A stretch of 64,000 bases of DNA, from the NCBI RefSeq assembly GCF_914768045.1, contig NZ_CAJZCD010000005.1, forward strand, positions 1 through 64,000. The letters are read 5' to 3'. The DNA comes from Snodgrassella communis. Its GTDB lineage: Bacteria; Pseudomonadota; Gammaproteobacteria; Burkholderiales; Neisseriaceae. The notes beneath the pieces are model-generated. The model was not told where the DNA came from. It did not search any database and was given only the letters and a program-made list of their open reading frames with translations. Within the stretch, counting starts at the first letter, position 1; the number at the start of each line of letters is the position of its first letter. The position numbers and the translations under genes are program-made. Shown one piece after another: positions 1 to 64,000 of this stretch.

Positions 1-93
1 TATTGGTACAATCATAAACGGTTACATTCGTCGTTGGGCTATTTGCCTCCGGTAGAATTTAACAAACGGCTACCCCTTAATTTTGTTGTTTGA
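1..93 (+). mobile_element. 3' end of an IS3-family transposase (OrfB), cut by window edge
   Basis: Frame 1 reads straight from the window edge to a TGA at 91-93 and gives about 30 residues, including KRLHSSLGYLPPVEFN. That is the typical C-terminus of the DDE transposase OrfB of IS3-family elements, which usually ends with a HSxLGYxSPxxFE block. The rest of the element lies left of the window. Immediately to the right the sequence becomes Rhs core DNA, so the element appears to have inserted into, or to have deleted part of, an rhs gene. No inverted repeat was verified. Confidence 0.75.
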
Positions 94-109
94 ATAGGTG
101 TTGCCATTC

Positions 110-235
110 CAGTAGGTGGTCTCGCCGTTTACGGTTTTGCTGATACGCCGACCAAACGGGTCATATTTGTAGCTGGCTATTTCTCCGCTGGTGTTGCTGA
201 CTTTACTCAGTCGCTCTGCGGCGTTATAGCTAAAG
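110..235 (-). pseudogene. Rhs core fragment disrupted at the IS junction
   Basis: The minus strand translates to an Rhs core segment (LSYNAAERLSKVSN, then YDPFGRRISKTVNGETTY). It closely matches residues of the Rhs ORF at 2032-5370; the DNA around 2826-2945 is nearly identical. After the TTY motif the reading diverges into a short tail and stops next to the IS3 end. Upstream, homology ends near base 235 in AT-rich DNA. This is a scrap of a former Rhs cassette and cannot encode a product. Confidence 0.7.
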
Positions 236-261
236 TTTCAACTTTAAATTAAACATTTAAA

Positions 262-298
262 AATTATCCCGCAATATAGTAAATATTGCGGGATAATT
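262..298 (-). terminator. Strong intrinsic-terminator-like hairpin
   Basis: A 16-bp perfect inverted repeat (AATTATCCCGCAATAT with its complement) around a 5-nt loop, flanked by A/T-rich DNA on both sides. It follows the frameshifted small gene at 314-573 on the minus strand and would close that orphan immunity stretch. Confidence 0.65.
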
Positions 299-313
299 AT
301 ATTTAATTTTCAA

Positions 314-573
314 CTAAAATATACATCTCTTTAATCTATTAAAAGTTTTTCTTTTTAATAAGTTAAAATTAGGGTTTGTTTCAGAATAATGAATTAAACC
401 GGCAACATCAGTATCTATCATTATTCCAACTTTACATAAATATATCCATTATTCATAATAAAATTTAAGAAAATAATCTTTTTAATCAAATAGCATAATA
501 ATAGACCAGTCATTTCTCCTTCTAAACTAAATGTATTTCCTACCTTTATTTCATTATCATCTGGATAATTCAT
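314..573 (-). pseudogene. Small gene with probable frameshift, candidate old immunity gene
   Basis: An ATG at 573 follows a good ribosome binding site (CAGGAG). The frame reads about 50 residues (starting MNYPDDNEIKVGNTFSLEGE) and stops at 421. A second frame overlaps that stop and continues for about 35 residues ending LKRCIF, stopping at 314. One extra A in a short A run would join them into a protein of about 85 residues. It sits in the orphan toxin/immunity stretch and ends at the 262-298 hairpin, so a broken immunity gene is plausible. I recognise no family. Confidence 0.35.
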
Positions 574-632
574 TTTATCTCCTGTTATAGTCACTCAACA
601 ATATTTATAAAAATTAATAATTATATATTAAA

Positions 633-1121
633 TTAATACTTAATTATTTTTAACCCGATCTTTTTTATTATCCTGTCAATTTTTCTTTTTAACAAAATCT
701 TGTTCTTTTGAATCAAAAATTGGTGTGTTAAATCATATCCAGTAGTAGTGATACAGCCCAATGATGGGTAAGTCAATATACATAGTTTTTTTTCTTTAAG
801 AATATTATTTATTAAGTACATATAATTGTTAAATGATTCAATTTTCCTAGGTCTTTCATCAATTATAGCTATTACATTTCCTTTTGATAATTTAAACAAA
901 ATTTTATATATAAAAACAAATTTTCTTTTGATTCTATTAAATAGAATTTTCTTCTCTATATTATTTCTAGTATCTGCATAAGAGACTAAATATGCATTAA
1001 TATATTCTTCTTCATTCAGAATGTGATCAAAAATAGAGATACTAAAAATAAAATAATCTTTTAATAAGAAATCAAAATTTTGAAAATCAATTTTTATTAA
1101 TTTATCAATTGCATTTTTCAT
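633..1121 (-). CDS. Probable immunity protein for the orphan Rhs tip
   Basis: A 162-residue, very Lys/Ile-rich protein with no recognised domain. Its ATG overlaps the stop codon of the orphan Rhs C-terminal tip by four bases (ATGA at 1118-1121), the arrangement expected for translational coupling of a polymorphic toxin to its immunity protein. The same ATGA overlap joins the intact Rhs and its downstream gene at 6515-6518. Base composition is strongly AT-rich compared with the Rhs core, as is usual for swapped toxin/immunity modules. Function is inferred from position; the fold is unknown. No signal peptide is obvious, consistent with a cytoplasmic antitoxin role. Confidence 0.6.
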   Translation of the reverse strand: MKNAIDKLIKIDFQNFDFLLKDYFIFSISIFDHILNEEEYINAYLVSYADTRNNIEKKILFNRIKRKFVFIYKILFKLSKGNVIAIIDERPRKIESFNNYMYLINNILKEKKLCILTYPSLGCITTTGYDLTHQFLIQKNKILLKRKIDRIIKKIGLKIIKY

Positions 1122-1426
1122 TCTCTTAAATATTTCCCTTCTTTACTAAGTGTACCAATTCTAACACCTTTTTTATTATATAGCTTCCAATAACTTCCAC
1201 CATGTCCCCTATCTCTAGCCTTATCTGGTGAAATTTTCCATCCTGTTTTCGGGTCAGTATAATCGTCACCTTTTAGTCTTTGATTAAATCTTTTCAAATC
1301 AATTTTATCTCTTTTTCTTAATTTCTTTTTATAGTCTGTATATTTATCATCATCAGGGTCAGGCGAATTTGGTGCTCCTTCTATATTTGCATCATTTATT
1401 TCAACATAGCAACAATCAATAAACCC
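1118..1426 (-). pseudogene. Orphan Rhs C-terminal toxin tip (no core, no start codon)
   Basis: This was not in the ORF track because it has no start. The frame reads about 102 residues: a linker (VEINDANIEGAPNSPDPDDD) almost identical to the end of the Rhs at 2032-5370 (VEINDASSHN, GAPNPPDPDD), then a basic domain with KISPDKARDRGHGGSYWKLY and a GVRIGTLSKEGKYLRE end. The basic, HGG/YWKLYN-containing tail resembles small nuclease-type polymorphic toxin domains, though I cannot name the family with certainty. It begins inside the terminator hairpin of the preceding module and ends in an ATGA overlap with its immunity gene. It can only be used after recombination onto a full Rhs core. Confidence 0.65.
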
Positions 1427-1455
1427 ACTTTTTTTAAAAAGTAGGTTTATTGATT
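1414..1455 (-). terminator. Terminator hairpin after the DUF4279 gene
   Basis: Two 20-nt arms (AATCAATAAACCCACTTTTT and its near-perfect complement, one mismatch) with A and T runs on both sides, so it may work in both directions. It lies just downstream of 1483-1878 on the minus strand and marks the seam with the orphan toxin tip. Confidence 0.7.
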
Positions 1456-1482
1456 TACTAATTTGTGAGATATATATTTTTA

Positions 1483-1878
1483 TCAGTATACATTAAAATC
1501 TATATCAGCACTGATACTTGCTATGAATTTCAATACATCGGGTTTTAACCGCATTACAGGATATTCATCATTTTCCAAACGAATAACTACATCAAAAAGC
1601 ATATCTATATTTAGCTCAGACCTTATTCGATTTAGAATATCTTCTTTATCTTGTATTAAACCAATTATTTTTTTTAATTGGATATTAATATCGTCTGATT
1701 TTTCATAGCCAGTGTCTATAGACCACATTGTTTCTACTGCCGGCCAATTTTTTCCTTCAGGAACAATCCCCTTGATTATTGTACTATTTGGAAGAACATT
1801 TAAAAGATCTGTTATAGCACTCGGTTGAAAATGTTCACCATAAATGTCAAAAGCAACTTTCACGGATGTCGTTTCCAT
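1483..1878 (-). CDS. DUF4279-type protein, probable Rhs immunity
   Basis: A 131-residue acidic protein. The start METTSVKVAFDIYGEHFQPS, a central Trp-containing segment (AVETMWSIDTGY) and the C-terminal VVIRLENDEYPVMRLKPDVL fit the DUF4279 family, whose members often sit directly behind Rhs or CDI toxins. It starts 54 bp after the stop of the out-of-frame toxin tail at 1934, so it is the natural immunity partner of the Rhs at 2032-5370. That toxin tail is now frameshifted, so the immunity gene may be a leftover kept for protection against sister cells. No membrane segment is visible. Confidence 0.65.
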   Translation of the reverse strand: METTSVKVAFDIYGEHFQPSAITDLLNVLPNSTIIKGIVPEGKNWPAVETMWSIDTGYEKSDDINIQLKKIIGLIQDKEDILNRIRSELNIDMLFDVVIRLENDEYPVMRLKPDVLKFIASISADIDFNVY

Positions 1879-1933
1879 ATTTAAATACCTTTATAAAATA
1901 TAACCTGTAGGGATGCCACTTTCTTTACTTCCT

Positions 1934-2085
1934 TTATTTCTTTTTTCTTAAAATCCACAACTTTCCAGATTTTTTATCGACATATATATCATAGCGTTTA
2001 ATCTCTGCGTTGCGTCCTAAAAATTCCTGTTTTATTTCATGACCATTATGACCTCTTTGCTTAAGATATTTGTCATCAACTTTTT
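1934..2085 (-). pseudogene. Toxin C-terminus thrown out of frame from Rhs 2032-5370
   Basis: The Rhs ORF ends KPKDLKKLMTNIL and stops at 2032. Reading the other frame from the A6 tract (T6 on the plus strand, 2081-2086) gives KKVDDKYLKQRGHNGHEIKQ, then FLGRNAEIKRYDIYVDKKSG and KLWILRKKK, stopping at 1934. This is a coherent basic toxin-like tail ending close to the immunity gene. RYDIYVDKKSGKLWI is typical of small nuclease tips of polymorphic toxins (of the type-33 kind; family assignment tentative). One more A in the tract would restore a full-length toxin. Confidence 0.65.
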
Positions 2086-5000
2086 TAGGTCTTTAGGTTT
2101 ATCCTCTCCATTATCCTGATCATCAGGATCAGGCGGATTTGGTGCCCCTCCTATTATATTATGGCTACTTGCGTCATTTATTTCTACATTTTCATCTCTA
2201 CAGTCATCATCTGCCTTATCATTAAATATTGGGGGTGTAATTAAACTTTTAGCACCCCATCTGATTGCTTCTTTTGCCAGATATCTGCAAGCTGGATTGG
2301 CTGCACATAGTCGTATCCCTGCTGTTGCAACTCCTGCTCCTGCAACTACCGCCGGAGCAATCTCCCCAGTCGGATCACTGTATACCAGTGGATTCCCACC
2401 TACATAACCATAGGTGTTTATTCCTCCCGCCAGCCCTATCGGATCACTCTGGATATACCGCCCAGTCTTCGCATCGTAATCACGGAAGTAGTTATATGAC
2501 AGTCCGGTCTCTGCATCGTAGTATTGTCCCGGAAACCGCAGGTTCATGGTGATCTGGTTGTTTGCGTCCAGTTCGCTGTTGCCAAATGCATCGCTATTGA
2601 TTTTCCAGCTCTGTTCTCCGGCGCTGTTTATGGCCAGTTGCGGGGTGCCCAGATGGTCGCTTATCAGGTAGTGATAGCTGGCATTTTTCAGGGTCTGACC
2701 TTCGCTCAGATTAGCCTGCCATAAGGGGCTGGTACCCCAATCGCTGTCTGGCTTCCAACCGTACGCTACGCGCATTTTGCCATTCTGATCCAGTTCGGCT
2801 AGCAGGCCTTCGCTGCTGTAGATATAGTAGGTGGTCTCGCCGTTTACGGTTTTGCTGATACGCCGCCCAAACGGGTCGTATTGGTAGCTGGCTATTTCTC
2901 TTGTGTCGTTGCTGACTTTGCTCAGGCGTTCGGCTGCGTTGTAGCTGTAGCTGAGTTTTTTATTGCCACTTTCTTCTGTGGACAGTTGACCATTGGCGGT
3001 ATAGGTTAAGCTGGTCTGTTGTTTGCCTTCTCCCCATTTGATTAGCTGGTTGAGGTCGTTGTACTGCCACTCGCCTGCCTGCTGGGCGCTGCCTATGCGG
3101 TTTCCGATGGCATCGTAGCTGTAGGATTCGGCGCGCTGGTTGGTGGTTTCGCTATCCGGTTTGACTTGGGTTAGTCTGTCCAGTGGGTCATACTGGTAGC
3201 TGCTGCCGCCTTTTTCGGTCTGGATGCGGCTGATGTTGCTTACTTTGTCGTAGCTGTAGTTACGTTCCAGTAAGGTCTGCCCTTTGCTGCTTAGTTTTAT
3301 TTGTACTGGCCGCTGTAAGGCATCGTAGCTGTTGGTTTGTTCTGCCTGTGGATAGGTGATGCTGCGGGGTTGGTTCCACTGGTAGTTACGCCAGTTGATT
3401 TCTTCTCCGTTGGGCAGTACGGTTTTTTGTAGTTGGTCGTTGGCATAGCTGTAGCTTGCGGTGCTGTTATCTGGATAGGTGATGCTGGCCAGATTGCCAT
3501 CGGTATCGTAGCTGTATTTGAGGGTTTGTTTGAGGTTGCCATAGCTGATGGTTTCCTGCACTACTCGGCCTAATGCATCGCGCTGATAGGTGAAGTGGCT
3601 GTTGGTGTGGCCACTCTGCTGTACGTCTATCAGTTGGTTGTTGGCGTTATATTGGTAGCTGACTGTCTGTTCAGCTGTGTCTTGTCCAGCGGCGATGTAG
3701 TTTTGCTGGCTGATGTTGCCGACAGCATCGTATTGATACTGTATGCGATTGCCATTGGTCTGTTTCTGTTCTATCAGCTGGTTGGCTTGGTTGTAGCTGT
3801 ATTCAATATTGTTGCCCAGTGTTTTGGTTTCTTTGATCAGGTTGTTGTTCTGATCATAGGTGAAGTGATACTGGTTGCCATTGGGGTCGGTAAGGCCGGT
3901 GAGGTTGCTGAACAGGTCGTATTGGTACTGGGTTTTTCCAGATAGTGCGTCTATGTTTGCGCTAAGCTGTCCTAGGGCGTTGTATTCGCTCTGGCTGGTA
4001 CGGTTGGCGGCATCTGTCTGGCTGATGAGCTGTCCCAGTTGGTCGTAGCTGCTATGGCTGCTCAGTTGGGTGTTGTTGTCCAGTAGCTGGGTTACGCTGA
4101 TGGTGTTACCCATGTTGTCGTAGGTATAGTTTTCGCTATAGGTCGGGTAGTTGATTTTGGTCAATAGGCCGGCCTGGCTGGTACCAGCGGTACTATATTC
4201 ATACTTAAACTGATTACCACTGTAATCCGTCTGTTGAGTTAATCTACCTTTACTATCATAGCTTTTAATTCTTTCTAACCCAGATGGTATTATTTTCTTT
4301 ACTGGTCTATTCGATATATCATAATAATAACTAATAGTTTCACCTAATGCATTAATTTGCTTAATTTCTTCCCCATTCTGATTAAATGAGTAAATATATT
4401 GAGTTAGATTATTCAAAGGGTCAACTACTTTGGTAACCCTCCCCATCATATCCCGAGAAAAACTAGTTGTATGATTCAAGGGATCTGAAATAATGGATAG
4501 ATGACCAGCTGCGTCATAACCCAGTTGCCATTTCTGCTGTAATGGGTTCTGTATTTGGGTTGGCTGTCCCTGGATGTTGTAGCTGTAGTGGTATTGCTGC
4601 CCTTTGCCGTCGGTATAGCTGGCTATGTTGCCGTAACGGTCGAAGCTCTGTTGCAGGCTGATGCTCTGTTTGCCGCTGGCTATGGTGGCTTTGGTCTGCT
4701 GCCCCAGACTGTCGTACTCGAAGTTGACTACGCGCTGTTCGGGTTTGCCGGCTGCATAGGTGATTTTGGTCGGCTGGTTGGCTGCGTTGTATTCAAAGGT
4801 GATGCTGTCGCCTTTGGCGTTGGTCTGTTTTATCGGTTTGTTGGCCTGGTTGTATTGATATTCTTCGGTGGCTCCATTTGGATAGGTGATTTTAATCGGG
4901 TAGTCGGCCTGGTTATACTGGGTGGTGGTTACTTGTCCACGTTCGTCGGTGTATTTGACGATGTTGTTGGCACTATCGCGCTGATAGCTGGCAGTGAGGT

Positions 5001-5370
5001 TGCCATTGATGCTTTCGCTCAGTACGCGCCCGTTGCTGTCAAATACGGTGACGGTTTTTTGGCCTGCCGGATCGTTTACGGTGATGGTGTATTGTTTGTT
5101 TACGCGGTTGTATTCGGTGTTGTAGACGGTTACTGCTCCGGTTTTGCTGGTGATTTTGCCTACCCGCGCCAGTTTGTTTTCATGATCGGCTGCGCCGGTG
5201 CTGACTACGGCACTGTGCGAGACAACGCCTCCGGCTTTGCCGCTGCTCATGGCTATTCTGCGGGTGGGTACGGACAGGACGTAATCAATTTTGATAACGC
5301 CGCCATCGGGATCGGTGCGACTGGTGAGCTGGCCGTTGTTGTCGTAACCATACTTCCACACATTACCCAT
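2032..5370 (-). CDS. 5'-truncated orphan Rhs protein with frameshifted toxin tip
   Basis: A 1112-residue RHS/YD-repeat protein. It has dozens of YD repeats (for example GNIASYTDGKGQQYHYSY), then the conserved Rhs core end (YDPFGRRISKTVNGETTYY, GLSYNYFRDYDAKTGRYIQS, DPIGLAGGINTYGYVGGNP), then a 100-residue variable tip. The N-terminal export region of the intact Rhs at 6515-10810 is missing. Homology reaches only about 50 bp upstream of the ATG (NWSGDRLTQVTD to base ~5419), where a TAA ends the frame. The first 300 bp are almost identical to the intact gene, so this looks like an older copy displaced by recombination. With no leader and a broken tip it is probably not a working toxin but a donor cassette. 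Confidence 0.85.
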   Translation of the reverse strand: MGNVWKYGYDNNGQLTSRTDPDGGVIKIDYVLSVPTRRIAMSSGKAGGVVSHSAVVSTGAADHENKLARVGKITSKTGAVTVYNTEYNRVNKQYTITVNDPAGQKTVTVFDSNGRVLSESINGNLTASYQRDSANNIVKYTDERGQVTTTQYNQADYPIKITYPNGATEEYQYNQANKPIKQTNAKGDSITFEYNAANQPTKITYAAGKPEQRVVNFEYDSLGQQTKATIASGKQSISLQQSFDRYGNIASYTDGKGQQYHYSYNIQGQPTQIQNPLQQKWQLGYDAAGHLSIISDPLNHTTSFSRDMMGRVTKVVDPLNNLTQYIYSFNQNGEEIKQINALGETISYYYDISNRPVKKIIPSGLERIKSYDSKGRLTQQTDYSGNQFKYEYSTAGTSQAGLLTKINYPTYSENYTYDNMGNTISVTQLLDNNTQLSSHSSYDQLGQLISQTDAANRTSQSEYNALGQLSANIDALSGKTQYQYDLFSNLTGLTDPNGNQYHFTYDQNNNLIKETKTLGNNIEYSYNQANQLIEQKQTNGNRIQYQYDAVGNISQQNYIAAGQDTAEQTVSYQYNANNQLIDVQQSGHTNSHFTYQRDALGRVVQETISYGNLKQTLKYSYDTDGNLASITYPDNSTASYSYANDQLQKTVLPNGEEINWRNYQWNQPRSITYPQAEQTNSYDALQRPVQIKLSSKGQTLLERNYSYDKVSNISRIQTEKGGSSYQYDPLDRLTQVKPDSETTNQRAESYSYDAIGNRIGSAQQAGEWQYNDLNQLIKWGEGKQQTSLTYTANGQLSTEESGNKKLSYSYNAAERLSKVSNDTREIASYQYDPFGRRISKTVNGETTYYIYSSEGLLAELDQNGKMRVAYGWKPDSDWGTSPLWQANLSEGQTLKNASYHYLISDHLGTPQLAINSAGEQSWKINSDAFGNSELDANNQITMNLRFPGQYYDAETGLSYNYFRDYDAKTGRYIQSDPIGLAGGINTYGYVGGNPLVYSDPTGEIAPAVVAGAGVATAGIRLCAANPACRYLAKEAIRWGAKSLITPPIFNDKADDDCRDENVEINDASSHNIIGGAPNPPDPDDQDNGEDKPKDLKKLMTNILSKEVIMVMK

Positions 5371-5520
5371 AACATCGGTAACCTGAGTCAGGCGATCTCC
5401 TGACCAGTTATAGCTAATTTAAATACTCTGTTGATTAATAATAGAATTTTCTATTTTTATACAGTACTATTTTAGGGGATAGGGCTAATATATAAGTTAC
5501 AAATTATTTATTATTCAAAC

Positions 5521-5552
5521 TAAAATCCCAGTACTTAAGTACTGGGATTTTA
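5521..5552 (-). terminator. Perfect 32-bp palindromic terminator
   Basis: TAAAATCCCAGTACTT followed at once by its exact complement. It lies 13 bp downstream of the 5566-5829 gene on the minus strand and also blocks read-through from the right. Confidence 0.75.
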
Positions 5553-5565
5553 AAACTACTAATTT

Positions 5566-5829
5566 TTATGTTTCTTTTATATAACGATCAAGATCACAAG
5601 ATCCTGGAGATTCTTCAATATATAATCTTTCACAAGATGGACATTTATAGACTTCAAAACTCTTACTGTTAAAAGCACTTAAAAAATCTTCTGATGTAAA
5701 TTTCTCATTCTTAGACCATGTATCAATTATATTCCATAAATCATTATCAGAAATTAAATCATAAACGAAATCTTCCTCCAACGTATGAATACGCATAATA
5801 AATCCACATCTACACTGAACTTTTGGCAT
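5566..5829 (-). CDS. Small cysteine-pair protein, probable spare immunity gene
   Basis: An 87-residue protein with two Cys pairs: CRC near the N-terminus (residues 6-8) and CPSC near residue 63. They could bind a zinc ion as a ribbon. The middle is acidic and helical, and there is no signal peptide. It stands alone between two hairpin terminators, between the intact Rhs module and the truncated one, exactly where a spare immunity gene of a lost toxin tip would be stranded. I do not recognise the family; the role comes from position only. Confidence 0.5.
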   Translation of the reverse strand: MPKVQCRCGFIMRIHTLEEDFVYDLISDNDLWNIIDTWSKNEKFTSEDFLSAFNSKSFEVYKCPSCERLYIEESPGSCDLDRYIKET

Positions 5830-5958
5830 ATACTAATCCTCATCCTTTAAGACTCATATCAATTTATAAACTAGGCCATTATTGTTCATTAGAGTTGTTC
5901 ATGATAAAAGCTCATATAAAGTTCTGTGACAATAATTTTAAATAGCTTATATCATATT

Positions 5959-5981
5959 AATCCCAGTTTTAAACTGGGATA
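5959..5981 (-). terminator. Terminator hairpin after the Rhs/immunity operon
   Basis: A 10-bp inverted repeat (ATCCCAGTTT / AAACTGGGAT) located 46 bp beyond the stop of the 6027-6518 immunity gene. The stem core CCCAG matches the 5521 hairpin, suggesting related downstream ends of successive modules. Confidence 0.65.
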
Positions 5982-6026
5982 TGCCTAAAACATGTATTAA
6001 GATTTAATTTATTAATAACTCTGATT

Positions 6027-6518
6027 TCATTCTATTTGTGATATGGTAAGAGCTCCTGGTTGAATTGTTGCCGGCAGTTTATGTATTATATGTCTCACAT
6101 CCATTGGTAATTCTAACAATGTTAATGGAGTAGTTGGTTTCGCTACTAAAAAATAAGTATTTGTTTCAAAGTCAATATCATAGCTAAATAAACCTTTCGA
6201 TGCAGCTTCAACATACGAATGCAAACAAGCTTTTTTTCTTTCTTCTATATCTTTAAGTAAAAATGCACCAGGTTCAGTAAAATCAGGTAAATGACTTTCT
6301 ATAATATCAACTTTACAATGATTATCTAAATTATCGAAATAATCGAATAATTTATCATAATTAATTTTAGATTTTCTTACTGTTTTAGGAACTGCACATG
6401 TACCTCCTGAAGTAAAATGGGCTAAATAGTTGTTATTAAATACAGCATACCAATCTAAATCCCATATATCCCATCCATCCCATCCATCAACAGAATTTTC
6501 TATAATTTTCATATTCAT
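6027..6518 (-). CDS. Cognate immunity protein of the deaminase Rhs
   Basis: A 163-residue acidic protein rich in Trp near the start (DGWDGWDIWDLDWYAVF). Its ATG overlaps the Rhs stop codon (ATGA, 6515-6518), so translation of toxin and antidote is coupled. The Rhs tip is a YwqJ-type deaminase, so the likely job is to bind and block that active site in the cytoplasm. I cannot name a specific immunity family. A hairpin terminator follows 46 bp downstream, closing the operon that starts with the rhodanese-like gene. Confidence 0.7.
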   Translation of the reverse strand: MNMKIIENSVDGWDGWDIWDLDWYAVFNNNYLAHFTSGGTCAVPKTVRKSKINYDKLFDYFDNLDNHCKVDIIESHLPDFTEPGAFLLKDIEERKKACLHSYVEAASKGLFSYDIDFETNTYFLVAKPTTPLTLLELPMDVRHIIHKLPATIQPGALTISQIE

Positions 6519-9500
6519 AACTCAGGTCCAAACATAGCTGTACAATTATCACACCGTTTTACAGGCTTCAATTTCCTAGGGCGCCAAGCCCCAGAAATAT
6601 CAATGTCCTTTGCTTTAAGCCGAGGGTTTTGTAGCATTAAGTCATTAGCAGCACGAAATTCGGCGCAACGCCCTACTATGTTACCACATTTAGTTTTTGT
6701 TCCCAATCCTCCCAATTTATCCGCCATGTCTTTTAATTCGGGAGCTACTTTTTCTGGGATATCGCCATTTGTATTCAAAGCATGTTTTCCTGTATTTTTA
6801 TCCACGGCTACAACTACTGCTGCAGGCTTTTCTTTAGTATTTTTTACATAATTTAAAAATTCTTTATTTGCTTTCCCATAACCTCTATAAATTTTTACAG
6901 CACGCCCGAACCCAAATGCAGCACGCCCTAACGTAACTGCATCCTGTGCCATACCAATATAAGTACAATATCGATATGCATCTGAGCATTTGTCTACACC
7001 ACCTACATTAGTTTTATCTCTCAACCATTCGGTTGCCCCAAAGCTCATGTAGTCCCAATATCCTGCAAGACAATCTACAAGTCCTTGAGAGGGCACCCAA
7101 CCAGTAGTATCGTAAATAAATCCCCAAGTGTCATCCATACTCCATAAACCATATGGGTCGGCATACTTCAATGGATTAGCATTGGCATAGCCATACAGAT
7201 TCAATCCTCCTATTACACCTAGTGGATCTGCTTCTATATAGCGACCTGTCTGCGGGTTATAATGTCGGGCTAAGTTGTAATATAAGCCGCTTTCCTGATC
7301 ATAATACTGCCCAGGTTGACGCAAATTCAGGGTAATCTGGTTATCTGGATCCAGTTGGGTATTACCAAAGGCATCGGCAATACCTTTCCATGTCTGCTGC
7401 CCTCTTGAGTTTACTGCCAGCTGCGGGGTACCCAGATAATCGGTTATCAGGTAGTGATAGTCTGCGTTTTTTAAGGTTTGGTTATTGTCCAGACTGGCCT
7501 GCCACAATGGGCTGGTTCCCCATACGGTATCCGGCATCCAGCCATACGCTACTTGCATTGTGCCATTCTGATCTAGCTCGGCTATCAGGCCTTCATCGCT
7601 ATACAGGTAATAGGTAGTTTCACCATTTACTGTTTTGCTGATGCGGCGGCCAAACGGGTCGTACTGGTAGTGTGCTTTTTCTGTATCATTGTCCTGAATA
7701 CTGATCAGTTGATTGATACTATCGTACTGATAACTGCGCTGTTTACCATTTAGCTGTTCGCTAATTAAGTTGCCGGTGGCATCATAGCTCAGTGCTGTCT
7801 GCTGCTTACCTTCGCCCCATTGGGTTAGCTGGCCATTGCTGTTGTATTGCCATTCTCCTGTCTGATGGGCACTGCCGGTACGGTTACCGGTGGCATCATA
7901 GCTATAGGATTCTACCGGCAGGCCTTTTTGTTGCAGGCTCTGATCCGGATTGATTTGGGTTAAGCGATCCAATGCATCATAGCGATAATCGATAATACCT
8001 TGTTCAGTATTACTCTGAATAATATTGCCAGATTTGTCGTACTGATAGTCACGCTGGAGCAGAATTTTGTTATCTGCATTGGTAACCCGTATGCTCAGTG
8101 GCTGCTGTAATGCGGTATAGCTTATGCTGGTTTGGCTGCCCGGAGTGGTAATACTTTCAGGCTGATTCCAGCGATAACGATCCCAGGTTATTTGTTCGCC
8201 ATTGGGTAGCTGTACTTGTTGCAGTTGTCCCTGTGCATAATGATATTGAACTACGCTGTTATCTGGATAGGTAATGCTGGCCAGATTGCCATCAGCATCA
8301 TAGCTATATTTTAATTCTTTGCTTATTTTTTGGTTATTGCTCTGATAGGTAATGGTTTCTTTTATTCTGCGACCAAGTTTGTCCAGTATGTAGTTAAAGC
8401 TGCTTTGGGTATCGCCACTCTGGTTCACACCGGTAAGCTGGCCGGCATCGTTGTAACTATAAGTAATGCGCTGGACAGCAGTAGTCTGGTCTTTGACAAA
8501 ATGGCTTTCTTCAATCAGGTTGCCTGTTTGATCATATTGATACTGTATTTCATTGCCATTGGCATCTTTTTGCTTGATTAGTTGATCAACAGCATTATAG
8601 GTGTATACTTTCTGATTACCCGATGCTCTGGTTTCTTTAATCAGGTTACCCTTGTTGTCATAGCTGAATGTATAGCTACGGCCTGCTGCGTCAGTAATGC
8701 TGGTAAGATTACCTGATTCATCCCAGCTATTGGTAGTTTCGCCACCCAATGCATTTATGGTTTTGATGATATTGCCATAAGCATCATAATGGTTCAATAC
8801 GGTGCTGTTATCAGGATTGGTAATACTGACAGGTAAACCCTGTTTGTTATAGCTGATGCTGGTCATCAGGCGGGTATTGTTATCCAGTACTTGACTGATG
8901 CTGGTAGGCAAACCTATTGCATTGTAGTTATATGTTTCGGTATAGGTTGGATACAGGGTTTTAACAATCAGGCCGTCTAGACCACTGCCTTTGCTACCAT
9001 ACTCTACGGATGTGATGTTGCCAGCCGCATCTTGCTGGCTTTTGGGTCTGCCCTGTTTATCATAGTTTTGTTTAACTTCTAAACCAGACGGTGATATAAC
9101 ACTGACGGGCTTTCCAACCAGATCATAGTTATAGGTGTAGGTTTGATTCAGTGCATCGGTAGCTTTTATCTGCCAGCCCTGACTATTGTACTGATAGCTG
9201 TAGCTGGTGGTATTACCCAGTGGATCGGTTATCTGTGTAATCCGCCCAAGGGCATCACTAGTATATTTTGTTATCCGCCCTTGTGGGTCGATAGCTTGCT
9301 CGGGAATACCAGCTGCATTGTAGTGCAACTGCCAGATATTATTTTCTGGTGTTTTAACACTGGTTACTTGTCCCTGAACATTATGGGTAAACTGATAGGT
9401 GTTGTCGTTAGCATCGGTGTAACTGCTGATATTGCCATACTGATCATAGGTTTGTTGCTGTTTTATCTGCTGTTTTTCACCTATTTTTATGCTAGTCGCC

Positions 9501-10810
9501 TGGCCATACTGATCATATTCCCACGAGACAATTCGTTGCTCAGGCTTTCCTTTAGCCAGAATGGTTTGAGTCAGTTTGTTCTGGTCGTTGTATTGTAGTT
9601 TGGTTATATTGCCGGCAGCATCAATATAATCTGTTAGCATGCCTTTGCTATTATATTGGAAGCTTTCACTGCTGCCATCGGCTGCTGTAACTTTGATTGG
9701 CCTTTCTTCACTGTCCTCCTGAACGGTGGTTGCAATACCACGTTCATTCAGTACTTTTACCTGTCTGGTAGCCGTATCTCTTTGGATACTCTGTTTCAGT
9801 TCGTTATTAACTGTCTTCGACAGTTGGCGACCTTGTGAGTCAAATACACTAACGGTTTTGATGCCAAGTGGATCAGTAACGGTAATGGTGTATTGTTTGT
9901 TAACACGATTGTATTCGGTGTTGTAGACGGTTACGGCGCCAGTCTGCGCTGTAATTTTACCTACGCGCGCCAGTTTGTTTTCATGATCGGCTGCGCCGGT
10001 GCTGACTACGGCACTGTGCGAGACAACGCCTCCGGTTTTGCCACTGCTCATGACCATTCTGCGGGTGGGTACGGACAGGACGTAATCAATTTTGGTGACG
10101 CCACCATCGGGCTCAATTTTGCTATTGAGCTGGCCATTGTTGTCGTAACCATACTTCCACTTGTTACCCATGACATCGGTAACTTGGGTTAGCTTGTCAC
10201 CTGACCAGTTATAGCTCACGCTACGCCCGCTGCGGTCGGTGGCTTTGATCAGGTGTTCTTGGTTATCATAGTCAAGACTATAAACCAGCTCACCGTTGTG
10301 GTCTTTAATGGCTTTGCGTCGGCCATCTTTATCGAGCTCAAAACTGACTTTGACATTACTGGCATTGCCATAGTCCAATGGTCTCCCCTTGCTGTCATAG
10401 TTAATCCAGTTGCCTTGCGGATCTGTCCAGCGCCAGCCGTTATCTGTTTTTCTGATTGATGCCTGATAATAGGTGTACAGATCAACCGTACCACTGCGCT
10501 GGTATAGCGTACCAGCGCGATCAATAGTTTTGACGCTGCTATCGAGTGGATCGAGTACGAAGCGTAGCTCTGCCCACGCCGGATTAAGGTACCAGCGTCC
10601 GTTTTCCCAGGTACGGTTGAGTTTAACTTCGCCACCGAGTACCTTCACTCGCATGTCAATATTGTTTTCGGTATATTCGGTATTTGGTAATCTGACTTTG
10701 GCATAGACCATTTGCGGCAATACCACCAGTAGCATGAAAATAATGCTACAGAACCCGAGCAATCTGTCTATCCATCTGCTCCGGTATCGTTTAGTGTTTT
10801 TTACTTTCAC
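6515..10810 (-). CDS. Full-length exported Rhs polymorphic toxin with YwqJ-type deaminase tip
   Basis: A 1431-residue RHS/YD-repeat protein. Residues about 18-38 (LGFCSIIFMLLVVLPQMVYA) form a signal-peptide-like segment after a basic N-terminus. It lacks the PAAR domain seen in many type VI Rhs effectors. The middle is a long YD-repeat shell ending in the conserved core (YDPFGRRISKTVNGETTYYL, GRYIEADPLGVIGGLNLYGY, ANPLKYADPYGLW). The last 100 residues hold VVVAVDKNTGKHALNTNG, GRCAEFRAANDLML and RPRKLKPVKRCDNCTAM. The CAE and CxxC pair are what YwqJ-family nucleic acid deaminases use to bind zinc. It is the third gene of an operon and overlaps its immunity gene by ATGA. Confidence 0.9.
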   Translation of the reverse strand: MKVKNTKRYRSRWIDRLLGFCSIIFMLLVVLPQMVYAKVRLPNTEYTENNIDMRVKVLGGEVKLNRTWENGRWYLNPAWAELRFVLDPLDSSVKTIDRAGTLYQRSGTVDLYTYYQASIRKTDNGWRWTDPQGNWINYDSKGRPLDYGNASNVKVSFELDKDGRRKAIKDHNGELVYSLDYDNQEHLIKATDRSGRSVSYNWSGDKLTQVTDVMGNKWKYGYDNNGQLNSKIEPDGGVTKIDYVLSVPTRRMVMSSGKTGGVVSHSAVVSTGAADHENKLARVGKITAQTGAVTVYNTEYNRVNKQYTITVTDPLGIKTVSVFDSQGRQLSKTVNNELKQSIQRDTATRQVKVLNERGIATTVQEDSEERPIKVTAADGSSESFQYNSKGMLTDYIDAAGNITKLQYNDQNKLTQTILAKGKPEQRIVSWEYDQYGQATSIKIGEKQQIKQQQTYDQYGNISSYTDANDNTYQFTHNVQGQVTSVKTPENNIWQLHYNAAGIPEQAIDPQGRITKYTSDALGRITQITDPLGNTTSYSYQYNSQGWQIKATDALNQTYTYNYDLVGKPVSVISPSGLEVKQNYDKQGRPKSQQDAAGNITSVEYGSKGSGLDGLIVKTLYPTYTETYNYNAIGLPTSISQVLDNNTRLMTSISYNKQGLPVSITNPDNSTVLNHYDAYGNIIKTINALGGETTNSWDESGNLTSITDAAGRSYTFSYDNKGNLIKETRASGNQKVYTYNAVDQLIKQKDANGNEIQYQYDQTGNLIEESHFVKDQTTAVQRITYSYNDAGQLTGVNQSGDTQSSFNYILDKLGRRIKETITYQSNNQKISKELKYSYDADGNLASITYPDNSVVQYHYAQGQLQQVQLPNGEQITWDRYRWNQPESITTPGSQTSISYTALQQPLSIRVTNADNKILLQRDYQYDKSGNIIQSNTEQGIIDYRYDALDRLTQINPDQSLQQKGLPVESYSYDATGNRTGSAHQTGEWQYNSNGQLTQWGEGKQQTALSYDATGNLISEQLNGKQRSYQYDSINQLISIQDNDTEKAHYQYDPFGRRISKTVNGETTYYLYSDEGLIAELDQNGTMQVAYGWMPDTVWGTSPLWQASLDNNQTLKNADYHYLITDYLGTPQLAVNSRGQQTWKGIADAFGNTQLDPDNQITLNLRQPGQYYDQESGLYYNLARHYNPQTGRYIEADPLGVIGGLNLYGYANANPLKYADPYGLWSMDDTWGFIYDTTGWVPSQGLVDCLAGYWDYMSFGATEWLRDKTNVGGVDKCSDAYRYCTYIGMAQDAVTLGRAAFGFGRAVKIYRGYGKANKEFLNYVKNTKEKPAAVVVAVDKNTGKHALNTNGDIPEKVAPELKDMADKLGGLGTKTKCGNIVGRCAEFRAANDLMLQNPRLKAKDIDISGAWRPRKLKPVKRCDNCTAMFGPEL

Positions 10811-10856
10811 GATTTGACCCTTTGTATAAAATTATTTGATATTTAATTCGCCGTAA

Positions 10857-13800
10857 TTAGTTAGATCCACTACCTGCACCTCCTGAGCTACATGGTGCAT
10901 CTGGTGTACAGCCTGGAGTAATAGGCATAGCTGCTGGTGAACCGGCACCACTGCTACCAAAGCTGCCGCCACCACCGCCTAGTGAACCACCGCCAGCCCA
11001 ACCCCAGCTGGTACTTTTGGTAGAACATTTTTTACCAGAGTACTGATAGAAGCGTCCGCTGCTGCTGCCTTTGGAAATGTCTCCACTAGGGCATTCACTT
11101 TGGTGTGTTTCCGTATAACTGGCTTCGTAAGAAGTGCAATCATTCTCATCATCTGCCGGATCTGACGGTGCTGGGTGTAATGGATCTGACGGTGTATTAA
11201 CTCCAGTCCCTGAAGATGACGATGGTCTTGGATTTATAGCAGTAACTTTATAATCAATAATTACTTTTTCTTTTGATTTAAGCTCACTAGGCACTTTTCC
11301 AAAAAATTCATACTTGAATCTGGAATCTGTTTGAGGCAGATTTAAAATGACTTTATCAGCCTGTACCAGTCCATAATTACTTACTGTAATCTGACCGGTT
11401 TTTTCTTCTCCAACCTGCATACCACCAAGGTTGATGGATAGTGGTTCCAACAGGATTACCGGCGCTGGTACCTGTGTATTGAATGAGGCATTCACGTTAA
11501 TGTCATAGACATCTTTTATGGTGGTTTCGGTTACATTAAATTCAACATTTACTGTTTGGTATTCCAGAAAAACGTGCTGATTGGTGGTGCTGTCGGGCTG
11601 AATGACTATACGGCCACTGGCATCCATATGATTAGGTGCACTAACCCGATAGCGGTAGATACCTGCTGGCAGTTTACTTAATGAGGCAATGCCATCTTTA
11701 TCAGTATTAAGGGTATACTGTTCAGTTAATACGCCATCATTCTGCAATTTGATGGTTGCCCCTTTAACGCCTTTAATTGGCTGGCCTTGTGCATCCAGTG
11801 TGGCTGTATAAATATCAGCCACATCAAACTGGACAATGCCTTGTCCACTCTGGGTAACAGAAATGCTTACCGGAATGGTGCCGGAAAGTTTGCCGCCTGT
11901 AGACACTCGGATGATAAAGTTGTAGATGCCGTCTGCAATGCTGTTATCTGGTTGTGCCATGATTTGTACGGGGACTTTTTCATCTACCGCAATGGCGTCA
12001 ATATTTTTATCACTGGCAATAAATACCCAGCTCGGTGCAGGATTACCCTGTTTATCTACTAGCTCTATCTGAACATTTTCAGCTTTCGCCAAACCCTTAT
12101 TGCCTACGCTGACATTGGCTGTGGTACTTGTATTCTGCTGTAAGCCTGTCTGAATATAGCTTGGAGATGCATACAGATCGGGCATGGGCTGGCCAAGCTG
12201 ATAATTAATCTGTAATTTACCCCGTATCAGATCACCTGAATCTTCGGCAAACGCAACCAGATACAAGCTGCCTTTTTCTGCAGCACTATTATCTGCAGTA
12301 AATTTAATTGTTGTAGTGCTGCTTTGGCCGGGCGCAATATCTACTGCTTCAGTCTGGATATTGATGCCTTGTGGTAACACGCCATCTGGCTGATTCTCAG
12401 GCGCAAGCACCCAGCGCAATTTTTTCGCACCGGTACTGGCTGTAGCATTAACTTGTATCGGTGTGGTAATAGTACGCGGTGCTTTAAGCTGATAGCCCTG
12501 AATATTAAAGGCAATCCGGTTAATGGCAAAGCTGCCCTGATGGGTAACAGTTTTTTCATCAGGGTGAATAATACCTACCTGATAAGTTCCCGAATCAGAC
12601 TCCTGAGGAGTAAAGGTATAGGAAAAATGGCCATTTTCATCTGTGGCAACCGCCATTTTTCGCTCAAAGCCTTTTACATTCAATACCAGCTTCAGCGGAA
12701 CATTGGCTGCGGCCGTATTATCAGCACGATACAGTGCCTGACCAGTAATGGTAACTGGCTGCGGGCCATAGCTGACAGCCGGGCTGATTGTGGTAATTTT
12801 ACCGGTATAAGGTGTAGGTGGTGGTGCCGGCGGTTCTATTTTGACCTTGACGGTGCGTGTACTGGTAACTGTTTTGCCACTGGTATTGGTGACTTTTGCT
12901 GTTAGTTTATGGCTACCGTTATCCTGCATGGTAAGTGGCCAGTGTGCCTGATAGGGACGTTCTGTCAGTGTGGCAAAACGTTTGTCATCAACCAGCAGCT
13001 CAACTTTTTCGATACCTAACTCATCTGCTGCATCTACCTGAATATCTACCGGAGCGGCAAGGGTTTGATTATCGCCGGGTGTGGTAATGATACCGGTAGG
13101 TGTAGGCAAGGCAAAATCAAATGATACTGCTGCGCTGGGTTCACTGTGGCCATAATCATTTTGCCCTACGGCATGCAGGCGGTAACTACCTTCTTTGTTT
13201 AACTGGACATCCTGATTAAAATAGCCTTGGGCATCTACGACAACAGGCTGACCAACTGCTTGGTTATTCAGATATAACTGTACTTTACTACCAGATTCGG
13301 CTGTACCCCGTACCTTTAATTGGGCAGTTTTAACCTTTGTCTGGGTAACCGGACTGATCAATACTGGTGGTGTAAGAACAATAGCTGCAGCCTGAGTGTA
13401 GCCAGAGCTGTTACCGGCTTTATCAATCGCATTCAGACGGGCATATAAGGCACCAGTAGATGGCATATTATCAATCTGCACACTATTGGCTTGAACATTA
13501 ATGTCTTTATCTACCAATGGCTGATTAAAATCGGGATTATTTGCTATCTGTAGATGTACTGAAGCAATCCCGCTCAGGTTATCGTTGCTGGTGTAACTAA
13601 TTCGAACCGCACTGTCATTAACGCGATTAAATTTATTCAGCTCAATATCTGGCTTGGTAGTATCAATCGTGGTAGTGCCAGATCGTACAGACCATGGCTC
13701 CCATGTACCGCCGTTATTAATACTTCCCCTTACTCGGGCACGATAAGATTTGCCATTCTGCAAGCCATCATTGAAAGTAAACTGATTGACATTGTTCAAT

Positions 13801-14660
13801 ATTTCTTTATGAATGGAATTACCAGAAGCATCTTGAACTTCGATTTCCCAAGTATTAAGTGTATCAATTTTATGCCATGACCAAGCTGGTGCCTGATTGC
13901 TATAGCGGGCAGCTGGTTTTGGCGCCGGTGGCGTTAACCCCGAGATATCAATAAATTCATATTCGGCATTTTCATCTTTACTGTAATCGGTTAAATCACC
14001 ATTAGGCGTAAATAAAATTGCCTGTTCTGGTTTGATTGTATCAGCCTTATTGCAACCTATCTGCACATTGCTTGGCCGCATACCCTGTATACCAATGGTG
14101 GCTTCTTTGCCTTTACTGCGATCATCATTTAATGAACTGTATTGATATTTGATCTGGTTTGAGCCTTCATACAAAATAGCCTGAAATGTGCCCATAGGTA
14201 GATTGGAGCCATAAAAATACTGATTTGTCCATTGAACAATTAGCTTTCTTTCAGGCGCTTCACCCTGAGTTTCGTACTTAATGGTTCCTTTAGTTTTCCC
14301 GGCAACATTGGTTCTTAAATCATCCCAGAATACATACAACGTATTATTCAGTGCCGGCAGGCAATAATTGCTATAACTGGTTGTTGGATTTTCAAATTGC
14401 AATAATCCATTAGTGCTGACATAAAATTTATTATAATTTTTGCCATAATAATTAAAATCAAAGCCTATTGGTAATGCACCACTGACAATATCGTCACCAT
14501 TCAGACGCGTGTCGGTACCTGCATAGCTTGATGCATAGGCAATTGTACATAATGCACAAAAAATCATTACATATGGTTTTTTCTGCTTATTTTTATGCTT
14601 TTGTTGTTTTTTCCGGTTTAAACTGGGAAACCGGTTTTTCCAGTATTGATAAATATTCAT
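10857..14660 (-). CDS. Large exported Ig/FN3/CARDB-like adhesin-type protein
   Basis: The ORF track starts at 14807, but that would overlap the rhodanese-like gene. The ATG at 14660 (MNIYQYWKNRF) has a GAGGGG ribosome site and gives 1267 residues with a basic N-terminus and hydrophobic signal (MIFCALCTIAYASSYAG). Residues about 50-220 look like a nidogen-type domain (FDFNYYGKNYNKFYVSTNG). Next come FN3 and Ig-like repeats (TPPAPKPAARYSNQAPAWSW onward), CARDB-like segments (NVSVGNKGLAKAENVQIELV), a carboxypeptidase-regulatory-like fold (GATIKLQNDGVLTEQ) and a Gly/Ser-rich end with Cys pairs. It lies 46 bp upstream of the Rhs gene in the same operon and may help display or export it. Confidence 0.75.
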   Translation of the reverse strand: MNIYQYWKNRFPSLNRKKQQKHKNKQKKPYVMIFCALCTIAYASSYAGTDTRLNGDDIVSGALPIGFDFNYYGKNYNKFYVSTNGLLQFENPTTSYSNYCLPALNNTLYVFWDDLRTNVAGKTKGTIKYETQGEAPERKLIVQWTNQYFYGSNLPMGTFQAILYEGSNQIKYQYSSLNDDRSKGKEATIGIQGMRPSNVQIGCNKADTIKPEQAILFTPNGDLTDYSKDENAEYEFIDISGLTPPAPKPAARYSNQAPAWSWHKIDTLNTWEIEVQDASGNSIHKEILNNVNQFTFNDGLQNGKSYRARVRGSINNGGTWEPWSVRSGTTTIDTTKPDIELNKFNRVNDSAVRISYTSNDNLSGIASVHLQIANNPDFNQPLVDKDINVQANSVQIDNMPSTGALYARLNAIDKAGNSSGYTQAAAIVLTPPVLISPVTQTKVKTAQLKVRGTAESGSKVQLYLNNQAVGQPVVVDAQGYFNQDVQLNKEGSYRLHAVGQNDYGHSEPSAAVSFDFALPTPTGIITTPGDNQTLAAPVDIQVDAADELGIEKVELLVDDKRFATLTERPYQAHWPLTMQDNGSHKLTAKVTNTSGKTVTSTRTVKVKIEPPAPPPTPYTGKITTISPAVSYGPQPVTITGQALYRADNTAAANVPLKLVLNVKGFERKMAVATDENGHFSYTFTPQESDSGTYQVGIIHPDEKTVTHQGSFAINRIAFNIQGYQLKAPRTITTPIQVNATASTGAKKLRWVLAPENQPDGVLPQGINIQTEAVDIAPGQSSTTTIKFTADNSAAEKGSLYLVAFAEDSGDLIRGKLQINYQLGQPMPDLYASPSYIQTGLQQNTSTTANVSVGNKGLAKAENVQIELVDKQGNPAPSWVFIASDKNIDAIAVDEKVPVQIMAQPDNSIADGIYNFIIRVSTGGKLSGTIPVSISVTQSGQGIVQFDVADIYTATLDAQGQPIKGVKGATIKLQNDGVLTEQYTLNTDKDGIASLSKLPAGIYRYRVSAPNHMDASGRIVIQPDSTTNQHVFLEYQTVNVEFNVTETTIKDVYDINVNASFNTQVPAPVILLEPLSINLGGMQVGEEKTGQITVSNYGLVQADKVILNLPQTDSRFKYEFFGKVPSELKSKEKVIIDYKVTAINPRPSSSSGTGVNTPSDPLHPAPSDPADDENDCTSYEASYTETHQSECPSGDISKGSSSGRFYQYSGKKCSTKSTSWGWAGGGSLGGGGGSFGSSGAGSPAAMPITPGCTPDAPCSSGGAGSGSN

Positions 14661-14698
14661 TGTGTGCCCCTCATTGGTCAGAAAGCTCCTTAAATAAG

Positions 14699-15559
14699 TT
14701 ATATGGTCAACCGGCAAGGTCTGGATAGGCTCTGTCCGGCATGTTTGCTTAATTTTGTTTGTTGTTGTACATAGTGCTGATAAGCAGTTATTCCCCCTCG
14801 CAACCAAATGATATTGGCCGAATCGGCAAAACTGATTTGCTGTTGCAATCTTTTTAAAGTCTGCTCATCTGGGCTAACCAGTACATAGCGGATAAAATCA
14901 TCACTGCTTTTAGCGTTATTGCGGATAAACTGCTTTAGTGCTGATGCTGTTATTTGTGTTTGTGCAAATTGTTTAACTGGTTGTTCTGGTAATGTCGCTA
15001 ACTGTTCAGCATTCAGGCCTAGGGTAATAATCTGCCAGTGAATGGTTTTGCCTCCGGATAAAAACTCTTCCGCAGTAATTTCCTGCTGGCGCAACTGTGC
15101 GGGCTGGTGTAATTTTTGCCACTCGTAAATACCACCATTTAATGCAAAAATATGCTTAAAACCTTTTTTTCTTAAACGGTTAATGGTTTGATTAACTGAT
15201 AGCTGATCAAACCCGCTTCCAACCAGAATAACGGGTTTATCAAACAAAAATTTGGCGCCAGACAATTGGTGGAGCGGAATCGCCAGCATATCCAGCCGGG
15301 ATTCTTCGTTCTTATTACCAGACCGCACATCCACCCAGATTGCTTGCTGCAACTGCGGCTGACTCAACTGCTGTATGGTTAGCCAGTTTTTTTTATCTAG
15401 CGGCTGTTTATTCCGGTTATCAGGCCAGCTTATGGCTACAGGCAATATTGTCGAATCAGGCTCATTATTTTGGCAGGTAGTAGCATCCTGCGCGAATATC
15501 TGGGCGCTAACAAAAACTAATAATCCGAAAAATACAATAATCTGTTTGAATTTCAGCAT
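14699..15559 (-). CDS. Exported protein with two rhodanese-like domains, active Cys apparently lost
   Basis: 286 residues. Residues 1-23 are a clear signal peptide (KQIIVFFGLLVFVSAQIFAQ). The first rhodanese-like fold has WVDVRS near residue 76, PVILVGSGFDQLSVNQTINR and GFKHIFALNGGIYEWQKL. The usual catalytic Cys position in the loop after the VILV strand is Gly-Ser-Gly here. A second, weaker copy ends with FADSANIIWLRGGITAYQHY, again without an obvious Cys. It is therefore more likely a binding or folding helper in the periplasm than a sulfurtransferase. It is the first gene of the Rhs operon and ends 38 bp before the 14660 start. Confidence 0.7.
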   Translation of the reverse strand: MLKFKQIIVFFGLLVFVSAQIFAQDATTCQNNEPDSTILPVAISWPDNRNKQPLDKKNWLTIQQLSQPQLQQAIWVDVRSGNKNEESRLDMLAIPLHQLSGAKFLFDKPVILVGSGFDQLSVNQTINRLRKKGFKHIFALNGGIYEWQKLHQPAQLRQQEITAEEFLSGGKTIHWQIITLGLNAEQLATLPEQPVKQFAQTQITASALKQFIRNNAKSSDDFIRYVLVSPDEQTLKRLQQQISFADSANIIWLRGGITAYQHYVQQQTKLSKHAGQSLSRPCRLTI

Positions 15560-16599
15560 ATCTATATCTTTTTATTATTTATTTATGATTCCTAACTAGT
15601 ATCCGGCCAAAGATAAAGCCTTTGTATACACAAGAATATGAACATATATTCGCTATGTTTCAGTTCTTTATACCCATATTACATATAAAATATTAATCAT
15701 CTCATAACCAGACTGATTATTATGCTAATAGAGTATACAAAGTAGATTATCCGCACTTTGGAAACAATAAACAGTCTGTTAGCTGTAGAAAAATTTAGCC
15801 AGATAATTATTTATCCAATATAACCTTTTGATTAACAATATTATAAAATTCATTTAGCATAATAAAATTCATTCCAAATACTAATACCAAATGCATATCG
15901 GAAAGTATTGAGGTAAATCAATAAATTTTCAATTTTCCATATAGTATTTAATTACTGGGTTAACCTGATTTCTCTATATTCAAATATTAATCAAATTGCC
16001 AGAACTTTCATTCTATAGCCTTAACAGTATGTACATTGCCAGTATTGGCAATAAGGCGTGTCTGTTTTTACTTTATTATCCACTTCAATTCATTCTGCTT
16101 ACCATTGCAGTGTAATGAGCCTGTAATTTCGAATAATAATAAAACGCCTTTTTCAGCTATCAGCACTATCCGCACTTGGCTAACACATGCTGTACTGAAA
16201 AATTAAATTTAATAGAATTCAACATCAGAATATTTCAGAGCTTTGTATTTTGCGCTCAATCTTCTTTTTATGTCTGAATCCAAACTGGGTATCGACCGTA
16301 GCTAATTAATATAGCATTACAGCACCAATTTCATTTTTACTTAATAGCAATAATTTAATCTAAGTTGTTTATGAATATTATCATACCTTATTCTTTATAA
16401 GCAAATTATTTGCACTAACTGATTTAATAAATTAAAAATCCTCGAATCCTCCAGCTTACTCACAATAAAAATACTTGGCCGTGTGATTTGTTGATTTTAA
16501 TCACTTAAAACGATTACTAGTCTACTACATGCAATAATAAGTTTCTGGCTATTTTATCTGTCACTCAACAAATATGGATAATACCAACCAATTATTGCT
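15560..16599. other. Gene-free AT-rich stretch upstream of the Rhs operon
   Basis: No ORF with coding character, RNA gene or clear hairpin was seen on either strand. It must contain the promoter for the leftward rhodanese/Rhs operon, but no confident -35/-10 pair can be chosen in such AT-rich DNA. Confidence 0.5.
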
Positions 16600-16790
16600 T
16601 TTATCTGGATTGGTAAGTTAGAGATAGTGCAGAATTTCTTTATACCATTGGCATGGTAAAAAATATTTACTTTATCAGTTAAAGAAAATTGGTCAGCTTG
16701 ATGCTTTGCAAACAGATTAGTTACTGTATGCGTATTATCTGTTAGCACAGTATGCTTAATTTTTCTGGCTATAGTATTAGCCAGAGCAGA
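16600..16790 (-). pseudogene. Decayed fragment of an 805-aa-type exported protein
   Basis: The minus strand reads ARKIKHTVLTDNTHTVTNLF and AKHQADQFSLTDKVNI. This matches AGKIEHIVLTDNMHAENNLF and AKQQANQPSEAGKADVSMNI in the protein at 18275-20692. Only this stretch of about 50 residues remains, and the flanks show no coding sequence. It is a remnant of a second copy of that gene. Confidence 0.6.
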
Positions 16791-16892
16791 TAAAAGCCTT
16801 ATATGTTTTAGTAAATAATAACAAATCAGAAAGAAAGGCCACAGAAAAAATTTATTTCCGTGGGCTGTTTGAATTCTATAATGCTGTTTGTA

Positions 16893-17573
16893 TTACCTGA
16901 CAATATAATGCTGATTATGCACGCTGATATCAGGAATCCGCCGTTGAGATTGAAAAATATCATAAGCAGGTTTCAACTCCTGCCAAAAAGCATAGTGTGC
17001 AGAACCTTGATATTTTTTCATATTGGCCGTATGCATTTTGAACGGAAAAATATGTATTGGGACTTATGTCTGACCACTACTTAATGCCTGACTGACCAAT
17101 GCATAGATTTCTTCTATACCTTTATCTGTCATGGCATAACAGCCAATGGAAACACATTTGCCATGTATCATGATATAACTGCCTGTATAACCTTTTGACC
17201 TATCGTAGGTATTCGGATAGCCAATATTAAACGCCAGATGATAATTGCTGTTTGGATTAAGCAGATTTCTCTGAGTAGCATAAAATCCTTCCGGACTTTT
17301 GCCATCTCCTTCCGCTTTTTTAGGCCCTAAACCACCAGAGAAAGTACATATTTTCCATGTTTTAGATAATTGGTATTGCTGATTTTTATGTTTATACCAG
17401 ATTTCCAGTATACTTTCCTGTTTGAATAGTCTCAAATAAAGTTGATCACCGGGAACCGGAAAATTAGTGCTGGCAATTTGTGTCTGATTTATAACAGGAT
17501 GGGTATTGCCAAGGTTGTTTAATATATCATTATTAGTGTATTTTGTATCCAAGTACGCTGGCTGATTTTTCAA
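16893..17573 (-). pseudogene. YafK-like L,D-transpeptidase gene interrupted by an in-frame stop
   Basis: The ORF track shows 169 residues ending SQALSSGQT. The frame has the L,D-transpeptidase (YkuD/YafK) catalytic end: HG in MIHGKCVSIGCYAMTDKG, with the SxGC cysteine. After the TAA at 17064-17066 the same frame continues VPIHIFPFKMHTANMKKYQG, then FWQELKPAYDIFQ and ends at 16893. That is exactly the conserved C-terminal block of YafK proteins, so one nonsense change split the gene. At the 5' end the frame runs upstream through a hydrophobic leader (IICCLLSLIVGICFIL) to a TGA without an ATG, so the start may also be lost. YafK-type enzymes cross-link or detach envelope proteins on peptidoglycan. 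Confidence 0.8.
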
Positions 17574-17669
17574 TATAAAGCAAATGCCGACAATTAAACT
17601 AAGCAGACAACAGATAATATTGTAAATAAAAAATTTTTTATATCTAGATTTAATACCAACTTTTTTCTT

Positions 17670-17762
17670 TCAGAATAAATTAGCAACCAACAATCCAATA
17701 AAAGCGGCAATTAAAAATATCAGGCTGGATAGGCAAAACAGATTTCCGATTAATCTCGACAT
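17670..17762 (-). CDS. Possible 30-residue single-span membrane peptide
   Basis: An ATG at 17762 behind a GAGAAA-like ribosome site opens 30 codons (MSRLIGNLFCLSSLIFLIAA, then a hydrophobic end) closing at the TGA that precedes the L,D-transpeptidase frame. The peptide is almost all membrane-spanning. It shares its reading frame with the following pseudogene, so it could be a true small protein or the remnant of a longer leader. Confidence 0.3.
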   Translation of the reverse strand: MSRLIGNLFCLSSLIFLIAAFIGLLVANLF

Positions 17763-18084
17763 ATCTTTTTCTCGCTATCTGAACAAGATCAGTGGTAATC
17801 ATGTTTAATCATTTATAAACAAAAATTTCTATTAGTTCATGCTGCAATATTGCCTATATATTATAAAAGCGAATAAATGTAAATACTATTGATATAGAAT
17901 CTGAACTTAAATTAATTTAATTGTAATTTTACACTAATCTATCGGTACAATTGATGTAACGGTTTTCTGAATGCATTTTTATAAAATGATGGTTTATCAA
18001 TTAATTTTTATTGTTTAATCAGCTATCAAGTGTTGATCAATTAAATAGTAAAAAACTGGCTGCTTTTTGAGCAGCCAGTTTACT

Positions 18085-18235
18085 TTACTTGGTTACTTCA
18101 GTATCCACGCCACTGAATTTATATAAATCACTACATTTTCATCAAGTACCGTAAAAACGGCGACATTAGCACTGATTTTACGGTATGAATTAAAATGCTT
18201 TTATTCGTAGCTTGCAACTGCCTAGTAACCAATCA
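18085..18235 (-). pseudogene. Second decayed fragment of the 805-aa-type gene
   Basis: DNA at 18090-18160 aligns with 19640-19715 of the intact gene (the part encoding GDVVRLYQSSGVDTEVTE), and 18180-18230 aligns with about 19743-19795. No open frame survives. Together with 16600-16790 it shows that the region once held another copy of the downstream exported protein. Confidence 0.55.
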
Positions 18236-18274
18236 CTACTAACCTACTTCGCAGATGGCTTAATTGGCTATTTT

Positions 18275-20692
18275 TCACATCTCATGTACTGACACAGGAA
18301 GTGTAACCGAATTATTACTTGTATCCGGATCGGCGAGCTGGCTCTGCGCTCGGGCAGTAAAATCACCCTTACCATCGGCTCCAGTTACCTTTATTGTTAG
18401 CAATACAATAGCCGCTTCGCCTAATGGCAGCTTATTAACCCGCTTCTCTGCCTTATTGTAATTGCCCATCAGTACTTTCTGGCTGGTTATTTGCAGATTA
18501 GAGCCTAAAACAGGTTGCAGATAAATATTGTGTGCATCCATTGGCCCTTTATTGCTGATAGTTAATAGTAACTGCACACTATCATCAGGTAGTGTAGGTA
18601 TCCGCCGCAGTTTTTCAACTTCCAGCGCAATATCAGCTACACCTGATTGGACAGCAACGCTAACCTGATTATTATTTAAATCGGCATCTTCAGTCTCACT
18701 ATTTACCCGAGCAGTGAACTGGCCAACTTTTTCGGCACCAGTTATTTTTACTGTTAGCAATAGTTTAGTACTTTCGCCAGATGCAAGCTGATCAATCCGC
18801 TCATCCTGAGTATTATAACTGCCCGCTATGATTTTCTGACCTGTAATTTCAAGATTATCAGATAAATTAGTCTGCAGATAAATATTGCGTGCGCTGCCTG
18901 TGCCCTGATTGGCAATAGTTAGCAATAACTGAGCCTCATCTTGTGGCAATACAGAATCCCATTGTACTATTTCAATATTCATTGAAACATCTGCTTTACC
19001 AGCTTCAGAAGGCTGATTAGCTTGTTGCTTGGCAAACAGATTATTTTCTGCATGCATATTGTCTGTTAGCACAATATGTTCAATTTTTCCGGCTACCGCA
19101 TTACCTCCGGCACTGCCCGCAATGGCGGGGCCATCAATCATACCTTCTACATCGGCAACCCAGATGGAATAGTCGCCAGCCAGTAATTTATCGAAAATAA
19201 ATTTACCAGAATCATCGGTATAAGCAACCTGATCAACTCTGTTGCCAGCGTTATCCTGACCAGACAAAACAACTTTAATATGATCAAGCCCCGGTTCTTC
19301 ATTATTCAGCAGACCATTTGCATCCAGATCATTGTAGACTTTACCAGCAATCATGCCCTGAGCCTGAACACTATCATGTGCAAATAAATTATATTTTCCG
19401 GTTGAATTATGATCAAATACATTCACATAATAAGACCAAGACAGATCTTTATTACGCGATTTGGATAACCAAACATTATCATTTAATAAATGTTTGCCAT
19501 CCGAGCGTACAACATCTTTCGGCTGCTTGCTACCCTGAAAAGGATCAGGGACTTTAGCATAGACAAACCCACTGGTAGCTGGAAAATCTAGCTGATAGCT
19601 ACCACTGACTGTTTTTAAAGCAGCGTGATTACTTTGCTCAGTTACTTCTGTATCTACACCACTGGATTGGTACAGGCGCACTACATCACCATCAAGTGCC
19701 AGAAAATCAGCAATATCATCACTATCAGGTAAATCAACTTTTACATCATGAATTAATGTGTGCGTATTCGTGGCTTTTAACAGGCTGGTAACTGCACCAC
19801 CTAAAGTATCGGCATGGGTAAATGTTGCCTTAAAATCAGTAAATGTGCCAGACAGACTGGCGGTCATATTCCAGCGACCAACAGTAGCTGCATCCGCACC
19901 GATATCGCCAAAATTCAGTAACAGACTCTTGCCAGCAGGCTGATTTCCAATATAACTGCCTAAAATACTGAAATCAACCAGTAAATTCTTTTTATTTTCC
20001 ACAATTTTAGGCTGAGCCGAATCAATCATGGTTTTATAGGAAATACCTTTACCCTCATTTTTGACGCGTACACCCAAAGTAAATGGAACGGGCGGTTCCT
20101 CCTCCGCAGTAAAAGGATCATCACCATAAACTTCACCTGGCAAAAAATAATCCAGTGTCAGCAATGGCTGTGGTTTCACTACAACGTAATCAGGCGCAAC
20201 ATCAACCGTGGTTTCCTGACCATTTAGCTCATAGGTAAGTCTGGCACCAATATTGTAAAGTGTGTCTTTATCTTTAGCCGCTCCATATGCCGGTATAATC
20301 AGCCAGTGAATATCTGCATTGGATTTTGCGGTTATCACACCTGTTCCGCTGATATCATTCACTCCGGAGAGGGAGTTAATACGATAGAAAAATTTGGCTT
20401 TACTATCCTCAGTTTTCTGAGTTACTTCAACCGGCTGATTATCCTTATCAGTAAAAATCAGCTCAACCCGGATATTTTTCAGCTTATCATCCAGACCATT
20501 TTTAATTAGCATTCGTGCATCAAAAGCCTGTCGCTCAAAAGACAGTTTCTGCTCAATCACGATTTTAACTTCTGCACACTCTACATCTTGCGCGAATACT
20601 GAACTGGCTGGCATTATGCTACAGAAAAAAAATGCCAGAAGAGTCAATATATGGCAAAACGCTTTGCAATATTTCAATAACGTACCCTTCAT
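18275..20692 (-). CDS. Exported SdrD-B/DUF11-like surface protein
   Basis: An 805-residue protein with a signal peptide (LLAFFFCSIMPASSVFAQDV). Residues about 30-440 are a unique beta-rich region. Residues about 450-530 form an SdrD B-like fold (AGKVYNDLDANGLLNNEEPG with a DDSGKFIFDKLLAGDYSI end). Two DUF11/CARDB-like repeats of about 115 residues follow (DEAQLLLTIANQGTGSARNI; DSVQLLLTISNKGPMDAHNI). No C-terminal anchor, autotransporter barrel or sorting motif is visible, so it is probably periplasmic or released. Decayed copies lie downstream at 16600 and 18085. Its partner and function are unknown; the architecture is close to that of the 10857-14660 protein. Confidence 0.7.
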   Translation of the reverse strand: MKGTLLKYCKAFCHILTLLAFFFCSIMPASSVFAQDVECAEVKIVIEQKLSFERQAFDARMLIKNGLDDKLKNIRVELIFTDKDNQPVEVTQKTEDSKAKFFYRINSLSGVNDISGTGVITAKSNADIHWLIIPAYGAAKDKDTLYNIGARLTYELNGQETTVDVAPDYVVVKPQPLLTLDYFLPGEVYGDDPFTAEEEPPVPFTLGVRVKNEGKGISYKTMIDSAQPKIVENKKNLLVDFSILGSYIGNQPAGKSLLLNFGDIGADAATVGRWNMTASLSGTFTDFKATFTHADTLGGAVTSLLKATNTHTLIHDVKVDLPDSDDIADFLALDGDVVRLYQSSGVDTEVTEQSNHAALKTVSGSYQLDFPATSGFVYAKVPDPFQGSKQPKDVVRSDGKHLLNDNVWLSKSRNKDLSWSYYVNVFDHNSTGKYNLFAHDSVQAQGMIAGKVYNDLDANGLLNNEEPGLDHIKVVLSGQDNAGNRVDQVAYTDDSGKFIFDKLLAGDYSIWVADVEGMIDGPAIAGSAGGNAVAGKIEHIVLTDNMHAENNLFAKQQANQPSEAGKADVSMNIEIVQWDSVLPQDEAQLLLTIANQGTGSARNIYLQTNLSDNLEITGQKIIAGSYNTQDERIDQLASGESTKLLLTVKITGAEKVGQFTARVNSETEDADLNNNQVSVAVQSGVADIALEVEKLRRIPTLPDDSVQLLLTISNKGPMDAHNIYLQPVLGSNLQITSQKVLMGNYNKAEKRVNKLPLGEAAIVLLTIKVTGADGKGDFTARAQSQLADPDTSNNSVTLPVSVHEM

Positions 20693-22327
20693 TATTTAAC
20701 CTTTATATATCATTATTTATCTTATTGAATTTACAAATAACATAACCATTACCGAAGTATCATTGGCACATTTATCTGTTTACTCTCCCTTTAATGTATT
20801 ATTTCGAGTTAGTTTCAATTTATATTTAAATCTCTTTTATTCTTCATCTGCTATATCCATGTATTATTGTGTTTAAGAAAATTGATTTATTTAGGTATTT
20901 TTATATTTAAGTAATCAAGGTCGCATTAATTCATAATGAATATTAGTGTAGTGAGTTTTCACATCAGACTATACCGACATTAAGCATTGGCAAATTTCCA
21001 ATATGCTAAACGATATTACCTCACTAAAGATTACCTATCAGTTAGCTAAACTCGTTTACAGACCCAGAAGCCAGCACAATGGCAATGCTGCTGGCAAAAT
21101 AAATTTACCTGAAATTGGTATATAAAATAACAACCAAAGCTTGATTAAGGCGCGTTAGCTGTTCAAATTATGTGCTTTAATGCAGCTAATAAAAATAAAA
21201 CTGTCTGCTCGTTTATGCCATGCAATGAGCAATATAAGGGTTATTCCATTTTTAATCAGAATAAAAACGCATTTTTTAGCTTCGGCTTAATAGCTGGCAT
21301 CAGTATATTTTTCTTAACCATCGACAAGTGCAAAATAACGGTTTGTTTAATCTGAGTTTAAATTAGACTTTCGAGTAAGTTTTCTCTTTATGTAGAAAAA
21401 ATAATAAATTACTCACTTACCTTTCAGCACAACCCACTAGTCGGCAAATTACTCGCAATCATTTTGCCATAACGATAATTTTATCTGTAGATAGAAAAGC
21501 TATTTATAAAATTTTCTGGCACTATTTAGTTACTTAATATTAAAAATAACAACTGTATCTATAAATCAATATATTTCATTAAGGTATAAAATATCGTAAG
21601 TTAAGCAATTTACCTGAATTAAAGCGGCTTGAATTAACCAGATTCATGCTTAATATTATCTTTATCAATTATCTATATTAACTCCATTTCTCGTTATTCG
21701 CTTTTCCATACCATCCAAGATACTAACCATTATTGAAAAAAATGTTTAAAACATATTTTTGTACGGAAAACTGATATTACGCTATTAAATTTTAAAAAAT
21801 TTTTTTAACTATACTCTCTTTTAAGCCTAATTTGCAAGTTTTAATCTGGATAAACTGCTTCAGATGTTGTTCGGTTACTGTATTATTTAAACCAATTATT
21901 AGTAATGTTACCATTTATATGGTTTTTTACGATAAGTTATTAGCTTGGGTGATAAATGAAGTAATACTATTTCTTGAATGATAATTTAGCATTGTTAAAT
22001 CGATAATAATCATTAAATATTATTACATATTTAACAGATTATATTAACGGCACTATACTTAATTATGTTATTAGAATAACCATTTCTGACAACAAAAATG
22101 GCATTAATTTGAACCAATAAAAAGTATAATCGCAGACACTAACAATTGAATTCTGAATCAGACTTCCCTGTGGCGCCGAAGTCGAATCGATATGTCAAAT
22201 TAATATCAGTATAATTAGAAAAAAACAGCATACCCCGCGCAAAACCCGCACAATAGTTTTAGCAAATAAAAAATTATACGCCCGCTATCGCCTAATTATC
22301 CTTTCTAATCAATATTTTATTTAGCAA
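20693..22327. other. 1.6 kb without a supportable gene
   Basis: Very AT-rich. The only track entry (21170-21355) has no homologue I recognise and no good ribosome site. At 22230-22255 lies a short sequence (GCAAAACCCGCAC) that recurs just right of the middle att site at 59489-59505, which hints at remains of an older integrated element. Confidence 0.5.
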
Positions 22328-22371
22328 AGGTAAGCGGAATCGAACTACTGACCTCTTGCATGCCATGCAAG
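22328..22371 (-). repeat. attL: displaced tRNA-Ala 3' fragment
   Basis: A 44-bp match to the tRNA-Ala(GGC) fragment at 59352-59395 with a few differences in the T-arm (GAATCGAACTACTG versus GGATCGAACCGCTG). The anticodon arm CTTGCATGCCATGCAAG is perfect in both. The tRNA does not continue, so this is a cross-over remnant and not a gene. Confidence 0.85.
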
Positions 22372-22473
22372 GTATATTAAATTTAATTTTTTATTAATCA
22401 AAGTGTTAGCCTCTTGCGACTATTAACACTATTATTTTAAACCATTGTATATACGTGCATTACCAGACGGTAC

Positions 22474-22502
22474 TGACACCATATTGACACCAGATTGGCA
22501 CC
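22474..22502 (+). repeat. Three TGACACC-type repeats spaced 11 bp (integrase arm sites)
   Basis: TGACACC at 22474 and 22485 and TGGCACC at 22496. The same heptamer occurs twice, 11 bp apart, at 59262 and 59273 on the inner side of the other att. Phased repeats on the phage side of both att cores are the pattern of tyrosine-integrase arm-binding sites. Confidence 0.5.
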
Positions 22503-22592
22503 ATAATTTTACTGGCAGTATGAGCCAAATTGAACACTTTTAACTGCAAAAACAGCTTAGCGTAACTATCTTCTAAACTGAGCTTGCTACGA

Positions 22593-22624
22593 TTCAGTTG
22601 TGGTGTTCTCCCCCACAACTGAAT
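22593..22624. repeat. Inverted repeat next to a 28-bp repeat
   Basis: TTCAGTTGTGG pairs perfectly with CCACAACTGAA around a short C/T loop. Its right arm begins a 28-bp sequence (22616-22643) that recurs without mismatch at 56273-56300. Confidence 0.55.
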
Positions 22625-22657
22625 TTCTACCCCATACAATATAAGCTCAAAACATTT

Positions 22658-22684
22658 CAACCGTTGTGAAGATCACAATGGTTG
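22658..22684 (-). terminator. Terminator of the prophage 1 late operon
   Basis: 11-bp arms CAACCGTTGTG / CACAATGGTTG around AAGAT, 18 bp beyond the Rz1 stop. The homologous hairpin in prophage 2 (59544-59570) carries paired changes that keep the stem, which supports a real RNA structure at the end of late transcription. Confidence 0.7.
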
Positions 22685-22702
22685 ATTCTTTACTTACAAG
22701 CT

Positions 22703-22963
22703 TTACTGAATAGCTTTTACCAGCGCGCTATGCCGCCTTGCGCAGTCGTTATACTTCCCTACCACCCCAACTGCCCACGGCAAGATGTCTGCGCCTGTAG
22801 ACCCGTTTAACGGGCTTAATTCAGGACATGGCTCGACAAGGTTGGCTGGAATGCTAGCGACTGCTGATTGCTTCGTTGATGATGCGCACCCCTGAAGCAT
22901 CCAGACACACATTAGTGTACACAGGAACTTTAACAATCTTTGTAACTTGTGCTTGTCGTTCAT
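22703..22963 (-). CDS. Rz1-like outer-membrane spanin lipoprotein
   Basis: 86 residues. The N-terminal signal ends in a lipobox (MLQGC, Cys about residue 26), so the mature protein is a lipoprotein of the outer membrane. It starts inside the Rz-like gene in another frame (22854-23189), the classic nested Rz/Rz1 layout. The mature part is Pro/Ser-containing and short, as expected for an o-spanin that pairs with Rz to fuse inner and outer membranes at the last step of lysis. The copy in prophage 2 differs at one residue. Confidence 0.85.
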   Translation of the reverse strand: MNDKHKLQRLLKFLCTLMCVWMLQGCASSTKQSAVASIPANLVEPCPELSPLNGSTGADILPWAVGVVGKYNDCARRHSALVKAIQ

Positions 22964-23189
22964 CTTGTTTTACCTCACTCTTCGCTTTCTGTTTCTCGTA
23001 TTCTTGGCTGGCTTTGTTAGCCGCCTCCTGCTGTTTGTCCAAAGCTGCCTGATACTGCCGCCGAACTTCTTCCGCGCCCTTGCTATAGCCTTTCTTGTAT
23101 TGCTTGCTGCCGTAGCTAAGTGCTGCAAACAACACCATCAAGGCAAGCAAAGCCCAAGCGCCTACTGCTGGGTAATTAATGTTTTTCAT
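22854..23189 (-). CDS. Rz-like inner-membrane spanin
   Basis: 111 residues. One N-terminal transmembrane helix (AVGAWALLALMVLFAAL) is followed by a charged coiled-coil region (QYQAALDKQQEAANKASQEY) facing the periplasm. Its 3' part is overlapped by the Rz1-like frame. It starts 3 bp after the endolysin stop. The product should bind the Rz1-like lipoprotein through its C-terminus to bridge the envelope during lysis. Confidence 0.85.
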   Translation of the reverse strand: MKNINYPAVGAWALLALMVLFAALSYGSKQYKKGYSKGAEEVRRQYQAALDKQQEAANKASQEYEKQKAKSEVKQDERQAQVTKIVKVPVYTNVCLDASGVRIINEAISSR

Positions 23190-23191
23190 TG

Positions 23192-23623
23192 CTATACCTC
23201 AAAGTGCGGATAATCTTTAGTCTTTACCCAATCCCCGCCCCATGCCATTTTTACGCCTAATTCTGCTGCGGCTCGTTTCATGGCGTCGGCAATTACCCGG
23301 AATTTGTTTAAATCATTCCAATCTACCGGATACGGCACTAAATCCACCGCTTTGCCTGTGGTGTGCTTACTCACAAACGGGTTGTTGAGCCATGTAACTT
23401 TGCTCAAGCTTGGCTGGGCATATTTTGCCGGCACGCCTTTGACGGAACATTGCTGTGCTGTTCGCCCCTTGCCGTAGTTAATGCAACATTGTTCACGGCT
23501 GCGCAAACCCTCAGTTACCATAAAATCCTGTTTGGTGATTTCAATGGCACGCTTAACTACCTTAACCAGATTAACATCTACTCCTTGCAGATTTCCTAAT
23601 GAACGTTGGCTTAATTTGTACAT
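23192..23623 (-). CDS. M15-family endolysin (L-Ala-D-Glu / D-Ala-D-Ala type peptidase)
   Basis: 143 residues. The zinc motif SKHTTGKAVDLVP (SxHxxGxAxD) and the C-terminal PHFE (second zinc His) are those of M15 peptidases used as endolysins by phages such as T5. It has no signal peptide, so release depends on the holin encoded upstream. The start at 23623 (MYKLSQRSLGNLQG) keeps the conserved N-terminus seen in the prophage 2 copy at 60078-60509. It cuts peptide links of peptidoglycan. Confidence 0.85.
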   Translation of the reverse strand: MYKLSQRSLGNLQGVDVNLVKVVKRAIEITKQDFMVTEGLRSREQCCINYGKGRTAQQCSVKGVPAKYAQPSLSKVTWLNNPFVSKHTTGKAVDLVPYPVDWNDLNKFRVIADAMKRAAAELGVKMAWGGDWVKTKDYPHFEV

Positions 23624-23647
23624 TTAAAACCTTTCATACATAAAAAA
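23608..23647. repeat. Left copy of direct repeat flanking lysis-region cargo
   Basis: The first bases of the endolysin gene and its leader (GGCTTAATTTGTACATTT, then AAAACCTTTCATA and an A run) recur at 25536-25577 with only two small differences. The two copies enclose the cargo from 23650 to 25535, which prophage 2 lacks. Confidence 0.7.
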
Positions 23648-23664
23648 GCAGCCGTAATGGCTGC
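23642..23664 (-). terminator. Terminator between cargo and endolysin
   Basis: GCAGCC, a 5-nt loop and GGCTGC, followed on the minus strand by six T. It lies 27 bp past the stop of the 39-residue membrane protein gene. Confidence 0.6.
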
Positions 23665-23690
23665 ATCGTCGTTGTTATACAAAATCACTA

Positions 23691-23810
23691 CTATTTAATT
23701 GCGCTAATCATTTCAGGCAGTCGCCATGTCAGAACTAGCAGCAGCAGAATTACTGCTGCTGTCCACATCGTTTTTCGCAACTCTTTAGGTGTAAAATTAA
23801 TAACTTCCAT
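23691..23810 (-). CDS. 39-residue single-span membrane protein
   Basis: The track starts at 23915, but the ATG at 23810 (MEVINFTPKELRKTMWTAAV) has an AGGAG ribosome site 7 bp upstream and gives a compact protein with one transmembrane helix (WTAAVILLLLVLTW). It belongs to the cargo absent from prophage 2, between DUF4760 and the endolysin. It could modulate lysis or be part of the DUF4760 unit. No family is recognised. Confidence 0.5.
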   Translation of the reverse strand: MEVINFTPKELRKTMWTAAVILLLLVLTWRLPEMISAIK

Positions 23811-23927
23811 AAAAACTCCTAGAAACTTAAACGTAAATCGTTTATCATTGACCATGTTGTTTAAAGCCTCATTTGAATAACAAAGCCCCCAAGGAGTTCG
23901 AGTCCCTGAGGGCAATTTTTTTATATT

Positions 23928-23952
23928 AAAAAAGCCAGCACGAGGCTGGCTT
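23928..23952 (-). terminator. Terminator after the DUF4760 gene
   Basis: AAGCCAGC / GCTGGCTT stem with A and T runs outside, 17 bp beyond the stop at 23970. A second hairpin (GCCC...GGGC, 23885-23913) lies just to the left, with a T run on the plus strand. Confidence 0.65.
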
Positions 23953-23969
23953 GATTTAATAGATTTAAA

Positions 23970-24470
23970 TTACTTTTTTTTCTCTTTTAATGGTTTCTTT
24001 TTCCATCTTTTAGCTAAACATTCAAACTCCTGAAACATGGTTTGAATTTGTTTTTTATTTCGTAATTCAGTAACGAATCCACTCAGATTATCCCAATCTC
24101 TCATATGCATAGAATATTGAAAGCTTTTATAAATCTTTTCATCAAGAGCCCCTCCCAATATAGCTACAGACATAAATTCTCGATGGTTTAGAACTTTTAA
24201 TATTGCTGCTCTATCCTCAGAAAATTTTTCATCTTCAGATATATACGCAGCATATATACATTCCTTATTTTGTTTAGCTAATTGATTAACACGAGAAACA
24301 GCTTTTTGAAGTTCAGAATTATTTCTTTCTGCAACTATCATATCTATAGTTCCTCGTTTTTTCGCGTTTTTCGTGTTCGTATATATACTCCATGCAGCAA
24401 CAATAACGCCGATTGCAGTAGCGATCGGCGATATTAATTGCGCCCATTGAGGGACGTCAGTCATTACCAT
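23970..24470 (-). CDS. DUF4760-like membrane-anchored protein
   Basis: 166 residues. One N-terminal membrane helix (LISPIATAIGVIVAAWSIYT) is followed by a cytoplasmic helical domain with VLNHREFMSVAILGGALDEK and a Lys-rich tail. The helix plus the NHREF segment fits DUF4760 proteins, which are found in prophages and defence-like cargo; their activity is not established. The alternative ATG at 24464 would give a product only two residues shorter. It lies in the cargo between endolysin and holin that is missing from prophage 2, so it is accessory. Superinfection exclusion is one possibility but is unproven. Confidence 0.55.
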   Translation of the reverse strand: MVMTDVPQWAQLISPIATAIGVIVAAWSIYTNTKNAKKRGTIDMIVAERNNSELQKAVSRVNQLAKQNKECIYAAYISEDEKFSEDRAAILKVLNHREFMSVAILGGALDEKIYKSFQYSMHMRDWDNLSGFVTELRNKKQIQTMFQEFECLAKRWKKKPLKEKKK

Positions 24471-24837
24471 CCCAACCGTCTCGGTAAATTCTTTTCATAA
24501 TAAGCTCCTTATAAATTTATTACACTTCTATAAAATTTTAATTTCAGGTGGGACTAGTCGCTTTTAAGTGGGTCTAGGTGTGTTTACTTTGGTAAACTTA
24601 TTATGAACAACTAACAGCAATAAATCAAGCAATAAATGTAATAGTTACAATATTTAAATTCATTAAATTCATTCATTTAAGTAAATTTGATTAGTGTGAT
24701 ATAAAAAAATAACAATAAAAAACCAGCACATATGTACCGGCTTTGAATCTGTTACATAATCAAATAATAAATATGAAGCTTTTAATCAGACTAGGAGGGA
24801 AATCTCTTAGAGCTAGGCTGAGAGCTACTGCGGGCGT
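24471..24837. other. Spacer with no gene
   Basis: AT-rich DNA between the DUF4760 gene and the toxin-antitoxin pair. It holds an imperfect hairpin near 24719-24745 (CCAGC...CCGGC with flanking A run) and nothing else that I can support. Confidence 0.45.
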
Positions 24838-25113
24838 CTATTTATCGCTGTAATGTCCTTTGCATTGGATGATTTAGCAGCGATCATCAATTATCCTGTA
24901 AACAAGTCTGTTTTTATCATCTATACGTCTACTCCAGAAGCCTGACAAATTTTCTCTAAGAGCTTCTGGCTTGCCTATACCCTCGTATGGATTACGGGCT
25001 ATATCATTTAAAAGCACATTAATTTTTTTTATTGTTTTGCGATCTTGGTTTTGCCAATATGTATACTCCAGCCAGCTTTGTGGTGTGAAGTCAAAGTTCA
25101 TTTTGCAATTCAT
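24838..25113 (-). pseudogene. YoeB-family toxin truncated by an in-frame stop
   Basis: The ORF (79 residues) follows the YoeB pattern: YTYWQNQDRKTIKKINVLLN, NPYEGIGKPEALRENLSGFW, SRRIDDKNRLVYRIIDD. It stops at a TAA (24874-24876). The same frame then continues IIQCKGHYSDK to a TAG at 24838. The HY pair in that tail corresponds to the catalytic His-Tyr of YoeB, so the toxin as it stands should lack mRNA cleavage activity. The antitoxin gene upstream overlaps it by 23 bp and is intact. The change could be a toxin-killing mutation kept in a host that no longer has a threshold dose of antitoxin. Confidence 0.8.
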
Positions 25114-25351
25114 CCAGTGTTTTGCTAATCACCTCACCTGCGTTCAGTTGCGCAATAGAAACTTTCAAGGCTTCCTGATTTTTGGGGCTGTAGAATGGGT
25201 CTAAGTCAGGTCGGAACGGGAATCCTCTGTCATTAACCATTTGCTTTAAAAATACTCTGACCGCCGTTGTTAAATCCATTCCTAAATCATTAGCAATCTG
25301 CTGCGCCTCGTCTCTCAGTTTGTCATCTATGCGTATTTGTAAATTTGCCAT
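25091..25351 (-). CDS. dinJ: RelB/DinJ-family antitoxin
   Basis: 86 residues from the ATG at 25351 (MANLQIRIDDKLRDEAQQIA), which has an AAGG site 7 bp upstream; the ATG at 25357 is the alternative. The N-terminal ribbon-helix-helix (NLQIRIDDKLRDEA, GMDLTTAVRVFLKQM) is typical of RelB/DinJ. The C-terminal part (NQEALKVSIAQLNAGEVISK) should wrap the toxin. It overlaps the downstream YoeB-like gene, so both are made from one mRNA, and the pair probably represses its own promoter. Confidence 0.75.
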   Translation of the reverse strand: MANLQIRIDDKLRDEAQQIANDLGMDLTTAVRVFLKQMVNDRGFPFRPDLDPFYSPKNQEALKVSIAQLNAGEVISKTLDELQNEL

Positions 25352-25535
25352 ATACAATACCTTTTAAAATCATTGTTCATTCATTTCTATCTCATTACTA
25401 CTGTAATATTATTTTAGAAATTTCGCAATTGAAATGAATGCGGAATTAGGTTTTTCGATTATGGTTGCTCATTTCTCCGCTGAAATCTAATCTTGAAATT
25501 TGCTACGTGTTCAGATATTAAGCCAGTATTAGGCT

Positions 25536-25577
25536 GGCTTAATTTGTACATTTCAAAACCTTTCATATATAAAAAAA
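25536..25577. repeat. Right copy of direct repeat flanking lysis-region cargo
   Basis: A duplicate of the endolysin start region (GGCTTAATTTGTACATTT and the following leader), here without a gene. See 23608-23647. It marks the right boundary of the cargo block. Confidence 0.7.
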
Positions 25578-25604
25578 CCAGCCGATGGCTCATCAGCCGG
25601 CATT
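25573..25604 (-). terminator. Terminator after the holin gene
   Basis: An imperfect stem (GCCGGCTGATGAGCCATCGGC on the minus strand) followed by seven T. It lies 68 bp beyond the holin stop and would limit read-through into the cargo. Confidence 0.55.
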
Positions 25605-25671
25605 GTATAAATTAATATAATTCAATTAATTACAATTAAAATAACCGCAAAAACAGGGTGTAGCCGGCATC

Positions 25672-26007
25672 CTATTTCTGCCTGTCGTCTGTATCACCAA
25701 TCATCTTTTCTGCCCTGTTACAAACCGCATTGATCAGCTTTTGTGCCAGCTTCGGTGCTGTGGCCTTGAATGCGTCCAGCAGAGACGTGGAGGCCATACC
25801 AGCAAATACACCAGCACCTGCAAATAGCCAAGGGTGGTTCTGCGTGAAGAAATATTCCGTTAATGCTGCCGCAAAAACCATGCCTATAATGATGAATGTA
25901 ACGGTTAGTACTGTCCCATAGCGTTTGTAATCAGATACCACCAGCGCGCCTAGAAAGCCGCCAGCAAGGGCGAAGCAATTGGCTAATGTGAAAGCCTCGT
26001 TCATCAT
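25672..26007 (-). CDS. Phage holin-like protein (about 3 membrane spans)
   Basis: 111 residues with three hydrophobic stretches: ANCFALAGGFLGALVVS, GTVLTVTFIIIGMVFAAALT and WLFAGAGVFAGMASTSLL. A charged C-terminus ends TDDRQK. Size, topology and location beside endolysin and spanins point to a holin that opens the inner membrane for the endolysin. Its start overlaps the stop of the next gene upstream (26004) by ATGA. Prophage 2 carries an almost identical copy (60677-61012). Confidence 0.7.
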   Translation of the reverse strand: MMNEAFTLANCFALAGGFLGALVVSDYKRYGTVLTVTFIIIGMVFAAALTEYFFTQNHPWLFAGAGVFAGMASTSLLDAFKATAPKLAQKLINAVCNRAEKMIGDTDDRQK

Positions 26008-26480
26008 TCACCGCCTTTTTTGTCTTCTACCTGTTTGGTGTGTTTGATTAGATTCCTGCCGGCAAGGGCGCAGATGATGGCAATAACAGGATAGGTGGTC
26101 ATGCCTGTAGACAAAGGCGGGTATGCTGCGATAAATGCTCCGGATATAACCACCCAGATTAATGCCGACCAGATCAGGAAACAGCCAGACAGGATATTGC
26201 TGCGGCTGGAATGAAAAAAGGCAGCAAATAGCTGCCCTGCTGCCACAATTACCAGAATGGCCACGAATATTTTAGGGTGAAGATGCAGGAATTTTTCGTA
26301 TAAGTCCTCTTTAATCATCTCTTCGCCATGCAGTGCAAATACTAGTGCAAATCCCAGCATGGCAAATCCGCTTAGTACTTCGATTATTCGTGTGCCGGTA
26401 CCAAATAACCAATCTTGGCATTTATCCGGTAAAAAGCGTAAATCAAGCAACCAGTGCAACCACTTAAATGCTTTAAGCAT
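26004..26480 (-). CDS. Lysis-cassette membrane protein
   Basis: 158 residues from the ATG at 26480 (MLKAFKWLHWLLDLRFLPDK), the start shared with the prophage 2 copy; the track start at 26510 adds ten poorly conserved residues. Four hydrophobic segments are visible: EVLSGFAMLGFALVFAL, IFVAILVIVAAGQLFAAFF, LIWSALIWVVISGAFIAA and TYPVIAIICALAG. It overlaps the holin gene and may be a second holin or an antiholin that sets lysis timing. I cannot tell which from sequence. Confidence 0.6.
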   Translation of the reverse strand: MLKAFKWLHWLLDLRFLPDKCQDWLFGTGTRIIEVLSGFAMLGFALVFALHGEEMIKEDLYEKFLHLHPKIFVAILVIVAAGQLFAAFFHSSRSNILSGCFLIWSALIWVVISGAFIAAYPPLSTGMTTYPVIAIICALAGRNLIKHTKQVEDKKGGE

Positions 26481-26528
26481 GATGTACTTACTCCATAAAA
26501 ATACCGCCAATAGGCGGTTAGTTGTTTA

Positions 26529-26554
26529 AATAAAAAAGCCAGCACTAGGCTGGC
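26529..26554 (-). terminator. Terminator between tail and lysis genes
   Basis: GCCAGC / GCTGGC stem (5-nt loop) followed on the minus strand by six T, 22 bp past the stop of the 26576-27583 gene. Confidence 0.65.
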
Positions 26555-26575
26555 TCAGATTTGTTACATAATCAA

Positions 26576-27583
26576 TTAATTCTTTTTGCCGGGTTTTCCG
26601 ACACCTTGATTTCCATTTCCGATGGCGTCATTTGGGTCGTATTCATCGCCTTTATCTATTGGAATAGATGGTATTGGTTGATTCGGGTCAGATGGGTTAA
26701 TTTCCGGCGGATTTTTTGGTTCAACTACATTTATACCCATACGCATTAATAAGCCACCGGCTTCGTCATCTATATAAATTACGCCACCATCAATCGAATC
26801 ATCATACTCTTGTGCATTCAGAATATTGTTAAAATCAAACATATTCAACGGATGTCTGAACACTTTCGCATGGGCAACACCTCCGTTGAATGCGTATAGT
26901 CTTTCTTCTGGGTTTGGATAACGAAAATCTGATGAAAAAAGACAGAAATAGGCCAGCGATTTCAGCGGTGTTATGTTTACTTTCATTAGTAGGGGGAAAT
27001 TTCTGCGGCAAATGCTGTCTAAGCCGTATCCGTTTTCGCCTTGGAAATTAAGCCCTATGCTTGTCCATAGGTCGTCTCCGTTCAAATAGATGCCTGTTTC
27101 TGTTTTATTAAATTGTGGATTAACGCCAGCAGGAATGTAATAAGTCACAATTTGCTGATTGACAATCGCTATAATCAGTTTTTCACCAGTATTTGCCTCG
27201 TAATCTGTATCTTTACTTCCATATAATATGCATAAAATCATGGGGGAATCAGGGAATTGGCCGGGCTTGATGCGTATTGCCAAGCTGTTGCCATAAAGCT
27301 CCACGCCCGGGCTTAGTGGCATTTCTGCACTCATTGGATATTCTGATTTATAGTTATAGAGTAGCACTCCGTCATCATTATTGTGAATGCGACTAAATGC
27401 CGCTCTTGCCTCAGTAGGTTGCGGCGACAACAATCTGCCGTTTATTTCATTTTTCCATATGGTATTGGTTATTAATTTTTCGGCAGTAAAGGGTAAATAT
27501 ACAACTGGTTCGGGCAGGGTTTTGCCCAGACATTTGTAATAAATCCAACCATTATGCCCATAGAATTTGAACAATAAACCCAT
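26576..27583 (-). CDS. Tail-tip protein of unknown family, possible receptor binder
   Basis: 335 residues, beta-rich, no signal peptide. A C-terminal stretch is Pro/Asn/Asp-rich and of low complexity (KNPPEINPSDPNQPIPSIPI, then GNQGVGKPGKKN). A middle region (SLAIRIKPGQFPDSPMILCI) has the look of a lectin-like jelly roll, which is only a guess. It is the last structural gene before lysis, where tail fibres or receptor-binding proteins usually lie. It overlaps the previous stop by one base (27583). No close relative recognised. Confidence 0.5.
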   Translation of the reverse strand: MGLLFKFYGHNGWIYYKCLGKTLPEPVVYLPFTAEKLITNTIWKNEINGRLLSPQPTEARAAFSRIHNNDDGVLLYNYKSEYPMSAEMPLSPGVELYGNSLAIRIKPGQFPDSPMILCILYGSKDTDYEANTGEKLIIAIVNQQIVTYYIPAGVNPQFNKTETGIYLNGDDLWTSIGLNFQGENGYGLDSICRRNFPLLMKVNITPLKSLAYFCLFSSDFRYPNPEERLYAFNGGVAHAKVFRHPLNMFDFNNILNAQEYDDSIDGGVIYIDDEAGGLLMRMGINVVEPKNPPEINPSDPNQPIPSIPIDKGDEYDPNDAIGNGNQGVGKPGKKN

Positions 27584-28131
27584 TATTTCACCTCATCGGC
27601 ATTTTGAAAAATTAAATCAGGCGGGTTGCCATTCCAGTAAGCGCCCTCCTCGAATTCAATCAATAGCTCATCTCCGTCACCCATGTTGCGTATAACGATG
27701 GCGGTAAGGCGGTCTCCATCCGGCAGAAATTGCGAGCGACCATTCTGATAATCAATTTCTAATACCATTTTAAATCTGTTTGTGGACGCTTCTCTGTCAA
27801 TGGTATAGGTGTTAATCTTTTCTTTATTAAAGCTGCCGGCAGTTGGGGCGCATGTTATTCGGGTGCCTTGTTCCCAAGCCTTTATGGTGCTTGCCTCCAT
27901 GCCTGAACGCTTAATTTGCAGATACCCGTTAAAATTTACGACATCGATTAGTTCGAATTCAGTTGCGTCTCTGTTTTGCAGTGTCAGGCGTATATAGTGT
28001 TTGCCATCGGCAGGGAGTGCGTTACGCAGTTCTTGTGTTGATTTATCGCCCAGTGCCAAGATGCTTTGGTTTTTATTCTGCTCAAGTGCTGCTGTTAACT
28101 GTGAACTAAAATTATTTAAATAAATTCTCAT
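27583..28131 (-). CDS. Tail accessory protein, unknown
   Basis: 182 residues beginning MRIYLNNFSSQLTAALEQNK. It is predicted soluble, with beta-strand-like segments (KHYIRLTLQNRDATEFELID) and an acidic end. It lies in the tail-tip gene row, one base overlapping the next gene and 11 bp after the previous one, so it is co-translated. It is probably a structural or chaperone part of the tail end. I do not recognise a family. Confidence 0.5.
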   Translation of the reverse strand: MRIYLNNFSSQLTAALEQNKNQSILALGDKSTQELRNALPADGKHYIRLTLQNRDATEFELIDVVNFNGYLQIKRSGMEASTIKAWEQGTRITCAPTAGSFNKEKINTYTIDREASTNRFKMVLEIDYQNGRSQFLPDGDRLTAIVIRNMGDGDELLIEFEEGAYWNGNPPDLIFQNADEVK

Positions 28132-28142
28132 AATCTATTCTG

Positions 28143-28724
28143 TTAATGTAGGGTTGTTAATATTGTATGATTCAGCTCTAAACAGATATTTGAGCCGCCC
28201 TCGTCATACCGAACTGTTTTGTCTGTGTTTCTAACTCGGAAGTAAATGGGTATTAATTCTCCGCCAGTTAATGATGCGCCAAACGATATGCTGCCACCTG
28301 CTTGGGCTTTATTTAAGGCTGCTTTGCTCAGGGCAATCTTGACGTCATCAGGTGTTAAACGTGCGCCTAGATTCATCCATGTGATGTTTTTATCGAAAAT
28401 GCAGACACCGCTGTCGGTAGGCCACTGCGGTTCGCTGTGGCCACTGGTACCGGTGGCTTTACATTTGTACATTAAGCCGTTTGATACGCTCGGTTCTATA
28501 ATGGTGCCGGTATAGTACTCAGTATTTGGCTGCCATTTTTTTATGTTATCAATCAGTGATAGTTTAATTTCTGGATCGGATACGGGCTTTAATGTGTCAT
28601 GTGGGTTGAAACTGCCAAAATAGAAGGTGAAATCCAGAATTTCAGCACCCTCAAATCGAAAAATAATAGGTTCGTCAATTCGCATGAAGATTCCATTTTT
28701 TTTGTAATACATGCTAAAGCTCAT
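28143..28724 (-). CDS. Tail protein with carbohydrate-binding-like WQPNTEY motif (paralogue 1)
   Basis: 193 residues. The middle carries WQPNTEYYTGTIIEPSVSNG and a CKATGTSGHSEPQWP segment, a short Trp/Tyr/Gly-rich fold common in phage tail proteins that touch sugars. The whole protein parallels 32469-33059 (FYFGSFNPHDTLKP versus LYFGSPDTHEMLTP; NLGARLTPDDVKIALS versus NLGAKFKAADLKLSLT). So the phage has two diverged copies on either side of the hub genes. A separate terminator lies upstream (28738-28764). Confidence 0.55.
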   Translation of the reverse strand: MSFSMYYKKNGIFMRIDEPIIFRFEGAEILDFTFYFGSFNPHDTLKPVSDPEIKLSLIDNIKKWQPNTEYYTGTIIEPSVSNGLMYKCKATGTSGHSEPQWPTDSGVCIFDKNITWMNLGARLTPDDVKIALSKAALNKAQAGGSISFGASLTGGELIPIYFRVRNTDKTVRYDEGGSNICLELNHTILTTLH

Positions 28725-28737
28725 GTTTATGCTCCAT

Positions 28738-28764
28738 TAAAAAAGCCCTTGGCTGGGGCTTGGG
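28738..28764 (-). terminator. Terminator after 28810-30312
   Basis: AAGCCC / GGGCTT stem with six T on the minus strand side, about 45 bp beyond the stop. It is probably partial, since the tail genes beyond it must still be transcribed. Confidence 0.5.
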
Positions 28765-28809
28765 TAAGTAAGGTGGCGAAGTTAGTCAGGTGATGTTTTC
28801 ATGGGCTGG

Positions 28810-30312
28810 TTAATTCTGTAATACGTAATCTTCTCTGCTGATGCTCCAGCTTTTTTTGCCCAGTCTGTCACTGGTTAGGACAAAGCCTTCGTTGCTTTGT
28901 GCGATGTGATACTGGTTGCCGTTTATGTCTTGTAATTCAAGGCTGCCTGATTCCTGTAGTTGGTCGGGCAGTAAATCTTGGCTTATGGGGTGGACTGGTA
29001 TGAATTTACCTGCTCTCGGGTCAAATCTGAGGTCTATAATGGCACTATCGGGGAAGATGTCGACGCTCCACAGTCGGGTCATGCCTTTTTCAGACAGGGT
29101 GATGAAAAGTTCATTCTTTTCTTCGCCGGTTTCGTTGCCCTCTTCGTCATATTTATTGCGGTAATAAAAGGATACGTCCTGTTCAAAATACTGCTGTGCG
29201 CCCTCTGAATAGTCGAATGAATGGATGAAGTGGTCACCAAATTTAACTTTAGCAATGTTATCTTTGGTTATTTCTTCATCCCGGGTAATGTCCGCGCTTT
29301 TGAGGGCGTAATCTTTAACCAGACCGGCACCGCGTATCAGATCATCCGCAAATTTCCAGCGCGATTCATATACTCGGTAATTATCCGCGGGTAATCCCCA
29401 GTAAACATCTCTTGCGTCAAAGGTGTGGTTATATGCGGAACCGTAAAGAAACGGGTTTTGCGGTGTTTTCCATGTGTAAATTTTTTCCCCGCCCTCGGGA
29501 ATTTTTTTACCTGCATACTGTTCGGTATTCCAAATCAGGCTGTTCAATTTAGAGGAGTTTGGTTTTTTCTCGGTGATGAAGCTGTTTGTTTGTAGAGATA
29601 AGAGGTATATCTCCAGCATTGTATTGCGGGTGTATTTGCTATCTTCGTTTATGTAGAGACAGACAAAATCAAAAATCTGTTTCACTGCTTTTTTGTATTG
29701 GTCACGATTGCTTTCCAGTAAGTCTGCTTTTATCGGGACGGTTGTAAAAAATGCTTTGGCATTTAATGGTTTGGTCTTCAGTATTTTATAGACTACATTT
29801 TGAAGTGTATTATCTTTCTGCCTCAAGTCGTTAATGCGCATAATACGCTTTGGCATACCCGGTAGGGTTAAGGGGGTGTTTAATATATCCAGACTCAAAA
29901 ACCAGCGAACGCTAAAGAAGTCGTTGCCTTGCGTAAGTCCTGCACCGGTTAATACGGCTTCATGATTATTTTTAAGCTGTAATTTGTACCATATGTAATC
30001 ACTGAATTTTTTTACGTTGCTGTCTTTACAAATTTCTGCGCCGGGGTCAAGAAATATGCGCACCTGCCGGCCGCTATTAATGTCAAACAGTCCTTCAATC
30101 GCGCGGGCTACGTCAATCGATGGGTTGCCGGTGCTGTCGTTAAATTGCAATAATCCATAGATATCAAGGCATTTGTTGCTTTCTTGCTTGTCCCCACCAT
30201 ATGGCATCATGGATACGCCGGCACCGCCAAGCAGTCGCGGGCGGTTAGGGGTACGCTCATAGCCGGGGCGGTATTTACCAAACAGTTTACGAAAATCTTC
30301 TTCTAGGCTCAT
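28810..30312 (-). CDS. 500-aa tail-tip protein of unknown family
   Basis: 500 residues with no signal peptide or membrane span. It starts MSLEEDFRKLFGKYRPGYER and lies 9 bp downstream of the hub-like gene. It contains an acidic patch (NKYDEEGNETGEEKNELF) and a C-terminal beta-rich end (ELQDINGNQYHIAQSNEGFV). Size and position fit a central tail-tip or baseplate component of a long-tailed siphovirus, but nothing in the sequence allows a more exact name. Confidence 0.5.
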   Translation of the reverse strand: MSLEEDFRKLFGKYRPGYERTPNRPRLLGGAGVSMMPYGGDKQESNKCLDIYGLLQFNDSTGNPSIDVARAIEGLFDINSGRQVRIFLDPGAEICKDSNVKKFSDYIWYKLQLKNNHEAVLTGAGLTQGNDFFSVRWFLSLDILNTPLTLPGMPKRIMRINDLRQKDNTLQNVVYKILKTKPLNAKAFFTTVPIKADLLESNRDQYKKAVKQIFDFVCLYINEDSKYTRNTMLEIYLLSLQTNSFITEKKPNSSKLNSLIWNTEQYAGKKIPEGGEKIYTWKTPQNPFLYGSAYNHTFDARDVYWGLPADNYRVYESRWKFADDLIRGAGLVKDYALKSADITRDEEITKDNIAKVKFGDHFIHSFDYSEGAQQYFEQDVSFYYRNKYDEEGNETGEEKNELFITLSEKGMTRLWSVDIFPDSAIIDLRFDPRAGKFIPVHPISQDLLPDQLQESGSLELQDINGNQYHIAQSNEGFVLTSDRLGKKSWSISREDYVLQN

Positions 30313-30321
30313 GTTCGATAC

Positions 30322-32457
30322 TCATTTTTTAAGACAGGTTAACCGGGGGAATGGCTCGTTATGCGGTATGGCCAGATTAAGTGTCTGGCCGGCAGCGTTA
30401 ACGTCCAAGGTGTCGGTACTTTTTTCTTCTATGTCAGGCAGGGGCACTCTGAATGCGATGCCGCGCTTCATTTTGTTTCCTTTGTATACATAACCGGTTT
30501 CTTTTCTTACATAGCCATTGCATTCATAGAGTTTGAATTTTGGCTTGCCGATTATGATGGCGTTGCCTTGGTGCTCTTCTTCCTTTTCGTCTTCATCTTT
30601 ATCAGCATTCGGGTCTTGCTCTATCACTTCTACGCCATACGGGACGGTATAGTCTTTCAGGATGAAGTTCTGCTGATATGCTTCACAGGGCAGTTGCGGC
30701 CGCTTCGCTGGTGGCTCTGCTTCGCTGAATGTCTGTTTGCGGCTGCCGGGATTGATGAAGAATTTCCCGGTCAGGGTGGTTTTGCCACGCTTGCTGGTAA
30801 AGTCCCAGCTATGGCTGTATGCGGCTATTTTGACGTTGGCGTTAAAGCGTTTTGTTGCGATATGCGCGGTATGGGTCAGGCTGGCAAAGGGTAGGAATTT
30901 GCAGTCCATGGTGATGCTGTTTTGCCGGTGGCTTTCGAGCATTTTGGTGTAGCCTATCTGTACGGCGACCCGATAGCCGTTGGCAAATTCGCCCGCAATG
31001 ATGTTGTCGATGTTGGTTGTGTAGTCACCATTGGGCTGCTTTGTTCCTTTTGGTCTTTTGTAATGCTTTTCACTGCCCCAGTTTCGGGCGGTCTTATCAT
31101 TATCGCTTTCGTGCTTGATGCTGTAGATAACTTTTTCTTTTTTTTCGCCATGAATGGCAATGGATTCCTGATTCTGTAAGACGATGCTGTACTTTTCGTC
31201 AATTGCCTGTTTCCAGCGACGCATTGCTTTCCATGAGGCAGCCAGTGCGTATAGGTTGCTATCGCTGCCAATCGGAATCTGTACTACGTTGACGATATCA
31301 TGGCCGTTTTCGTCTTTTTCTCCGGTTGGCTGGTAATCGTATTTGTAGTCGGCTGCTTTCCATCTGATGCCATTATAGATGCCCGGTGGCGGGGTGCCTT
31401 TAACCCACCATTCTCCGGTTGTCCAGCCACCACCATTGGCTGCGCTCAGTACATCGGCCAGTTTCGGTGCCGGGCCCTCTGCTGCTACGCGTATGATGTA
31501 GTCAAAATCGCTCATAAAGTTAAGGTAGCGATAGCTGAAGCTGATTTCTCTGTGGATGAGGCGGTCAAACTGGTGATGCAGTTCGATTTCTACCCGGTTG
31601 ACGATGGAAACGGCGCTGCTCATTTCTAATGCCATATTGGCTTCGTAAATATCGCAAGCATTCAGTGTCCAGTCAGGCACTGTTTTAGGCAGCCATGAGG
31701 TCAGATGTGCTTTTCCCTGTGCATCAAAATCAAATGATGCGGGTATGGTGCTTAAGCGGTCAGTGAGCTGTGCATTTTTGGTTTCGTAATTCTGTTCTTC
31801 ACCAAAAATTGATGGCGACCAGTAACCTATGCTGTGAATGGTGTCGATGCTTAATGCTTCGACCGATTTGCTGCGGTCTTTGGTGGCGCTGAGTATGCGC
31901 AGACGGTCTGAATAGTCTATTTTGGGCATGTCTATGATGCCTGAGAATATCGGGTACAGGTATTTGTCTGTCTGTGCGTAAATGACGATCTGCCGGTTAT
32001 AGTACTGGTACAGGTCAATTGCGCCACATGGTTCTCGCAGGGACAGGCTGGCTGTGGCTGATTCGTCTTCGGCAAAGTGAACTTCACAGGTGCGTACGAC
32101 GTTACACAGTTCTATGCCGGCTACAAATATTCTGATGGCGTACTTTTCGCCATCAAAGCCTTTGGCGAAGCGGGCGCGCATATAGCGGTTTGGTACGGGG
32201 TTCAGTACCTGCTGGCCAATCTGTATTAATTCTGTGTCACTTGTGGGCTTAACCATCTGCGCGATACTTAGTAACTCGCCACTGTTATCAACGCAGACGT
32301 GACAGGCAAGTGCCAGTAATTCTCCGGTCTGTTGTCTGCTGTATGCTGTGCAGCCAATGCTGAGTAATTCTGTCCCTGTTTGCCCGGGTGCGGCTTGGGC
32401 GTTCAGGCTGATTTCTGTCGCCAGTAAGGTTGTATTAAGTGAAGATAAGCCCAGCAT
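30322..32457 (-). CDS. Tail hub-like protein with N-terminal ELLSIG repeats
   Basis: 711 residues from the ATG at 32457 (MLGLSSLNTTLLATEISLNA); the longer track start at 32532 would overlap the upstream gene. The first 90 residues hold four loose repeats (TELLSIGCTAYSRQQTGELL, GELLSIAQMVKPTSDTELIQ). Residues about 95-200 look like a hub/gp27-type barrel (KYAIRIFVAGIELCNVVRTC, YQYYNRQIVIYAQTDKYLYP, FSGIIDMPKIDYSDRLRILS). The rest is a long beta-rich region with an acidic EDEKEEE segment. It probably forms the ring at the tail tip that links tube and fibres. Confidence 0.55.
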   Translation of the reverse strand: MLGLSSLNTTLLATEISLNAQAAPGQTGTELLSIGCTAYSRQQTGELLALACHVCVDNSGELLSIAQMVKPTSDTELIQIGQQVLNPVPNRYMRARFAKGFDGEKYAIRIFVAGIELCNVVRTCEVHFAEDESATASLSLREPCGAIDLYQYYNRQIVIYAQTDKYLYPIFSGIIDMPKIDYSDRLRILSATKDRSKSVEALSIDTIHSIGYWSPSIFGEEQNYETKNAQLTDRLSTIPASFDFDAQGKAHLTSWLPKTVPDWTLNACDIYEANMALEMSSAVSIVNRVEIELHHQFDRLIHREISFSYRYLNFMSDFDYIIRVAAEGPAPKLADVLSAANGGGWTTGEWWVKGTPPPGIYNGIRWKAADYKYDYQPTGEKDENGHDIVNVVQIPIGSDSNLYALAASWKAMRRWKQAIDEKYSIVLQNQESIAIHGEKKEKVIYSIKHESDNDKTARNWGSEKHYKRPKGTKQPNGDYTTNIDNIIAGEFANGYRVAVQIGYTKMLESHRQNSITMDCKFLPFASLTHTAHIATKRFNANVKIAAYSHSWDFTSKRGKTTLTGKFFINPGSRKQTFSEAEPPAKRPQLPCEAYQQNFILKDYTVPYGVEVIEQDPNADKDEDEKEEEHQGNAIIIGKPKFKLYECNGYVRKETGYVYKGNKMKRGIAFRVPLPDIEEKSTDTLDVNAAGQTLNLAIPHNEPFPRLTCLKK

Positions 32458-32468
32458 AAATAATCTTT

Positions 32469-33059
32469 CTATGGGTGTCCTGATTGCACGATTGTGTCGA
32501 GCATGGTTTCGCTTAATCTGATGCTGATACACGGGTCGCTGCGGTCGCTTCTGGCGTTTTTATCGCTGTTGCTTACGCGGATATAAACGGGTATGGCTTT
32601 CCCCCCTTGCAATTGGTTGCCCAAGCCTAATGCGGCGCCACCGATGGCGGTTTCTAAGCCTTGCTGGGTCAGGGATAGTTTTAGGTCGGCAGCTTTAAAT
32701 TTTGCGCCCAGATTAGTAAATCTGGCACTGCCGGAAGTGCATTGTTTGTTAACGGCGATGCCCCAGACCGGTTCAGTTTTGCCGGTCTGCCCTGCCTGTA
32801 CGCATTGATACATGTAACCATTAGCAACCGGCGGTTCTACGATTTGCCCGAAGCTATAGTTTTCTTCTGGCTGCCATGCTTTCAGACGGCTAAACGGAAT
32901 CAGCATGATTTCTCCGGTTTTGGGTGTAAGCATTTCGTGGGTATCAGGGCTGCCAAAGTACAATACAAAATCATTTGTTCCTGTCCCGTTAAAGTCAATC
33001 GGATAGGGGCTGGCTGCTTCATGTGCCATGTTGGAATCTGTATATAGGGTGAATGCCAT
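32469..33059 (-). CDS. Tail protein with carbohydrate-binding-like motif (paralogue 2)
   Basis: 196 residues. It shares its plan with 28143-28724: an N-terminal FVLYFGSPDTHEM segment, WQPEENYSFGQIVEPPVANG with MYQCVQAGQTGKTEPVWG in the middle, and a C-terminal VYIRVSNSDKNARSD segment. It is the first gene after the tape measure, the place of distal tail proteins, so this copy may form part of the tail tip while the other sits further out. Function inferred from position. Confidence 0.55.
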   Translation of the reverse strand: MAFTLYTDSNMAHEAASPYPIDFNGTGTNDFVLYFGSPDTHEMLTPKTGEIMLIPFSRLKAWQPEENYSFGQIVEPPVANGYMYQCVQAGQTGKTEPVWGIAVNKQCTSGSARFTNLGAKFKAADLKLSLTQQGLETAIGGAALGLGNQLQGGKAIPVYIRVSNSDKNARSDRSDPCISIRLSETMLDTIVQSGHP

Positions 33060-33072
33060 AAAAAAACCTTAT

Positions 33073-33097
33073 TAAAAAACCGGCCATGTGGCCGGTG
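33073..33097 (-). terminator. Terminator directly after the tape measure gene
   Basis: ACCGGCCATGTGGCCGGT palindrome followed by six T on the minus strand, immediately beyond the stop codon at 33098. Confidence 0.65.
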
Positions 33098-36000
33098 TTA
33101 TCTCAAATCATTAGCAACGTCGTGTAATGTTCTTTTCCAGAACTCTTTAAATTGTTTGACGCCCTCTGGTGTATCAACGAGGGCTTTAAAGGTTACGTTT
33201 TTGTTACCATTGCTTAGCTCCACTTTGATTGCCTCGGTGACTTTAATCATGTCATTAATATCCTTGCCGCTGGCTTTGCGCTCGCCAAATCCGGCCGGCG
33301 GTGTCGGGGCAGTCATTTGGTTAACATCCGGTACGGCTGGCCGGCGACCGCTGCCAAGGGAAATGCCGCCTATGCCCGCCTCTTCCGCTCGCTTCTTTTT
33401 CCAGTAGGCTTCTTCGCGCTCGCGGTACTCTTTACTGAAGATGCTAATCGGTTTGTTGGCTGTGTCTGTGCGCCCGCCGTTCTTTAATGTTTCTGCTGCC
33501 TCGGATAAATCCTGTGCGGCCGATTTGGTATCTTTCTGCGCTTCATCAAATGCTTTAATCTGTCTGAGCATGGCCTCGGCATGACGCAACTGTTCCGGTG
33601 TGGCGCCATCCCTGCGCAGGTTGTATAGCTGGCGCTGCATGGCATCCATGCCCAGTGTGGCCACCTGTTCTTTTAAACCCTCCAGTGTGGTCAGAACAGA
33701 TTTCTGTTTCTGTATCTGTTCGGTTAAGGCATTAAGTGCCTGCGCCTGCCGTATCTGCTCATTGGTGGCATGTGTCAGCCCCAGCCGGAAAGCAATCAGG
33801 CCGTTTTTACCGCCGAGAAGTTCGGCCTTGGCTTCCTGTGCCTGCTGTACCATGTCTTTCAGGGTTTGCTGATTCTGTGCCTGCTCCCGGTATAGTTTGC
33901 TTTGTGCCATGTACTGCTTGGCCTGCTCCAGTTGTGCGCTGGTGGCATTTTTGGCAGATAGCTGAAACAGTACCAATCCCTCTCTGCCACCCTGTAACTC
34001 TGCTTTGGCTTCATCGGCACTTTTGCCGAGTGATTGCAGGGTGTCAGATACCGATTTAATGTTGTCAATCTGCTTTTGCAGACTTTCGTTCTTCAATAGG
34101 GACTGGGTGTATTCGTTTAATTCCTTATCTTTACCTTTTAACTGGCCGGTGCCGGCTTTGGCCACCTCTGCGGCGACTTTTGCCGACATGCCGCCAGCCA
34201 TTAACTCTTTCTGCTTTTCCAGCAGCTCATTGCTTTGCTTTTGCGAATCAATTAACTTCTGAAAAGCTGCGTTTACTTTGTTTACCGCATCAGTAGCTGC
34301 CTGTTCTTTTTCCTCCGCGGTTTCGAACAGTGGTACATTTTTGCCATAGGCGTTAAGCTCTTTGCCATACTGAGCCACCTGTTTGCGTAGCTGGTCTTGT
34401 TTGTATATTGCCTCCTCAATGGCTTTTGCGGATTTAGAACCCGGTTTTATATCGAGCAGTTTGAATATTTCATCTTTTGCCTGCTCCGCTGTTATTTCAC
34501 AATTTTTTAATTTCTCTTCTATCTGCGCAATTTCTTTCCGCGCCATATCCAACCGCATTTGCGATACATCCGGTCTGTGAAACGGGGACGCATATGTATC
34601 CACGGATTTAGCGACCATTCCACCGATCGCCTTGTCTCTTTGCTTGATAGTGTCGTTATAGTTTTTTTCCGCCTGATTTCGCAGATGCGTTTTTTCTGTC
34701 GTATCCGCAGCGGCATATTTTTGTCTTAGCTCTTCTAAAGTCCCGATTTGTGTTCGCAGGGAATTGGTGGCGACATCAGTGGCTTTGCTGATTTCATAAT
34801 AAGTAAACGCTGCCATTGCCAAACCGGCAACCAAACCAACCCAGCCACCTTTTGCCATACCAGCAACACTGCTGATTGCGCTTGCTGCTCCGGCTGCACC
34901 AGTGACTGCACCAGTGACTGCACCAGTGACTGCACCAGTGGCTGACGTGCCGGCACTGCTCGCCTTAGCTGCCGCCAGAAATTTAGCTGCGGCTGCCTCT
35001 TTCAGCATGGCTGCGGTAGATTTTTCTGATGCGGCAATTTCGGCGTATTTACGGATAATCACTGCCGTAATAGAGGCGGCATATTTTCCGGTATAGACAG
35101 CAGCCACGGTGCCAACAATGGTGGCAACCACGCCCAGATGATTCCCCAGCCACTCAAGCACAGCACCGGCTTTCTGGCTGGCACCGGTGGTTTCATTCAG
35201 TGCGCCGACAAAGGTCATGACTTGGTTTTTAAGGGTCGTCACCGACTGGCCAATGGTCTTGTCCATTTTGCCAAATTGCGCATCAACGGCTGTCGATTGT
35301 TTCAATATGGCATTGGCCACAGCCTCGGATGTCAGCTTGCCCTCGGCCGCCAGTGTGCGCAATTGCCCGACTGTAACCCCTAATCCTTTGGCTATTGTCT
35401 GCGCCAGCCCGGGTGCCTGCTCCAGTACGGAGTTTAATTCCTCACCACGCAATGTGCCTGATGCGAATGCCTGTGATAACTGCACCAGTGCTGCCGCCTG
35501 TGATTCAGCTGAGCCACCACCGATTACCATCGCTTTGTTGATGGTATCAGTCAGTTTTAACAGTTTGCTGCCGCTGATTCCGATCTGATTCTGCGACATG
35601 GCCAGCTTGTTATACAGTTCGGCCACGGTGCCCAGCGACTGGCCGGTTTTATTGGCACTGGCGATTAGCTGGCTGCGCACCTGCGTTAATTCGGCAGTGG
35701 AATCAATCACCAGCTTCAAGCGGTTGTTTACCGTTGTCCATTCATCTGCTATGCCAGATAGCTGCTTCACGCTGCCGATGCCCAGCATGGCTACAGCCAG
35801 ATGCTTCACTTTAACTGCGGCGGCATCAAGCTTGGCATTAAATTCAGTCAGGCTTTTGACATCAACGTCGCCTACCTTTACGGCAACCGGATTCATTGAA
35901 TCCATCTTTGCTGTCAGGGGCGCGGCGCGTTTAACTGGCTCCGGTGCGGCCGGTTGCGCTTTTCTCATTGCAGCAAGTGCTGCTTCTTCCGCTTTCAGCT

Positions 36001-36370
36001 CACGCGTCCTGATTGTAGCAAGCGATAATAATTCGTTTTGCTTACCAAATTTAATCAGATGGGCGTTTAAACCCGCAGAATTGTTCTGATACTCGTCGCC
36101 TACCTTTTTCAGTTCTTCCTTGTACTTGCGTACGGATACAGCGGTCTGTTTAAATGCGTCCACCTGCTCCATGGTGACGCCCAGATTTAACAGGGTCTGC
36201 GCCCTTGTTGCGATGGTGGCATCGGTTAAGCCATTGATACTGCGGGCAGATGTCTGATACGCACGCGTCAGTGCCTGAGCAGATTTTTTGGCCTGCTCTT
36301 CCGTGCTGCGTATACCGGCAATAAACCCGCGTGCGTCAAGGCCAAACCCTATGGTTAAATCATCAGACAT
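33098..36370 (-). CDS. Tape measure protein
   Basis: 1090 residues, the longest prophage gene. Residues about 170-370 match the tape-measure N-terminal domain (LKLVIDSTAELTQVRSQLIA, LRGEELNSVLEQAPGLAQTI, GVTVGQLRTLAAEGKLTSEA). Hydrophobic spans follow (LGVVATIVGTVAAVYTG; GWVGLVAGLAMAAFTYYEI), then long Gln/Lys/Glu coiled coils (EQAQNQQTLKDMVQQAQEAK). It sets tail length inside the tube and may enter the host membrane on injection. A 12-bp tandem repeat lies at 34894-34941. It is preceded by the G/T chaperone genes, as usual. Confidence 0.9.
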   Translation of the reverse strand: MSDDLTIGFGLDARGFIAGIRSTEEQAKKSAQALTRAYQTSARSINGLTDATIATRAQTLLNLGVTMEQVDAFKQTAVSVRKYKEELKKVGDEYQNNSAGLNAHLIKFGKQNELLSLATIRTRELKAEEAALAAMRKAQPAAPEPVKRAAPLTAKMDSMNPVAVKVGDVDVKSLTEFNAKLDAAAVKVKHLAVAMLGIGSVKQLSGIADEWTTVNNRLKLVIDSTAELTQVRSQLIASANKTGQSLGTVAELYNKLAMSQNQIGISGSKLLKLTDTINKAMVIGGGSAESQAAALVQLSQAFASGTLRGEELNSVLEQAPGLAQTIAKGLGVTVGQLRTLAAEGKLTSEAVANAILKQSTAVDAQFGKMDKTIGQSVTTLKNQVMTFVGALNETTGASQKAGAVLEWLGNHLGVVATIVGTVAAVYTGKYAASITAVIIRKYAEIAASEKSTAAMLKEAAAAKFLAAAKASSAGTSATGAVTGAVTGAVTGAAGAASAISSVAGMAKGGWVGLVAGLAMAAFTYYEISKATDVATNSLRTQIGTLEELRQKYAAADTTEKTHLRNQAEKNYNDTIKQRDKAIGGMVAKSVDTYASPFHRPDVSQMRLDMARKEIAQIEEKLKNCEITAEQAKDEIFKLLDIKPGSKSAKAIEEAIYKQDQLRKQVAQYGKELNAYGKNVPLFETAEEKEQAATDAVNKVNAAFQKLIDSQKQSNELLEKQKELMAGGMSAKVAAEVAKAGTGQLKGKDKELNEYTQSLLKNESLQKQIDNIKSVSDTLQSLGKSADEAKAELQGGREGLVLFQLSAKNATSAQLEQAKQYMAQSKLYREQAQNQQTLKDMVQQAQEAKAELLGGKNGLIAFRLGLTHATNEQIRQAQALNALTEQIQKQKSVLTTLEGLKEQVATLGMDAMQRQLYNLRRDGATPEQLRHAEAMLRQIKAFDEAQKDTKSAAQDLSEAAETLKNGGRTDTANKPISIFSKEYREREEAYWKKKRAEEAGIGGISLGSGRRPAVPDVNQMTAPTPPAGFGERKASGKDINDMIKVTEAIKVELSNGNKNVTFKALVDTPEGVKQFKEFWKRTLHDVANDLR
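34894..34941 (-). repeat. 12-bp tandem repeat (4 copies) inside the tape measure gene
   Basis: CTGCACCAGTGA repeated three times plus CTGCACCAGTGG. On the coding strand it gives the residue run TGAVTGAVTGAVTGA. Copies keep frame, so slippage would change tape length by four residues per unit. Confidence 0.9.
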
Positions 36371-36386
36371 AACTACACCTTTATTC

Positions 36387-36611
36387 CTACCATTTATCTA
36401 GCGGGCAATGCAATCCCCAGATTTTTGCTTTCGGCTTTATAAAACAGCCACAGCGAAGACATCGGTCAAGCATATGCACCGGCGCACCGGGCGGGGTATC
36501 TGTTACCCAGCGGTTGATTTCTGTGCATGTCGCACAAATAGCCTGTTTCCGCTCATAATTGCTGCTGCTGTCGCGCTGTGCCTGTGTGCCCTGATTACAA
36601 TCGCATCCCAT
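36387..36611 (-). CDS. Small cysteine-rich zinc-binding-like tail-region protein
   Basis: 74 residues with several Cys: MGCDCN at the start, CATC near residue 26, CLRCGC near residue 51 and a final HCPLDKW. The two CxxC pairs could hold zinc. It lies between the T chaperone frame and the tape measure gene and is transcribed with them. A role in tail assembly is possible. I recognise no named family. Confidence 0.5.
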   Translation of the reverse strand: MGCDCNQGTQAQRDSSSNYERKQAICATCTEINRWVTDTPPGAPVHMLDRCLRCGCFIKPKAKIWGLHCPLDKW

Positions 36612-36620
36612 AAATAACCC

Positions 36621-36645
36621 ATAAAAAACAGCGGCACTTGTCCGC
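36621..36645 (-). terminator. Weak terminator before the cysteine-rich gene
   Basis: ACAGCGG / CCGCTGT stem, T run on the minus strand, only a few bases past the T frame stop at 36651. The tape measure lies beyond it, so read-through must be frequent. Confidence 0.5.
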
Positions 36646-36650
36646 TGTAC

Positions 36651-36923
36651 TTAATCATCCAAACCGTCCAGAAACGCATCAATCTCATCTGCATCATCAT
36701 CCGCAACATTGTGGCACTCAATTTCATCATCGGCCAAATCTGGCAATAGCAAATCATGCAGCTGTAATTCCTCATTGCCAGCAGCGCGCGCCGTAATTAA
36801 CGTGTTATAGGCCAGATACTGCTCGGTGCGCCATTGTGGGAAACCAAAGCGGTGGTAATAATTCAGATAACGGTTAAATTCGCTTACCGGCCAGTCGTCA
36901 ATCTCACTGGCCGGAATATGCAA
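36651..36923 (-). CDS. Tail assembly chaperone T part, expressed by frameshift
   Basis: As an independent ORF it would need a TTG start (HIPASEIDDWPVSEFNRYLN, 90 residues) and has no good ribosome site. The frame stays open upstream through KFIIELSFLLHIP to the A AAA AAG heptamer in the G gene, where a -1 shift would join it to G. The SEFNRYLNYYHRFG segment resembles tail assembly protein T / DUF4035. The C-terminus is strongly acidic. So the likely product is a G-T fusion made in small amount, which loads the tape measure during tail assembly. Confidence 0.7.
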   Translation of the reverse strand: MHIPASEIDDWPVSEFNRYLNYYHRFGFPQWRTEQYLAYNTLITARAAGNEELQLHDLLLPDLADDEIECHNVADDDADEIDAFLDGLDD

Positions 36924-36940
36924 TAAAAAAGACAGTTCAA

Positions 36941-37336
36941 TTATGAATTTTTCGCGTCTTGTGATTGCTTTTTTAGCCCTGCATCTCCGTTAATCAGGAA
37001 GAAATGATCCTGCACGGCAGCCAGTACTTTGCTAGGCAAATCAGCCAGAAATTCCAAATCTTCACGGTCATCCGGATAAAACATGGACTTGCCCTCCCGG
37101 TCAACAATCATCAGCGCTTTTTCACGCACACCGTTTAAACCATCGTCGTACCCACTTTCGAATTCACTGCAACGCTGGAAAAAATCGGTCATTTCGCGCA
37201 CATTGAGCATCTTCACATATAGATGTTTATCGTACGGGGCAATGTCCGGTACCTCACTGATTACGTCCTTTCTCATGTATCGGCGTGCAGAATCGATAAA
37301 GGCTTTTTTGTTCGGGGTATCTGCTGTGCTGGTCAT
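36941..37336 (-). CDS. Tail assembly chaperone G
   Basis: 131 residues (MTSTADTPNKKAFIDSARRY), small, acidic and soluble. It sits just downstream of the major tail protein and just upstream of the tape measure group, the invariant position of lambda gpG. Near its end lies A AAA AAG (36968-36974 on the minus strand), the strongest bacterial -1 slippery heptamer, in the correct phase. It stops at 36941 after KKQSQDAKNS when no shift occurs. It should bind the tape measure before tube polymerisation. Confidence 0.7.
   Translation of the reverse strand: MTSTADTPNKKAFIDSARRYMRKDVISEVPDIAPYDKHLYVKMLNVREMTDFFQRCSEFESGYDDGLNGVREKALMIVDREGKSMFYPDDREDLEFLADLPSKVLAAVQDHFFLINGDAGLKKQSQDAKNS
36968..36974 (-). 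promoter_or_regulatory. -1 ribosomal frameshift site A AAA AAG
   Basis: In the G frame the codons are CTA AAA AAG. Shifting one base back gives AAA AAA GCA and an open frame into the T part with no stop in between. The final G-only reading ends 27 bp later. Confidence 0.7.
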
Positions 37337-37337
37337 C

Positions 37338-38024
37338 TTATTTTACTCCTGTTGTGGTATCTAATTTACGGCTACGCCCGTTAATTTGCAGCTCCATGGC
37401 AAACTGCCACTTGTCGCCACTCTTGCCGTCCCAGTCCAAGCTGGTAATTTTTACCTGATAACCGCGCATATACTTACTGCCTCTGGGCTTCAAGGTAAAA
37501 AATATGGTTTCCAGCTCCTCGGCCATCTCTTCCAGAAAATCTTGCACTGCCTTGTCCGGTGTCCACAGACCAGACAGGCTGATGGTGCCCGGCTCTTTTT
37601 CCAGCTCAGTCACACTGCCCTCATCGCAGATGGTGGTCGCATCAATTGTTTTGGTCTTGAGTGCCGCTATCTTGACACTGGTGGCATCGCAAAAGAGGTA
37701 ACCCTTGACGGTGGTAAATTTGGCATCGGTCACGGTACCGATATCCTCACCATTGAGCGTCATCAGCGCAAAGGTGTCTTCATTGCTTACGCTCACTAGG
37801 TAATAACCATTAATTGCCTCATTTTCAACGCTCTCAACCCAAATCACATCACTGGTTTTCAGGCCGTGCCCCACCGCAGTGGCAATGGCCGGTTTGGTAT
37901 TGGACAAGGCGGTGATTTCCTTAGTTGGCGTCTCGGGTAAATCATAAAAATACGTGCGGCTATTAAAACTCATCCCACGCTTTGAACTTCTCTTAGCTAC
38001 TGGTTGCCCTTGTGCTTTTGCCAT
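37338..38024 (-). CDS. Major tail tube protein
   Basis: 228 residues. Beta-rich, with MSFNSRTYFYDLPETPTKEI at the start and a C-terminal LDWDGKSGDKWQFAMELQIN segment. It sits between the tail terminator and gene G, where HK97/lambda phages carry the major tail protein. The middle (GYYLVSVSNEDTFALMTLNG) looks like a beta-barrel insert. It should stack in rings around the tape measure to make the tube. Ends one base before the G start. Confidence 0.7.
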   Translation of the reverse strand: MAKAQGQPVAKRSSKRGMSFNSRTYFYDLPETPTKEITALSNTKPAIATAVGHGLKTSDVIWVESVENEAINGYYLVSVSNEDTFALMTLNGEDIGTVTDAKFTTVKGYLFCDATSVKIAALKTKTIDATTICDEGSVTELEKEPGTISLSGLWTPDKAVQDFLEEMAEELETIFFTLKPRGSKYMRGYQVKITSLDWDGKSGDKWQFAMELQINGRSRKLDTTTGVK

Positions 38025-38037
38025 AACAAAACTCCAT

Positions 38038-38062
38038 AAAAAAAGCCACGGATAACCGTGGC
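38038..38062 (-). terminator. Terminator between tail terminator and tail tube genes
   Basis: GCCACGG / CCGTGGC stem followed by seven T on the minus strand, 18 bp beyond the 38080 stop. Probably leaky, to set the ratio between head and tail genes. Confidence 0.6.
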
Positions 38063-38079
38063 CTGTATCAAAACAATTG

Positions 38080-38436
38080 TCAGTTAATCAGATAATCAAA
38101 AGTTGCCTGATACTTCTTTCTGTCAATATCGTAAGAAAAAAACGGTGCCGTTTTCAACTGGCAATCAATTTCCTCACTATCCTGTATTAAATCCATTGCC
38201 TCCTGCACACAATGCGCGCGCTCCTGCGGTGTATTGGCATAAATATCCACCTGCACCCGCGGATTAAAAGCCTGATAACAGTTTGTCGCCTCCACTTGCC
38301 CGGAAATAACGCTATAACGCATGGCTGGCCACATAGCCGGGTCAGCAGCATTGTTCTGCACCGGTATCAGGTCAGGATAAACACGCCCGCCACACAAATC
38401 CTTTATCAGGCTGTAAAAAATAGCTATTTCTTCCAT
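38080..38436 (-). CDS. Tail terminator / completion protein (DUF3168 type)
   Basis: 118 residues. GGRVYPDLIPVQNNAADPAM, MRYSVISGQ and AFNPRVQVDIYANTPQERAH fit the DUF3168 (gp17-like) fold that caps the tail at the end joined to the head. It overlaps the preceding gene by 13 bp and lies directly after the HK97 gp10-like gene, the usual order connector, closure, gp10, DUF3168, tube. Confidence 0.75.
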   Translation of the reverse strand: MEEIAIFYSLIKDLCGGRVYPDLIPVQNNAADPAMWPAMRYSVISGQVEATNCYQAFNPRVQVDIYANTPQERAHCVQEAMDLIQDSEEIDCQLKTAPFFSYDIDRKKYQATFDYLIN

Positions 38437-38906
38437 TCTTTCCGCACTTCTGTCATCAATATCTTTGTAGCTGCCTTTTTCGCCTCTCCTCGCTTATTAT
38501 CGAAAGCCGGACGCATAAACGGGTGCGGCTGTGGCATATTAATACCGTATTCTATAAAAGCAGCGATTTGCTTTGCGCCTTTGGGGATTTCTTTAGAATT
38601 AGAAACCGTTACAATATGCTTGGAAGTCAGTCCACGCCGTTCTGATGCGGGTATGCGTTTCATGATAATGCTGCGCCCGACATGACCGGGCTTCACTACT
38701 GTACAGGTTTTGCCCCCCTTGCCGTCACTGTTATAAACCTTGTACGAGTTTGGTGCTTTGTAGGCGATGGCTTTCGCCTCGTCCCGGATAATAGCAGTCC
38801 CTCGGCCGGTAGCTTTTTTAGCCACCTCTTCCTGCACGGCGTTCCCCAGCTTCCGTAATCGTTTTTGCAGCTTATCTAATCCATTGATTTTAATATTGAA
38901 CGACAT
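38424..38906 (-). CDS. HK97 gp10-like tail completion protein
   Basis: 160 residues, basic. MSFNIKINGLDKLQKRLRKL at the start, then AIIRDEAKAIAYKAPNSYKV, PGHVGRSIIMKRIPAS and IAAFIEYGINMPQPHPFMRP. The final PHPFMRPAFD block is characteristic of HK97 gp10 family neck/tail completion proteins. It should act at the head-tail joint. It overlaps the next gene by 13 bp. Confidence 0.8.
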   Translation of the reverse strand: MSFNIKINGLDKLQKRLRKLGNAVQEEVAKKATGRGTAIIRDEAKAIAYKAPNSYKVYNSDGKGGKTCTVVKPGHVGRSIIMKRIPASERRGLTSKHIVTVSNSKEIPKGAKQIAAFIEYGINMPQPHPFMRPAFDNKRGEAKKAATKILMTEVRKEWKK

Positions 38907-38908
38907 AA

Positions 38909-39250
38909 TTACCCCTCATTTATACCAGTCACGCAAGGCAAATTAATAACTTCCGGGTGAACCGAATCGGGTAACACCGCCTGAATATTGAAAATACTGC
39001 CTTTGTACATAATCCGGTATTCCGGCGTAATGTTGGCTGTCAGTTTGCTTGTGCGCACCTGTATCGACACGGTACAACTTGCCGAATCCAGCCCGTTCTT
39101 AACAAATTCACGCCCAGACAGATAGGACATGTTTGCCCATACCTTGCCAACATCAACCCAGTTTTTTTCAATATCTCCCAGAGTGCCCTTGCTGATTTCC
39201 GGGCGTTGAATCAATACCCGTTTATCAAGTTTGCCTGCCGCAATACTCAT
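38909..39250 (-). CDS. Head closure / head-tail adaptor protein
   Basis: 113 residues from the ATG at 39250 (MSIAAGKLDKRVLIQRPEIS), which overlaps the stop of the connector gene by ATGA; the track start at 39310 lies well inside the connector gene. DKRVLIQRP, then WVDVGKVWANMSYLSGREFV and YRIMYKGSIFNIQAVLPDS are the pattern of SPP1 gp16-type head-tail joining proteins. It closes the portal after DNA packaging and receives the tail. Confidence 0.8.
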   Translation of the reverse strand: MSIAAGKLDKRVLIQRPEISKGTLGDIEKNWVDVGKVWANMSYLSGREFVKNGLDSASCTVSIQVRTSKLTANITPEYRIMYKGSIFNIQAVLPDSVHPEVINLPCVTGINEG

Positions 39251-39561
39251 GAATCCCCCCACATAATCCGGTACGGCTGCAATAAAAACCCAACACCAAA
39301 AGGCAACCATGCGGCATTCATTGCAGAAACCGCCTCACGGTTTTTATACCAGTTGGCGGTTAGCAGCAACATTGCCATGTCGACTGCGGAGTTATACAAC
39401 ATGCCGGTTGGGTCTGTATCCGGCACTTCATTTTCGTACCAGTTGCGTCCGGTGAACTGTTTTACTGTTTCCTGCGCCGCTGCTAGATAAATTCTAAGCA
39501 AATCATCTTCGCTATCGTCATCAATCCGGCAATTATTACGAATATCATCAATACTAATCAT
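39247..39561 (-). CDS. HK97 gp6-like head-tail connector
   Basis: 104 residues: MISIDDIRNNCRIDDDSEDD, LLRIYLAAAQETVKQFTGRN and WYKNREAVSAMNAAWLPFGV. The N-terminal acidic helix, YLAAAQE segment and NRE motif are typical of gp6-like connectors that form a ring below the portal. It lies between capsid and closure genes in the correct order and overlaps the closure gene by four bases. Confidence 0.85.
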   Translation of the reverse strand: MISIDDIRNNCRIDDDSEDDLLRIYLAAAQETVKQFTGRNWYENEVPDTDPTGMLYNSAVDMAMLLLTANWYKNREAVSAMNAAWLPFGVGFLLQPYRIMWGDS

Positions 39562-39573
39562 AATCGCCCTCAG

Positions 39574-39592
39574 CCGCCCCGTAAGGGGCGGA
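39574..39592 (-). terminator. GC-rich hairpin after the capsid gene
   Basis: CCGCCCC, GTAA loop and GGGGCGG, in the 50 bp between capsid stop and connector start. There is no T run, so it may be an mRNA stabiliser of the capsid message as much as a terminator. Confidence 0.45.
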
Positions 39593-39611
39593 ATAAACGG
39601 TTTTGGTTTGT

Positions 39612-40838
39612 TTAGGAATTCGGCGGCGTAGTCTGTGCACCCTGCAATTTACCCGTTACAAATGCATCTTTCCGGTAAATAGCCAGTGCCAGCCGCTCCT
39701 CGCACAATATGGTTACCATATTACGAACAAAATCACTATCGTTATTAAAGGCGATATTAATACCCATCTCCCACCGGTCAAAGATTTGTGCCCCCATTTT
39801 GAAAGCACCAGTCAGAAACTCTCCTTGTGGCATAGACGGCGTGGCAACAACTGGCTGCCCCCATAATGTCGGGATTGTCTGCCCCTGCGGATTACCGATT
39901 ACATAGCGGCCAATGTCATCCTTGGCCATTTCAATTTCTGCCCATTGCACCGGGTTAAGTACATGGCCGGTAGCACTGTAGCCAGACAATACCACCTGCA
40001 GCATGGCCAGACGTAACTGGTCAATAATGGTAAAGTCCTTAACGTTACTTTCATTTTTAAACTTTGTAGCGTTAGGTATCAGGCCATCTATCTCTACGCC
40101 ACCACCGATGCCATTTAATAGCTGCTGCTCTTCCTTGAGTTTCAGGCCATACCGTAAACGGCCATCAATCATAGACTGCAAGCCGGACGCGTCACTCAAT
40201 ATCTGTCTGGTTGCTTTAAGCCAGTGGGCAATAGTTACAACCGGCACCGTTTCCTGCACATAGTTTAACTGTGATTCAGGCTTTACAGATCCCTCAGGTG
40301 TCACATTGGCGTTATTTTGAAAAGCTTCTTCTCTGGGTACAATTATCATGGCACTATCGGTATTACCCGGCGTAAGCAAATCACGCACCATTAATCGCTG
40401 CTCCGGCAAGGTGACAGCACTAACAGTATGCGGCTGTACTAATGCGCCGGCGCTGTAACTCATATAGTCTGAACCGCCTAACTCTTTAGTATTAATAGGA
40501 ATGTGCAGCTTGTCGCCTTGGGATATGTTGGCGCAGCTTTTAAACTGTTCAGACTTAACCACCATGCCCCCCAAGGTCTGCTTACCTTGCGAGGTGACAG
40601 GATTGCGCGCTTGCGCCTGTTCCATATCCTGCACTTGCGACTTCAGGCCGTTAACCTCAGTCAGCAGCTTGTCAACATCGTTTTTGAGTTCTTCGGTAAC
40701 TTTGTCACCTTTCGCAAGCTTGCCTTTAAGTTCCTCGCCAAGTCCCTTGACTTCGTCGACTGCCTTATTAACCGCTTCCTGCTTTTCTTTTAGTACTTTG
40801 GCCAGTTCAACTGCTTTGATTTCATTTTCATCAGCCAT
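39612..40838 (-). CDS. HK97-type major capsid protein with N-terminal scaffold
   Basis: 408 residues. Residues 1-85 are a Lys/Glu-rich coiled coil (EEKGL-like delta domain: [20 protein letters not shown]) that should act as scaffold and be removed by the protease gene next door. The HK97 fold follows: [56 protein letters not shown] and [20 protein letters not shown]. It ends TTPPNS. It starts one base before the protease stop. Its product makes the icosahedral shell. Confidence 0.95.
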
Positions 40839-41489
40839 CTAGTTAGCTCCTAAAATTCGTATAACTTCGTCTATTTCAGACACGTGGTTGGTTGGTGTTG
40901 CCTTTTGTGACAACGAAAAAAAACCGCTGTCGTGAATGACAGCGGCTTGCTTTGCATTAAATCCGTTTTGCATTAACAGCGCTTTGAACTGTTCGGATGA
41001 GGGTAAGCCATAATCATACTTGACATAATCCACCCTAGCTTCTGGATTAGCTGGAAAAATAACGACGGATATTTCATATAGTTTTACTTCGATCAATCTG
41101 TTGGTATCCGCTTCACGGTCGTATTCCTGCCGTATGATTCTATAACCAATAGACAGGCCATCAATCGCCTTGGCCTGCAATAATGCATGTGTTTCCCGTG
41201 CTTTTCCTATCTGGTCGATCAGTAATTTACCCTCGACATACAGCCCTCGTTCATCTTCAACCAGTTTGGTATAGCAACCGATAGGTGCATTCCAGTCATG
41301 ATTAAATAACACTGGCGGCATTCGGTTACGGGCTTCCCATTCCGCCAGCGACTTTGCGAACGCCCCCGGCACTACCACATCACCATAAGAATCTATATTG
41401 CCATTTATAGAACCGTAACCCGAAAAAAAACCGTCTTCTTTGACGGATTTAATTTCAAGCGGCATATCAAGACGTTTTGTCTGCATCAT
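40839..41489 (-). CDS. HK97-family prohead protease
   Basis: 216 residues. The catalytic region has VLFNHDWNAPIGCYT (active His) and AKAIDGLSIGYRI (active Ser in the GLSIGY loop), as in HK97 gp4 and U35-like proteases. FSGYGSINGNIDSYGDVVVP is the usual N-terminal block. It lies between portal and capsid and overlaps the portal stop by four bases. It trims the scaffold domain of the capsid protein before maturation. Confidence 0.95.
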   Translation of the reverse strand: MMQTKRLDMPLEIKSVKEDGFFSGYGSINGNIDSYGDVVVPGAFAKSLAEWEARNRMPPVLFNHDWNAPIGCYTKLVEDERGLYVEGKLLIDQIGKARETHALLQAKAIDGLSIGYRIIRQEYDREADTNRLIEVKLYEISVVIFPANPEARVDYVKYDYGLPSSEQFKALLMQNGFNAKQAAVIHDSGFFSLSQKATPTNHVSEIDEVIRILGAN

Positions 41490-42736
41490 TCTTGCCTCTT
41501 TAAAGTTTCATTTGCTGCATGATTCAACGTACCCATATTTAACTGCACGGTTAATTCGTCTCCGCCCTCCACTGCCGGCAAGTCTTCAAGGTCGCGCACA
41601 TGATTGCGTGAATAAATCCCGTTTTGCACCATTGAGGTATAAAAGCTGGCGCGGTTGGCGGGTGAAGCGCGCAATAACCCTTCGGTATTAAATTTGGGCG
41701 TATAAATCTTGCGCTCTGCTGGGCTTAACAATTTGCGCGTAATCGTCTGCTCAATCCGCGCCAGCTTCGGTACCATTACAAATGCCTGAAAACTTAACAC
41801 TGTGTTTTCGTAACTGGATGCCCAGCTAGACGATTTACTGGTATGTCCAATTAATTGTGGTGGCACAGAAAAACAGCGGCAGATTTCCTCAATGCCAAAC
41901 AGGCGTGATTCAAGCAATTGTGCATCAATCGGACTTAATGATGGCGACCGGTTTACAAGGTCAAAACCACCCTCAAGTATTGGTGTTTTCCCTGCGGCAC
42001 TTGCCTCTGAAAACTCTTGCAGCCATTTGCGGGTTTTCTTACGCTGCTCGTCATTCAATATCGGCGCCCCGCCTTGCCCTGTACCTCTGTATACAAGTAC
42101 ATCGCGCCCTTTGAAGCGATTCTTGTAATCGTGTGCCGTAGTATCATTGGCTTCCATTTGCAATCCTAGGATTTCCGCGCCATAAGACAGCGGAGAAAGC
42201 CCGGTTATTCCGTCCATGGTGAAATCTTTCAGATGAAAGACATCCCGGTCGGGCAGTTTTCGCGTTCCGTCCCTTTCATTGTATTCATACACTACCGCAC
42301 CCGTTTGCAGGCGGGTTATTTTCATTCTGGCCGCATCAAGCACTTCCAGCGATATAATCCGCTCGCCTTTGCGTTTGATTTCAGCAAACGCATTGCCATA
42401 TATGTCTATTGAAGTCATCAATGCCTGCCAGAATTCGCATGGATTCATGTCGGCATTGGGCGCATAGCGAAAGATGTCATACAAAGGATGCTCAGTAGCA
42501 ATATTTTTATCCGCAGTTCGTAAGGCAAAAGGCAGGGTAGATACCAGCCCGGAGCGTAAATTAATACATGCCCACACAGCCGAAAGTTTTAACGCTTTCT
42601 CTGGCGTCACCATGACACCACTAACCGACGATGCGCTATCAATTGCCGCGAAGCTCTCGCCTTTGCCTAGCTTTAACTGTGGCCTGAAAGCATTCAGAAT
42701 GCGGCGAAAAAAGCCAGTATCCTGTAAATCAGCCAT
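41486..42736 (-). CDS. HK97-family portal protein
   Basis: 416 residues. SAVWACINLRSGLVSTLPFA, HPLYDIFRYAPNADMNPCEF, YGNAFAEIKRKGERIISLEV and IEEICRCFSVPPQLIGHTSK are the standard HK97 portal blocks. It forms the twelve-part ring through which DNA enters and leaves the head. It is followed by the protease with a four-base overlap and preceded by terminase by 3 bp. Confidence 0.95.
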   Translation of the reverse strand: MADLQDTGFFRRILNAFRPQLKLGKGESFAAIDSASSVSGVMVTPEKALKLSAVWACINLRSGLVSTLPFALRTADKNIATEHPLYDIFRYAPNADMNPCEFWQALMTSIDIYGNAFAEIKRKGERIISLEVLDAARMKITRLQTGAVVYEYNERDGTRKLPDRDVFHLKDFTMDGITGLSPLSYGAEILGLQMEANDTTAHDYKNRFKGRDVLVYRGTGQGGAPILNDEQRKKTRKWLQEFSEASAAGKTPILEGGFDLVNRSPSLSPIDAQLLESRLFGIEEICRCFSVPPQLIGHTSKSSSWASSYENTVLSFQAFVMVPKLARIEQTITRKLLSPAERKIYTPKFNTEGLLRASPANRASFYTSMVQNGIYSRNHVRDLEDLPAVEGGDELTVQLNMGTLNHAANETLKRQE

Positions 42737-42739
42737 TGT

Positions 42740-44461
42740 TTAACCTATTATGTAATTGTCCAGAAAAGAATCAAGGCCGCCGTTATATCGTGAGGTCGGA
42801 TTGGTCGCCATCACAGCCACAGCATCAAACAGCGCCATCAGGCTGTCAATTTTGGCAAAACCTGCGTACTGTTTGGTTACCTGAATACCGTTGCCCGACT
42901 GGATAACGCGGGCGTTACCAACATTCCAGTTCATCAGTGGCTGATTAGCGTGCCACATATTTCTGCTGGCCAAAGCGCGCTCCGTGGCTTTAATCGTGCC
43001 TGTCATTTTGAAGCCTTGTGATATCGCTTTAAACAGGCCATCAGCAGGAAAAGCGTAGCCACTGGCAACAAATTTATTATGAATGGTTTGCAAAACCGGT
43101 TCCATGCCATAGCGGTCAACCGCTATAGAATGCAACAAACCCGTTTCGCCGACTTTCAAACATATCTCAGCCACTTCTTTCAGGTCATCGCCTACATTTT
43201 GGCAAAAGGTCATGTCACCGTCTTTCACAAAACTATCCAGTTGGGGCAGGATATCCTTGCGATTACTCAGCACCGGTGGGTTTGCCCATGCATAACACCA
43301 TGAAAGCCAGCGCTGAGTTTCTTTTTCCCGCCCAACCACGGCCAATCCAAACAGGTCATCATTACCACCGCCGTCAAGCCCTATTACCACCACCTCGCTG
43401 CGTTCCAGCAGCGTATCTAGCGTCAGCGTATCATCCGTCTGCGCCAGCCAGTAATCTGCACCACTCCAGCGATCTGAGCGTAAATTTAACCCGACTTCCT
43501 TGTTTAAATGCTTGGCCTCAAACTCAATAAGCGTTTCTTCGCCTTTCAGTTCGGCCTGTCGATACTCACTAATCAAAAAAGCCTCGTCTACTGAGTAGCC
43601 AAGGCTTGGGTTGGTTATATAGAAGTTTTCAGGCTTCTTATACGCGCCCGACTTAATAAGCGCAGCCGGAAACTCATACAAAACCGGCAAATAAGTCTTA
43701 TCAACAATTTCTTTACCCTCGGCCGTCTTACCATCCCGTACCGAACGCGCATACTCCAGTTCCGTTTTAAACACACCAGCGGGCGGCTCTCGGGATTGTG
43801 TGGACAAAATAATTAAAAAACCATCCACTTTAGACATCAGGCCGCCGGTGGCTTCTTTAATTATGGATTCCGCATTCGCCATCGCGCCAAATAAATGATG
43901 CTCATCAATCAAAACAAAGGCGGCTTTCAGGCCGCCTGCTGTTTTATCGTCCGCGGCCACAACTTTCAGGGTTGACTTAGTAGCTAAATGCGTTATCGTC
44001 CTTGTATGCTTGGAAATGCTGTATTTGTCCTGCATTTCCGGGTCAAACTCAATCATACCCGCCGCAGGTTTAAACGAATTATCAGCTACTTCTTTCGTTG
44101 GCGCCAGAATGATAGCCTCAGCTAAATTACGTTCATTCAGTTCGAGAGCCGTTATCATAATTCCGGCAGCAATGGTTGATTTAGCGTTTTTCTTGCTAAT
44201 CAACAGAAAGAACTTTTTGATTAGTCTACGCTGCGTATCTGGATCAAGCGCACCAAAAATCGCACCAACAAAATCAAACACCCACTGCGGCATTACATCA
44301 CGCATTCTTGGCAATCCGGTCATGTCGGGCACTATTAAATCACCAAATACCTCAATCGCAATCTCTGCCACAATAGGGAATAGCGGCTCACTAGGCACTA
44401 ATGACTGCCGGTTAACAATCCGCTCTTCCCAGTCAGGGCAGGCTGTCACCCAATCAGCCAT
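42740..44461 (-). CDS. terL: Terminase large subunit
   Basis: 573 residues. The N-terminal ATPase has a Walker A-like LLISKKNAKSTIAAG, Walker B AAFVLIDEHHLF and the coupling motif LIILSTQSREPP. The C-terminal nuclease begins VVVIGLDGGGNDDLFGLAVV with its metal-binding Asp. It pumps DNA into the prohead and cuts it. It starts one base before the small subunit stop and belongs to the HK97/phage lambda-like cos-type branch by neighbour genes (HNH next door), though cos versus pac cannot be proven here. Confidence 0.95.
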   Translation of the reverse strand: MADWVTACPDWEERIVNRQSLVPSEPLFPIVAEIAIEVFGDLIVPDMTGLPRMRDVMPQWVFDFVGAIFGALDPDTQRRLIKKFFLLISKKNAKSTIAAGIMITALELNERNLAEAIILAPTKEVADNSFKPAAGMIEFDPEMQDKYSISKHTRTITHLATKSTLKVVAADDKTAGGLKAAFVLIDEHHLFGAMANAESIIKEATGGLMSKVDGFLIILSTQSREPPAGVFKTELEYARSVRDGKTAEGKEIVDKTYLPVLYEFPAALIKSGAYKKPENFYITNPSLGYSVDEAFLISEYRQAELKGEETLIEFEAKHLNKEVGLNLRSDRWSGADYWLAQTDDTLTLDTLLERSEVVVIGLDGGGNDDLFGLAVVGREKETQRWLSWCYAWANPPVLSNRKDILPQLDSFVKDGDMTFCQNVGDDLKEVAEICLKVGETGLLHSIAVDRYGMEPVLQTIHNKFVASGYAFPADGLFKAISQGFKMTGTIKATERALASRNMWHANQPLMNWNVGNARVIQSGNGIQVTKQYAGFAKIDSLMALFDAVAVMATNPTSRYNGGLDSFLDNYIIG

Positions 44462-44938
44462 TTATTTCACCTGTTTCAAACCTTTCTGCTCTAACCGCGC
44501 AGACAGTCCGCCAGCGCGTGATTTTTCAATGGCCACATCTCTGGCCGCCTCTTTCTTGCCGGTCTCGCCAATGCGCCCATGCTTATAAGGCATCAGGGTT
44601 TTAGCAGCATCAATCCGCAGCTTGTGCGGCCAGTTATCATCATTCATTACCATCACCAAAAACTGCAAAGGGTCATCATTGGGTGGTGATACAGACTTAA
44701 CAGGATTAACATCCGTGTTAACATCATTGTTAACAATTTTGTTAATATTTTTGTTAAGTCTGTTTTGCTGTTTTTTCAGCTCCTCAATGCGTGCTAAAAC
44801 AGCCTGATTTTTCATTAAACGACATGCGGCAGCGGCTGCACCATTCCTGCTGTAACCCGCATTAACACAGGCTTCCGTCTGATTTATCCCCGCGGCCACA
44901 TTAAGTGCGAATAATTCCTGTTTATCATTAAGCGACAT
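44462..44938 (-). CDS. terS: Terminase small subunit
   Basis: 158 residues. The N-terminal helix-turn-helix (LNDKQELFALNVAAGINQTE, ACVNAGYSRNGAAAAACRLM) is the P27/TerS type DNA-recognition domain. A low-complexity Asn/Val linker (NKIVNNDVNTDVNPV) is coded by four 12-bp GTTAAC-type repeats (44717-44758). The C-terminal part (KLRIDAAKTLMPYKHGRIG) should oligomerise and hold TerL. The gene lies next to the repeat-rich spacer at 44939-45244, its likely binding site. Confidence 0.85.
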   Translation of the reverse strand: MSLNDKQELFALNVAAGINQTEACVNAGYSRNGAAAAACRLMKNQAVLARIEELKKQQNRLNKNINKIVNNDVNTDVNPVKSVSPPNDDPLQFLVMVMNDDNWPHKLRIDAAKTLMPYKHGRIGETGKKEAARDVAIEKSRAGGLSARLEQKGLKQVK

Positions 44939-45244
44939 AGCAAATTGCCTATTTTTTTGAGCAGATTTTGTTAATTAACAGGTGTTTTCAGGCCATTTTT
45001 TTTATAAATGAGAGGGCGCGCGGTGTCAGCGTGTGATAGTAACCCAACATTACTACCACCCCTGCCTATTTTTTTGAGCAGTCTAAAAATAATAATAATT
45101 GCCTATTTCTTAAGCAATCCAGAAATAATAATAAATAGTTACTCAAGATTACTATTTCACATAAGAATATAAATCAAAGCAATAGCATAACGTAACTATC
45201 TCATGCGTAATAATCTAAACGGTTACACTCATCGCTTAATAGAT
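44939..45244. promoter_or_regulatory. Repeat-rich packaging-site candidate (cos region)
   Basis: No gene. TGCCTATTTTTTTGAGCAG occurs at 44946-44964 and again at 45063-45081, where it begins two tandem 37-bp units (45063-45099 and 45100-45136, the second TGCCTATTTCTTAAGCAAT). Between the outer copies is a GC-rich patch (GAGGGCGCGCGGTGTCAGCG). The spacer lies between HNH and terS, where cos-type phages carry the cutting and TerS-binding sites. Confidence 0.55.
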
Positions 45245-45559
45245 TCACCATCCACGCTTGTATCGCTGCCGCAGTTCTTTGGTGGTTTTACGCTTATGAC
45301 AATCCGCGCATAGTACTTGCAAATTACTATCATCATTACGACCACCTAACTCCAATGGAATGATATGGTCAACCTGTAAGCTGCCACCAATACAGCCACA
45401 GGATCGGCATCGAAAACCATCCCGTGCCAGCACCCTCTTCTTTATCTCCTGCCATCGATAGCCTCGTATGCGTTTTGTAGCCCCCGGTTTATCCCTGAGT
45501 ACCGTGGCAGATGAACTGTTAAACTCAGGTAGGCTACTTTTAAGCGTTGGTATCTTCAT
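45245..45559 (-). CDS. HNH endonuclease next to terminase
   Basis: 104 residues. The HNH fold is clear: RDGFRCRSCGCIG (zinc CxxC), LQVDHIIPLELGGRNDDSNL (the DH and N of HNH) and QVLCADCHKRKT (zinc CxxC plus His). In HK97-group phages an HNH protein of this size works with terminase at the cos site. It is adjacent to the packaging-site candidate and overlaps the upstream gene by 20 bp. Confidence 0.9.
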   Translation of the reverse strand: MKIPTLKSSLPEFNSSSATVLRDKPGATKRIRGYRWQEIKKRVLARDGFRCRSCGCIGGSLQVDHIIPLELGGRNDDSNLQVLCADCHKRKTTKELRQRYKRGW

Positions 45560-45959
45560 ATCTTCGTGTCAGTAGGTAGTGAATCTTATGAGCTGCGCTA
45601 TGGCTTTGCAGTACTTCGGCAAGCGATGCTTCAAGACCATCTTTATCAATAACAGATTTAAACCAGCCACCATGCCTAATCACGCACGGATATCCGCCCT
45701 GTGATGGCTCAATATCTACCAGCGTCTTGCGTCCTCTAGCTTTACTTTTACTTCGCTTTATCGCAATCACTTTTAAATCAGATGGATTACCATAAGGCCG
45801 TCTGCCAACCTCTAACACCAAATTGCCCTTGCTGGCAGTATGTACCTCTTCACAAAACCGGGAAAGTACAGCATCAATTTCCGCTTCCTCTGCTGCCCTA
45901 TTTCTGCATAAATTAATCCCGTTGTGATACGCCTGTGCAAAATCTATAGATTCGTTCAT
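45540..45959 (-). CDS. Unknown protein at the head of the late operon
   Basis: 139 residues from the ATG at 45959 (MNESIDFAQAYHNGINLCRN), which has GGAG seven bases upstream; the track start at 45971 lies inside that site. A beta-rich centre (PYGNPSDLKVIAIKRSKSKA) and GGWFKSVIDKDGLEASLAEV follow. No domain is recognised. It is the first late gene, just after a terminator hairpin, and overlaps HNH by 20 bp, so a role in packaging or late control is possible. Confidence 0.5.
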   Translation of the reverse strand: MNESIDFAQAYHNGINLCRNRAAEEAEIDAVLSRFCEEVHTASKGNLVLEVGRRPYGNPSDLKVIAIKRSKSKARGRKTLVDIEPSQGGYPCVIRHGGWFKSVIDKDGLEASLAEVLQSHSAAHKIHYLLTRRYEDTNA

Positions 45960-45976
45960 TTTAAACTCCAATAAAA

Positions 45977-46004
45977 AAAGCCCACACGCGCATGTGGTGG
46001 GCTT
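45977..46004 (-). terminator. Hairpin in the late-operon leader
   Basis: On the minus strand AAGCCCACCAC...GTGTGGGCTT followed by seven T, directly upstream of the first late gene. No minus-strand gene precedes it for 900 bp. A terminator in this leader position is what Q-type antitermination acts on. Confidence 0.6.
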
Positions 46005-46073
46005 GTCTTAATTCAATACAGCGTTAGTTGTAGTCGTTACCATCAACCATATCTATTCCTTACTTGTATGTTA

Positions 46074-46111
46074 GTTATATTTTGGTTATAATTTAGTTAT
46101 TAAAAAGTTAT
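46074..46111 (+). promoter_or_regulatory. Four GTTAT repeats exactly 11 bp apart, RelE/HTH operator
   Basis: GTTAT begins at 46074, 46085, 46096 and 46107, on one face of the helix, and ends 9 bp before the toxin ATG. This is probably where the HTH antitoxin binds to repress its own operon. Confidence 0.55.
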
Positions 46112-46120
46112 AACAACACC

Positions 46121-46369
46121 ATGAACAAAATAGCTTACCAACCCAAAGCCCTTAAACAATTGCGGAAAATTCCTGATAGAAAACTCATCTATCGGAAAAT
46201 TGAAGAGTTAACCAATATGCCAGAATGCGCAAATGTTAAAAAACTATCCAATCACCAATACGGATATCGTTTGCGGGTCGGTAACTACCGAGTACTGTTT
46301 AACTTTGATGGCATCATCCATATTATTTCAATTGAAGAGGTTAAAAAACGTGATGAACGCACATATTAA
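46121..46369 (+). CDS. RelE/ParE-family toxin
   Basis: 82 residues: MNKIAYQPKALKQLRKIPDR, then IYRKIEELTNMPECANVKKL, YGYRLRVGNYRVLFNFDGII and EVKKRDERTY. The YRLRVGNYRVLF strand pair and the C-terminal KKRDERTY basic/tyrosine end are those of RelE-type mRNA interferases that cut at the ribosome. It precedes its antitoxin (reverse gene order, as in HigBA), overlapping it by 17 bp. It is on the opposite strand to the late genes. Confidence 0.8.
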   Translation: MNKIAYQPKALKQLRKIPDRKLIYRKIEELTNMPECANVKKLSNHQYGYRLRVGNYRVLFNFDGIIHIISIEEVKKRDERTY

Positions 46370-46700
46370 TCCTAACTATCAAATCATCAACGACAAACAA
46401 GGAATGCCTCAGTTTGTTGTTGTTCCATATGAAGATTTCAGACAACTAACCAATCAACCTGTTATTAACCTTACAAACGCCATTCCAAGCGAAGTGGTAG
46501 GCATGGTAATTGAACAAGATTACACCCCAGCCCGAGCATGGCGCGAATATCTGGAATTAACACAATCAGAATGCGCTGAAAAGCTTGGCATGTCACAACC
46601 CGCCTATCTAAAACTGGAAGCTTCAGAAAAGCCCACTAAAGCAACTCGCACCAAACTTGCCACTGCTTTAGGTATTAATGAAGAACAATTAGATTGCTAA
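46353..46700 (+). CDS. HTH-domain antitoxin partner of RelE
   Basis: 115 residues from the ATG at 46353 (MNAHINPNYQIINDKQGMPQ), inside the end of the toxin gene; the track start at 46233 is out of place. The N-terminus (QFVVVPYEDFRQL) resembles the Phd-like fold. The C-terminus is an XRE helix-turn-helix (EYLELTQSECAEKLGMSQPA, TKLATALGINEEQLD). It should neutralise the toxin and repress the pair through the 46074-46111 repeats. A terminator hairpin follows. Confidence 0.75.
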   Translation: MNAHINPNYQIINDKQGMPQFVVVPYEDFRQLTNQPVINLTNAIPSEVVGMVIEQDYTPARAWREYLELTQSECAEKLGMSQPAYLKLEASEKPTKATRTKLATALGINEEQLDC

Positions 46701-46707
46701 AATACAA

Positions 46708-46732
46708 AAGCCAGCGATTAAGCTGGCTTATT
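46708..46732 (+). terminator. Terminator of the RelE/HTH operon
   Basis: AAGCCAGC / GCTGGCTT stem, 8 bp beyond the antitoxin stop. The stem core is the same as at 23928, 26529, 56058 and 57969. Confidence 0.6.
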
Positions 46733-46768
46733 ACTTAGTACTAACAAATTAAAATACAGAATCCACAA

Positions 46769-46799
46769 TAAAAAACCCGCCAAGGAGCAGGCGGGTAAA
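46769..46799 (-). terminator. Terminator of the leftward early operon
   Basis: On the minus strand CCCGCC, an 8-nt loop and GGCGGG followed by six T. It lies 127 bp beyond the stop of 46926-47348 and ends the replication operon. Confidence 0.7.
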
Positions 46800-46925
46800 A
46801 GATGAAATAATAAGTGTATCAACTAAAAAGGAGAACAATGCTAATAGCTTTCAATTAGGTGCAGCAAAGCTGCCACCGGCACTAAAAAGTATTAACTAAT
46901 TGTTAACTAGAAATATACTAAATTT

Positions 46926-47348
46926 TCAAGCCATGCGCAAGGGTGAATTGTAAAAAAATTTATCAAAATCATCACATTTTTGCATATACGCCCAAAACAG
47001 CACCAAAGCCCTTTCCACCTGTTCAGCCCATGTCATCCTATTAACCATAGCGCGATGACGTGCAGAAATTGAACGGCGCTTAAAATAAGGACTTTTGCGC
47101 CCATACTCAATATTAAGCACATTAAACGCCTCCCGATTGTTTTGCGCCAGTAACGACAACGCACATCTTACCAACGCAAACACCTCAGGCTTATAGTGCA
47201 CACCATCAAAAGCATAATCCCTGATTACCTTATCTTTCCCGTAACGCCATTCAGCACTCAGACAATGCCCCTGCCGCTTCCGGTCTGCCATAGTTCGCTC
47301 ATACGCAGTCAGCACATCCACAGCAGTATCAATCTCAATTTTACTCAT
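46926..47348 (-). CDS. Possible Q-like late regulator
   Basis: 140 residues if the ATG at 47348 (MSKIEIDTAVDVLTAYERTM) is used; the track start at 47438 would overlap the primase end. It contains basic helical segments (KSPYFKRRSISARHRAMVNR, MTWAEQVERALVLFWAYMQK) that look like a sigma-region-4 type helix-turn-helix, as in phage antitermination Q/ArpU proteins. It is the last gene of the early operon, the place of Q in lambdoid phages, and a leader hairpin waits in front of the late genes. Assignment is by position and faint pattern only. Confidence 0.45.
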   Translation of the reverse strand: MSKIEIDTAVDVLTAYERTMADRKRQGHCLSAEWRYGKDKVIRDYAFDGVHYKPEVFALVRCALSLLAQNNREAFNVLNIEYGRKSPYFKRRSISARHRAMVNRMTWAEQVERALVLFWAYMQKCDDFDKFFYNSPLRMA

Positions 47349-47394
47349 CATCAAACAACCCTTTAAAACTTCACTTCCCCAGAATATCGCATCA

Positions 47395-49236
47395 TCATCG
47401 CGCGTATGGCGACTTAAAATCCCGCCGAACTCTTTCACCAGTAATCATACTGATTGCCTCCCTTTCGCGCTCATGGTACTGGCAGCTTTCACGGTCAAAA
47501 AACAGATTAACCATAGGCTGATAGCCCGAATCCCGTTGCTTTTGACAAATAAGCTTAGCATCCGGATCTGCCCCATATCCCGTCGCCTCACTATTGCGCC
47601 ACACAACCAGAACATTATCAGCAAGATCAGTAATCCCCGCCGATCCCCTCACATCATGCTTATTTGGCGGCTTAGATTCATCACCATTGTCAGGCTTACG
47701 CGGGTGCGCAACCAAATGAATATGAATATTGTTTTGCGATTTAAAATCCCGCAGCATCTCCGCAATCTTCTTCTGCCGATCCACATCACTCTCAGCCACC
47801 CCCAACATCATCAAACTATCAATAACAAAATGCCGGCAGTTATATCGTTGCTTCGCATACTTAAAAACATTAAGCATCCGCTCCAGACTGGCTGCACCAT
47901 TCACGTCATATATCCACAGCCCGCCAGATTCATTACCATTGTCTTCCGTACAACGCTCACCATTGATATTCATCCCCCCAGACAACAAATTCAACGCATC
48001 AGTTAAATCATCCTGATTAGGACGCTGTTTTCCACATACCTGCCTAACCATGCGATTTAATACCTTGTAGGGCTTCATCTCCCCCGAAAACAAACAAATA
48101 CGTTCCTTTTGCCTCAGAATCATCTCACACATACAATACCCCAATAGCTGGCTTTTACCGTGGCCACTGTAACCAGTCCATACCGTCAACTGATCCATAC
48201 CAAACTTAAAATCTTTCATCCCAGCAAATGGCGTAGTATTGCCCGTGGCCGTATCAAGTAACCCATTAAAATCCTGAAACAGAATTTCCGCATACTCAAT
48301 GGCGTTTTTCAAATCCTCCGGCTTCTTATACTCAGCACCAACTATTGCATCCAGAACCCCAGCTTCACCAGCCTCACACAGACACTCATTAGCATCCTTA
48401 AAATCGCCCCAATCAACCAACTTGCACCGGTGTTCACCAAGCCGTTGCAACACCTCCACCGTAGCCAGCTGTCCCGCGTCATCATTATCCAAAGCCAGAT
48501 AAATCACCCTGAACTGCTGCAACCGCTCCCAGTCGTATTCAATCCACTCCAGATTCTTCGCACCACTAGGCATCGACAAAGCCTTTACCCCAGACTGAAA
48601 AACACTCAGCGCATCAATTTCCCCCTCAGTAATCACAACCTTATCATCATCAGGCGTAATAACCTGCCAGCCAAACAAACACGGCTCACAGTTTGATTCC
48701 TGCCGCCAGCGGTTTTTCTCATCCCTCTTACGCCGTGGCGTCAGATACTTAACGTTATAAACAGCACCATCAACCATTAACGGAAAAGCAATCTCCCTGT
48801 CATGATTGGCTACACAGTAAGCCTTAAGCGTACTGCCATTAATGCGCCGCCTGTCAAAATAACCATCCGCCTGCGGCTCAATCACCGCCCCCAAACGCAC
48901 AGACGGGCGCGTAAAAGACTTCTTACTGGCAACCGAAAACTTAGGAGCAAACTCAACCCCCAGCCACCTACAGGCATCCTTAAGCGCATCAACAAAGCTT
49001 AAACTCCTGCACGCAGCCCATAAATCCAGCAAATCACCACCCTTGTCCTGATCACTGAAATCTTTCCACACACCAGCTTTACTGCCGCATAAATGCACCT
49101 TAAGCGATTGCCCCTCCTCCCCATTAACCGAACCACAGCACCACTCATTGCCATTTTTCCTGCCATTGGGTAGCAGATACTCAGACACACTCAACGCCTT
49201 ATCAGCCAGCAACTGCGATACCTCCCTAGCGTCCAT
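47395..49236 (-). CDS. Primase-helicase (TOPRIM plus DnaB-like)
   Basis: 613 residues from the ATG at 49236 (MDAREVSQLLADKALSVSEY). The N-terminus has the primase-like segment KVHLCGSKAGVWKDFSDQDK. A TOPRIM domain follows (VVITEGEIDALSVFQSG with the catalytic Glu; YLALDNDDAGQLATV with the Asp pair). The C-terminal RecA fold has WTGYSGHGKSQLLGY (Walker A), ICLFSGEMKP, HFVIDSLMMLGV (Walker B) and GSAGITDLADNVLVVWR. It unwinds and primes phage DNA, similar to T7 gp4. It overlaps the origin-binding gene by 11 bp. Confidence 0.9.
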   Translation of the reverse strand: MDAREVSQLLADKALSVSEYLLPNGRKNGNEWCCGSVNGEEGQSLKVHLCGSKAGVWKDFSDQDKGGDLLDLWAACRSLSFVDALKDACRWLGVEFAPKFSVASKKSFTRPSVRLGAVIEPQADGYFDRRRINGSTLKAYCVANHDREIAFPLMVDGAVYNVKYLTPRRKRDEKNRWRQESNCEPCLFGWQVITPDDDKVVITEGEIDALSVFQSGVKALSMPSGAKNLEWIEYDWERLQQFRVIYLALDNDDAGQLATVEVLQRLGEHRCKLVDWGDFKDANECLCEAGEAGVLDAIVGAEYKKPEDLKNAIEYAEILFQDFNGLLDTATGNTTPFAGMKDFKFGMDQLTVWTGYSGHGKSQLLGYCMCEMILRQKERICLFSGEMKPYKVLNRMVRQVCGKQRPNQDDLTDALNLLSGGMNINGERCTEDNGNESGGLWIYDVNGAASLERMLNVFKYAKQRYNCRHFVIDSLMMLGVAESDVDRQKKIAEMLRDFKSQNNIHIHLVAHPRKPDNGDESKPPNKHDVRGSAGITDLADNVLVVWRNSEATGYGADPDAKLICQKQRDSGYQPMVNLFFDRESCQYHEREREAISMITGERVRRDFKSPYAR

Positions 49237-50383
49237 AATCAGCTCCATTCCACAGACGCACAGTTTCCATAAACAACTCATTAGCGCTTGAGCTAGTGCC
49301 TACCTCTTCCCATCTCGGCGCGTTCCATTCCCCAGTTGTTCCAAGAACAGAAACAAACACCCTGCGCCCGCCAACATCTACCCCATACACCCGCAGATTC
49401 GGTTTTACCTCCACATAGCGCGCATTAGTACAATCCCATTCATTCCGGCGTTTATTGACACCCATCCTGCCAGCACCGTACTCCAGCCACTTTAAAACCC
49501 ATCTGCGCCATGTAGCCTCCCAATTGCGCTTCTTCGAATCCTTAGCATCACCAGATAGCCAGTAATTCACAAACTTCTCAATCTCAATATTCAGCGCAGT
49601 CCCAACAAGCCCCTTAGCTGCCGCATAGTCCAGATATTTATCCGGCATTACCCAGTTTTCACACCAGCCACATTTCTTATGCAGCCCTATTGGCGCATAC
49701 ACCACACCACCATCATCAGCATAATCATCATTCGATTCTGATTGTTCACCATCCGGGACTAACTCAAAATCCTCAGAATCGCGGTGGCACTCTATCTCTG
49801 AATAATTCTCTGAATAATTCTTTGTATAAATCTCTTCCTTATACGAACTGTCACATGTCGCCACTCCCGAGTGTTGACATGTCGTCACTCCCGAATTGTC
49901 ACATGTCACCACTCCCGAACTGCGACATGTCGTCATTCGGGAAATGTCATATTTCCCACCTCGGCAAAAGCGACCAAACACACCAGTAAATACACGATAT
50001 TTAGGCTTGTCAGCTTTATCAGCATCAAAACACTCAGCCGCCTTTCTAATCGCAGCCTCATCAACCAGATAATAAGTTCTATGCTCAAGCTTCTTAATCT
50101 TGCGCTGGATATAGCCAAGGCTTTCCAGCAGCTTAATAGACTTACGTACCGCATATTCACTTAAATCCAGCTCACCAGCCAGTTCCTTAACAGACTTATA
50201 AAAAACCCTTGTTGCACCAGTACAACGTTTCCACCAATAGTGCAATTGATTTAAAACCAGCCCAGCCTTAATGTCGCCATTACATATACGCTTCAGACGC
50301 GGATTGTAGGCACATGTAACATCCCCGATAATATCGCCTATTTTTAAAGAGTTATCATTGACAAAATTTTCTACAGTAGTCAT
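49226..50383 (-). CDS. Replication initiator (O-like) carrying iterons in its gene
   Basis: 385 residues. The N-terminal half is a winged helix (VLNQLHYWWKRCTGATRVFY, KSVKELAGELDLSEYAVRKS, IKLLESLGYIQRKI). Next comes an 8-residue repeat block (TTCRSSGV, VTCDNSGV, TTCQHSGV, ATCDSSYK), which is the reading of four 24-bp iterons. The C-terminus (WEATWRRWVLKWLEYGAGRM) resembles phage replication proteins that recruit the helicase. So, like lambda O, the gene encodes the initiator and contains its own origin. It lies just upstream of the primase-helicase. Confidence 0.8.
   Translation of the reverse strand: MTTVENFVNDNSLKIGDIIGDVTCAYNPRLKRICNGDIKAGLVLNQLHYWWKRCTGATRVFYKSVKELAGELDLSEYAVRKSIKLLESLGYIQRKIKKLEHRTYYLVDEAAIRKAAECFDADKADKPKYRVFTGVFGRFCRGGKYDISRMTTCRSSGVVTCDNSGVTTCQHSGVATCDSSYKEEIYTKNYSENYSEIECHRDSEDFELVPDGEQSESNDDYADDGGVVYAPIGLHKKCGWCENWVMPDKYLDYAAAKGLVGTALNIEIEKFVNYWLSGDAKDSKKRNWEATWRRWVLKWLEYGAGRMGVNKRRNEWDCTNARYVEVKPNLRVYGVDVGGRRVFVSVLGTTGEWNAPRWEEVGTSSSANELFMETVRLWNGADYGR
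49795..49945. promoter_or_regulatory. Phage replication origin: four 24-bp iterons plus AT-rich unwinding element
   Basis: ACATGTC begins at 49853, 49877, 49901 and 49925, each followed by G/A-YCAC/T-TC. The core CGACATGTCG is itself a palindrome. On the left lies an AT-rich direct repeat (CTGAATAATTCT twice, 49799-49822). Iterons beside an AT-rich tract inside the initiator gene match the lambda ori plan. Confidence 0.75.
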
Positions 50384-50439
50384 AATTACACCCGTATTTA
50401 TATTAATGAATTGAATGGCTGCCCAACGGTCATTTCCTT

Positions 50440-50467
50440 AAAGCCCACTCTCGTGGGCTTTTTTTTA
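50440..50467 (+). terminator. Hairpin with T run between two early genes
   Basis: AAAGCCCAC, a CTCT-type loop and GTGGGCTTT followed by T on the plus strand. It would stop rightward read-through. On the minus strand it lies between 50475 and 50383 and has no T run, so early transcription can pass. Confidence 0.55.
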
Positions 50468-50474
50468 TAACCAT

Positions 50475-50693
50475 TCATCGCAAACCCATCTCCACTTCTA
50501 ACGCCTCAACCACCTCAGTCGGGCGGTTTCGGTATATTTCACTTAGCACATCCAACAACCGATGCGCCTCCTCTTTCCTGCCGGCGCGAATCAGCTCCTT
50601 GAGCTGGCACCATTCATCATTGAATTTCAAATCAACCTCAGATTGACCATCTTGCAGATAGATTTGAGATGCTTTAATTGTCATCGTGGGCAT
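50475..50693 (-). CDS. Small early protein, unknown
   Basis: 72 residues from the ATG at 50693 (MPTMTIKASQIYLQDGQSEV); an ATG at 50684 is also possible. Highly charged and helical (CQLKELIRAGRKEEAHRLLD). It lies between the Cro-side genes and the replication initiator, where lambdoid phages have small regulatory or host-takeover genes. No family recognised. Confidence 0.5.
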   Translation of the reverse strand: MPTMTIKASQIYLQDGQSEVDLKFNDEWCQLKELIRAGRKEEAHRLLDVLSEIYRNRPTEVVEALEVEMGLR

Positions 50694-50706
50694 CCTCCGG
50701 TTCTCG

Positions 50707-51003
50707 CTACCGTCTTGCACTCAATGCAGTGAAAAAGGGCTTAAGACGAAAAAAGGGGGAAAAAACGACCTTTCCCGACTCATAGGCTTGCCGTGCGATA
50801 AATGCAGGCACGTCCTCACTAGAAACGATCTCAATAAAATTAGAAGCCAACTCAAAGAACTCACTATCGCTGAAGCCAAGGCTGCAATTAAGAAAATGCG
50901 GTTTTAATTTTTCTACTTGATATCGAATAGCAGCGAGGCTAAATACAACCTCTGCTGCTTCTGTATTTTGATTATTCAAAATCTGGTTTGCTTGGGTTGT
51001 CAT
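50707..51003 (-). CDS. Small early protein, unknown
   Basis: 98 residues (MTTQANQILNNQNTEAAEVV), with IRYQVEKLKPHFLNCSLGFS in the middle and a basic C-terminus. It overlaps the end of the Cro-like gene by 32 bp and occupies the place of cII in lambdoid maps, but no helix-turn-helix is visible. Function unknown. Confidence 0.5.
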   Translation of the reverse strand: MTTQANQILNNQNTEAAEVVFSLAAIRYQVEKLKPHFLNCSLGFSDSEFFELASNFIEIVSSEDVPAFIARQAYESGKVVFSPFFRLKPFFTALSARR

Positions 51004-51202
51004 TCTTATTCTCTCTATCAGGAAACACGATTGAAATCGCAGAAATATTTGTTAATTTTTCAATTTCTAGAGCTTTCTTGGGTGGGACATTATTAATTCC
51101 TCTTAACCAACTACTAACCGCGCCCTTTGAAATTTTCAACTTTCTTGCTAGCTTCGCTTGGCTGCCGACTTTTTTAATTGCTTTCTGTATGTAAATATTC
51201 AT
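50972..51202 (-). CDS. Cro-like repressor (YdaS/HTH type)
   Basis: 76 residues from the ATG at 51202 (MNIYIQKAIKKVGSQAKLAR). The helix-turn-helix is QAKLARKLKISKGAVSSWLRG, followed by PPKKALEIEKLTNISAISIV, as in Cro/YdaS proteins that read the host's CI operators. It diverges from the CI-like gene across the three operators at 51233-51297. It should turn down early and repressor transcription when the lytic path is taken. Confidence 0.8.
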   Translation of the reverse strand: MNIYIQKAIKKVGSQAKLARKLKISKGAVSSWLRGINNVPPKKALEIEKLTNISAISIVFPDRENKNDNPSKPDFE

Positions 51203-51232
51203 CGCCACCTCATTAAGATTATTAGCAGCAAA

Positions 51233-51297
51233 GTCTATTTTAAATTGATTTAAAAGTCAATCTAAAATATACGACAAACTGTCTATTTTAGATGTAC
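51233..51297. promoter_or_regulatory. Three 17-bp operators between Cro-like and CI-like genes
   Basis: GTCTATTTTAAATTGAT (51233-51249), GTCAATCTAAAATATAC (51256-51272, the same site inverted) and GTCTATTTTAGATGTAC (51281-51297). Each is an imperfect palindrome of GTCTATTTTAGATTGAC. Centres are 23 and 25 bp apart, the spacing of lambda OR1-3. The two divergent promoters must overlap them. Confidence 0.75.
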
Positions 51298-51328
51298 TCT
51301 TTACGTATATTAAAAATAGGATTTTTTT

Positions 51329-51997
51329 ATGAAATATAATGTTGGTGCATGGGTAAAAGATGCTCGTCTAAACGCAGGACTTAGCCAAGAAAAATTAGCA
51401 TTTTCATTAGAAGTTGGAGGGAAAGCGACAGTCTCTGCTTGGGAGAAGAATAAAAATTCACCTCCGTTTGAGATTATGGTTAAAATTTCTGATATCTGTT
51501 CTTATCCATTACCTTACATTGAACCAAAAACATCCTCAGCCTCACCAATATTGGAAATAAAGCCTAGAAATGGATTTATTCAGTTCAAGCTTCTCGATGT
51601 TAAGGCTGCTGCTGGAGCAGGGGCGATAAATAGCGATTTCCCTGAGCCAATTCAACTAATCGAAGTGTCGGAAGCTTGGGCAAGAAAATATATTGGTGGG
51701 AATTACAGTTCAATATCTATAATTACTGCGTACGGGGATTCAATGGAGCCCACATTTGAAAGTGGCGATTTGTTGTTTATTGATGGGACTGTGAATTTCT
51801 ATTCTACTGAGGGTATTTATGTTTTTGCATCACCTATCGGGTTGAGTGTAAAAAGATTACAGCACTCAATTGACGGGTCTTTACGTGTTATTAGCGACAA
51901 TAAAAATTACCCAGTTGATATTTTATCAGGGGACGAGATTGATTCAATTAAGATATGCGGAAAAGTTATTGCAGTTCTTCGTCTTGATAGAATCTAA
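51329..51997 (+). CDS. CI-like S24 phage repressor
   Basis: 222 residues. N-terminal XRE helix-turn-helix (GAWVKDARLNAGLSQEKLAF, GKATVSAWEKNKNSPP). The C-terminal S24/LexA-type domain has a candidate cleavage region (VKAAAGAGAINSD), the catalytic Ser in ITAYGDSMEPTF and the catalytic Lys in PIGLSVKRLQHS. It should keep the prophage silent by binding the operators upstream, and self-cleave after RecA activation. It converges on the second S24 repressor at 52132-52806 with a shared terminator. Confidence 0.9.
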   Translation: MKYNVGAWVKDARLNAGLSQEKLAFSLEVGGKATVSAWEKNKNSPPFEIMVKISDICSYPLPYIEPKTSSASPILEIKPRNGFIQFKLLDVKAAAGAGAINSDFPEPIQLIEVSEAWARKYIGGNYSSISIITAYGDSMEPTFESGDLLFIDGTVNFYSTEGIYVFASPIGLSVKRLQHSIDGSLRVISDNKNYPVDILSGDEIDSIKICGKVIAVLRLDRI

Positions 51998-52086
51998 TAA
52001 TTACCTAAACTTCAACTTTTTAATTATGGTATCTTCATTAACAAGAAAATCCAAGAAATTGTTGTGCGAATCCCAAAAGAAACAAA

Positions 52087-52108
52087 AAGACAGCTTTTGA
52101 GCTGTCTT
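52087..52108. terminator. Bidirectional terminator between two repressor genes
   Basis: AAGACAGC, a 6-nt loop and GCTGTCTT in the gap between two convergent S24 genes. Confidence 0.65.
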
Positions 52109-52131
52109 AGAATAAAAGTGAGACAAAAGAG

Positions 52132-52806
52132 CTAGCCACAACGCCAGACTTTTCTCCCTAAAATCTCAAGTGTATTTGCTTGACTGTATGAAACCTTAAT
52201 AGTCTCATAGTCACTATTTGAACTTATCAAGTCAATACCATCACCGGTCTGCCTAAGTCTTTTAATAAAAAAATTATTTTTATAAACAATAGCATATATT
52301 TCATCATCCACCAATTCGATATCATTAATATTTATCATTACAATATCGTTATTCTCTAAATGTGGAACCATGCTATTACCTTTAAAGCGCACAGCTCGCA
52401 AATCACTGGGTATTAAATTTTCAGATTTAAACCACACATTTCTAATTAACAAAGGTACCTCAGCCTCTTTTATAACCCATCTAGCATTCCCTTTACCTGC
52501 TGATAAATCGAAATCACACATCATGATCTGCTTGTGTGTACGAGTGGAATCAAAATTTTCTGTAAATCCTATACTATCCTCTGACGGTATAAATTCTTCC
52601 CCACACAGTAACCACGACACTGTTACACCTAAGACTTTAGCAACATCTTCCATGCGTGTCCTTTTTGGTGCAGTAGCTTCTGTTTCATCGTCATTTTCCC
52701 ATAATTGGATAGCTGTAGGCGATAGACTTAACTTTGCTGCAAATTGCGCTTGAGTTAAACCTTTGGCAATTCTAGCTTTTTTAATACGAATGTGAATATT
52801 ACTCAT
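52132..52806 (-). CDS. Second S24 repressor-like protein
   Basis: 224 residues. XRE helix-turn-helix (KKARIAKGLTQAQFAAKLSL, SPTAIQLWENDDET) and S24 domain with the catalytic Ser in VRFKGNSMVPHLENNDIV and the Lys in KNNFFIKRLRQT. Residues around MCDFDLSAGKGNARWVIKEA hold a possible cleavage region. It is unlike the first repressor in sequence. It has its own upstream region that faces right towards the C4-like RNA and a TAAGTCAAT palindrome. It may control superinfection or the cargo to the right. Confidence 0.8.
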   Translation of the reverse strand: MSNIHIRIKKARIAKGLTQAQFAAKLSLSPTAIQLWENDDETEATAPKRTRMEDVAKVLGVTVSWLLCGEEFIPSEDSIGFTENFDSTRTHKQIMMCDFDLSAGKGNARWVIKEAEVPLLIRNVWFKSENLIPSDLRAVRFKGNSMVPHLENNDIVMININDIELVDDEIYAIVYKNNFFIKRLRQTGDGIDLISSNSDYETIKVSYSQANTLEILGRKVWRCG

Positions 52807-53004
52807 TGTTCTAACTATTCTCTTTTTAATTACGAATTATTAAACAAAATCTTAACCCTTACAATTAATACAATCTTAAATTTTACACAAAGAGAACTTG
52901 TTATAAAAAGTTATACTAGTTATATGCATAAAGAAAAACTATTCATTAACACGCTTAAAGAATATATAAATACAAATCAATAACATATATTATTTTTCGT
53001 TTTT

Positions 53005-53027
53005 TAAGTCAATTATTTATTGACTTA
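53005..53027 (+). promoter_or_regulatory. Palindromic operator overlapping a TTGACT -35 element
   Basis: TAAGTCAAT, a 5-nt spacer and ATTGACTTA. The right arm contains TTGACT, a candidate -35 for rightward transcription into the structured RNA region. It is a candidate target of the 52132-52806 repressor. Confidence 0.4.
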
Positions 53028-53074
53028 TATGGTAAATTATAGATAGACTAAGTCCATCAAAGTTAAACAACTTC

Positions 53075-53225
53075 ACCGCACCGGCTCAGGGCAGCGGAAT
53101 ATAAAAGCCCGAGGCAAGTTAAGGAGCTTGCTGGCAAGCCGTTAAGCCCTCGCGGGCGGCCGGAACAAAACCAGTAAGCTCGCCGAAAAAGTAGGCTTTA
53201 ATGTAGGGCTTACAGACAGACAAGT
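53075..53225 (+). ncRNA. C4-like structured antisense RNA candidate
   Basis: A GC-rich island in AT-rich DNA with no ORF. It contains CACCGCACCGGCTCAGGGCA, GCCCGAGGCAAG, CTTGCTGGCAAGCCG, CGCGGGCGGCCGGAACAAAA and CCAGTAAGCTCGCC. TAAGCCCT (53144) can pair with AGGGCTTA (53204), closing an inner stem-loop. Shape and several segments recall the C4 antisense RNA of P1/P7-type phages, which silences an antirepressor operon. No antirepressor follows here, so the target is unknown. Family assignment is from memory of its look and needs a covariance search. Confidence 0.5.
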
Positions 53226-53329
53226 CTAAAAATCCAAAGAACTTTATGAAAGGAGAACGACTTCAAACACCAACTTTGACATATATTTGAATGTACAAAT
53301 ACTTAGATATATTAATAGGCTAAAGAAAA

Positions 53330-53352
53330 AGCCGATTCTAACGAGTCGGCTT
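53330..53352 (-). terminator. Terminator after the SLATT-like gene (copy 1 of 23-bp repeat)
   Basis: AGCCGA, a 10-nt loop and TCGGCT with a T run on the minus strand, 12 bp past the stop. The whole 23-bp unit recurs without change at 54183-54205. Confidence 0.7.
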
Positions 53353-53363
53353 CATTGTTTGGC

Positions 53364-53909
53364 TTAGTTTTGACTGTCATTATTTGCTTCTGATATTACG
53401 TGTTCAAAATGATATTCAGGTAATTCTCCAGCAAATAAGGCTGCAAAATATTCAGATAATCTTAGTTTTCGTTCTTCCGAATATTTTCTGCCTGGGGTCA
53501 TTCCCAACATTGCTAAGGCAGACAAACGTGCCGGATGAGAAAGGAGACCAATTTCATCTGTTTCGCGTTTAGTTGAATCCGCCTGATGGTTTACAATCTC
53601 TTCATCACTCATGCTACCCATCTTTTTATACAATTTATAGTATAGGCAGTAGTTATCTTTTGCAGCCTGTGCTTTAGCACTAGGAGTATAAATGATTTGA
53701 ATTGCAGTTATAACTGCTAAAAATATGCCAGAAAAAGTGCCATTAACTAAACCTCCAATACTTCCAATTGCTGTCATACTTGATAGTAGAAGGAAAAATG
53801 AAATTAACTTATCTATTCTACCGAAAAATTTATACATTAATTTTTCAAAGCACAAAGAATAAGCTACTTCAAGTTCTAAGTCTGGTCGGTTCTGTACTGG
53901 GTTGGTCAT
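53364..53909 (-). CDS. SLATT-like two-span membrane protein
   Basis: 181 residues. Two hydrophobic spans in the first 75 residues (LISFFLLLSSMTAIGSIGGL; SGIFLAVITAIQIIYTP) are followed by a helical cytoplasmic part with AAKDNYCLYYKLYKKMGSMS and a basic, EERKLRLSEYFAALFAGELP end. Two spans near the N-terminus plus a conserved YxxLYKKM-type helix suit the SLATT effector class, which is thought to form pores in nucleotide-triggered defence. It lies 10 bp after a 46-residue gene, and the pair is boxed between identical hairpins. No sensor enzyme is next to it, so it may be an exclusion protein. Confidence 0.55.
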   Translation of the reverse strand: MTNPVQNRPDLELEVAYSLCFEKLMYKFFGRIDKLISFFLLLSSMTAIGSIGGLVNGTFSGIFLAVITAIQIIYTPSAKAQAAKDNYCLYYKLYKKMGSMSDEEIVNHQADSTKRETDEIGLLSHPARLSALAMLGMTPGRKYSEERKLRLSEYFAALFAGELPEYHFEHVISEANNDSQN

Positions 53910-53919
53910 TTATGTTCCT

Positions 53920-54060
53920 TTACTTTTTGTTTGTACCTCCATTTTGGGAGGTACCTGTTGGCACTGGTGCTGGAGATTTTGGCACATGTCCTTTAACAGA
54001 TGATGGAGCTGGAGATTTAAGGGCATGGTCATAAGCCATTTTATTTTTATCATTACTCAT
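53920..54060 (-). CDS. 46-residue Pro/Ser/Lys-rich partner of the SLATT-like gene
   Basis: Missed by the ORF track. ATG at 54060 with GAGG nine bases upstream: MSNDKNKMAYDHALKSPAPS, then VKGHVPKSPAPVPTGTSQNG and GTNKK. The KSPAP motif occurs twice. No hydrophobic stretch, so it is a soluble, probably disordered peptide. It ends 10 bp before the SLATT-like start, so the two are translated from one mRNA. A regulator or trigger of the membrane protein is a fair guess. Confidence 0.5.
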   Translation of the reverse strand: MSNDKNKMAYDHALKSPAPSSVKGHVPKSPAPVPTGTSQNGGTNKK

Positions 54061-54182
54061 GATAAATACCTCATTTTGCTAGGTTGTTTGTGGAAATTCA
54101 ATTCTAGCAGAAATCACATACTGAGTGACTAAAAGAGTGACAGCTCGGAAAGACGAGCAATACATCTAAGTTTAAAAATCGC

Positions 54183-54205
54183 AGCCGATTCTAACGAGTC
54201 GGCTT
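54183..54205 (+). terminator. Hairpin, copy 2 of the 23-bp repeat
   Basis: Identical to 53330-53352. It lies upstream of the SLATT pair on the minus strand and upstream of 54243 on the plus strand, where a T-rich stretch follows. Confidence 0.6.
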
Positions 54206-54242
54206 TAGTTTTTGAATTTAAATAAAATTAAAGGAGTTAACA

Positions 54243-54584
54243 ATGAACGATGAAAACAACACCAATCCGGAACCTGCTGGATTTTGGGATGAAATGGCGC
54301 AAATGGTTAGCGAATGGGATTTAAGCCAATTCCCCATGCAAACCAAACCACAACCAGAAAAACGGCTGGCTAATAATGAGCTGGCGGATGTCGCTTATGA
54401 AGCCTTTAGCCAGCTATATCATACAAAATATGATATTTGTTTAATAAAAGTAGCAAATGAGCTTGTTAAAGCCATTGTTTTAGGTGGCCATTACGGGCAG
54501 CAGACCGTAAGCCAGATATTAAGCCATCTGCCACCAGCAGCTAAAAAAATGGTTACTGAGTATGTTCAAAGCAATGCAAACTAG
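54243..54584 (+). CDS. Unknown prophage protein
   Basis: 113 residues with an AAGGAG ribosome site. MNDENNTNPEPAGFWDEMAQ, an acidic start, a helical middle (NNELADVAYEAFSQLYHTKY) and a short C-terminus (SHLPPAAKKMVTEYV). First of a rightward series of small genes between the immunity region and the integrase. No domain recognised; likely an early accessory gene. Confidence 0.5.
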   Translation: MNDENNTNPEPAGFWDEMAQMVSEWDLSQFPMQTKPQPEKRLANNELADVAYEAFSQLYHTKYDICLIKVANELVKAIVLGGHYGQQTVSQILSHLPPAAKKMVTEYVQSNAN

Positions 54585-54593
54585 GAGTTACCC

Positions 54594-54911
54594 ATGAAAC
54601 CTAAAATACATCTTCATGAATTAAAAAATCACCCTTATGGCAACCGTATCTGCTGGCAGCATAGACCAACGGGTGCGCTGGTCGTGAGATATGGCATATT
54701 ACTATACGAGGTAATCGTCCCTATCAAATCGTCCCTAATAAATACCGAGAAACATTACGGCGTGGGACATCTCAGAAATGCCCGAACCATTATCAGACGC
54801 CACTGGCTGGAATGTATATCAAAACGCAATACACCCCAGCAAAAAACAAAGTATTTAATAGCAACAATCTCAAATGGTCACTTTATTTATTGGATTGCAC
54901 AATCCAATTAA
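54594..54911 (+). CDS. Unknown prophage protein
   Basis: 105 residues, basic (MKPKIHLHELKNHPYGNRIC), with RNARTIIRRHWLECISKRNT in the middle. Starts 9 bp after the previous stop with a GGAG site, so it is probably co-translated. No family recognised. Confidence 0.5.
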   Translation: MKPKIHLHELKNHPYGNRICWQHRPTGALVVRYGILLYEVIVPIKSSLINTEKHYGVGHLRNARTIIRRHWLECISKRNTPQQKTKYLIATISNGHFIYWIAQSN

Positions 54912-54958
54912 TTCCATAAGCATTGAACTTAATCTATTGATAACAGGAGTACACAGCA

Positions 54959-55342
54959 ATGCAAGTAGAAAACAAATTTCGCGCCCGTTACCATAATGAA
55001 ATAGCCAGCTTAATGGATAACGCCGAGTTGCTTGCCATCATACAGGATCTTGATGAGAGTCCAGATGAAACACTAAAACGGATCAGCAGAAAAGATTTAG
55101 GATATCTGAGTGAATATTGTTTTCATGTGTTAGACACTACAACGTTTATTATGGAAACATTATCTAAATTAGCTGATGGCTATAGAAATAATAATATCAC
55201 TCGGGAGCTAAGCCAAGAGGACTTTTTGAGATTTACCAGCACCTTAGCAGCACTATCAGGCGGGATTAATAGCTGTGTTGGTTACATGCATCAGACCATA
55301 ACATACCTGCTGAATTATGAACCTAGCAGCACCTCGAGCTAA
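54959..55342 (+). CDS. Unknown prophage protein
   Basis: 127 residues, mostly helical (MQVENKFRARYHNEIASLMD, LGYLSEYCFHVLDTTTFIME). It has an AGGAG site and an acidic-to-neutral surface. It belongs to the same rightward run as its neighbours. No domain recognised. Confidence 0.5.
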   Translation: MQVENKFRARYHNEIASLMDNAELLAIIQDLDESPDETLKRISRKDLGYLSEYCFHVLDTTTFIMETLSKLADGYRNNNITRELSQEDFLRFTSTLAALSGGINSCVGYMHQTITYLLNYEPSSTSS

Positions 55343-55413
55343 GTTAAATTTGGCATGTTTTAAAAATCAGTGGGGGAATAAACTTCCCCCGTTTTTTGAA
55401 TATAAATATCATT

Positions 55414-55659
55414 ATGAAAAAAAATGCACTGCTAGCCACTTGGGTGGCTTTTTTTATTGCTGGTTGTGATTATGCAGAAGAGAGAAAAAGCAGAGTAGCG
55501 GAACGGGCTGGTAAAGATATTATGGAAACACAGGTTGTATTAGATGATGGACGCAAAATCACTTGCCTTGTTTACAGCGGCTGGTATAACGCCCCACCAA
55601 TACAACCGCCCTATCCCACTCCTAGCGAATTTACTAACAACAGGCAACTTAAATCATGA
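55414..55659 (+). CDS. Small lipoprotein
   Basis: 81 residues from the ATG at 55414 (MKKNALLATWVAFFIAGCDY); the track start 18 bp upstream is a TTG. The hydrophobic leader with a lipobox (FIAGC) shows export and lipid attachment. The mature part has ETQVVLDDGRKITCLVYSGW and a Pro-rich stretch. A lipoprotein in a prophage accessory run could block receptors or exclude other phages; no proof. It overlaps the DUF2493 gene by four bases. Confidence 0.6.
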   Translation: MKKNALLATWVAFFIAGCDYAEERKSRVAERAGKDIMETQVVLDDGRKITCLVYSGWYNAPPIQPPYPTPSEFTNNRQLKS

Positions 55660-56066
55660 ATGTTATCGTTTGCGGTGGTCGTATCGTTTCTGGTGATGGT
55701 TTTCGCCGTATCGTAGCCAGAACATTACTATCAATACACACTAGTACCCCTATTGATACCCTGATTGATTCTGGAGCCTCTCACGGTGCGGTTTACTTAG
55801 CACGGGAATGGGCAAAAGTGCACCATATCCAGACCAAAAGCTTTACAGCCTTGCCTAATCCACACGGGAACCATTGCGGGCACATGCGTAATAAAAAGAT
55901 GATTGATTACGCCCTGCACCACAATGCCCCTAAAGGTAGCCAGAATCATACCATGCTGGTAATTTTCAAAGACAAGCATGGCCGTGGTACTAAGGACATC
56001 ATTAAACAGGCTAAAGAGGCAAATATTCTTGTTTGGGTAGTTGATTTAGAAAATGAGGCCAGCTAA
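55656..56066 (+). CDS. DUF2493/YspA-type SLOG-family protein
   Basis: 136 residues: MNVIVCGGRIVSGDGFRRIV (nucleotide-loop GGR), PIDTLIDSGASHGAVYLARE and MRNKKMIDYALHHNAPKGSQ, VIFKDKHGRGTKDIIKQAKE. These are the signature parts of the DUF2493/cpYpsA SLOG Rossmann fold, thought to bind nucleotide-like ligands. Such genes are common phage accessory genes of unknown job. A terminator overlaps its stop codon. Confidence 0.8.
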   Translation: MNVIVCGGRIVSGDGFRRIVARTLLSIHTSTPIDTLIDSGASHGAVYLAREWAKVHHIQTKSFTALPNPHGNHCGHMRNKKMIDYALHHNAPKGSQNHTMLVIFKDKHGRGTKDIIKQAKEANILVWVVDLENEAS

Positions 56067-56082
56067 ATGCTGGCTTTTTTAT
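56058..56082 (+). terminator. Terminator at the DUF2493 stop codon
   Basis: GCCAGC, TAAAT loop and GCTGGC followed by six T. The TAA stop lies in the loop. Confidence 0.7.
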
Positions 56083-56106
56083 TACAGAATACCAAGGACG
56101 AATAAC

Positions 56107-56217
56107 ATGAAAGTTACAATTAAATGGATGAAAGAATTAAACGCCAGTGAAGATGATCTTGCCACTTTTGAAGAATGTATCCCTACAGGTGAAGCTGATC
56201 AAATTAGTACACAATAG
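56107..56217 (+). CDS. 36-residue acidic small protein, tentative
   Basis: ATG at 56107 with AAGGACG upstream; MKVTIKWMKELNASEDDLAT then an acidic end. Too short for the ORF track. It follows the DUF2493 terminator and may be a real small gene or chance; no family recognised. Confidence 0.3.
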   Translation: MKVTIKWMKELNASEDDLATFEECIPTGEADQISTQ

Positions 56218-56272
56218 CTACTTAACAAGCAAATCCCAGTCTGCATCAGGCATTGCTTAACAATACACACCT

Positions 56273-56300
56273 CAACTGAATTTCTACCCCATACAATATA
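56273..56300. repeat. Second copy of a 28-bp repeat (see 22616-22643)
   Basis: Identical for 28 bp to the copy next to attL, beginning CAACTGAATTTCTACC. It sits in the 300-bp gene-free gap before the exonuclease-like gene. Confidence 0.8.
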
Positions 56301-56531
56301 ACCTCAAAAATAGTTAGATGCAGTTGTGTGTGTGATGTATAAGCCTGAGCATTACAAAATTCTAGCATTATTTTATTATTTGATTCTGTTACGCAATCAA
56401 CCACTCTGTTTTGACTTGCTCGCAGGTATAGTTCAGTTATGATTAGAGAACTGTTCGGTTTTTCCGAACAGTTTAGTTTAAAGATTTCCTAGTGTTGTGA
56501 TAAGATTCGAAAATAACACAAAGGGAATATT

Positions 56532-56594
56532 ATGGCATTAAAAAACCTATATGAATTGTTAAAAATTAAACCGGCTTTAATGGGGGAGTACTAA
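56532..56594 (+). CDS. 20-residue leader peptide resembling the next protein's start
   Basis: ATG at 56532 after AAGGGA: MALKNLYELLKIKPALMGEY. It ends 2 bp before the next ATG and its GGGGGAG provides that gene's ribosome site. NLYELLKIKP mirrors NLYKLLGLPY of the next protein, so it is either a coupled leader or the remains of an earlier J-domain start. Confidence 0.4.
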   Translation: MALKNLYELLKIKPALMGEY

Positions 56595-56596
56595 AA

Positions 56597-57886
56597 ATGA
56601 TATTCCCGAATCTGTATAAGTTACTTGGATTACCATATAAAGTAAGTGAATCAGAAATATGTATCGCATTGGCTGGATTATACAAAAAGAAAGCTGATAA
56701 AAGATTTATTGAGTCGGTGCGTAAAATCCTACTTGATGCTGACCAACGAGTGAAATATGACGGAAAATTGTGTGAACTCGGATTAGCAACTCCGAGAGAT
56801 TTCATTACTAATGCAATGCCAGAGGCAATAAATGTTAGGCAAAAACAAAATAATCCTATATTAGATTTATACAGTAGTTTTGTTGCTGTAGACATTGAAA
56901 CAACGGGGTTAAGTCCAGATACAGATGAAATCGTTGAGTTATCAGCTATTAAATTTGTAAATGGTGTTGTAGTCGATAAATTTACCTCATTAGCTAAGCC
57001 ATCCAAACGCATACCAGAACGAGTTATCGCTATACATGGCATTGATAATGATATGGTAAAAAGTTCACCACCCCCGATAGAAGTAGTAAAAAAATTTTGG
57101 TCATTTGTGGGAAATGAACCCATTGTTGCTCACAATGCAAAATTTGATATGAGTTTTATCCATAATTCATATATACACGCTTCAGAATTTATTTCACGGG
57201 GCAGCATAGTCCGTTCGCATCCGGTATTTGATACTTTACCATTATCCAGATATATGTTTCCTGATTTATATAATCATAAATTAGGAACGATAAAAGATTA
57301 TTTAGGTATCGAATCAGTATCTCATCGTGCTGAATCTGATGCTATTGCAGCCGGTAAGGTATTTTATGCCACTAAAAATGTGATGGATAATTGTAGACAA
57401 CATATAGATTTCCTTAATAAATCTGATGAAAATTTACATAACAGTATCATAAAAATTTTATCAGAATATGGCATTAACACTGATTATATTTTACATAAAA
57501 ATGCTGGTAGAGGTTTGCGGTCAACCAGTTTTTATTACCCAATTTATCGGTATCAAGTCTCCAGTAAAAACAAATATGTGCTAACTAATAGTAGCCGAAT
57601 ATTTCTAAAGAGATTGGGAGAAACTGTACGAAATAGTTTAAAGAGTCAATATGAGGAAAATAAAGTCATACTCAGGTCGGACTATAATTTTTTTTATACG
57701 ATACCTTATGATGTGATTGCAGCCTATTGGAGAGCCAATGGATACGTTAATAATCAATTAAAAATAACTGTTACAGATTTTTTAATACAATTTTATTCAT
57801 ATTTAAAATTTAATAATTCGGGGGACGCTGTTGCCGATGGACATATTGAAAAACCTGCTAATAGCAAAGAACTAGAGGAAGAATAA
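56597..57886 (+). CDS. J-like domain fused to DEDDh exonuclease
   Basis: 429 residues. Residues 1-60 look like a DnaJ-type helical hairpin (NLYKLLGLPYKVSESEICIA, RKILLDADQRVKYD) without the HPD motif. Residues about 95-265 are a DnaQ/epsilon-like 3'-5' exonuclease: FVAVDIETTGLSPDTDEIVE (DxE), PIVAHNAKFDMSF (Asp) and SVSHRAESDAIAAG (HxxxxD). The C-terminal 160 residues are unknown. It is a lone rightward gene with its own terminator, so it is cargo and might act on foreign or phage DNA. Confidence 0.75.
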   Translation: MIFPNLYKLLGLPYKVSESEICIALAGLYKKKADKRFIESVRKILLDADQRVKYDGKLCELGLATPRDFITNAMPEAINVRQKQNNPILDLYSSFVAVDIETTGLSPDTDEIVELSAIKFVNGVVVDKFTSLAKPSKRIPERVIAIHGIDNDMVKSSPPPIEVVKKFWSFVGNEPIVAHNAKFDMSFIHNSYIHASEFISRGSIVRSHPVFDTLPLSRYMFPDLYNHKLGTIKDYLGIESVSHRAESDAIAAGKVFYATKNVMDNCRQHIDFLNKSDENLHNSIIKILSEYGINTDYILHKNAGRGLRSTSFYYPIYRYQVSSKNKYVLTNSSRIFLKRLGETVRNSLKSQYEENKVILRSDYNFFYTIPYDVIAAYWRANGYVNNQLKITVTDFLIQFYSYLKFNNSGDAVADGHIEKPANSKELEEE

Positions 57887-57968
57887 ATAATTTTTTGACT
57901 GCGTTAACATGGAATCTTTCAAGATTAGACTGCACACTAAATTTATTATTTAATTATGTAACAGATTC

Positions 57969-57994
57969 AAGCCAGCATTAGCTGGCTTTTTTAT
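57969..57994 (+). terminator. Terminator after the exonuclease gene
   Basis: AGCCAGC / GCTGGCT stem followed by six T. A second small hairpin (CCGG...CCGG plus seven T) follows at 58018-58041. Confidence 0.7.
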
Positions 57995-58051
57995 TAACAC
58001 CAATGTAACAACCCATGCCGGCAATTAACCGGTTTTTTTATATAGCTAACT

Positions 58052-58393
58052 ATGAAAACTTTATTCACAACCGCAGATGTTGCTAGCTACCTTTCTCTTA
58101 ACCCTAAGGTTGTGACGGAGAAAGCGCGAAACGGTGAAATACCGGCTCATAAAAAAATTGGGCGCTGGTATTTTTTTAAAGAAGAACTTGACGAATGGCT
58201 GAAAGCCGATGCAGATTCCACACTGCAAGAGGCTACACATGCGAAAAGGAGTAAAACATGTCGAGCCGAAAAACAATCCGCGTCTATGAGCGGAAAGACC
58301 GCCGCGGGTGGTACTACTCATTCACGGCACCAAACGGACAGCGCATACGCCAAGCTGCTGGGACTGAAAACGAGCAACAAGCGCGCGAATTAG
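58052..58393 (+). CDS. xis: Excisionase-like HTH protein
   Basis: 113 residues. The N-terminal 60 residues are a MerR/excisionase-type winged helix (MKTLFTTADVASYLSLNPKV, NGEIPAHKKIGRWYFFKEEL, DEWLKADA). The C-terminal 50 residues are Lys/Ser/Thr-rich and overlap the integrase gene by 136 bp in another frame, so they may carry no selected function. Position beside the integrase suits a directionality factor that bends the att arm. No hallmark other than the HTH. Confidence 0.65.
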   Translation: MKTLFTTADVASYLSLNPKVVTEKARNGEIPAHKKIGRWYFFKEELDEWLKADADSTLQEATHAKRSKTCRAEKQSASMSGKTAAGGTTHSRHQTDSAYAKLLGLKTSNKRAN

Positions 58394-59295
58394 CAGCCAA
58401 GCATTATTATGAGTTGTTTGCTGTACAAAAGCTTGGCTACAGTCGCGAATATACATGGCGCGAAACAGTGGTGGAATGGTTGAAAGAAAATCCCCACAAA
58501 CAAAAGGATTACAACACAAAACTATTTTTACGCTGGTTAGATAAATATCTGGGCGATTTAACAATCAACCAGATAGATCGCGTAGTCCTGCGTACGATTC
58601 GTGATGCCAAGCTGAATGAAGGTCGGAAACCGAGAACCGTCAATGCTTACACGCAGCAAATCAGAATGGTTTTATTAGCAGCCAAGGAATGGGGATGGAT
58701 AACCAATCTGCCAAAGTTCAAAATGCTTGAGGAACCTAAGCGCAGAGAACGTTGGCTGACTGCTGATGAGAAAAACAGACTGTTTAAGGAACTGCCGGAG
58801 CACCTGATACCGATTGCAGCTTTTGCGCTGGCTACCGGTTTGAGAAAAGCCAATGTAGCCGGTTTGCAATGGTCGCAGGTTGATATACCAAGACGTACTG
58901 CATGGATTCATGTGGATCAGACAAAATCATCAAGAGCGATAGGAGTGCCTTTAAATGATGAAGCGATGAATGTCATTTTAAGCCAGCGCGGTAAGCACAG
59001 AACTAATGTGTTTACTTACAAGGGCAATCCAATTAAAAATCCCGCAGGTACCGCATGGAGAAAAGCATTAAAGCGTGCTCGGATTACCAATTTTCGATTC
59101 CATGACTGCCGGCACACATGGGCAACCAACCATGTCATTCAGGGAACGCCAACGCGGCCACTTCAGGAGTTAGGAGGCTGGTCGAGTGAAAAGATGGTGC
59201 AAAGGTATGCCCATTTAAATACCGAGCACTTGCGCCGGTATGCTGGAAACTCTTCCCAATTTGACACCAGTTTGACACCAGCACAAACCCAATAA
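58258..59295 (+). CDS. int: Tyrosine-recombinase integrase
   Basis: 345 residues, start supported by AAGGAG seven bases before the ATG (MSSRKTIRVYERKDRRGWYY). An arm/core-binding N-terminus is followed by the catalytic domain: AFALATGLRKANVAGLQWSQ (first Arg), FRFHDCRHTWATNHV (HxxR) and LGGWSSEKMVQRYAHL (Trp and the nucleophile Tyr). It inserts the phage into the tRNA-Ala gene whose fragment starts 50 bp downstream. Its 3' end contains two TGACACC arm-type repeats. Confidence 0.95.
   Translation: MSSRKTIRVYERKDRRGWYYSFTAPNGQRIRQAAGTENEQQARELAAKHYYELFAVQKLGYSREYTWRETVVEWLKENPHKQKDYNTKLFLRWLDKYLGDLTINQIDRVVLRTIRDAKLNEGRKPRTVNAYTQQIRMVLLAAKEWGWITNLPKFKMLEEPKRRERWLTADEKNRLFKELPEHLIPIAAFALATGLRKANVAGLQWSQVDIPRRTAWIHVDQTKSSRAIGVPLNDEAMNVILSQRGKHRTNVFTYKGNPIKNPAGTAWRKALKRARITNFRFHDCRHTWATNHVIQGTPTRPLQELGGWSSEKMVQRYAHLNTEHLRRYAGNSSQFDTSLTPAQTQ
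59262..59279 (+). repeat. Two TGACACC repeats (integrase arm sites), right side
   Basis: TGACACC at 59262 and 59273, 11 bp apart, within the last codons of int. They match the three at 22474-22502 on the inner side of attL. Confidence 0.5.
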
Positions 59296-59345
59296 AAAAA
59301 GCCACAAGATTATGTGACTTAAACTATTGAATCTATACTGTAAAT

Positions 59346-59395
59346 TGGTGGAGGTAAGCGGGATCGAACCGCTGACCTCTTGCATGCCATGCAAG
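59346..59395 (-). repeat. Middle att: tRNA-Ala(GGC) 3' fragment between two prophages
   Basis: Fifty bases read on the minus strand as the 3' part of tRNA-Ala: anticodon arm CTTGCATGGCATGCAAG, then the T-arm GGTTCGATCC and an encoded CCA end. The D-arm and acceptor 5' side are absent, so it is not a gene. It is the right boundary of prophage 1 and the left boundary of prophage 2. Confidence 0.85.
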
Positions 59396-59543
59396 CAGCC
59401 AAACATTTAGTTATTTATTATCAGTAATTTATATATTGCCGCTTGCCACACAATCAGCAATATTAATCAATACTAATCATTAATAGGTCGCACAAAACCC
59501 GCACAGTGGATTCGTGCCTTTTTGGACGTCAGATAATACATTT

Positions 59544-59570
59544 CAACCGTGGTGGAGATCACCACGGTTG
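59544..59570 (-). terminator. Terminator of the prophage 2 late operon
   Basis: CAACCGTGGTG, GAGAT loop, CACCACGGTTG: 11 perfect pairs. Relative to 22658-22684, both sides of the stem changed together (TTGTG/CACAA to TGGTG/CACCA). Confidence 0.75.
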
Positions 59571-59588
59571 ATTCTTTACTTACAAGCT

Positions 59589-59849
59589 TTACTGAATAGC
59601 TCTTACCAGCGCGCTATGCCGCCTTGCACAGTCGTTATACTTCCCTACTACCCCAACTGCCCACGGCAAGATGTCTGCGCCTGTAGACCCGTTTAACGGG
59701 CTTAATTCAGGACATGGCTCGACAAGGTTGGCAGGAATGCTAGCGACTGCTGATTGCTTCGTTGATGATGCGCACCCCTGAAGCATCCAGACACACATTA
59801 GTGTACACAGGAACTTTAACAATCTTTGTAACTTGTGCTTGTCGTTCAT
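59589..59849 (-). CDS. Rz1-like spanin lipoprotein (prophage 2)
   Basis: 86 residues with lipobox MLQGC, nested in the Rz-like gene in another frame, differing from the prophage 1 copy only at VRAIQ versus VKAIQ. It should be the outer-membrane half of the spanin pair. DNA identity to the prophage 1 copy is almost complete, so the cassette moved or was converted recently. Confidence 0.85.
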   Translation of the reverse strand: MNDKHKLQRLLKFLCTLMCVWMLQGCASSTKQSAVASIPANLVEPCPELSPLNGSTGADILPWAVGVVGKYNDCARRHSALVRAIQ

Positions 59850-60075
59850 CTTGTTTTACCTCACTCTTCGCTTTCTGTTTCTCATATTCTTGGCTGGCTT
59901 TGTTAGCCGCCTCCTGCTGTTTGTCCAAAGCTGCCTGATACTGCCGCCGAACTTCTTCCGCGCCCTTGCTATAGCCTTTCTTGTATTGCTTGCTGCCGTA
60001 GCTAAGTGCTGCAAACAACACCATCAAGGCAAGCAAAGCCCAAGCGCCCACAGCCATGTAATTAATGTATTTCAT
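59740..60075 (-). CDS. Rz-like inner-membrane spanin (prophage 2)
   Basis: 111 residues: one N-terminal membrane helix (AVGAWALLALMVLFAAL), then a coiled coil. It differs from the prophage 1 copy in only a few residues near the start (MKYINYM versus MKNINYP). It bridges to the Rz1-like lipoprotein during lysis and starts 3 bp past the endolysin stop. Confidence 0.85.
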   Translation of the reverse strand: MKYINYMAVGAWALLALMVLFAALSYGSKQYKKGYSKGAEEVRRQYQAALDKQQEAANKASQEYEKQKAKSEVKQDERQAQVTKIVKVPVYTNVCLDASGVRIINEAISSR

Positions 60076-60077
60076 CG

Positions 60078-60509
60078 CTATACCTCAAAATGCGGATAAT
60101 CTTTAGTCTTTACCCAATCCCCGCCCCATGCCATTTTTACGCCCAATTCTGCTGCAGCTCGTTTCATGGCGTCGGCAATTACCCGGAATTTGTTTAAATC
60201 ATTCCAATCTACCGGACACGGTACTAAATCCACCGCTTTGCCTGTGGTGTGCTTACTCGCAAACGGGTTGTTGAGCCACGTAACTTTGCTCAAGCTTGGT
60301 TGGGCATATTTTGCCGGCACGCCTTTGATGGAACATTGTTGTGCTGTTCGCCCTTTGCCGTAGTTAATGCAACATTGTTCACGGCTGCGCAAACCCTCAG
60401 TTACCATAAAATCCTGTTTGGTGATTTCAATGGCACGCTTAACCACCTTAACCAGATTAGTATCTACTCCTTGCAGATTTCCTAATGAACGTTGGCTTAA
60501 TTTGTACAT
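60078..60509 (-). CDS. M15-family endolysin (prophage 2)
   Basis: 143 residues with the zinc motifs SKHTTGKAVDLVP and PHFE. Differences to the prophage 1 enzyme are few and conservative (V/I, V/A, Y/C changes). No cargo separates it from the holin, in contrast to prophage 1; only 150 bp with a hairpin lie between. Confidence 0.85.
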   Translation of the reverse strand: MYKLSQRSLGNLQGVDTNLVKVVKRAIEITKQDFMVTEGLRSREQCCINYGKGRTAQQCSIKGVPAKYAQPSLSKVTWLNNPFASKHTTGKAVDLVPCPVDWNDLNKFRVIADAMKRAAAELGVKMAWGGDWVKTKDYPHFEV

Positions 60510-60527
60510 AATTCCATTTCCTATATG

Positions 60528-60563
60528 AAAAAAAAGACAGTCCAGAAAATGGCTGTCTTTTTG
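60528..60563. terminator. Hairpin between holin and endolysin of prophage 2
   Basis: AAAGACAG and CTGTCTTT arms around a 12-nt loop, with A and T runs on both sides. It lies where prophage 1 carries the 1.9-kb cargo. Confidence 0.55.
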
Positions 60564-60676
60564 CTTGAAAAATTAATATTACTAATCAGTATTTTACAAT
60601 ACAAAAAACTGCAGGTTTGCTGCAGCGTGAATTGTTTGTTGCATGAATAAAATTAATGCAAAACCAATTGCGTATT

Positions 60677-61012
60677 TTATTTCTGCCTGTCGTCTGTATC
60701 ACCAATCATCTTTTCTGCCCTGTTACAAACCGCATTGATCAGCTTTTGTGCCAGCTTCGGTGCTGTGGCCTTGAATGCGTCCAGTAGAGACGTGGAAGCC
60801 ATACCAGCAAATACGCCGGCACCTGCAAATAGCCAAGGGTGGTTCTGCGTGAAGAAATATTCCGTTAATGCTGCCGCAAAAACCATGCCTATAATGATGA
60901 ATGTAATGGTTAGCACTGTCCCATAGCGTTTGTAATCAGACACCACCAGCGCGCCTAGAAAGCCACCAGCAAGGGCGAAGCAATTGGCTAATGTGAAAGC
61001 CTCGTTCATCAT
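60677..61012 (-). CDS. Phage holin-like protein (prophage 2)
   Basis: 111 residues with three hydrophobic spans; one residue (TVLTITF versus TVLTVTF) differs from the prophage 1 copy. Start overlaps the upstream stop by ATGA. It should open the inner membrane for the M15 endolysin. Confidence 0.7.
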   Translation of the reverse strand: MMNEAFTLANCFALAGGFLGALVVSDYKRYGTVLTITFIIIGMVFAAALTEYFFTQNHPWLFAGAGVFAGMASTSLLDAFKATAPKLAQKLINAVCNRAEKMIGDTDDRQK

Positions 61013-61485
61013 TCACCGCCTTTTTTGTCTTCTACCCGTTTGGTGTGTTTGATTAGATTCCTGCCGGCAAGGGCGCAGATGATGGCAATAACAGGATAGG
61101 TGGTCATGCCTGTAGACAAAGGCGGGTATGCTGCGATAAATGCTCCGGATATAACCACCCAGATTAATGCCGACCAGATCAGGAAACAGCCAGACAGGAT
61201 ATTGCTGCGGTTGGAATGAAAAAAGGCAGCAAATAGCTGCCCTGCTGCTACAATTACCAAGATGGCCACGAATATTTTAGGATGAAGATGCAAGAATTTT
61301 TCGTATAAGTCCTCTTTAATCATCTCTTCGCCATGCAGTGCAAATACTAGTGCAAATCCCAGCATAGCAAACCCGCTTAGCACTTCAATTATTCGTGTGC
61401 CGGTACCAAATAACCAATCTTGGCATTTATCCGGTAAAAAGCGTAAATCAAGCAACCAGTGCAACCACTTAAATGCTTTAAGCAT
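61009..61485 (-). CDS. Lysis-cassette membrane protein (prophage 2)
   Basis: 158 residues, four spans, start MLKAFKWLHWLLDLRFLPDK. It differs from the prophage 1 copy at two positions (FFHSNRS versus FFHSSRS, TKRVED versus TKQVED). Possible second holin or antiholin. Confidence 0.6.
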   Translation of the reverse strand: MLKAFKWLHWLLDLRFLPDKCQDWLFGTGTRIIEVLSGFAMLGFALVFALHGEEMIKEDLYEKFLHLHPKIFVAILVIVAAGQLFAAFFHSNRSNILSGCFLIWSALIWVVISGAFIAAYPPLSTGMTTYPVIAIICALAGRNLIKHTKRVEDKKGGE

Positions 61486-61502
61486 GATGTATTTACTCCA
61501 TA

Positions 61503-61524
61503 AAAATGCCCTCTGCTGAGGGCG
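61503..61524 (-). terminator. Terminator between tail fibre and lysis genes
   Basis: GCCCTC / GAGGGC stem followed by five T on the minus strand, 31 bp past the fibre assembly gene stop. Confidence 0.6.
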
Positions 61525-61554
61525 TGCATTTTTAGAAATTTGTAATTTGCCAGA

Positions 61555-62148
61555 TTATTCATTTGGTTCTGATGGCAATTCAGAAATTAAACCTTTCTGA
61601 TACTTCAATAAAGCAGCTCGATACCTCCGCCAAACAAGCAATCCTTTTTCTGCTTCTGTGCTTTCTTCTTCGGTATAAGCAAAATCAAGCATATCTTGGT
61701 ATGCTGCAATTTTTTCAGAAGCAGCTGATAGCAGTGTATTAATTTTTGCCTGCCGCTCATTATCTATTTGCTGCTGTCTCTGTGCCTCGGCTTCTGGTGA
61801 CATAACCCATTTATTTTCTTTTTCTGACCAATGATGGAAAGAATCAGGACAAGAGGCAGTTGTCACTGTTTTCGGCAACTCACCCGGTTCGCTGATTTTA
61901 ATTTCCTGCCCGGTTTCTTTGCTATAAACTGTTTCGCCGCGGTGGTCTTCGATATATTGCCATGATTCACTAGTCCACTGCGCGATATAACCGGCCTTAA
62001 AATCTGGCTCTTCTGCCTCAATGCATAATCTTGGTATTAGATAATGTCCATTACTTTCTAAAGGATCTAAATCTGCTGTAGTCATGCCAACAAAGTATTT
62101 GTTTTCGTCAAGCTGACATACAGGAATAGTGGGAGCATATATTTTCAT
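61555..62148 (-). CDS. Tail fibre assembly protein (Caudo_TAP type)
   Basis: 197 residues. The N-terminal MKIYAPTIPVCQLDENKYFV, the middle PKTVTTASCPDSFHHWSEKE with NKWVMSPEAEAQRQQQIDNE, and the Glu/Ala-rich LLSAASEKIAAYQDMLDFAY end are typical of the family that includes lambda Tfa and T4 gp38-like chaperones. It helps fold the fibre encoded directly upstream (10 bp away). Confidence 0.8.
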   Translation of the reverse strand: MKIYAPTIPVCQLDENKYFVGMTTADLDPLESNGHYLIPRLCIEAEEPDFKAGYIAQWTSESWQYIEDHRGETVYSKETGQEIKISEPGELPKTVTTASCPDSFHHWSEKENKWVMSPEAEAQRQQQIDNERQAKINTLLSAASEKIAAYQDMLDFAYTEEESTEAEKGLLVWRRYRAALLKYQKGLISELPSEPNE

Positions 62149-62157
62149 TTTTAATCC

Positions 62158-63072
62158 TTAAATTTTGATACAAGCAAGTAAAGCAATATTCCGTGGTCGC
62201 GTTTCTGACCCTCCTGATACGCCTCCGTAAATCTCACCGCCTAACCCGACTGTTGATAGCTCGGCACCATAAGTTATAGAATTGCCTATATCAGCATTTG
62301 CTGATCTATAAGGGCCAAAAGAATGGCTATGTGCCGCCATCATATCCAACTGATAAGAACCCAATGCCCGACCCGTATCAACTCCTCGCCCATCATCCCA
62401 GCCGCGCAAGAACTCTCCACGCAAATCCGGCAAATTAAATGTAGTTTTACCGTCTCCTGCACCAAAGGTAGTACCAATGGCAGCAAACAGGTTGGCATAA
62501 GTTATCCGTGATATTTCAGCACCATTAGCTTTTACCCAGCCTGTAGGCGCAGTTGACATGGCAAAAAACTGAACCGCACCAGATGGCGTAGCATTAATAT
62601 CTGCGCTGCCATCAAACTCAACTCCATTGATTCTGCGTGTCGTCTGTAGCTTTGTAGCTGTATCTGCATTTACACCAGCACCAGCCAGAATCGTCCAGCC
62701 TTCGGTGTTTTGGTTAGGGTTATTAGTATTGTTATCGCTGATTGAAATAAATAACTTGGTATTATCATCTGAAATCAGGATAGCTCCGGTTTGGTAACCG
62801 CCGAACGAATCAGAATAAGCCTTGTCAAAATAGAAAAAGCCACCTTTTTGCAGATGCACAGCAGTATCAGATAAGGCATTAAAGATGCCGTTAAAATCCA
62901 TGCCTTTTGGTGGCAAACCTCCTGATTCGACTGGCTGCATGGTTACATTCGGAAAACCATCGCTCCATGTTGCGTCTTCGGGATCTTGCCCTGCCTGTCG
63001 CGTGTCATGAATGCTGTTTTTACTGCCATTTACAGCGAATGGACGTGGAATTAATACTGGATTTTTACTCAT
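62158..63072 (-). CDS. Tail fibre with collar domain
   Basis: 304 residues. N-terminal SIHDTRQAGQDPEDATWSDG with GFPNVTMQPVESGGLPPKGM is the usual fibre attachment part. The C-terminal half is a phage tail collar domain (FFAMSTAPTGWVKANGAEIS, YANLFAAIGTTFGAGDGKTT, FNLPDLRGEFLRGWDDGRGV) ending in NIALLACIKI. This fold is used to touch host surface sugars. Overlaps the previous gene stop by four bases. Confidence 0.9.
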   Translation of the reverse strand: MSKNPVLIPRPFAVNGSKNSIHDTRQAGQDPEDATWSDGFPNVTMQPVESGGLPPKGMDFNGIFNALSDTAVHLQKGGFFYFDKAYSDSFGGYQTGAILISDDNTKLFISISDNNTNNPNQNTEGWTILAGAGVNADTATKLQTTRRINGVEFDGSADINATPSGAVQFFAMSTAPTGWVKANGAEISRITYANLFAAIGTTFGAGDGKTTFNLPDLRGEFLRGWDDGRGVDTGRALGSYQLDMMAAHSHSFGPYRSANADIGNSITYGAELSTVGLGGEIYGGVSGGSETRPRNIALLACIKI

Positions 63073-63701
63073 GCGAAACTTCCTTGATTGAATGGTTGAA
63101 AACCTGTTCCGGAAAAACCAAAAATCCCCATTGGCGGAGATTCTCGGTAATCGATTAATACTCCGCTTGGTCGGGGCAATAAGCCTAAGTTGTAAATAAT
63201 GTGTCGTTCGAATTTATTGGGAATAAACTCAAAAAAATACCGGCCTTTCATGTGGCCGGTAATTAAAAAGTACACGCGCTTATCTGGGAATATCATGCGC
63301 AGGTATTTATTGATATTCGGCGCAGTAGCATTAAGGATATTTGCCGCAGCTTTAATCATGATCAGTGTGCGAAAACGTTCATCTGACAGTCTGTATGCAC
63401 TGAACCGCGCGCCCGCCGAACTAAATGGCCGGCTATTAAATGGCTGAAATGATTGCGGGCTGGTTTTAAAGCCGAACGCTTCAACATCATCTGGCGGAAT
63501 GCTGATATTGCGATTTACGCCAACAATCCGCCCCCAGATATCCAGCCCGAATCCCTGCGCTGTCTTTATATTGAATGCAAGCTTATAAAAATCAGCAATT
63601 GATTTTGCCGGGTCGATGCAATCATTAATACTGGCAATCAGATTGCAGATAATCGGGCTGTTTGCGTACTGCGACATCAATGTATCTTGGATATTTTTCA
63701 T
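63069..63701 (-). CDS. DUF2612-type baseplate-region protein
   Basis: 210 residues: FYKLAFNIKTAQGFGLDIWG, RIVGVNRNISIPPDDVEAFG, FSAYRLSDERFRTLIMIKAA and INKYLRMIFPDKRVYFLI. These fit DUF2612, which lies between baseplate J and the fibre in contractile-tail phages (the place of P2 gpI or Mu gp48). It should connect fibre to baseplate. Overlaps neighbours by four bases on both sides. Confidence 0.75.
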   Translation of the reverse strand: MKNIQDTLMSQYANSPIICNLIASINDCIDPAKSIADFYKLAFNIKTAQGFGLDIWGRIVGVNRNISIPPDDVEAFGFKTSPQSFQPFNSRPFSSAGARFSAYRLSDERFRTLIMIKAAANILNATAPNINKYLRMIFPDKRVYFLITGHMKGRYFFEFIPNKFERHIIYNLGLLPRPSGVLIDYRESPPMGIFGFSGTGFQPFNQGSFA

Positions 63702-64000
63702 GCGATTTTTATCTGATAAATGGTTGTAGTCGGAAATTCATCAACGCCCATATTGAGTATATCAACCCATTCTGTGTCATTTTTGCTGATGCGCAATGAA
63801 ATAACACTTAAATGAGGGATTGCGGCTGCTACAGGGCAGATAAACTTGGAGGCAATAACAGGTTGGCCTATGGCTGCTTTGGTAGCACCTGTGGCAAATC
63901 CTTTGGTAATCGCAGCTTTTATCGCTTCGCTGTCCTGATGGGATAATGAATCTTTATCATCAACCGTTACCTGAAAAAAAACCGGCACAATGGCCGGCCG
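63698..64000 (-). CDS. Baseplate J-like protein, C-terminal part (cut by window edge)
   Basis: The track starts at an internal GTG (63988), but the frame is open to the edge (RPAIVPVFFQVTVDDKDSLS). KAAITKGFATGATKAAIGQP and PHLSVISLRISKNDTEWVDI fit the C-terminus of baseplate J-family proteins that precede DUF2612. The bulk of the gene lies beyond the window. If right, this prophage has a contractile tail. Confidence 0.6.
   Translation of the reverse strand, partial: RPAIVPVFFQVTVDDKDSLSHQDSEAIKAAITKGFATGATKAAIGQPVIASKFICPVAAAIPHLSVISLRISKNDTEWVDILNMGVDEFPTTTIYQIKIA

Follow-up and report, generated by a model that had tools for sequence, protein, structure and literature searches.

An HPD-less J-like head joined to a DEDDh exonuclease in a Snodgrassella communis prophage, preceded by a deletion scar

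Two described nucleases provide functional comparisons for the prophage gene presented here. Olg1 of the Pseudomonas Mu-like phage Fc02, a prophage protein matched to a DEDDh exonuclease family, excludes superinfecting phages, an effect measured for Olg1 itself; our protein is likened to it by description, and no J-like head has been reported for Olg1 (PMC9936078). SNIPE, which consists of a GIY-YIG nuclease, DUF4041 and a transmembrane (TM) segment of its own, is placed at the membrane where it meets and cuts entering phage DNA, and is a possible parallel only, as the protein studied here is a DEDDh exonuclease without a TM segment whose separate membrane partner has been lost (PMC13190303); a Pfam scan found neither GIY-YIG nor DUF4041 in it. 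In both sequence and solved fold the closest relative is the exonuclease domain of PolC-type DNA polymerase III (9qpc, E 1.8e-13), but the gene encodes a separate protein of 429 amino acids with other flanking domains, and its identification as a PolC fragment was rejected because the polymerase part is absent. NCBIfam NF005289 (PRK06807), a 3′-5′ exonuclease family of Firmicutes, shares the exonuclease and, after it, an end domain that is possibly related; the model begins at the exonuclease, has no J-like head and matches the end domain weakly. For the head, a comparison is offered by mitochondrial Pam16, whose J-like domain acts through pairing with another J-type domain (Pam18) and has no nuclease attached; such J-to-J pairing is a feature of Pam16 and hypothetical for our protein. 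Druantia DruH was rejected as a DnaJ-type relative since its ‘J-like’ designation means baseplate-J-like according to the methods of its paper.

The gene lies within a 64,000 nucleotide stretch of S. communis DNA (the window; G+C 42 %) from a genome of 2.3 Mb; the leader, the exonuclease gene with its domains, the flanking repeat copies and hairpins, and the excisionase-like and integrase genes are on the forward strand. The initial annotation had proposed a 429 amino acid ORF (56597-57886) and a 20 amino acid leader ORF (56532-56594), both of which are present, and an unusual domain order for the former, consisting of an HPD-less J-like start, a DEDDh exonuclease with all of its motifs and an unknown end of 160 residues. 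That order holds up in our analysis. The exonuclease domain spans residues 93-258 (56873-57370), with residues 96-256 matching Pfam RNase_T (E 3.2e-28), and the motifs VDIETTG (at 98), HNAKFD (at 179) and HRAESD (at 243) supply a complete catalytic set (D99, E101, D184, H243 and D248) in an RNase_T fold. Structure prediction, suggested at that stage as a check, returned a confident exonuclease fold (AF2, pLDDT about 75-93 over most of the domain, lower around 185-210) and four helices in the head. In addition to PolC, Foldseek related the domain to DinG and DnaQ epsilon, and no TM segment was predicted in the protein. By residues, Pfam and fold the protein is assigned as a DnaQ-like DEDDh exonuclease with predicted 3′-5′ activity. 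A 185 amino acid antisense ORF (56566-57123) overlaps the leader and the exonuclease start.

The head occupies residues 1-59 (56597-56773) and was defined by family alignment, profile match to J domains and modelled helices at residues 6-10, 18-30, 35-45 and 48-58. Single family members fall under the Pfam DnaJ cut-off (E about 0.001-0.1). Across 15 aligned Neisseriaceae heads the core N-L-Y...LL...R..Y is invariant, the loop is shortened and HPD is found in none; a profile of these 15 members matched three J domains of that bacterial family which do carry HPD (E 5.5e-12), the alignment being gapped at the HPD loop. Foldseek comparison of the head of a relative (L150) with solved J domains gave probabilities of up to 0.99 but E values of only 0.1-0.4, the match to CbpA (3ucs) reaching a probability of 0.99 and a TM-score of 0.70 on target with an E of only 0.2. 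We conclude that the window head has a J-domain fold without the HPD motif and, as this motif is absent from the heads of the family, we name it J-like. J proteins lacking HPD are not expected to stimulate Hsp70. Strong head matches (E below 1e-9) occur in several Neisseriaceae genera and, among 200 sampled genomes of the order, are confined to this family, where the heads are attached to membrane segments, repeats or an end of the L150 type and are in some cases doubled. Two tandem heads are found in proteins of L135 and of genomes G032, G035, G062, G064 and G026. The J-like genes of L003 and L161 are 98 % identical over their first 203 nt with no detectable similarity beyond, and that of L160 has an L003-type body joined to the last 58 nt of L109, a pattern which by sequence comparison is that of a constant head and variable tails shuffled by recombination.

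The C-terminal domain (residues 263-429, 57383-57883) has about the 160 residues given to it in the initial annotation, while the description ‘unknown’ gives way to a weak relation to the second half of NF005289. This model aligns across residues 91-364 of the whole protein at E 1e-55; the score of 189 bits lies below the curated cut-off of 335 and the protein is therefore not a member. The end domain alone matches positions 184-274 weakly (E 2.7e-4), and of the matches listed from 150 genomes of the order, that of the window extends to position 274 while no other goes beyond 217. For L150, a protein of the Neisseriaceae that has a J-like head but lacks an exonuclease, the end matches positions 186-311 (E 1.2e-8), and a direct comparison scored 23.0 against at most 19.2 in 30 shuffles. 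The sequence link between the end domain and the NF005289 and L150 types appears weak but consistent. L150 and L119 share the head and the end type of the window protein but are chromosomal and lack the exonuclease, the L119 gene (L119:1483-2409), which belongs to a further Neisseriaceae genus, having hisF and hisI on either side. Searches with tblastn found no relatives of the end domain in plasmids and phages and, in 299 genomes of the phylum, a single marginal match with stops besides the genome itself; in 15 Firmicutes genomes matches to the exonuclease and end covered the exonuclease only, and a homologue search of E. coli genomes gave no match. The end is poorly modelled in the window protein (AF2, pLDDT about 30-40) and the L150 end model resembles type III secretion chaperones only weakly (Foldseek, E 0.02 and worse), and no fold is therefore assigned.

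The 20 amino acid leader MALKNLYELLKIKPALMGEY had been described as a peptide mimicking the J-like start. This resemblance is real, since the leader preserves codons 1-14 of a J-like paralogue. At L003, where the exonuclease is 97 % identical, the bases encoding MALKNLYELLK continue into an intact 175-codon gene (L003 4470-4997) whose product has a J-like head followed by two predicted membrane segments, ending in ...ALMGGG, and the exonuclease starts 3 nt past its stop. The window leader equals the first 14 and last 6 codons of this partner, 528 nt being reduced to 63 nt with 465 nt lost in frame, and the junction of codon 14 with the last six is alike in the window, L001 and L002. Because codons 1-14 are fused to the last 6 of an L003-type gene, comparison of the loci identifies the leader as a deletion scar, the stump of an upstream gene for a J-like membrane protein; a likeness by chance was rejected in view of the intact gene at L003. 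The stump retains roughly helix I of the head, and a homologue of the J-like membrane protein was not found in the genome itself. The leader has a ribosome-site-like AAGGGA, and only 2 nt separate its stop from the start of the exonuclease, which from the sequence makes ribosome hand-over possible. Upstream of the leader is a near-perfect inverted repeat, AACTGTTCGG-TTTTT-CCGAACAGTT (56448-56473), a possible operator or terminator. At L162:3935-4234 the membrane part of the partner occurs on its own, as a headless protein of 99 amino acids.

The surrounding genes include a terminase, portal, protease, major head protein, tape measure, primase/helicase, CI-like repressors, excisionase and integrase, and make up a complete-looking tailed-phage prophage; there is no tRNA in the window. 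Two CI-like repressors are found on opposite strands (51329-51997, forward; 52132-52806, reverse), and sequence of the lysis region is present twice (22650-26550 and 59530-61510), which suggests a tandem arrangement of two related prophages about the integrase. The excisionase-like gene (58052-58393) and integrase (58258-59295) adjoin the exonuclease site (combined span 58052-59295), and a YspA/YAcAr SLOG-family gene (55656-56066) lies upstream of it, with a homologue near the same site in L166.

The exonuclease gene has a G+C of 0.326 compared with 0.45-0.51 in most other phage genes tested. One terminator-like hairpin (56055-56077) lies upstream of the cassette region and another (57969-57988) closes the exonuclease unit, and the site is flanked by a 29-nt direct repeat (56372-56400 and 57942-57970; 79 % identity between copies). 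The right copy falls in a remnant that is like the 3′ end and terminator region following KilA-N genes, and the right flank resembles the stretch located after KilA-N-like (assigned by eye) and before J-like genes in L003, L160, L161 and L110. The integrase of L164 is 100 % identical to that of the window, and this locus shares window positions 56273-56407 and 57934-59295 but holds an unrelated two-gene module in place of the exonuclease cassette, so the gene is dispensable for this phage type. At L003 the exonuclease unit instead sits between tail and lysis genes. These features support the proposal of prophage cargo, which by sequence comparison is dispensable and swappable; the cargo is solitary, as had been claimed, in the window, but secondarily so, as the intact arrangement at L003 is a two-gene unit. 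The alternative cargo at the integrase-proximal site (L164:4153-5656 and L190:2998-4457) encodes a soluble protein of 323 amino acids and a multi-TM protein of 179 amino acids. No Pfam, NCBIfam or PADLOC family matched this module above threshold, homologues of both L164 genes are neighbours on a plasmid of Acinetobacter, and we regard the module as a candidate uncharacterised defence pair.

The initial annotation had suggested that the cargo may attack nucleic acids of competing phages, which by analogy is plausible. With a little under half of our confidence, we propose that the exonuclease would be expressed in the lysogen and, as a DNA 3′-5′ exonuclease of the DnaQ/PolC type, would degrade the DNA ends of infecting phages, resulting in superinfection exclusion. 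The J-like head would serve as a docking module for a partner protein instead of stimulating Hsp70. In the intact arrangement the J-like membrane protein was possibly the partner of the head, keeping the nuclease at the envelope, and the leader as it now stands would do no more than hand ribosomes on to the exonuclease start. The domains, catalytic residues, cargo position, deletion origin of the leader and pairing at L003 are read from sequence; expression, substrate, target and docking are what we infer. Consistent with exclusion are the DEDDh motifs, the PolC/DnaQ fold, the cargo traits, the L003 pairing, the intact ORFs and the precedent of Fc02 Olg1. Counting against it, DnaQ-like exonucleases serve replication too, the membrane partner is missing from this genome, so that docking at the membrane does not apply here in that form, and PADLOC gave no whole-protein defence match, only overlap of the exonuclease domain with DEDDh and PDC-S48 models, on which ground membership of a known defence system was rejected.

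Other functions can be envisaged for the cargo. In the annotation of other phages, proofreading or end-trimming roles in replication or recombination are assigned to DnaQ-like proteins, and the gene could likewise assist replication or recombination of its own phage, as its best PHROG matches (DNA polymerase and polymerase exonuclease subunit families) and nearest fold would suggest. We consider this unlikely, while deserving serious weight, given that the gene lies outside the replication genes, beside xis-int in a low-G+C unit fenced by terminators, and is missing from the prophage with the identical integrase. It is distinctly unlikely that the enzyme acts in lysogenic conversion on host nucleic acids or repair, benefiting the host in ways unrelated to phages: J-like heads with other C-terminal parts do occur in chromosomal Neisseriaceae settings such as that of L119, and the head is therefore not tied to phage conflict, but the exonuclease version was found in prophage loci only. 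We assign little probability to a decaying passenger, in which an exonuclease left without its partner would by now be subject to drift. The exonuclease is found at four loci (two identical), with the partner deleted in three (including the identical two), and amino acid changes cluster in the C-terminal end; against drift, the ORF is intact and the catalytic residues are unchanged in all copies, and dN/dS is 0.26-0.38, on few changes and from few copies, which makes this estimate of selection weak. Least credible, and hardly to be entertained, is the mimic model, in which the leader would actively imitate the J-like head and regulate the exonuclease. The leader shares the N-L-Y...LL start and is identical in L002, but one unchanged 63-nt stretch between two close relatives is no sign of constraint and the peptide joins two ends of a longer gene, intact at L003, keeping only about helix I.

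Extending the exclusion proposal to the family, the J-like head of Neisseriaceae and their prophages might be a constant dock for swapped effectors, with heads pairing as in Pam16 and Pam18 and the membrane protein recruiting the exonuclease to the envelope to destroy entering phage DNA; this extension, drawn by analogy, we think distinctly unlikely. In the leader, a small ORF resembling a regulatory mimic turns out, from comparison with the intact gene, to be a plain deletion scar. If the proposed function is true, a J-like-headed exonuclease would join the prophage exclusion genes of what is probably a bee-gut symbiont. The analysis also brings to light HPD-less J-like heads as a family, seen in the genomes sampled only in Neisseriaceae, whose partners are interchangeable, and the wholly different C-terminal parts carried by near-identical heads lead directly to asking what the head binds.
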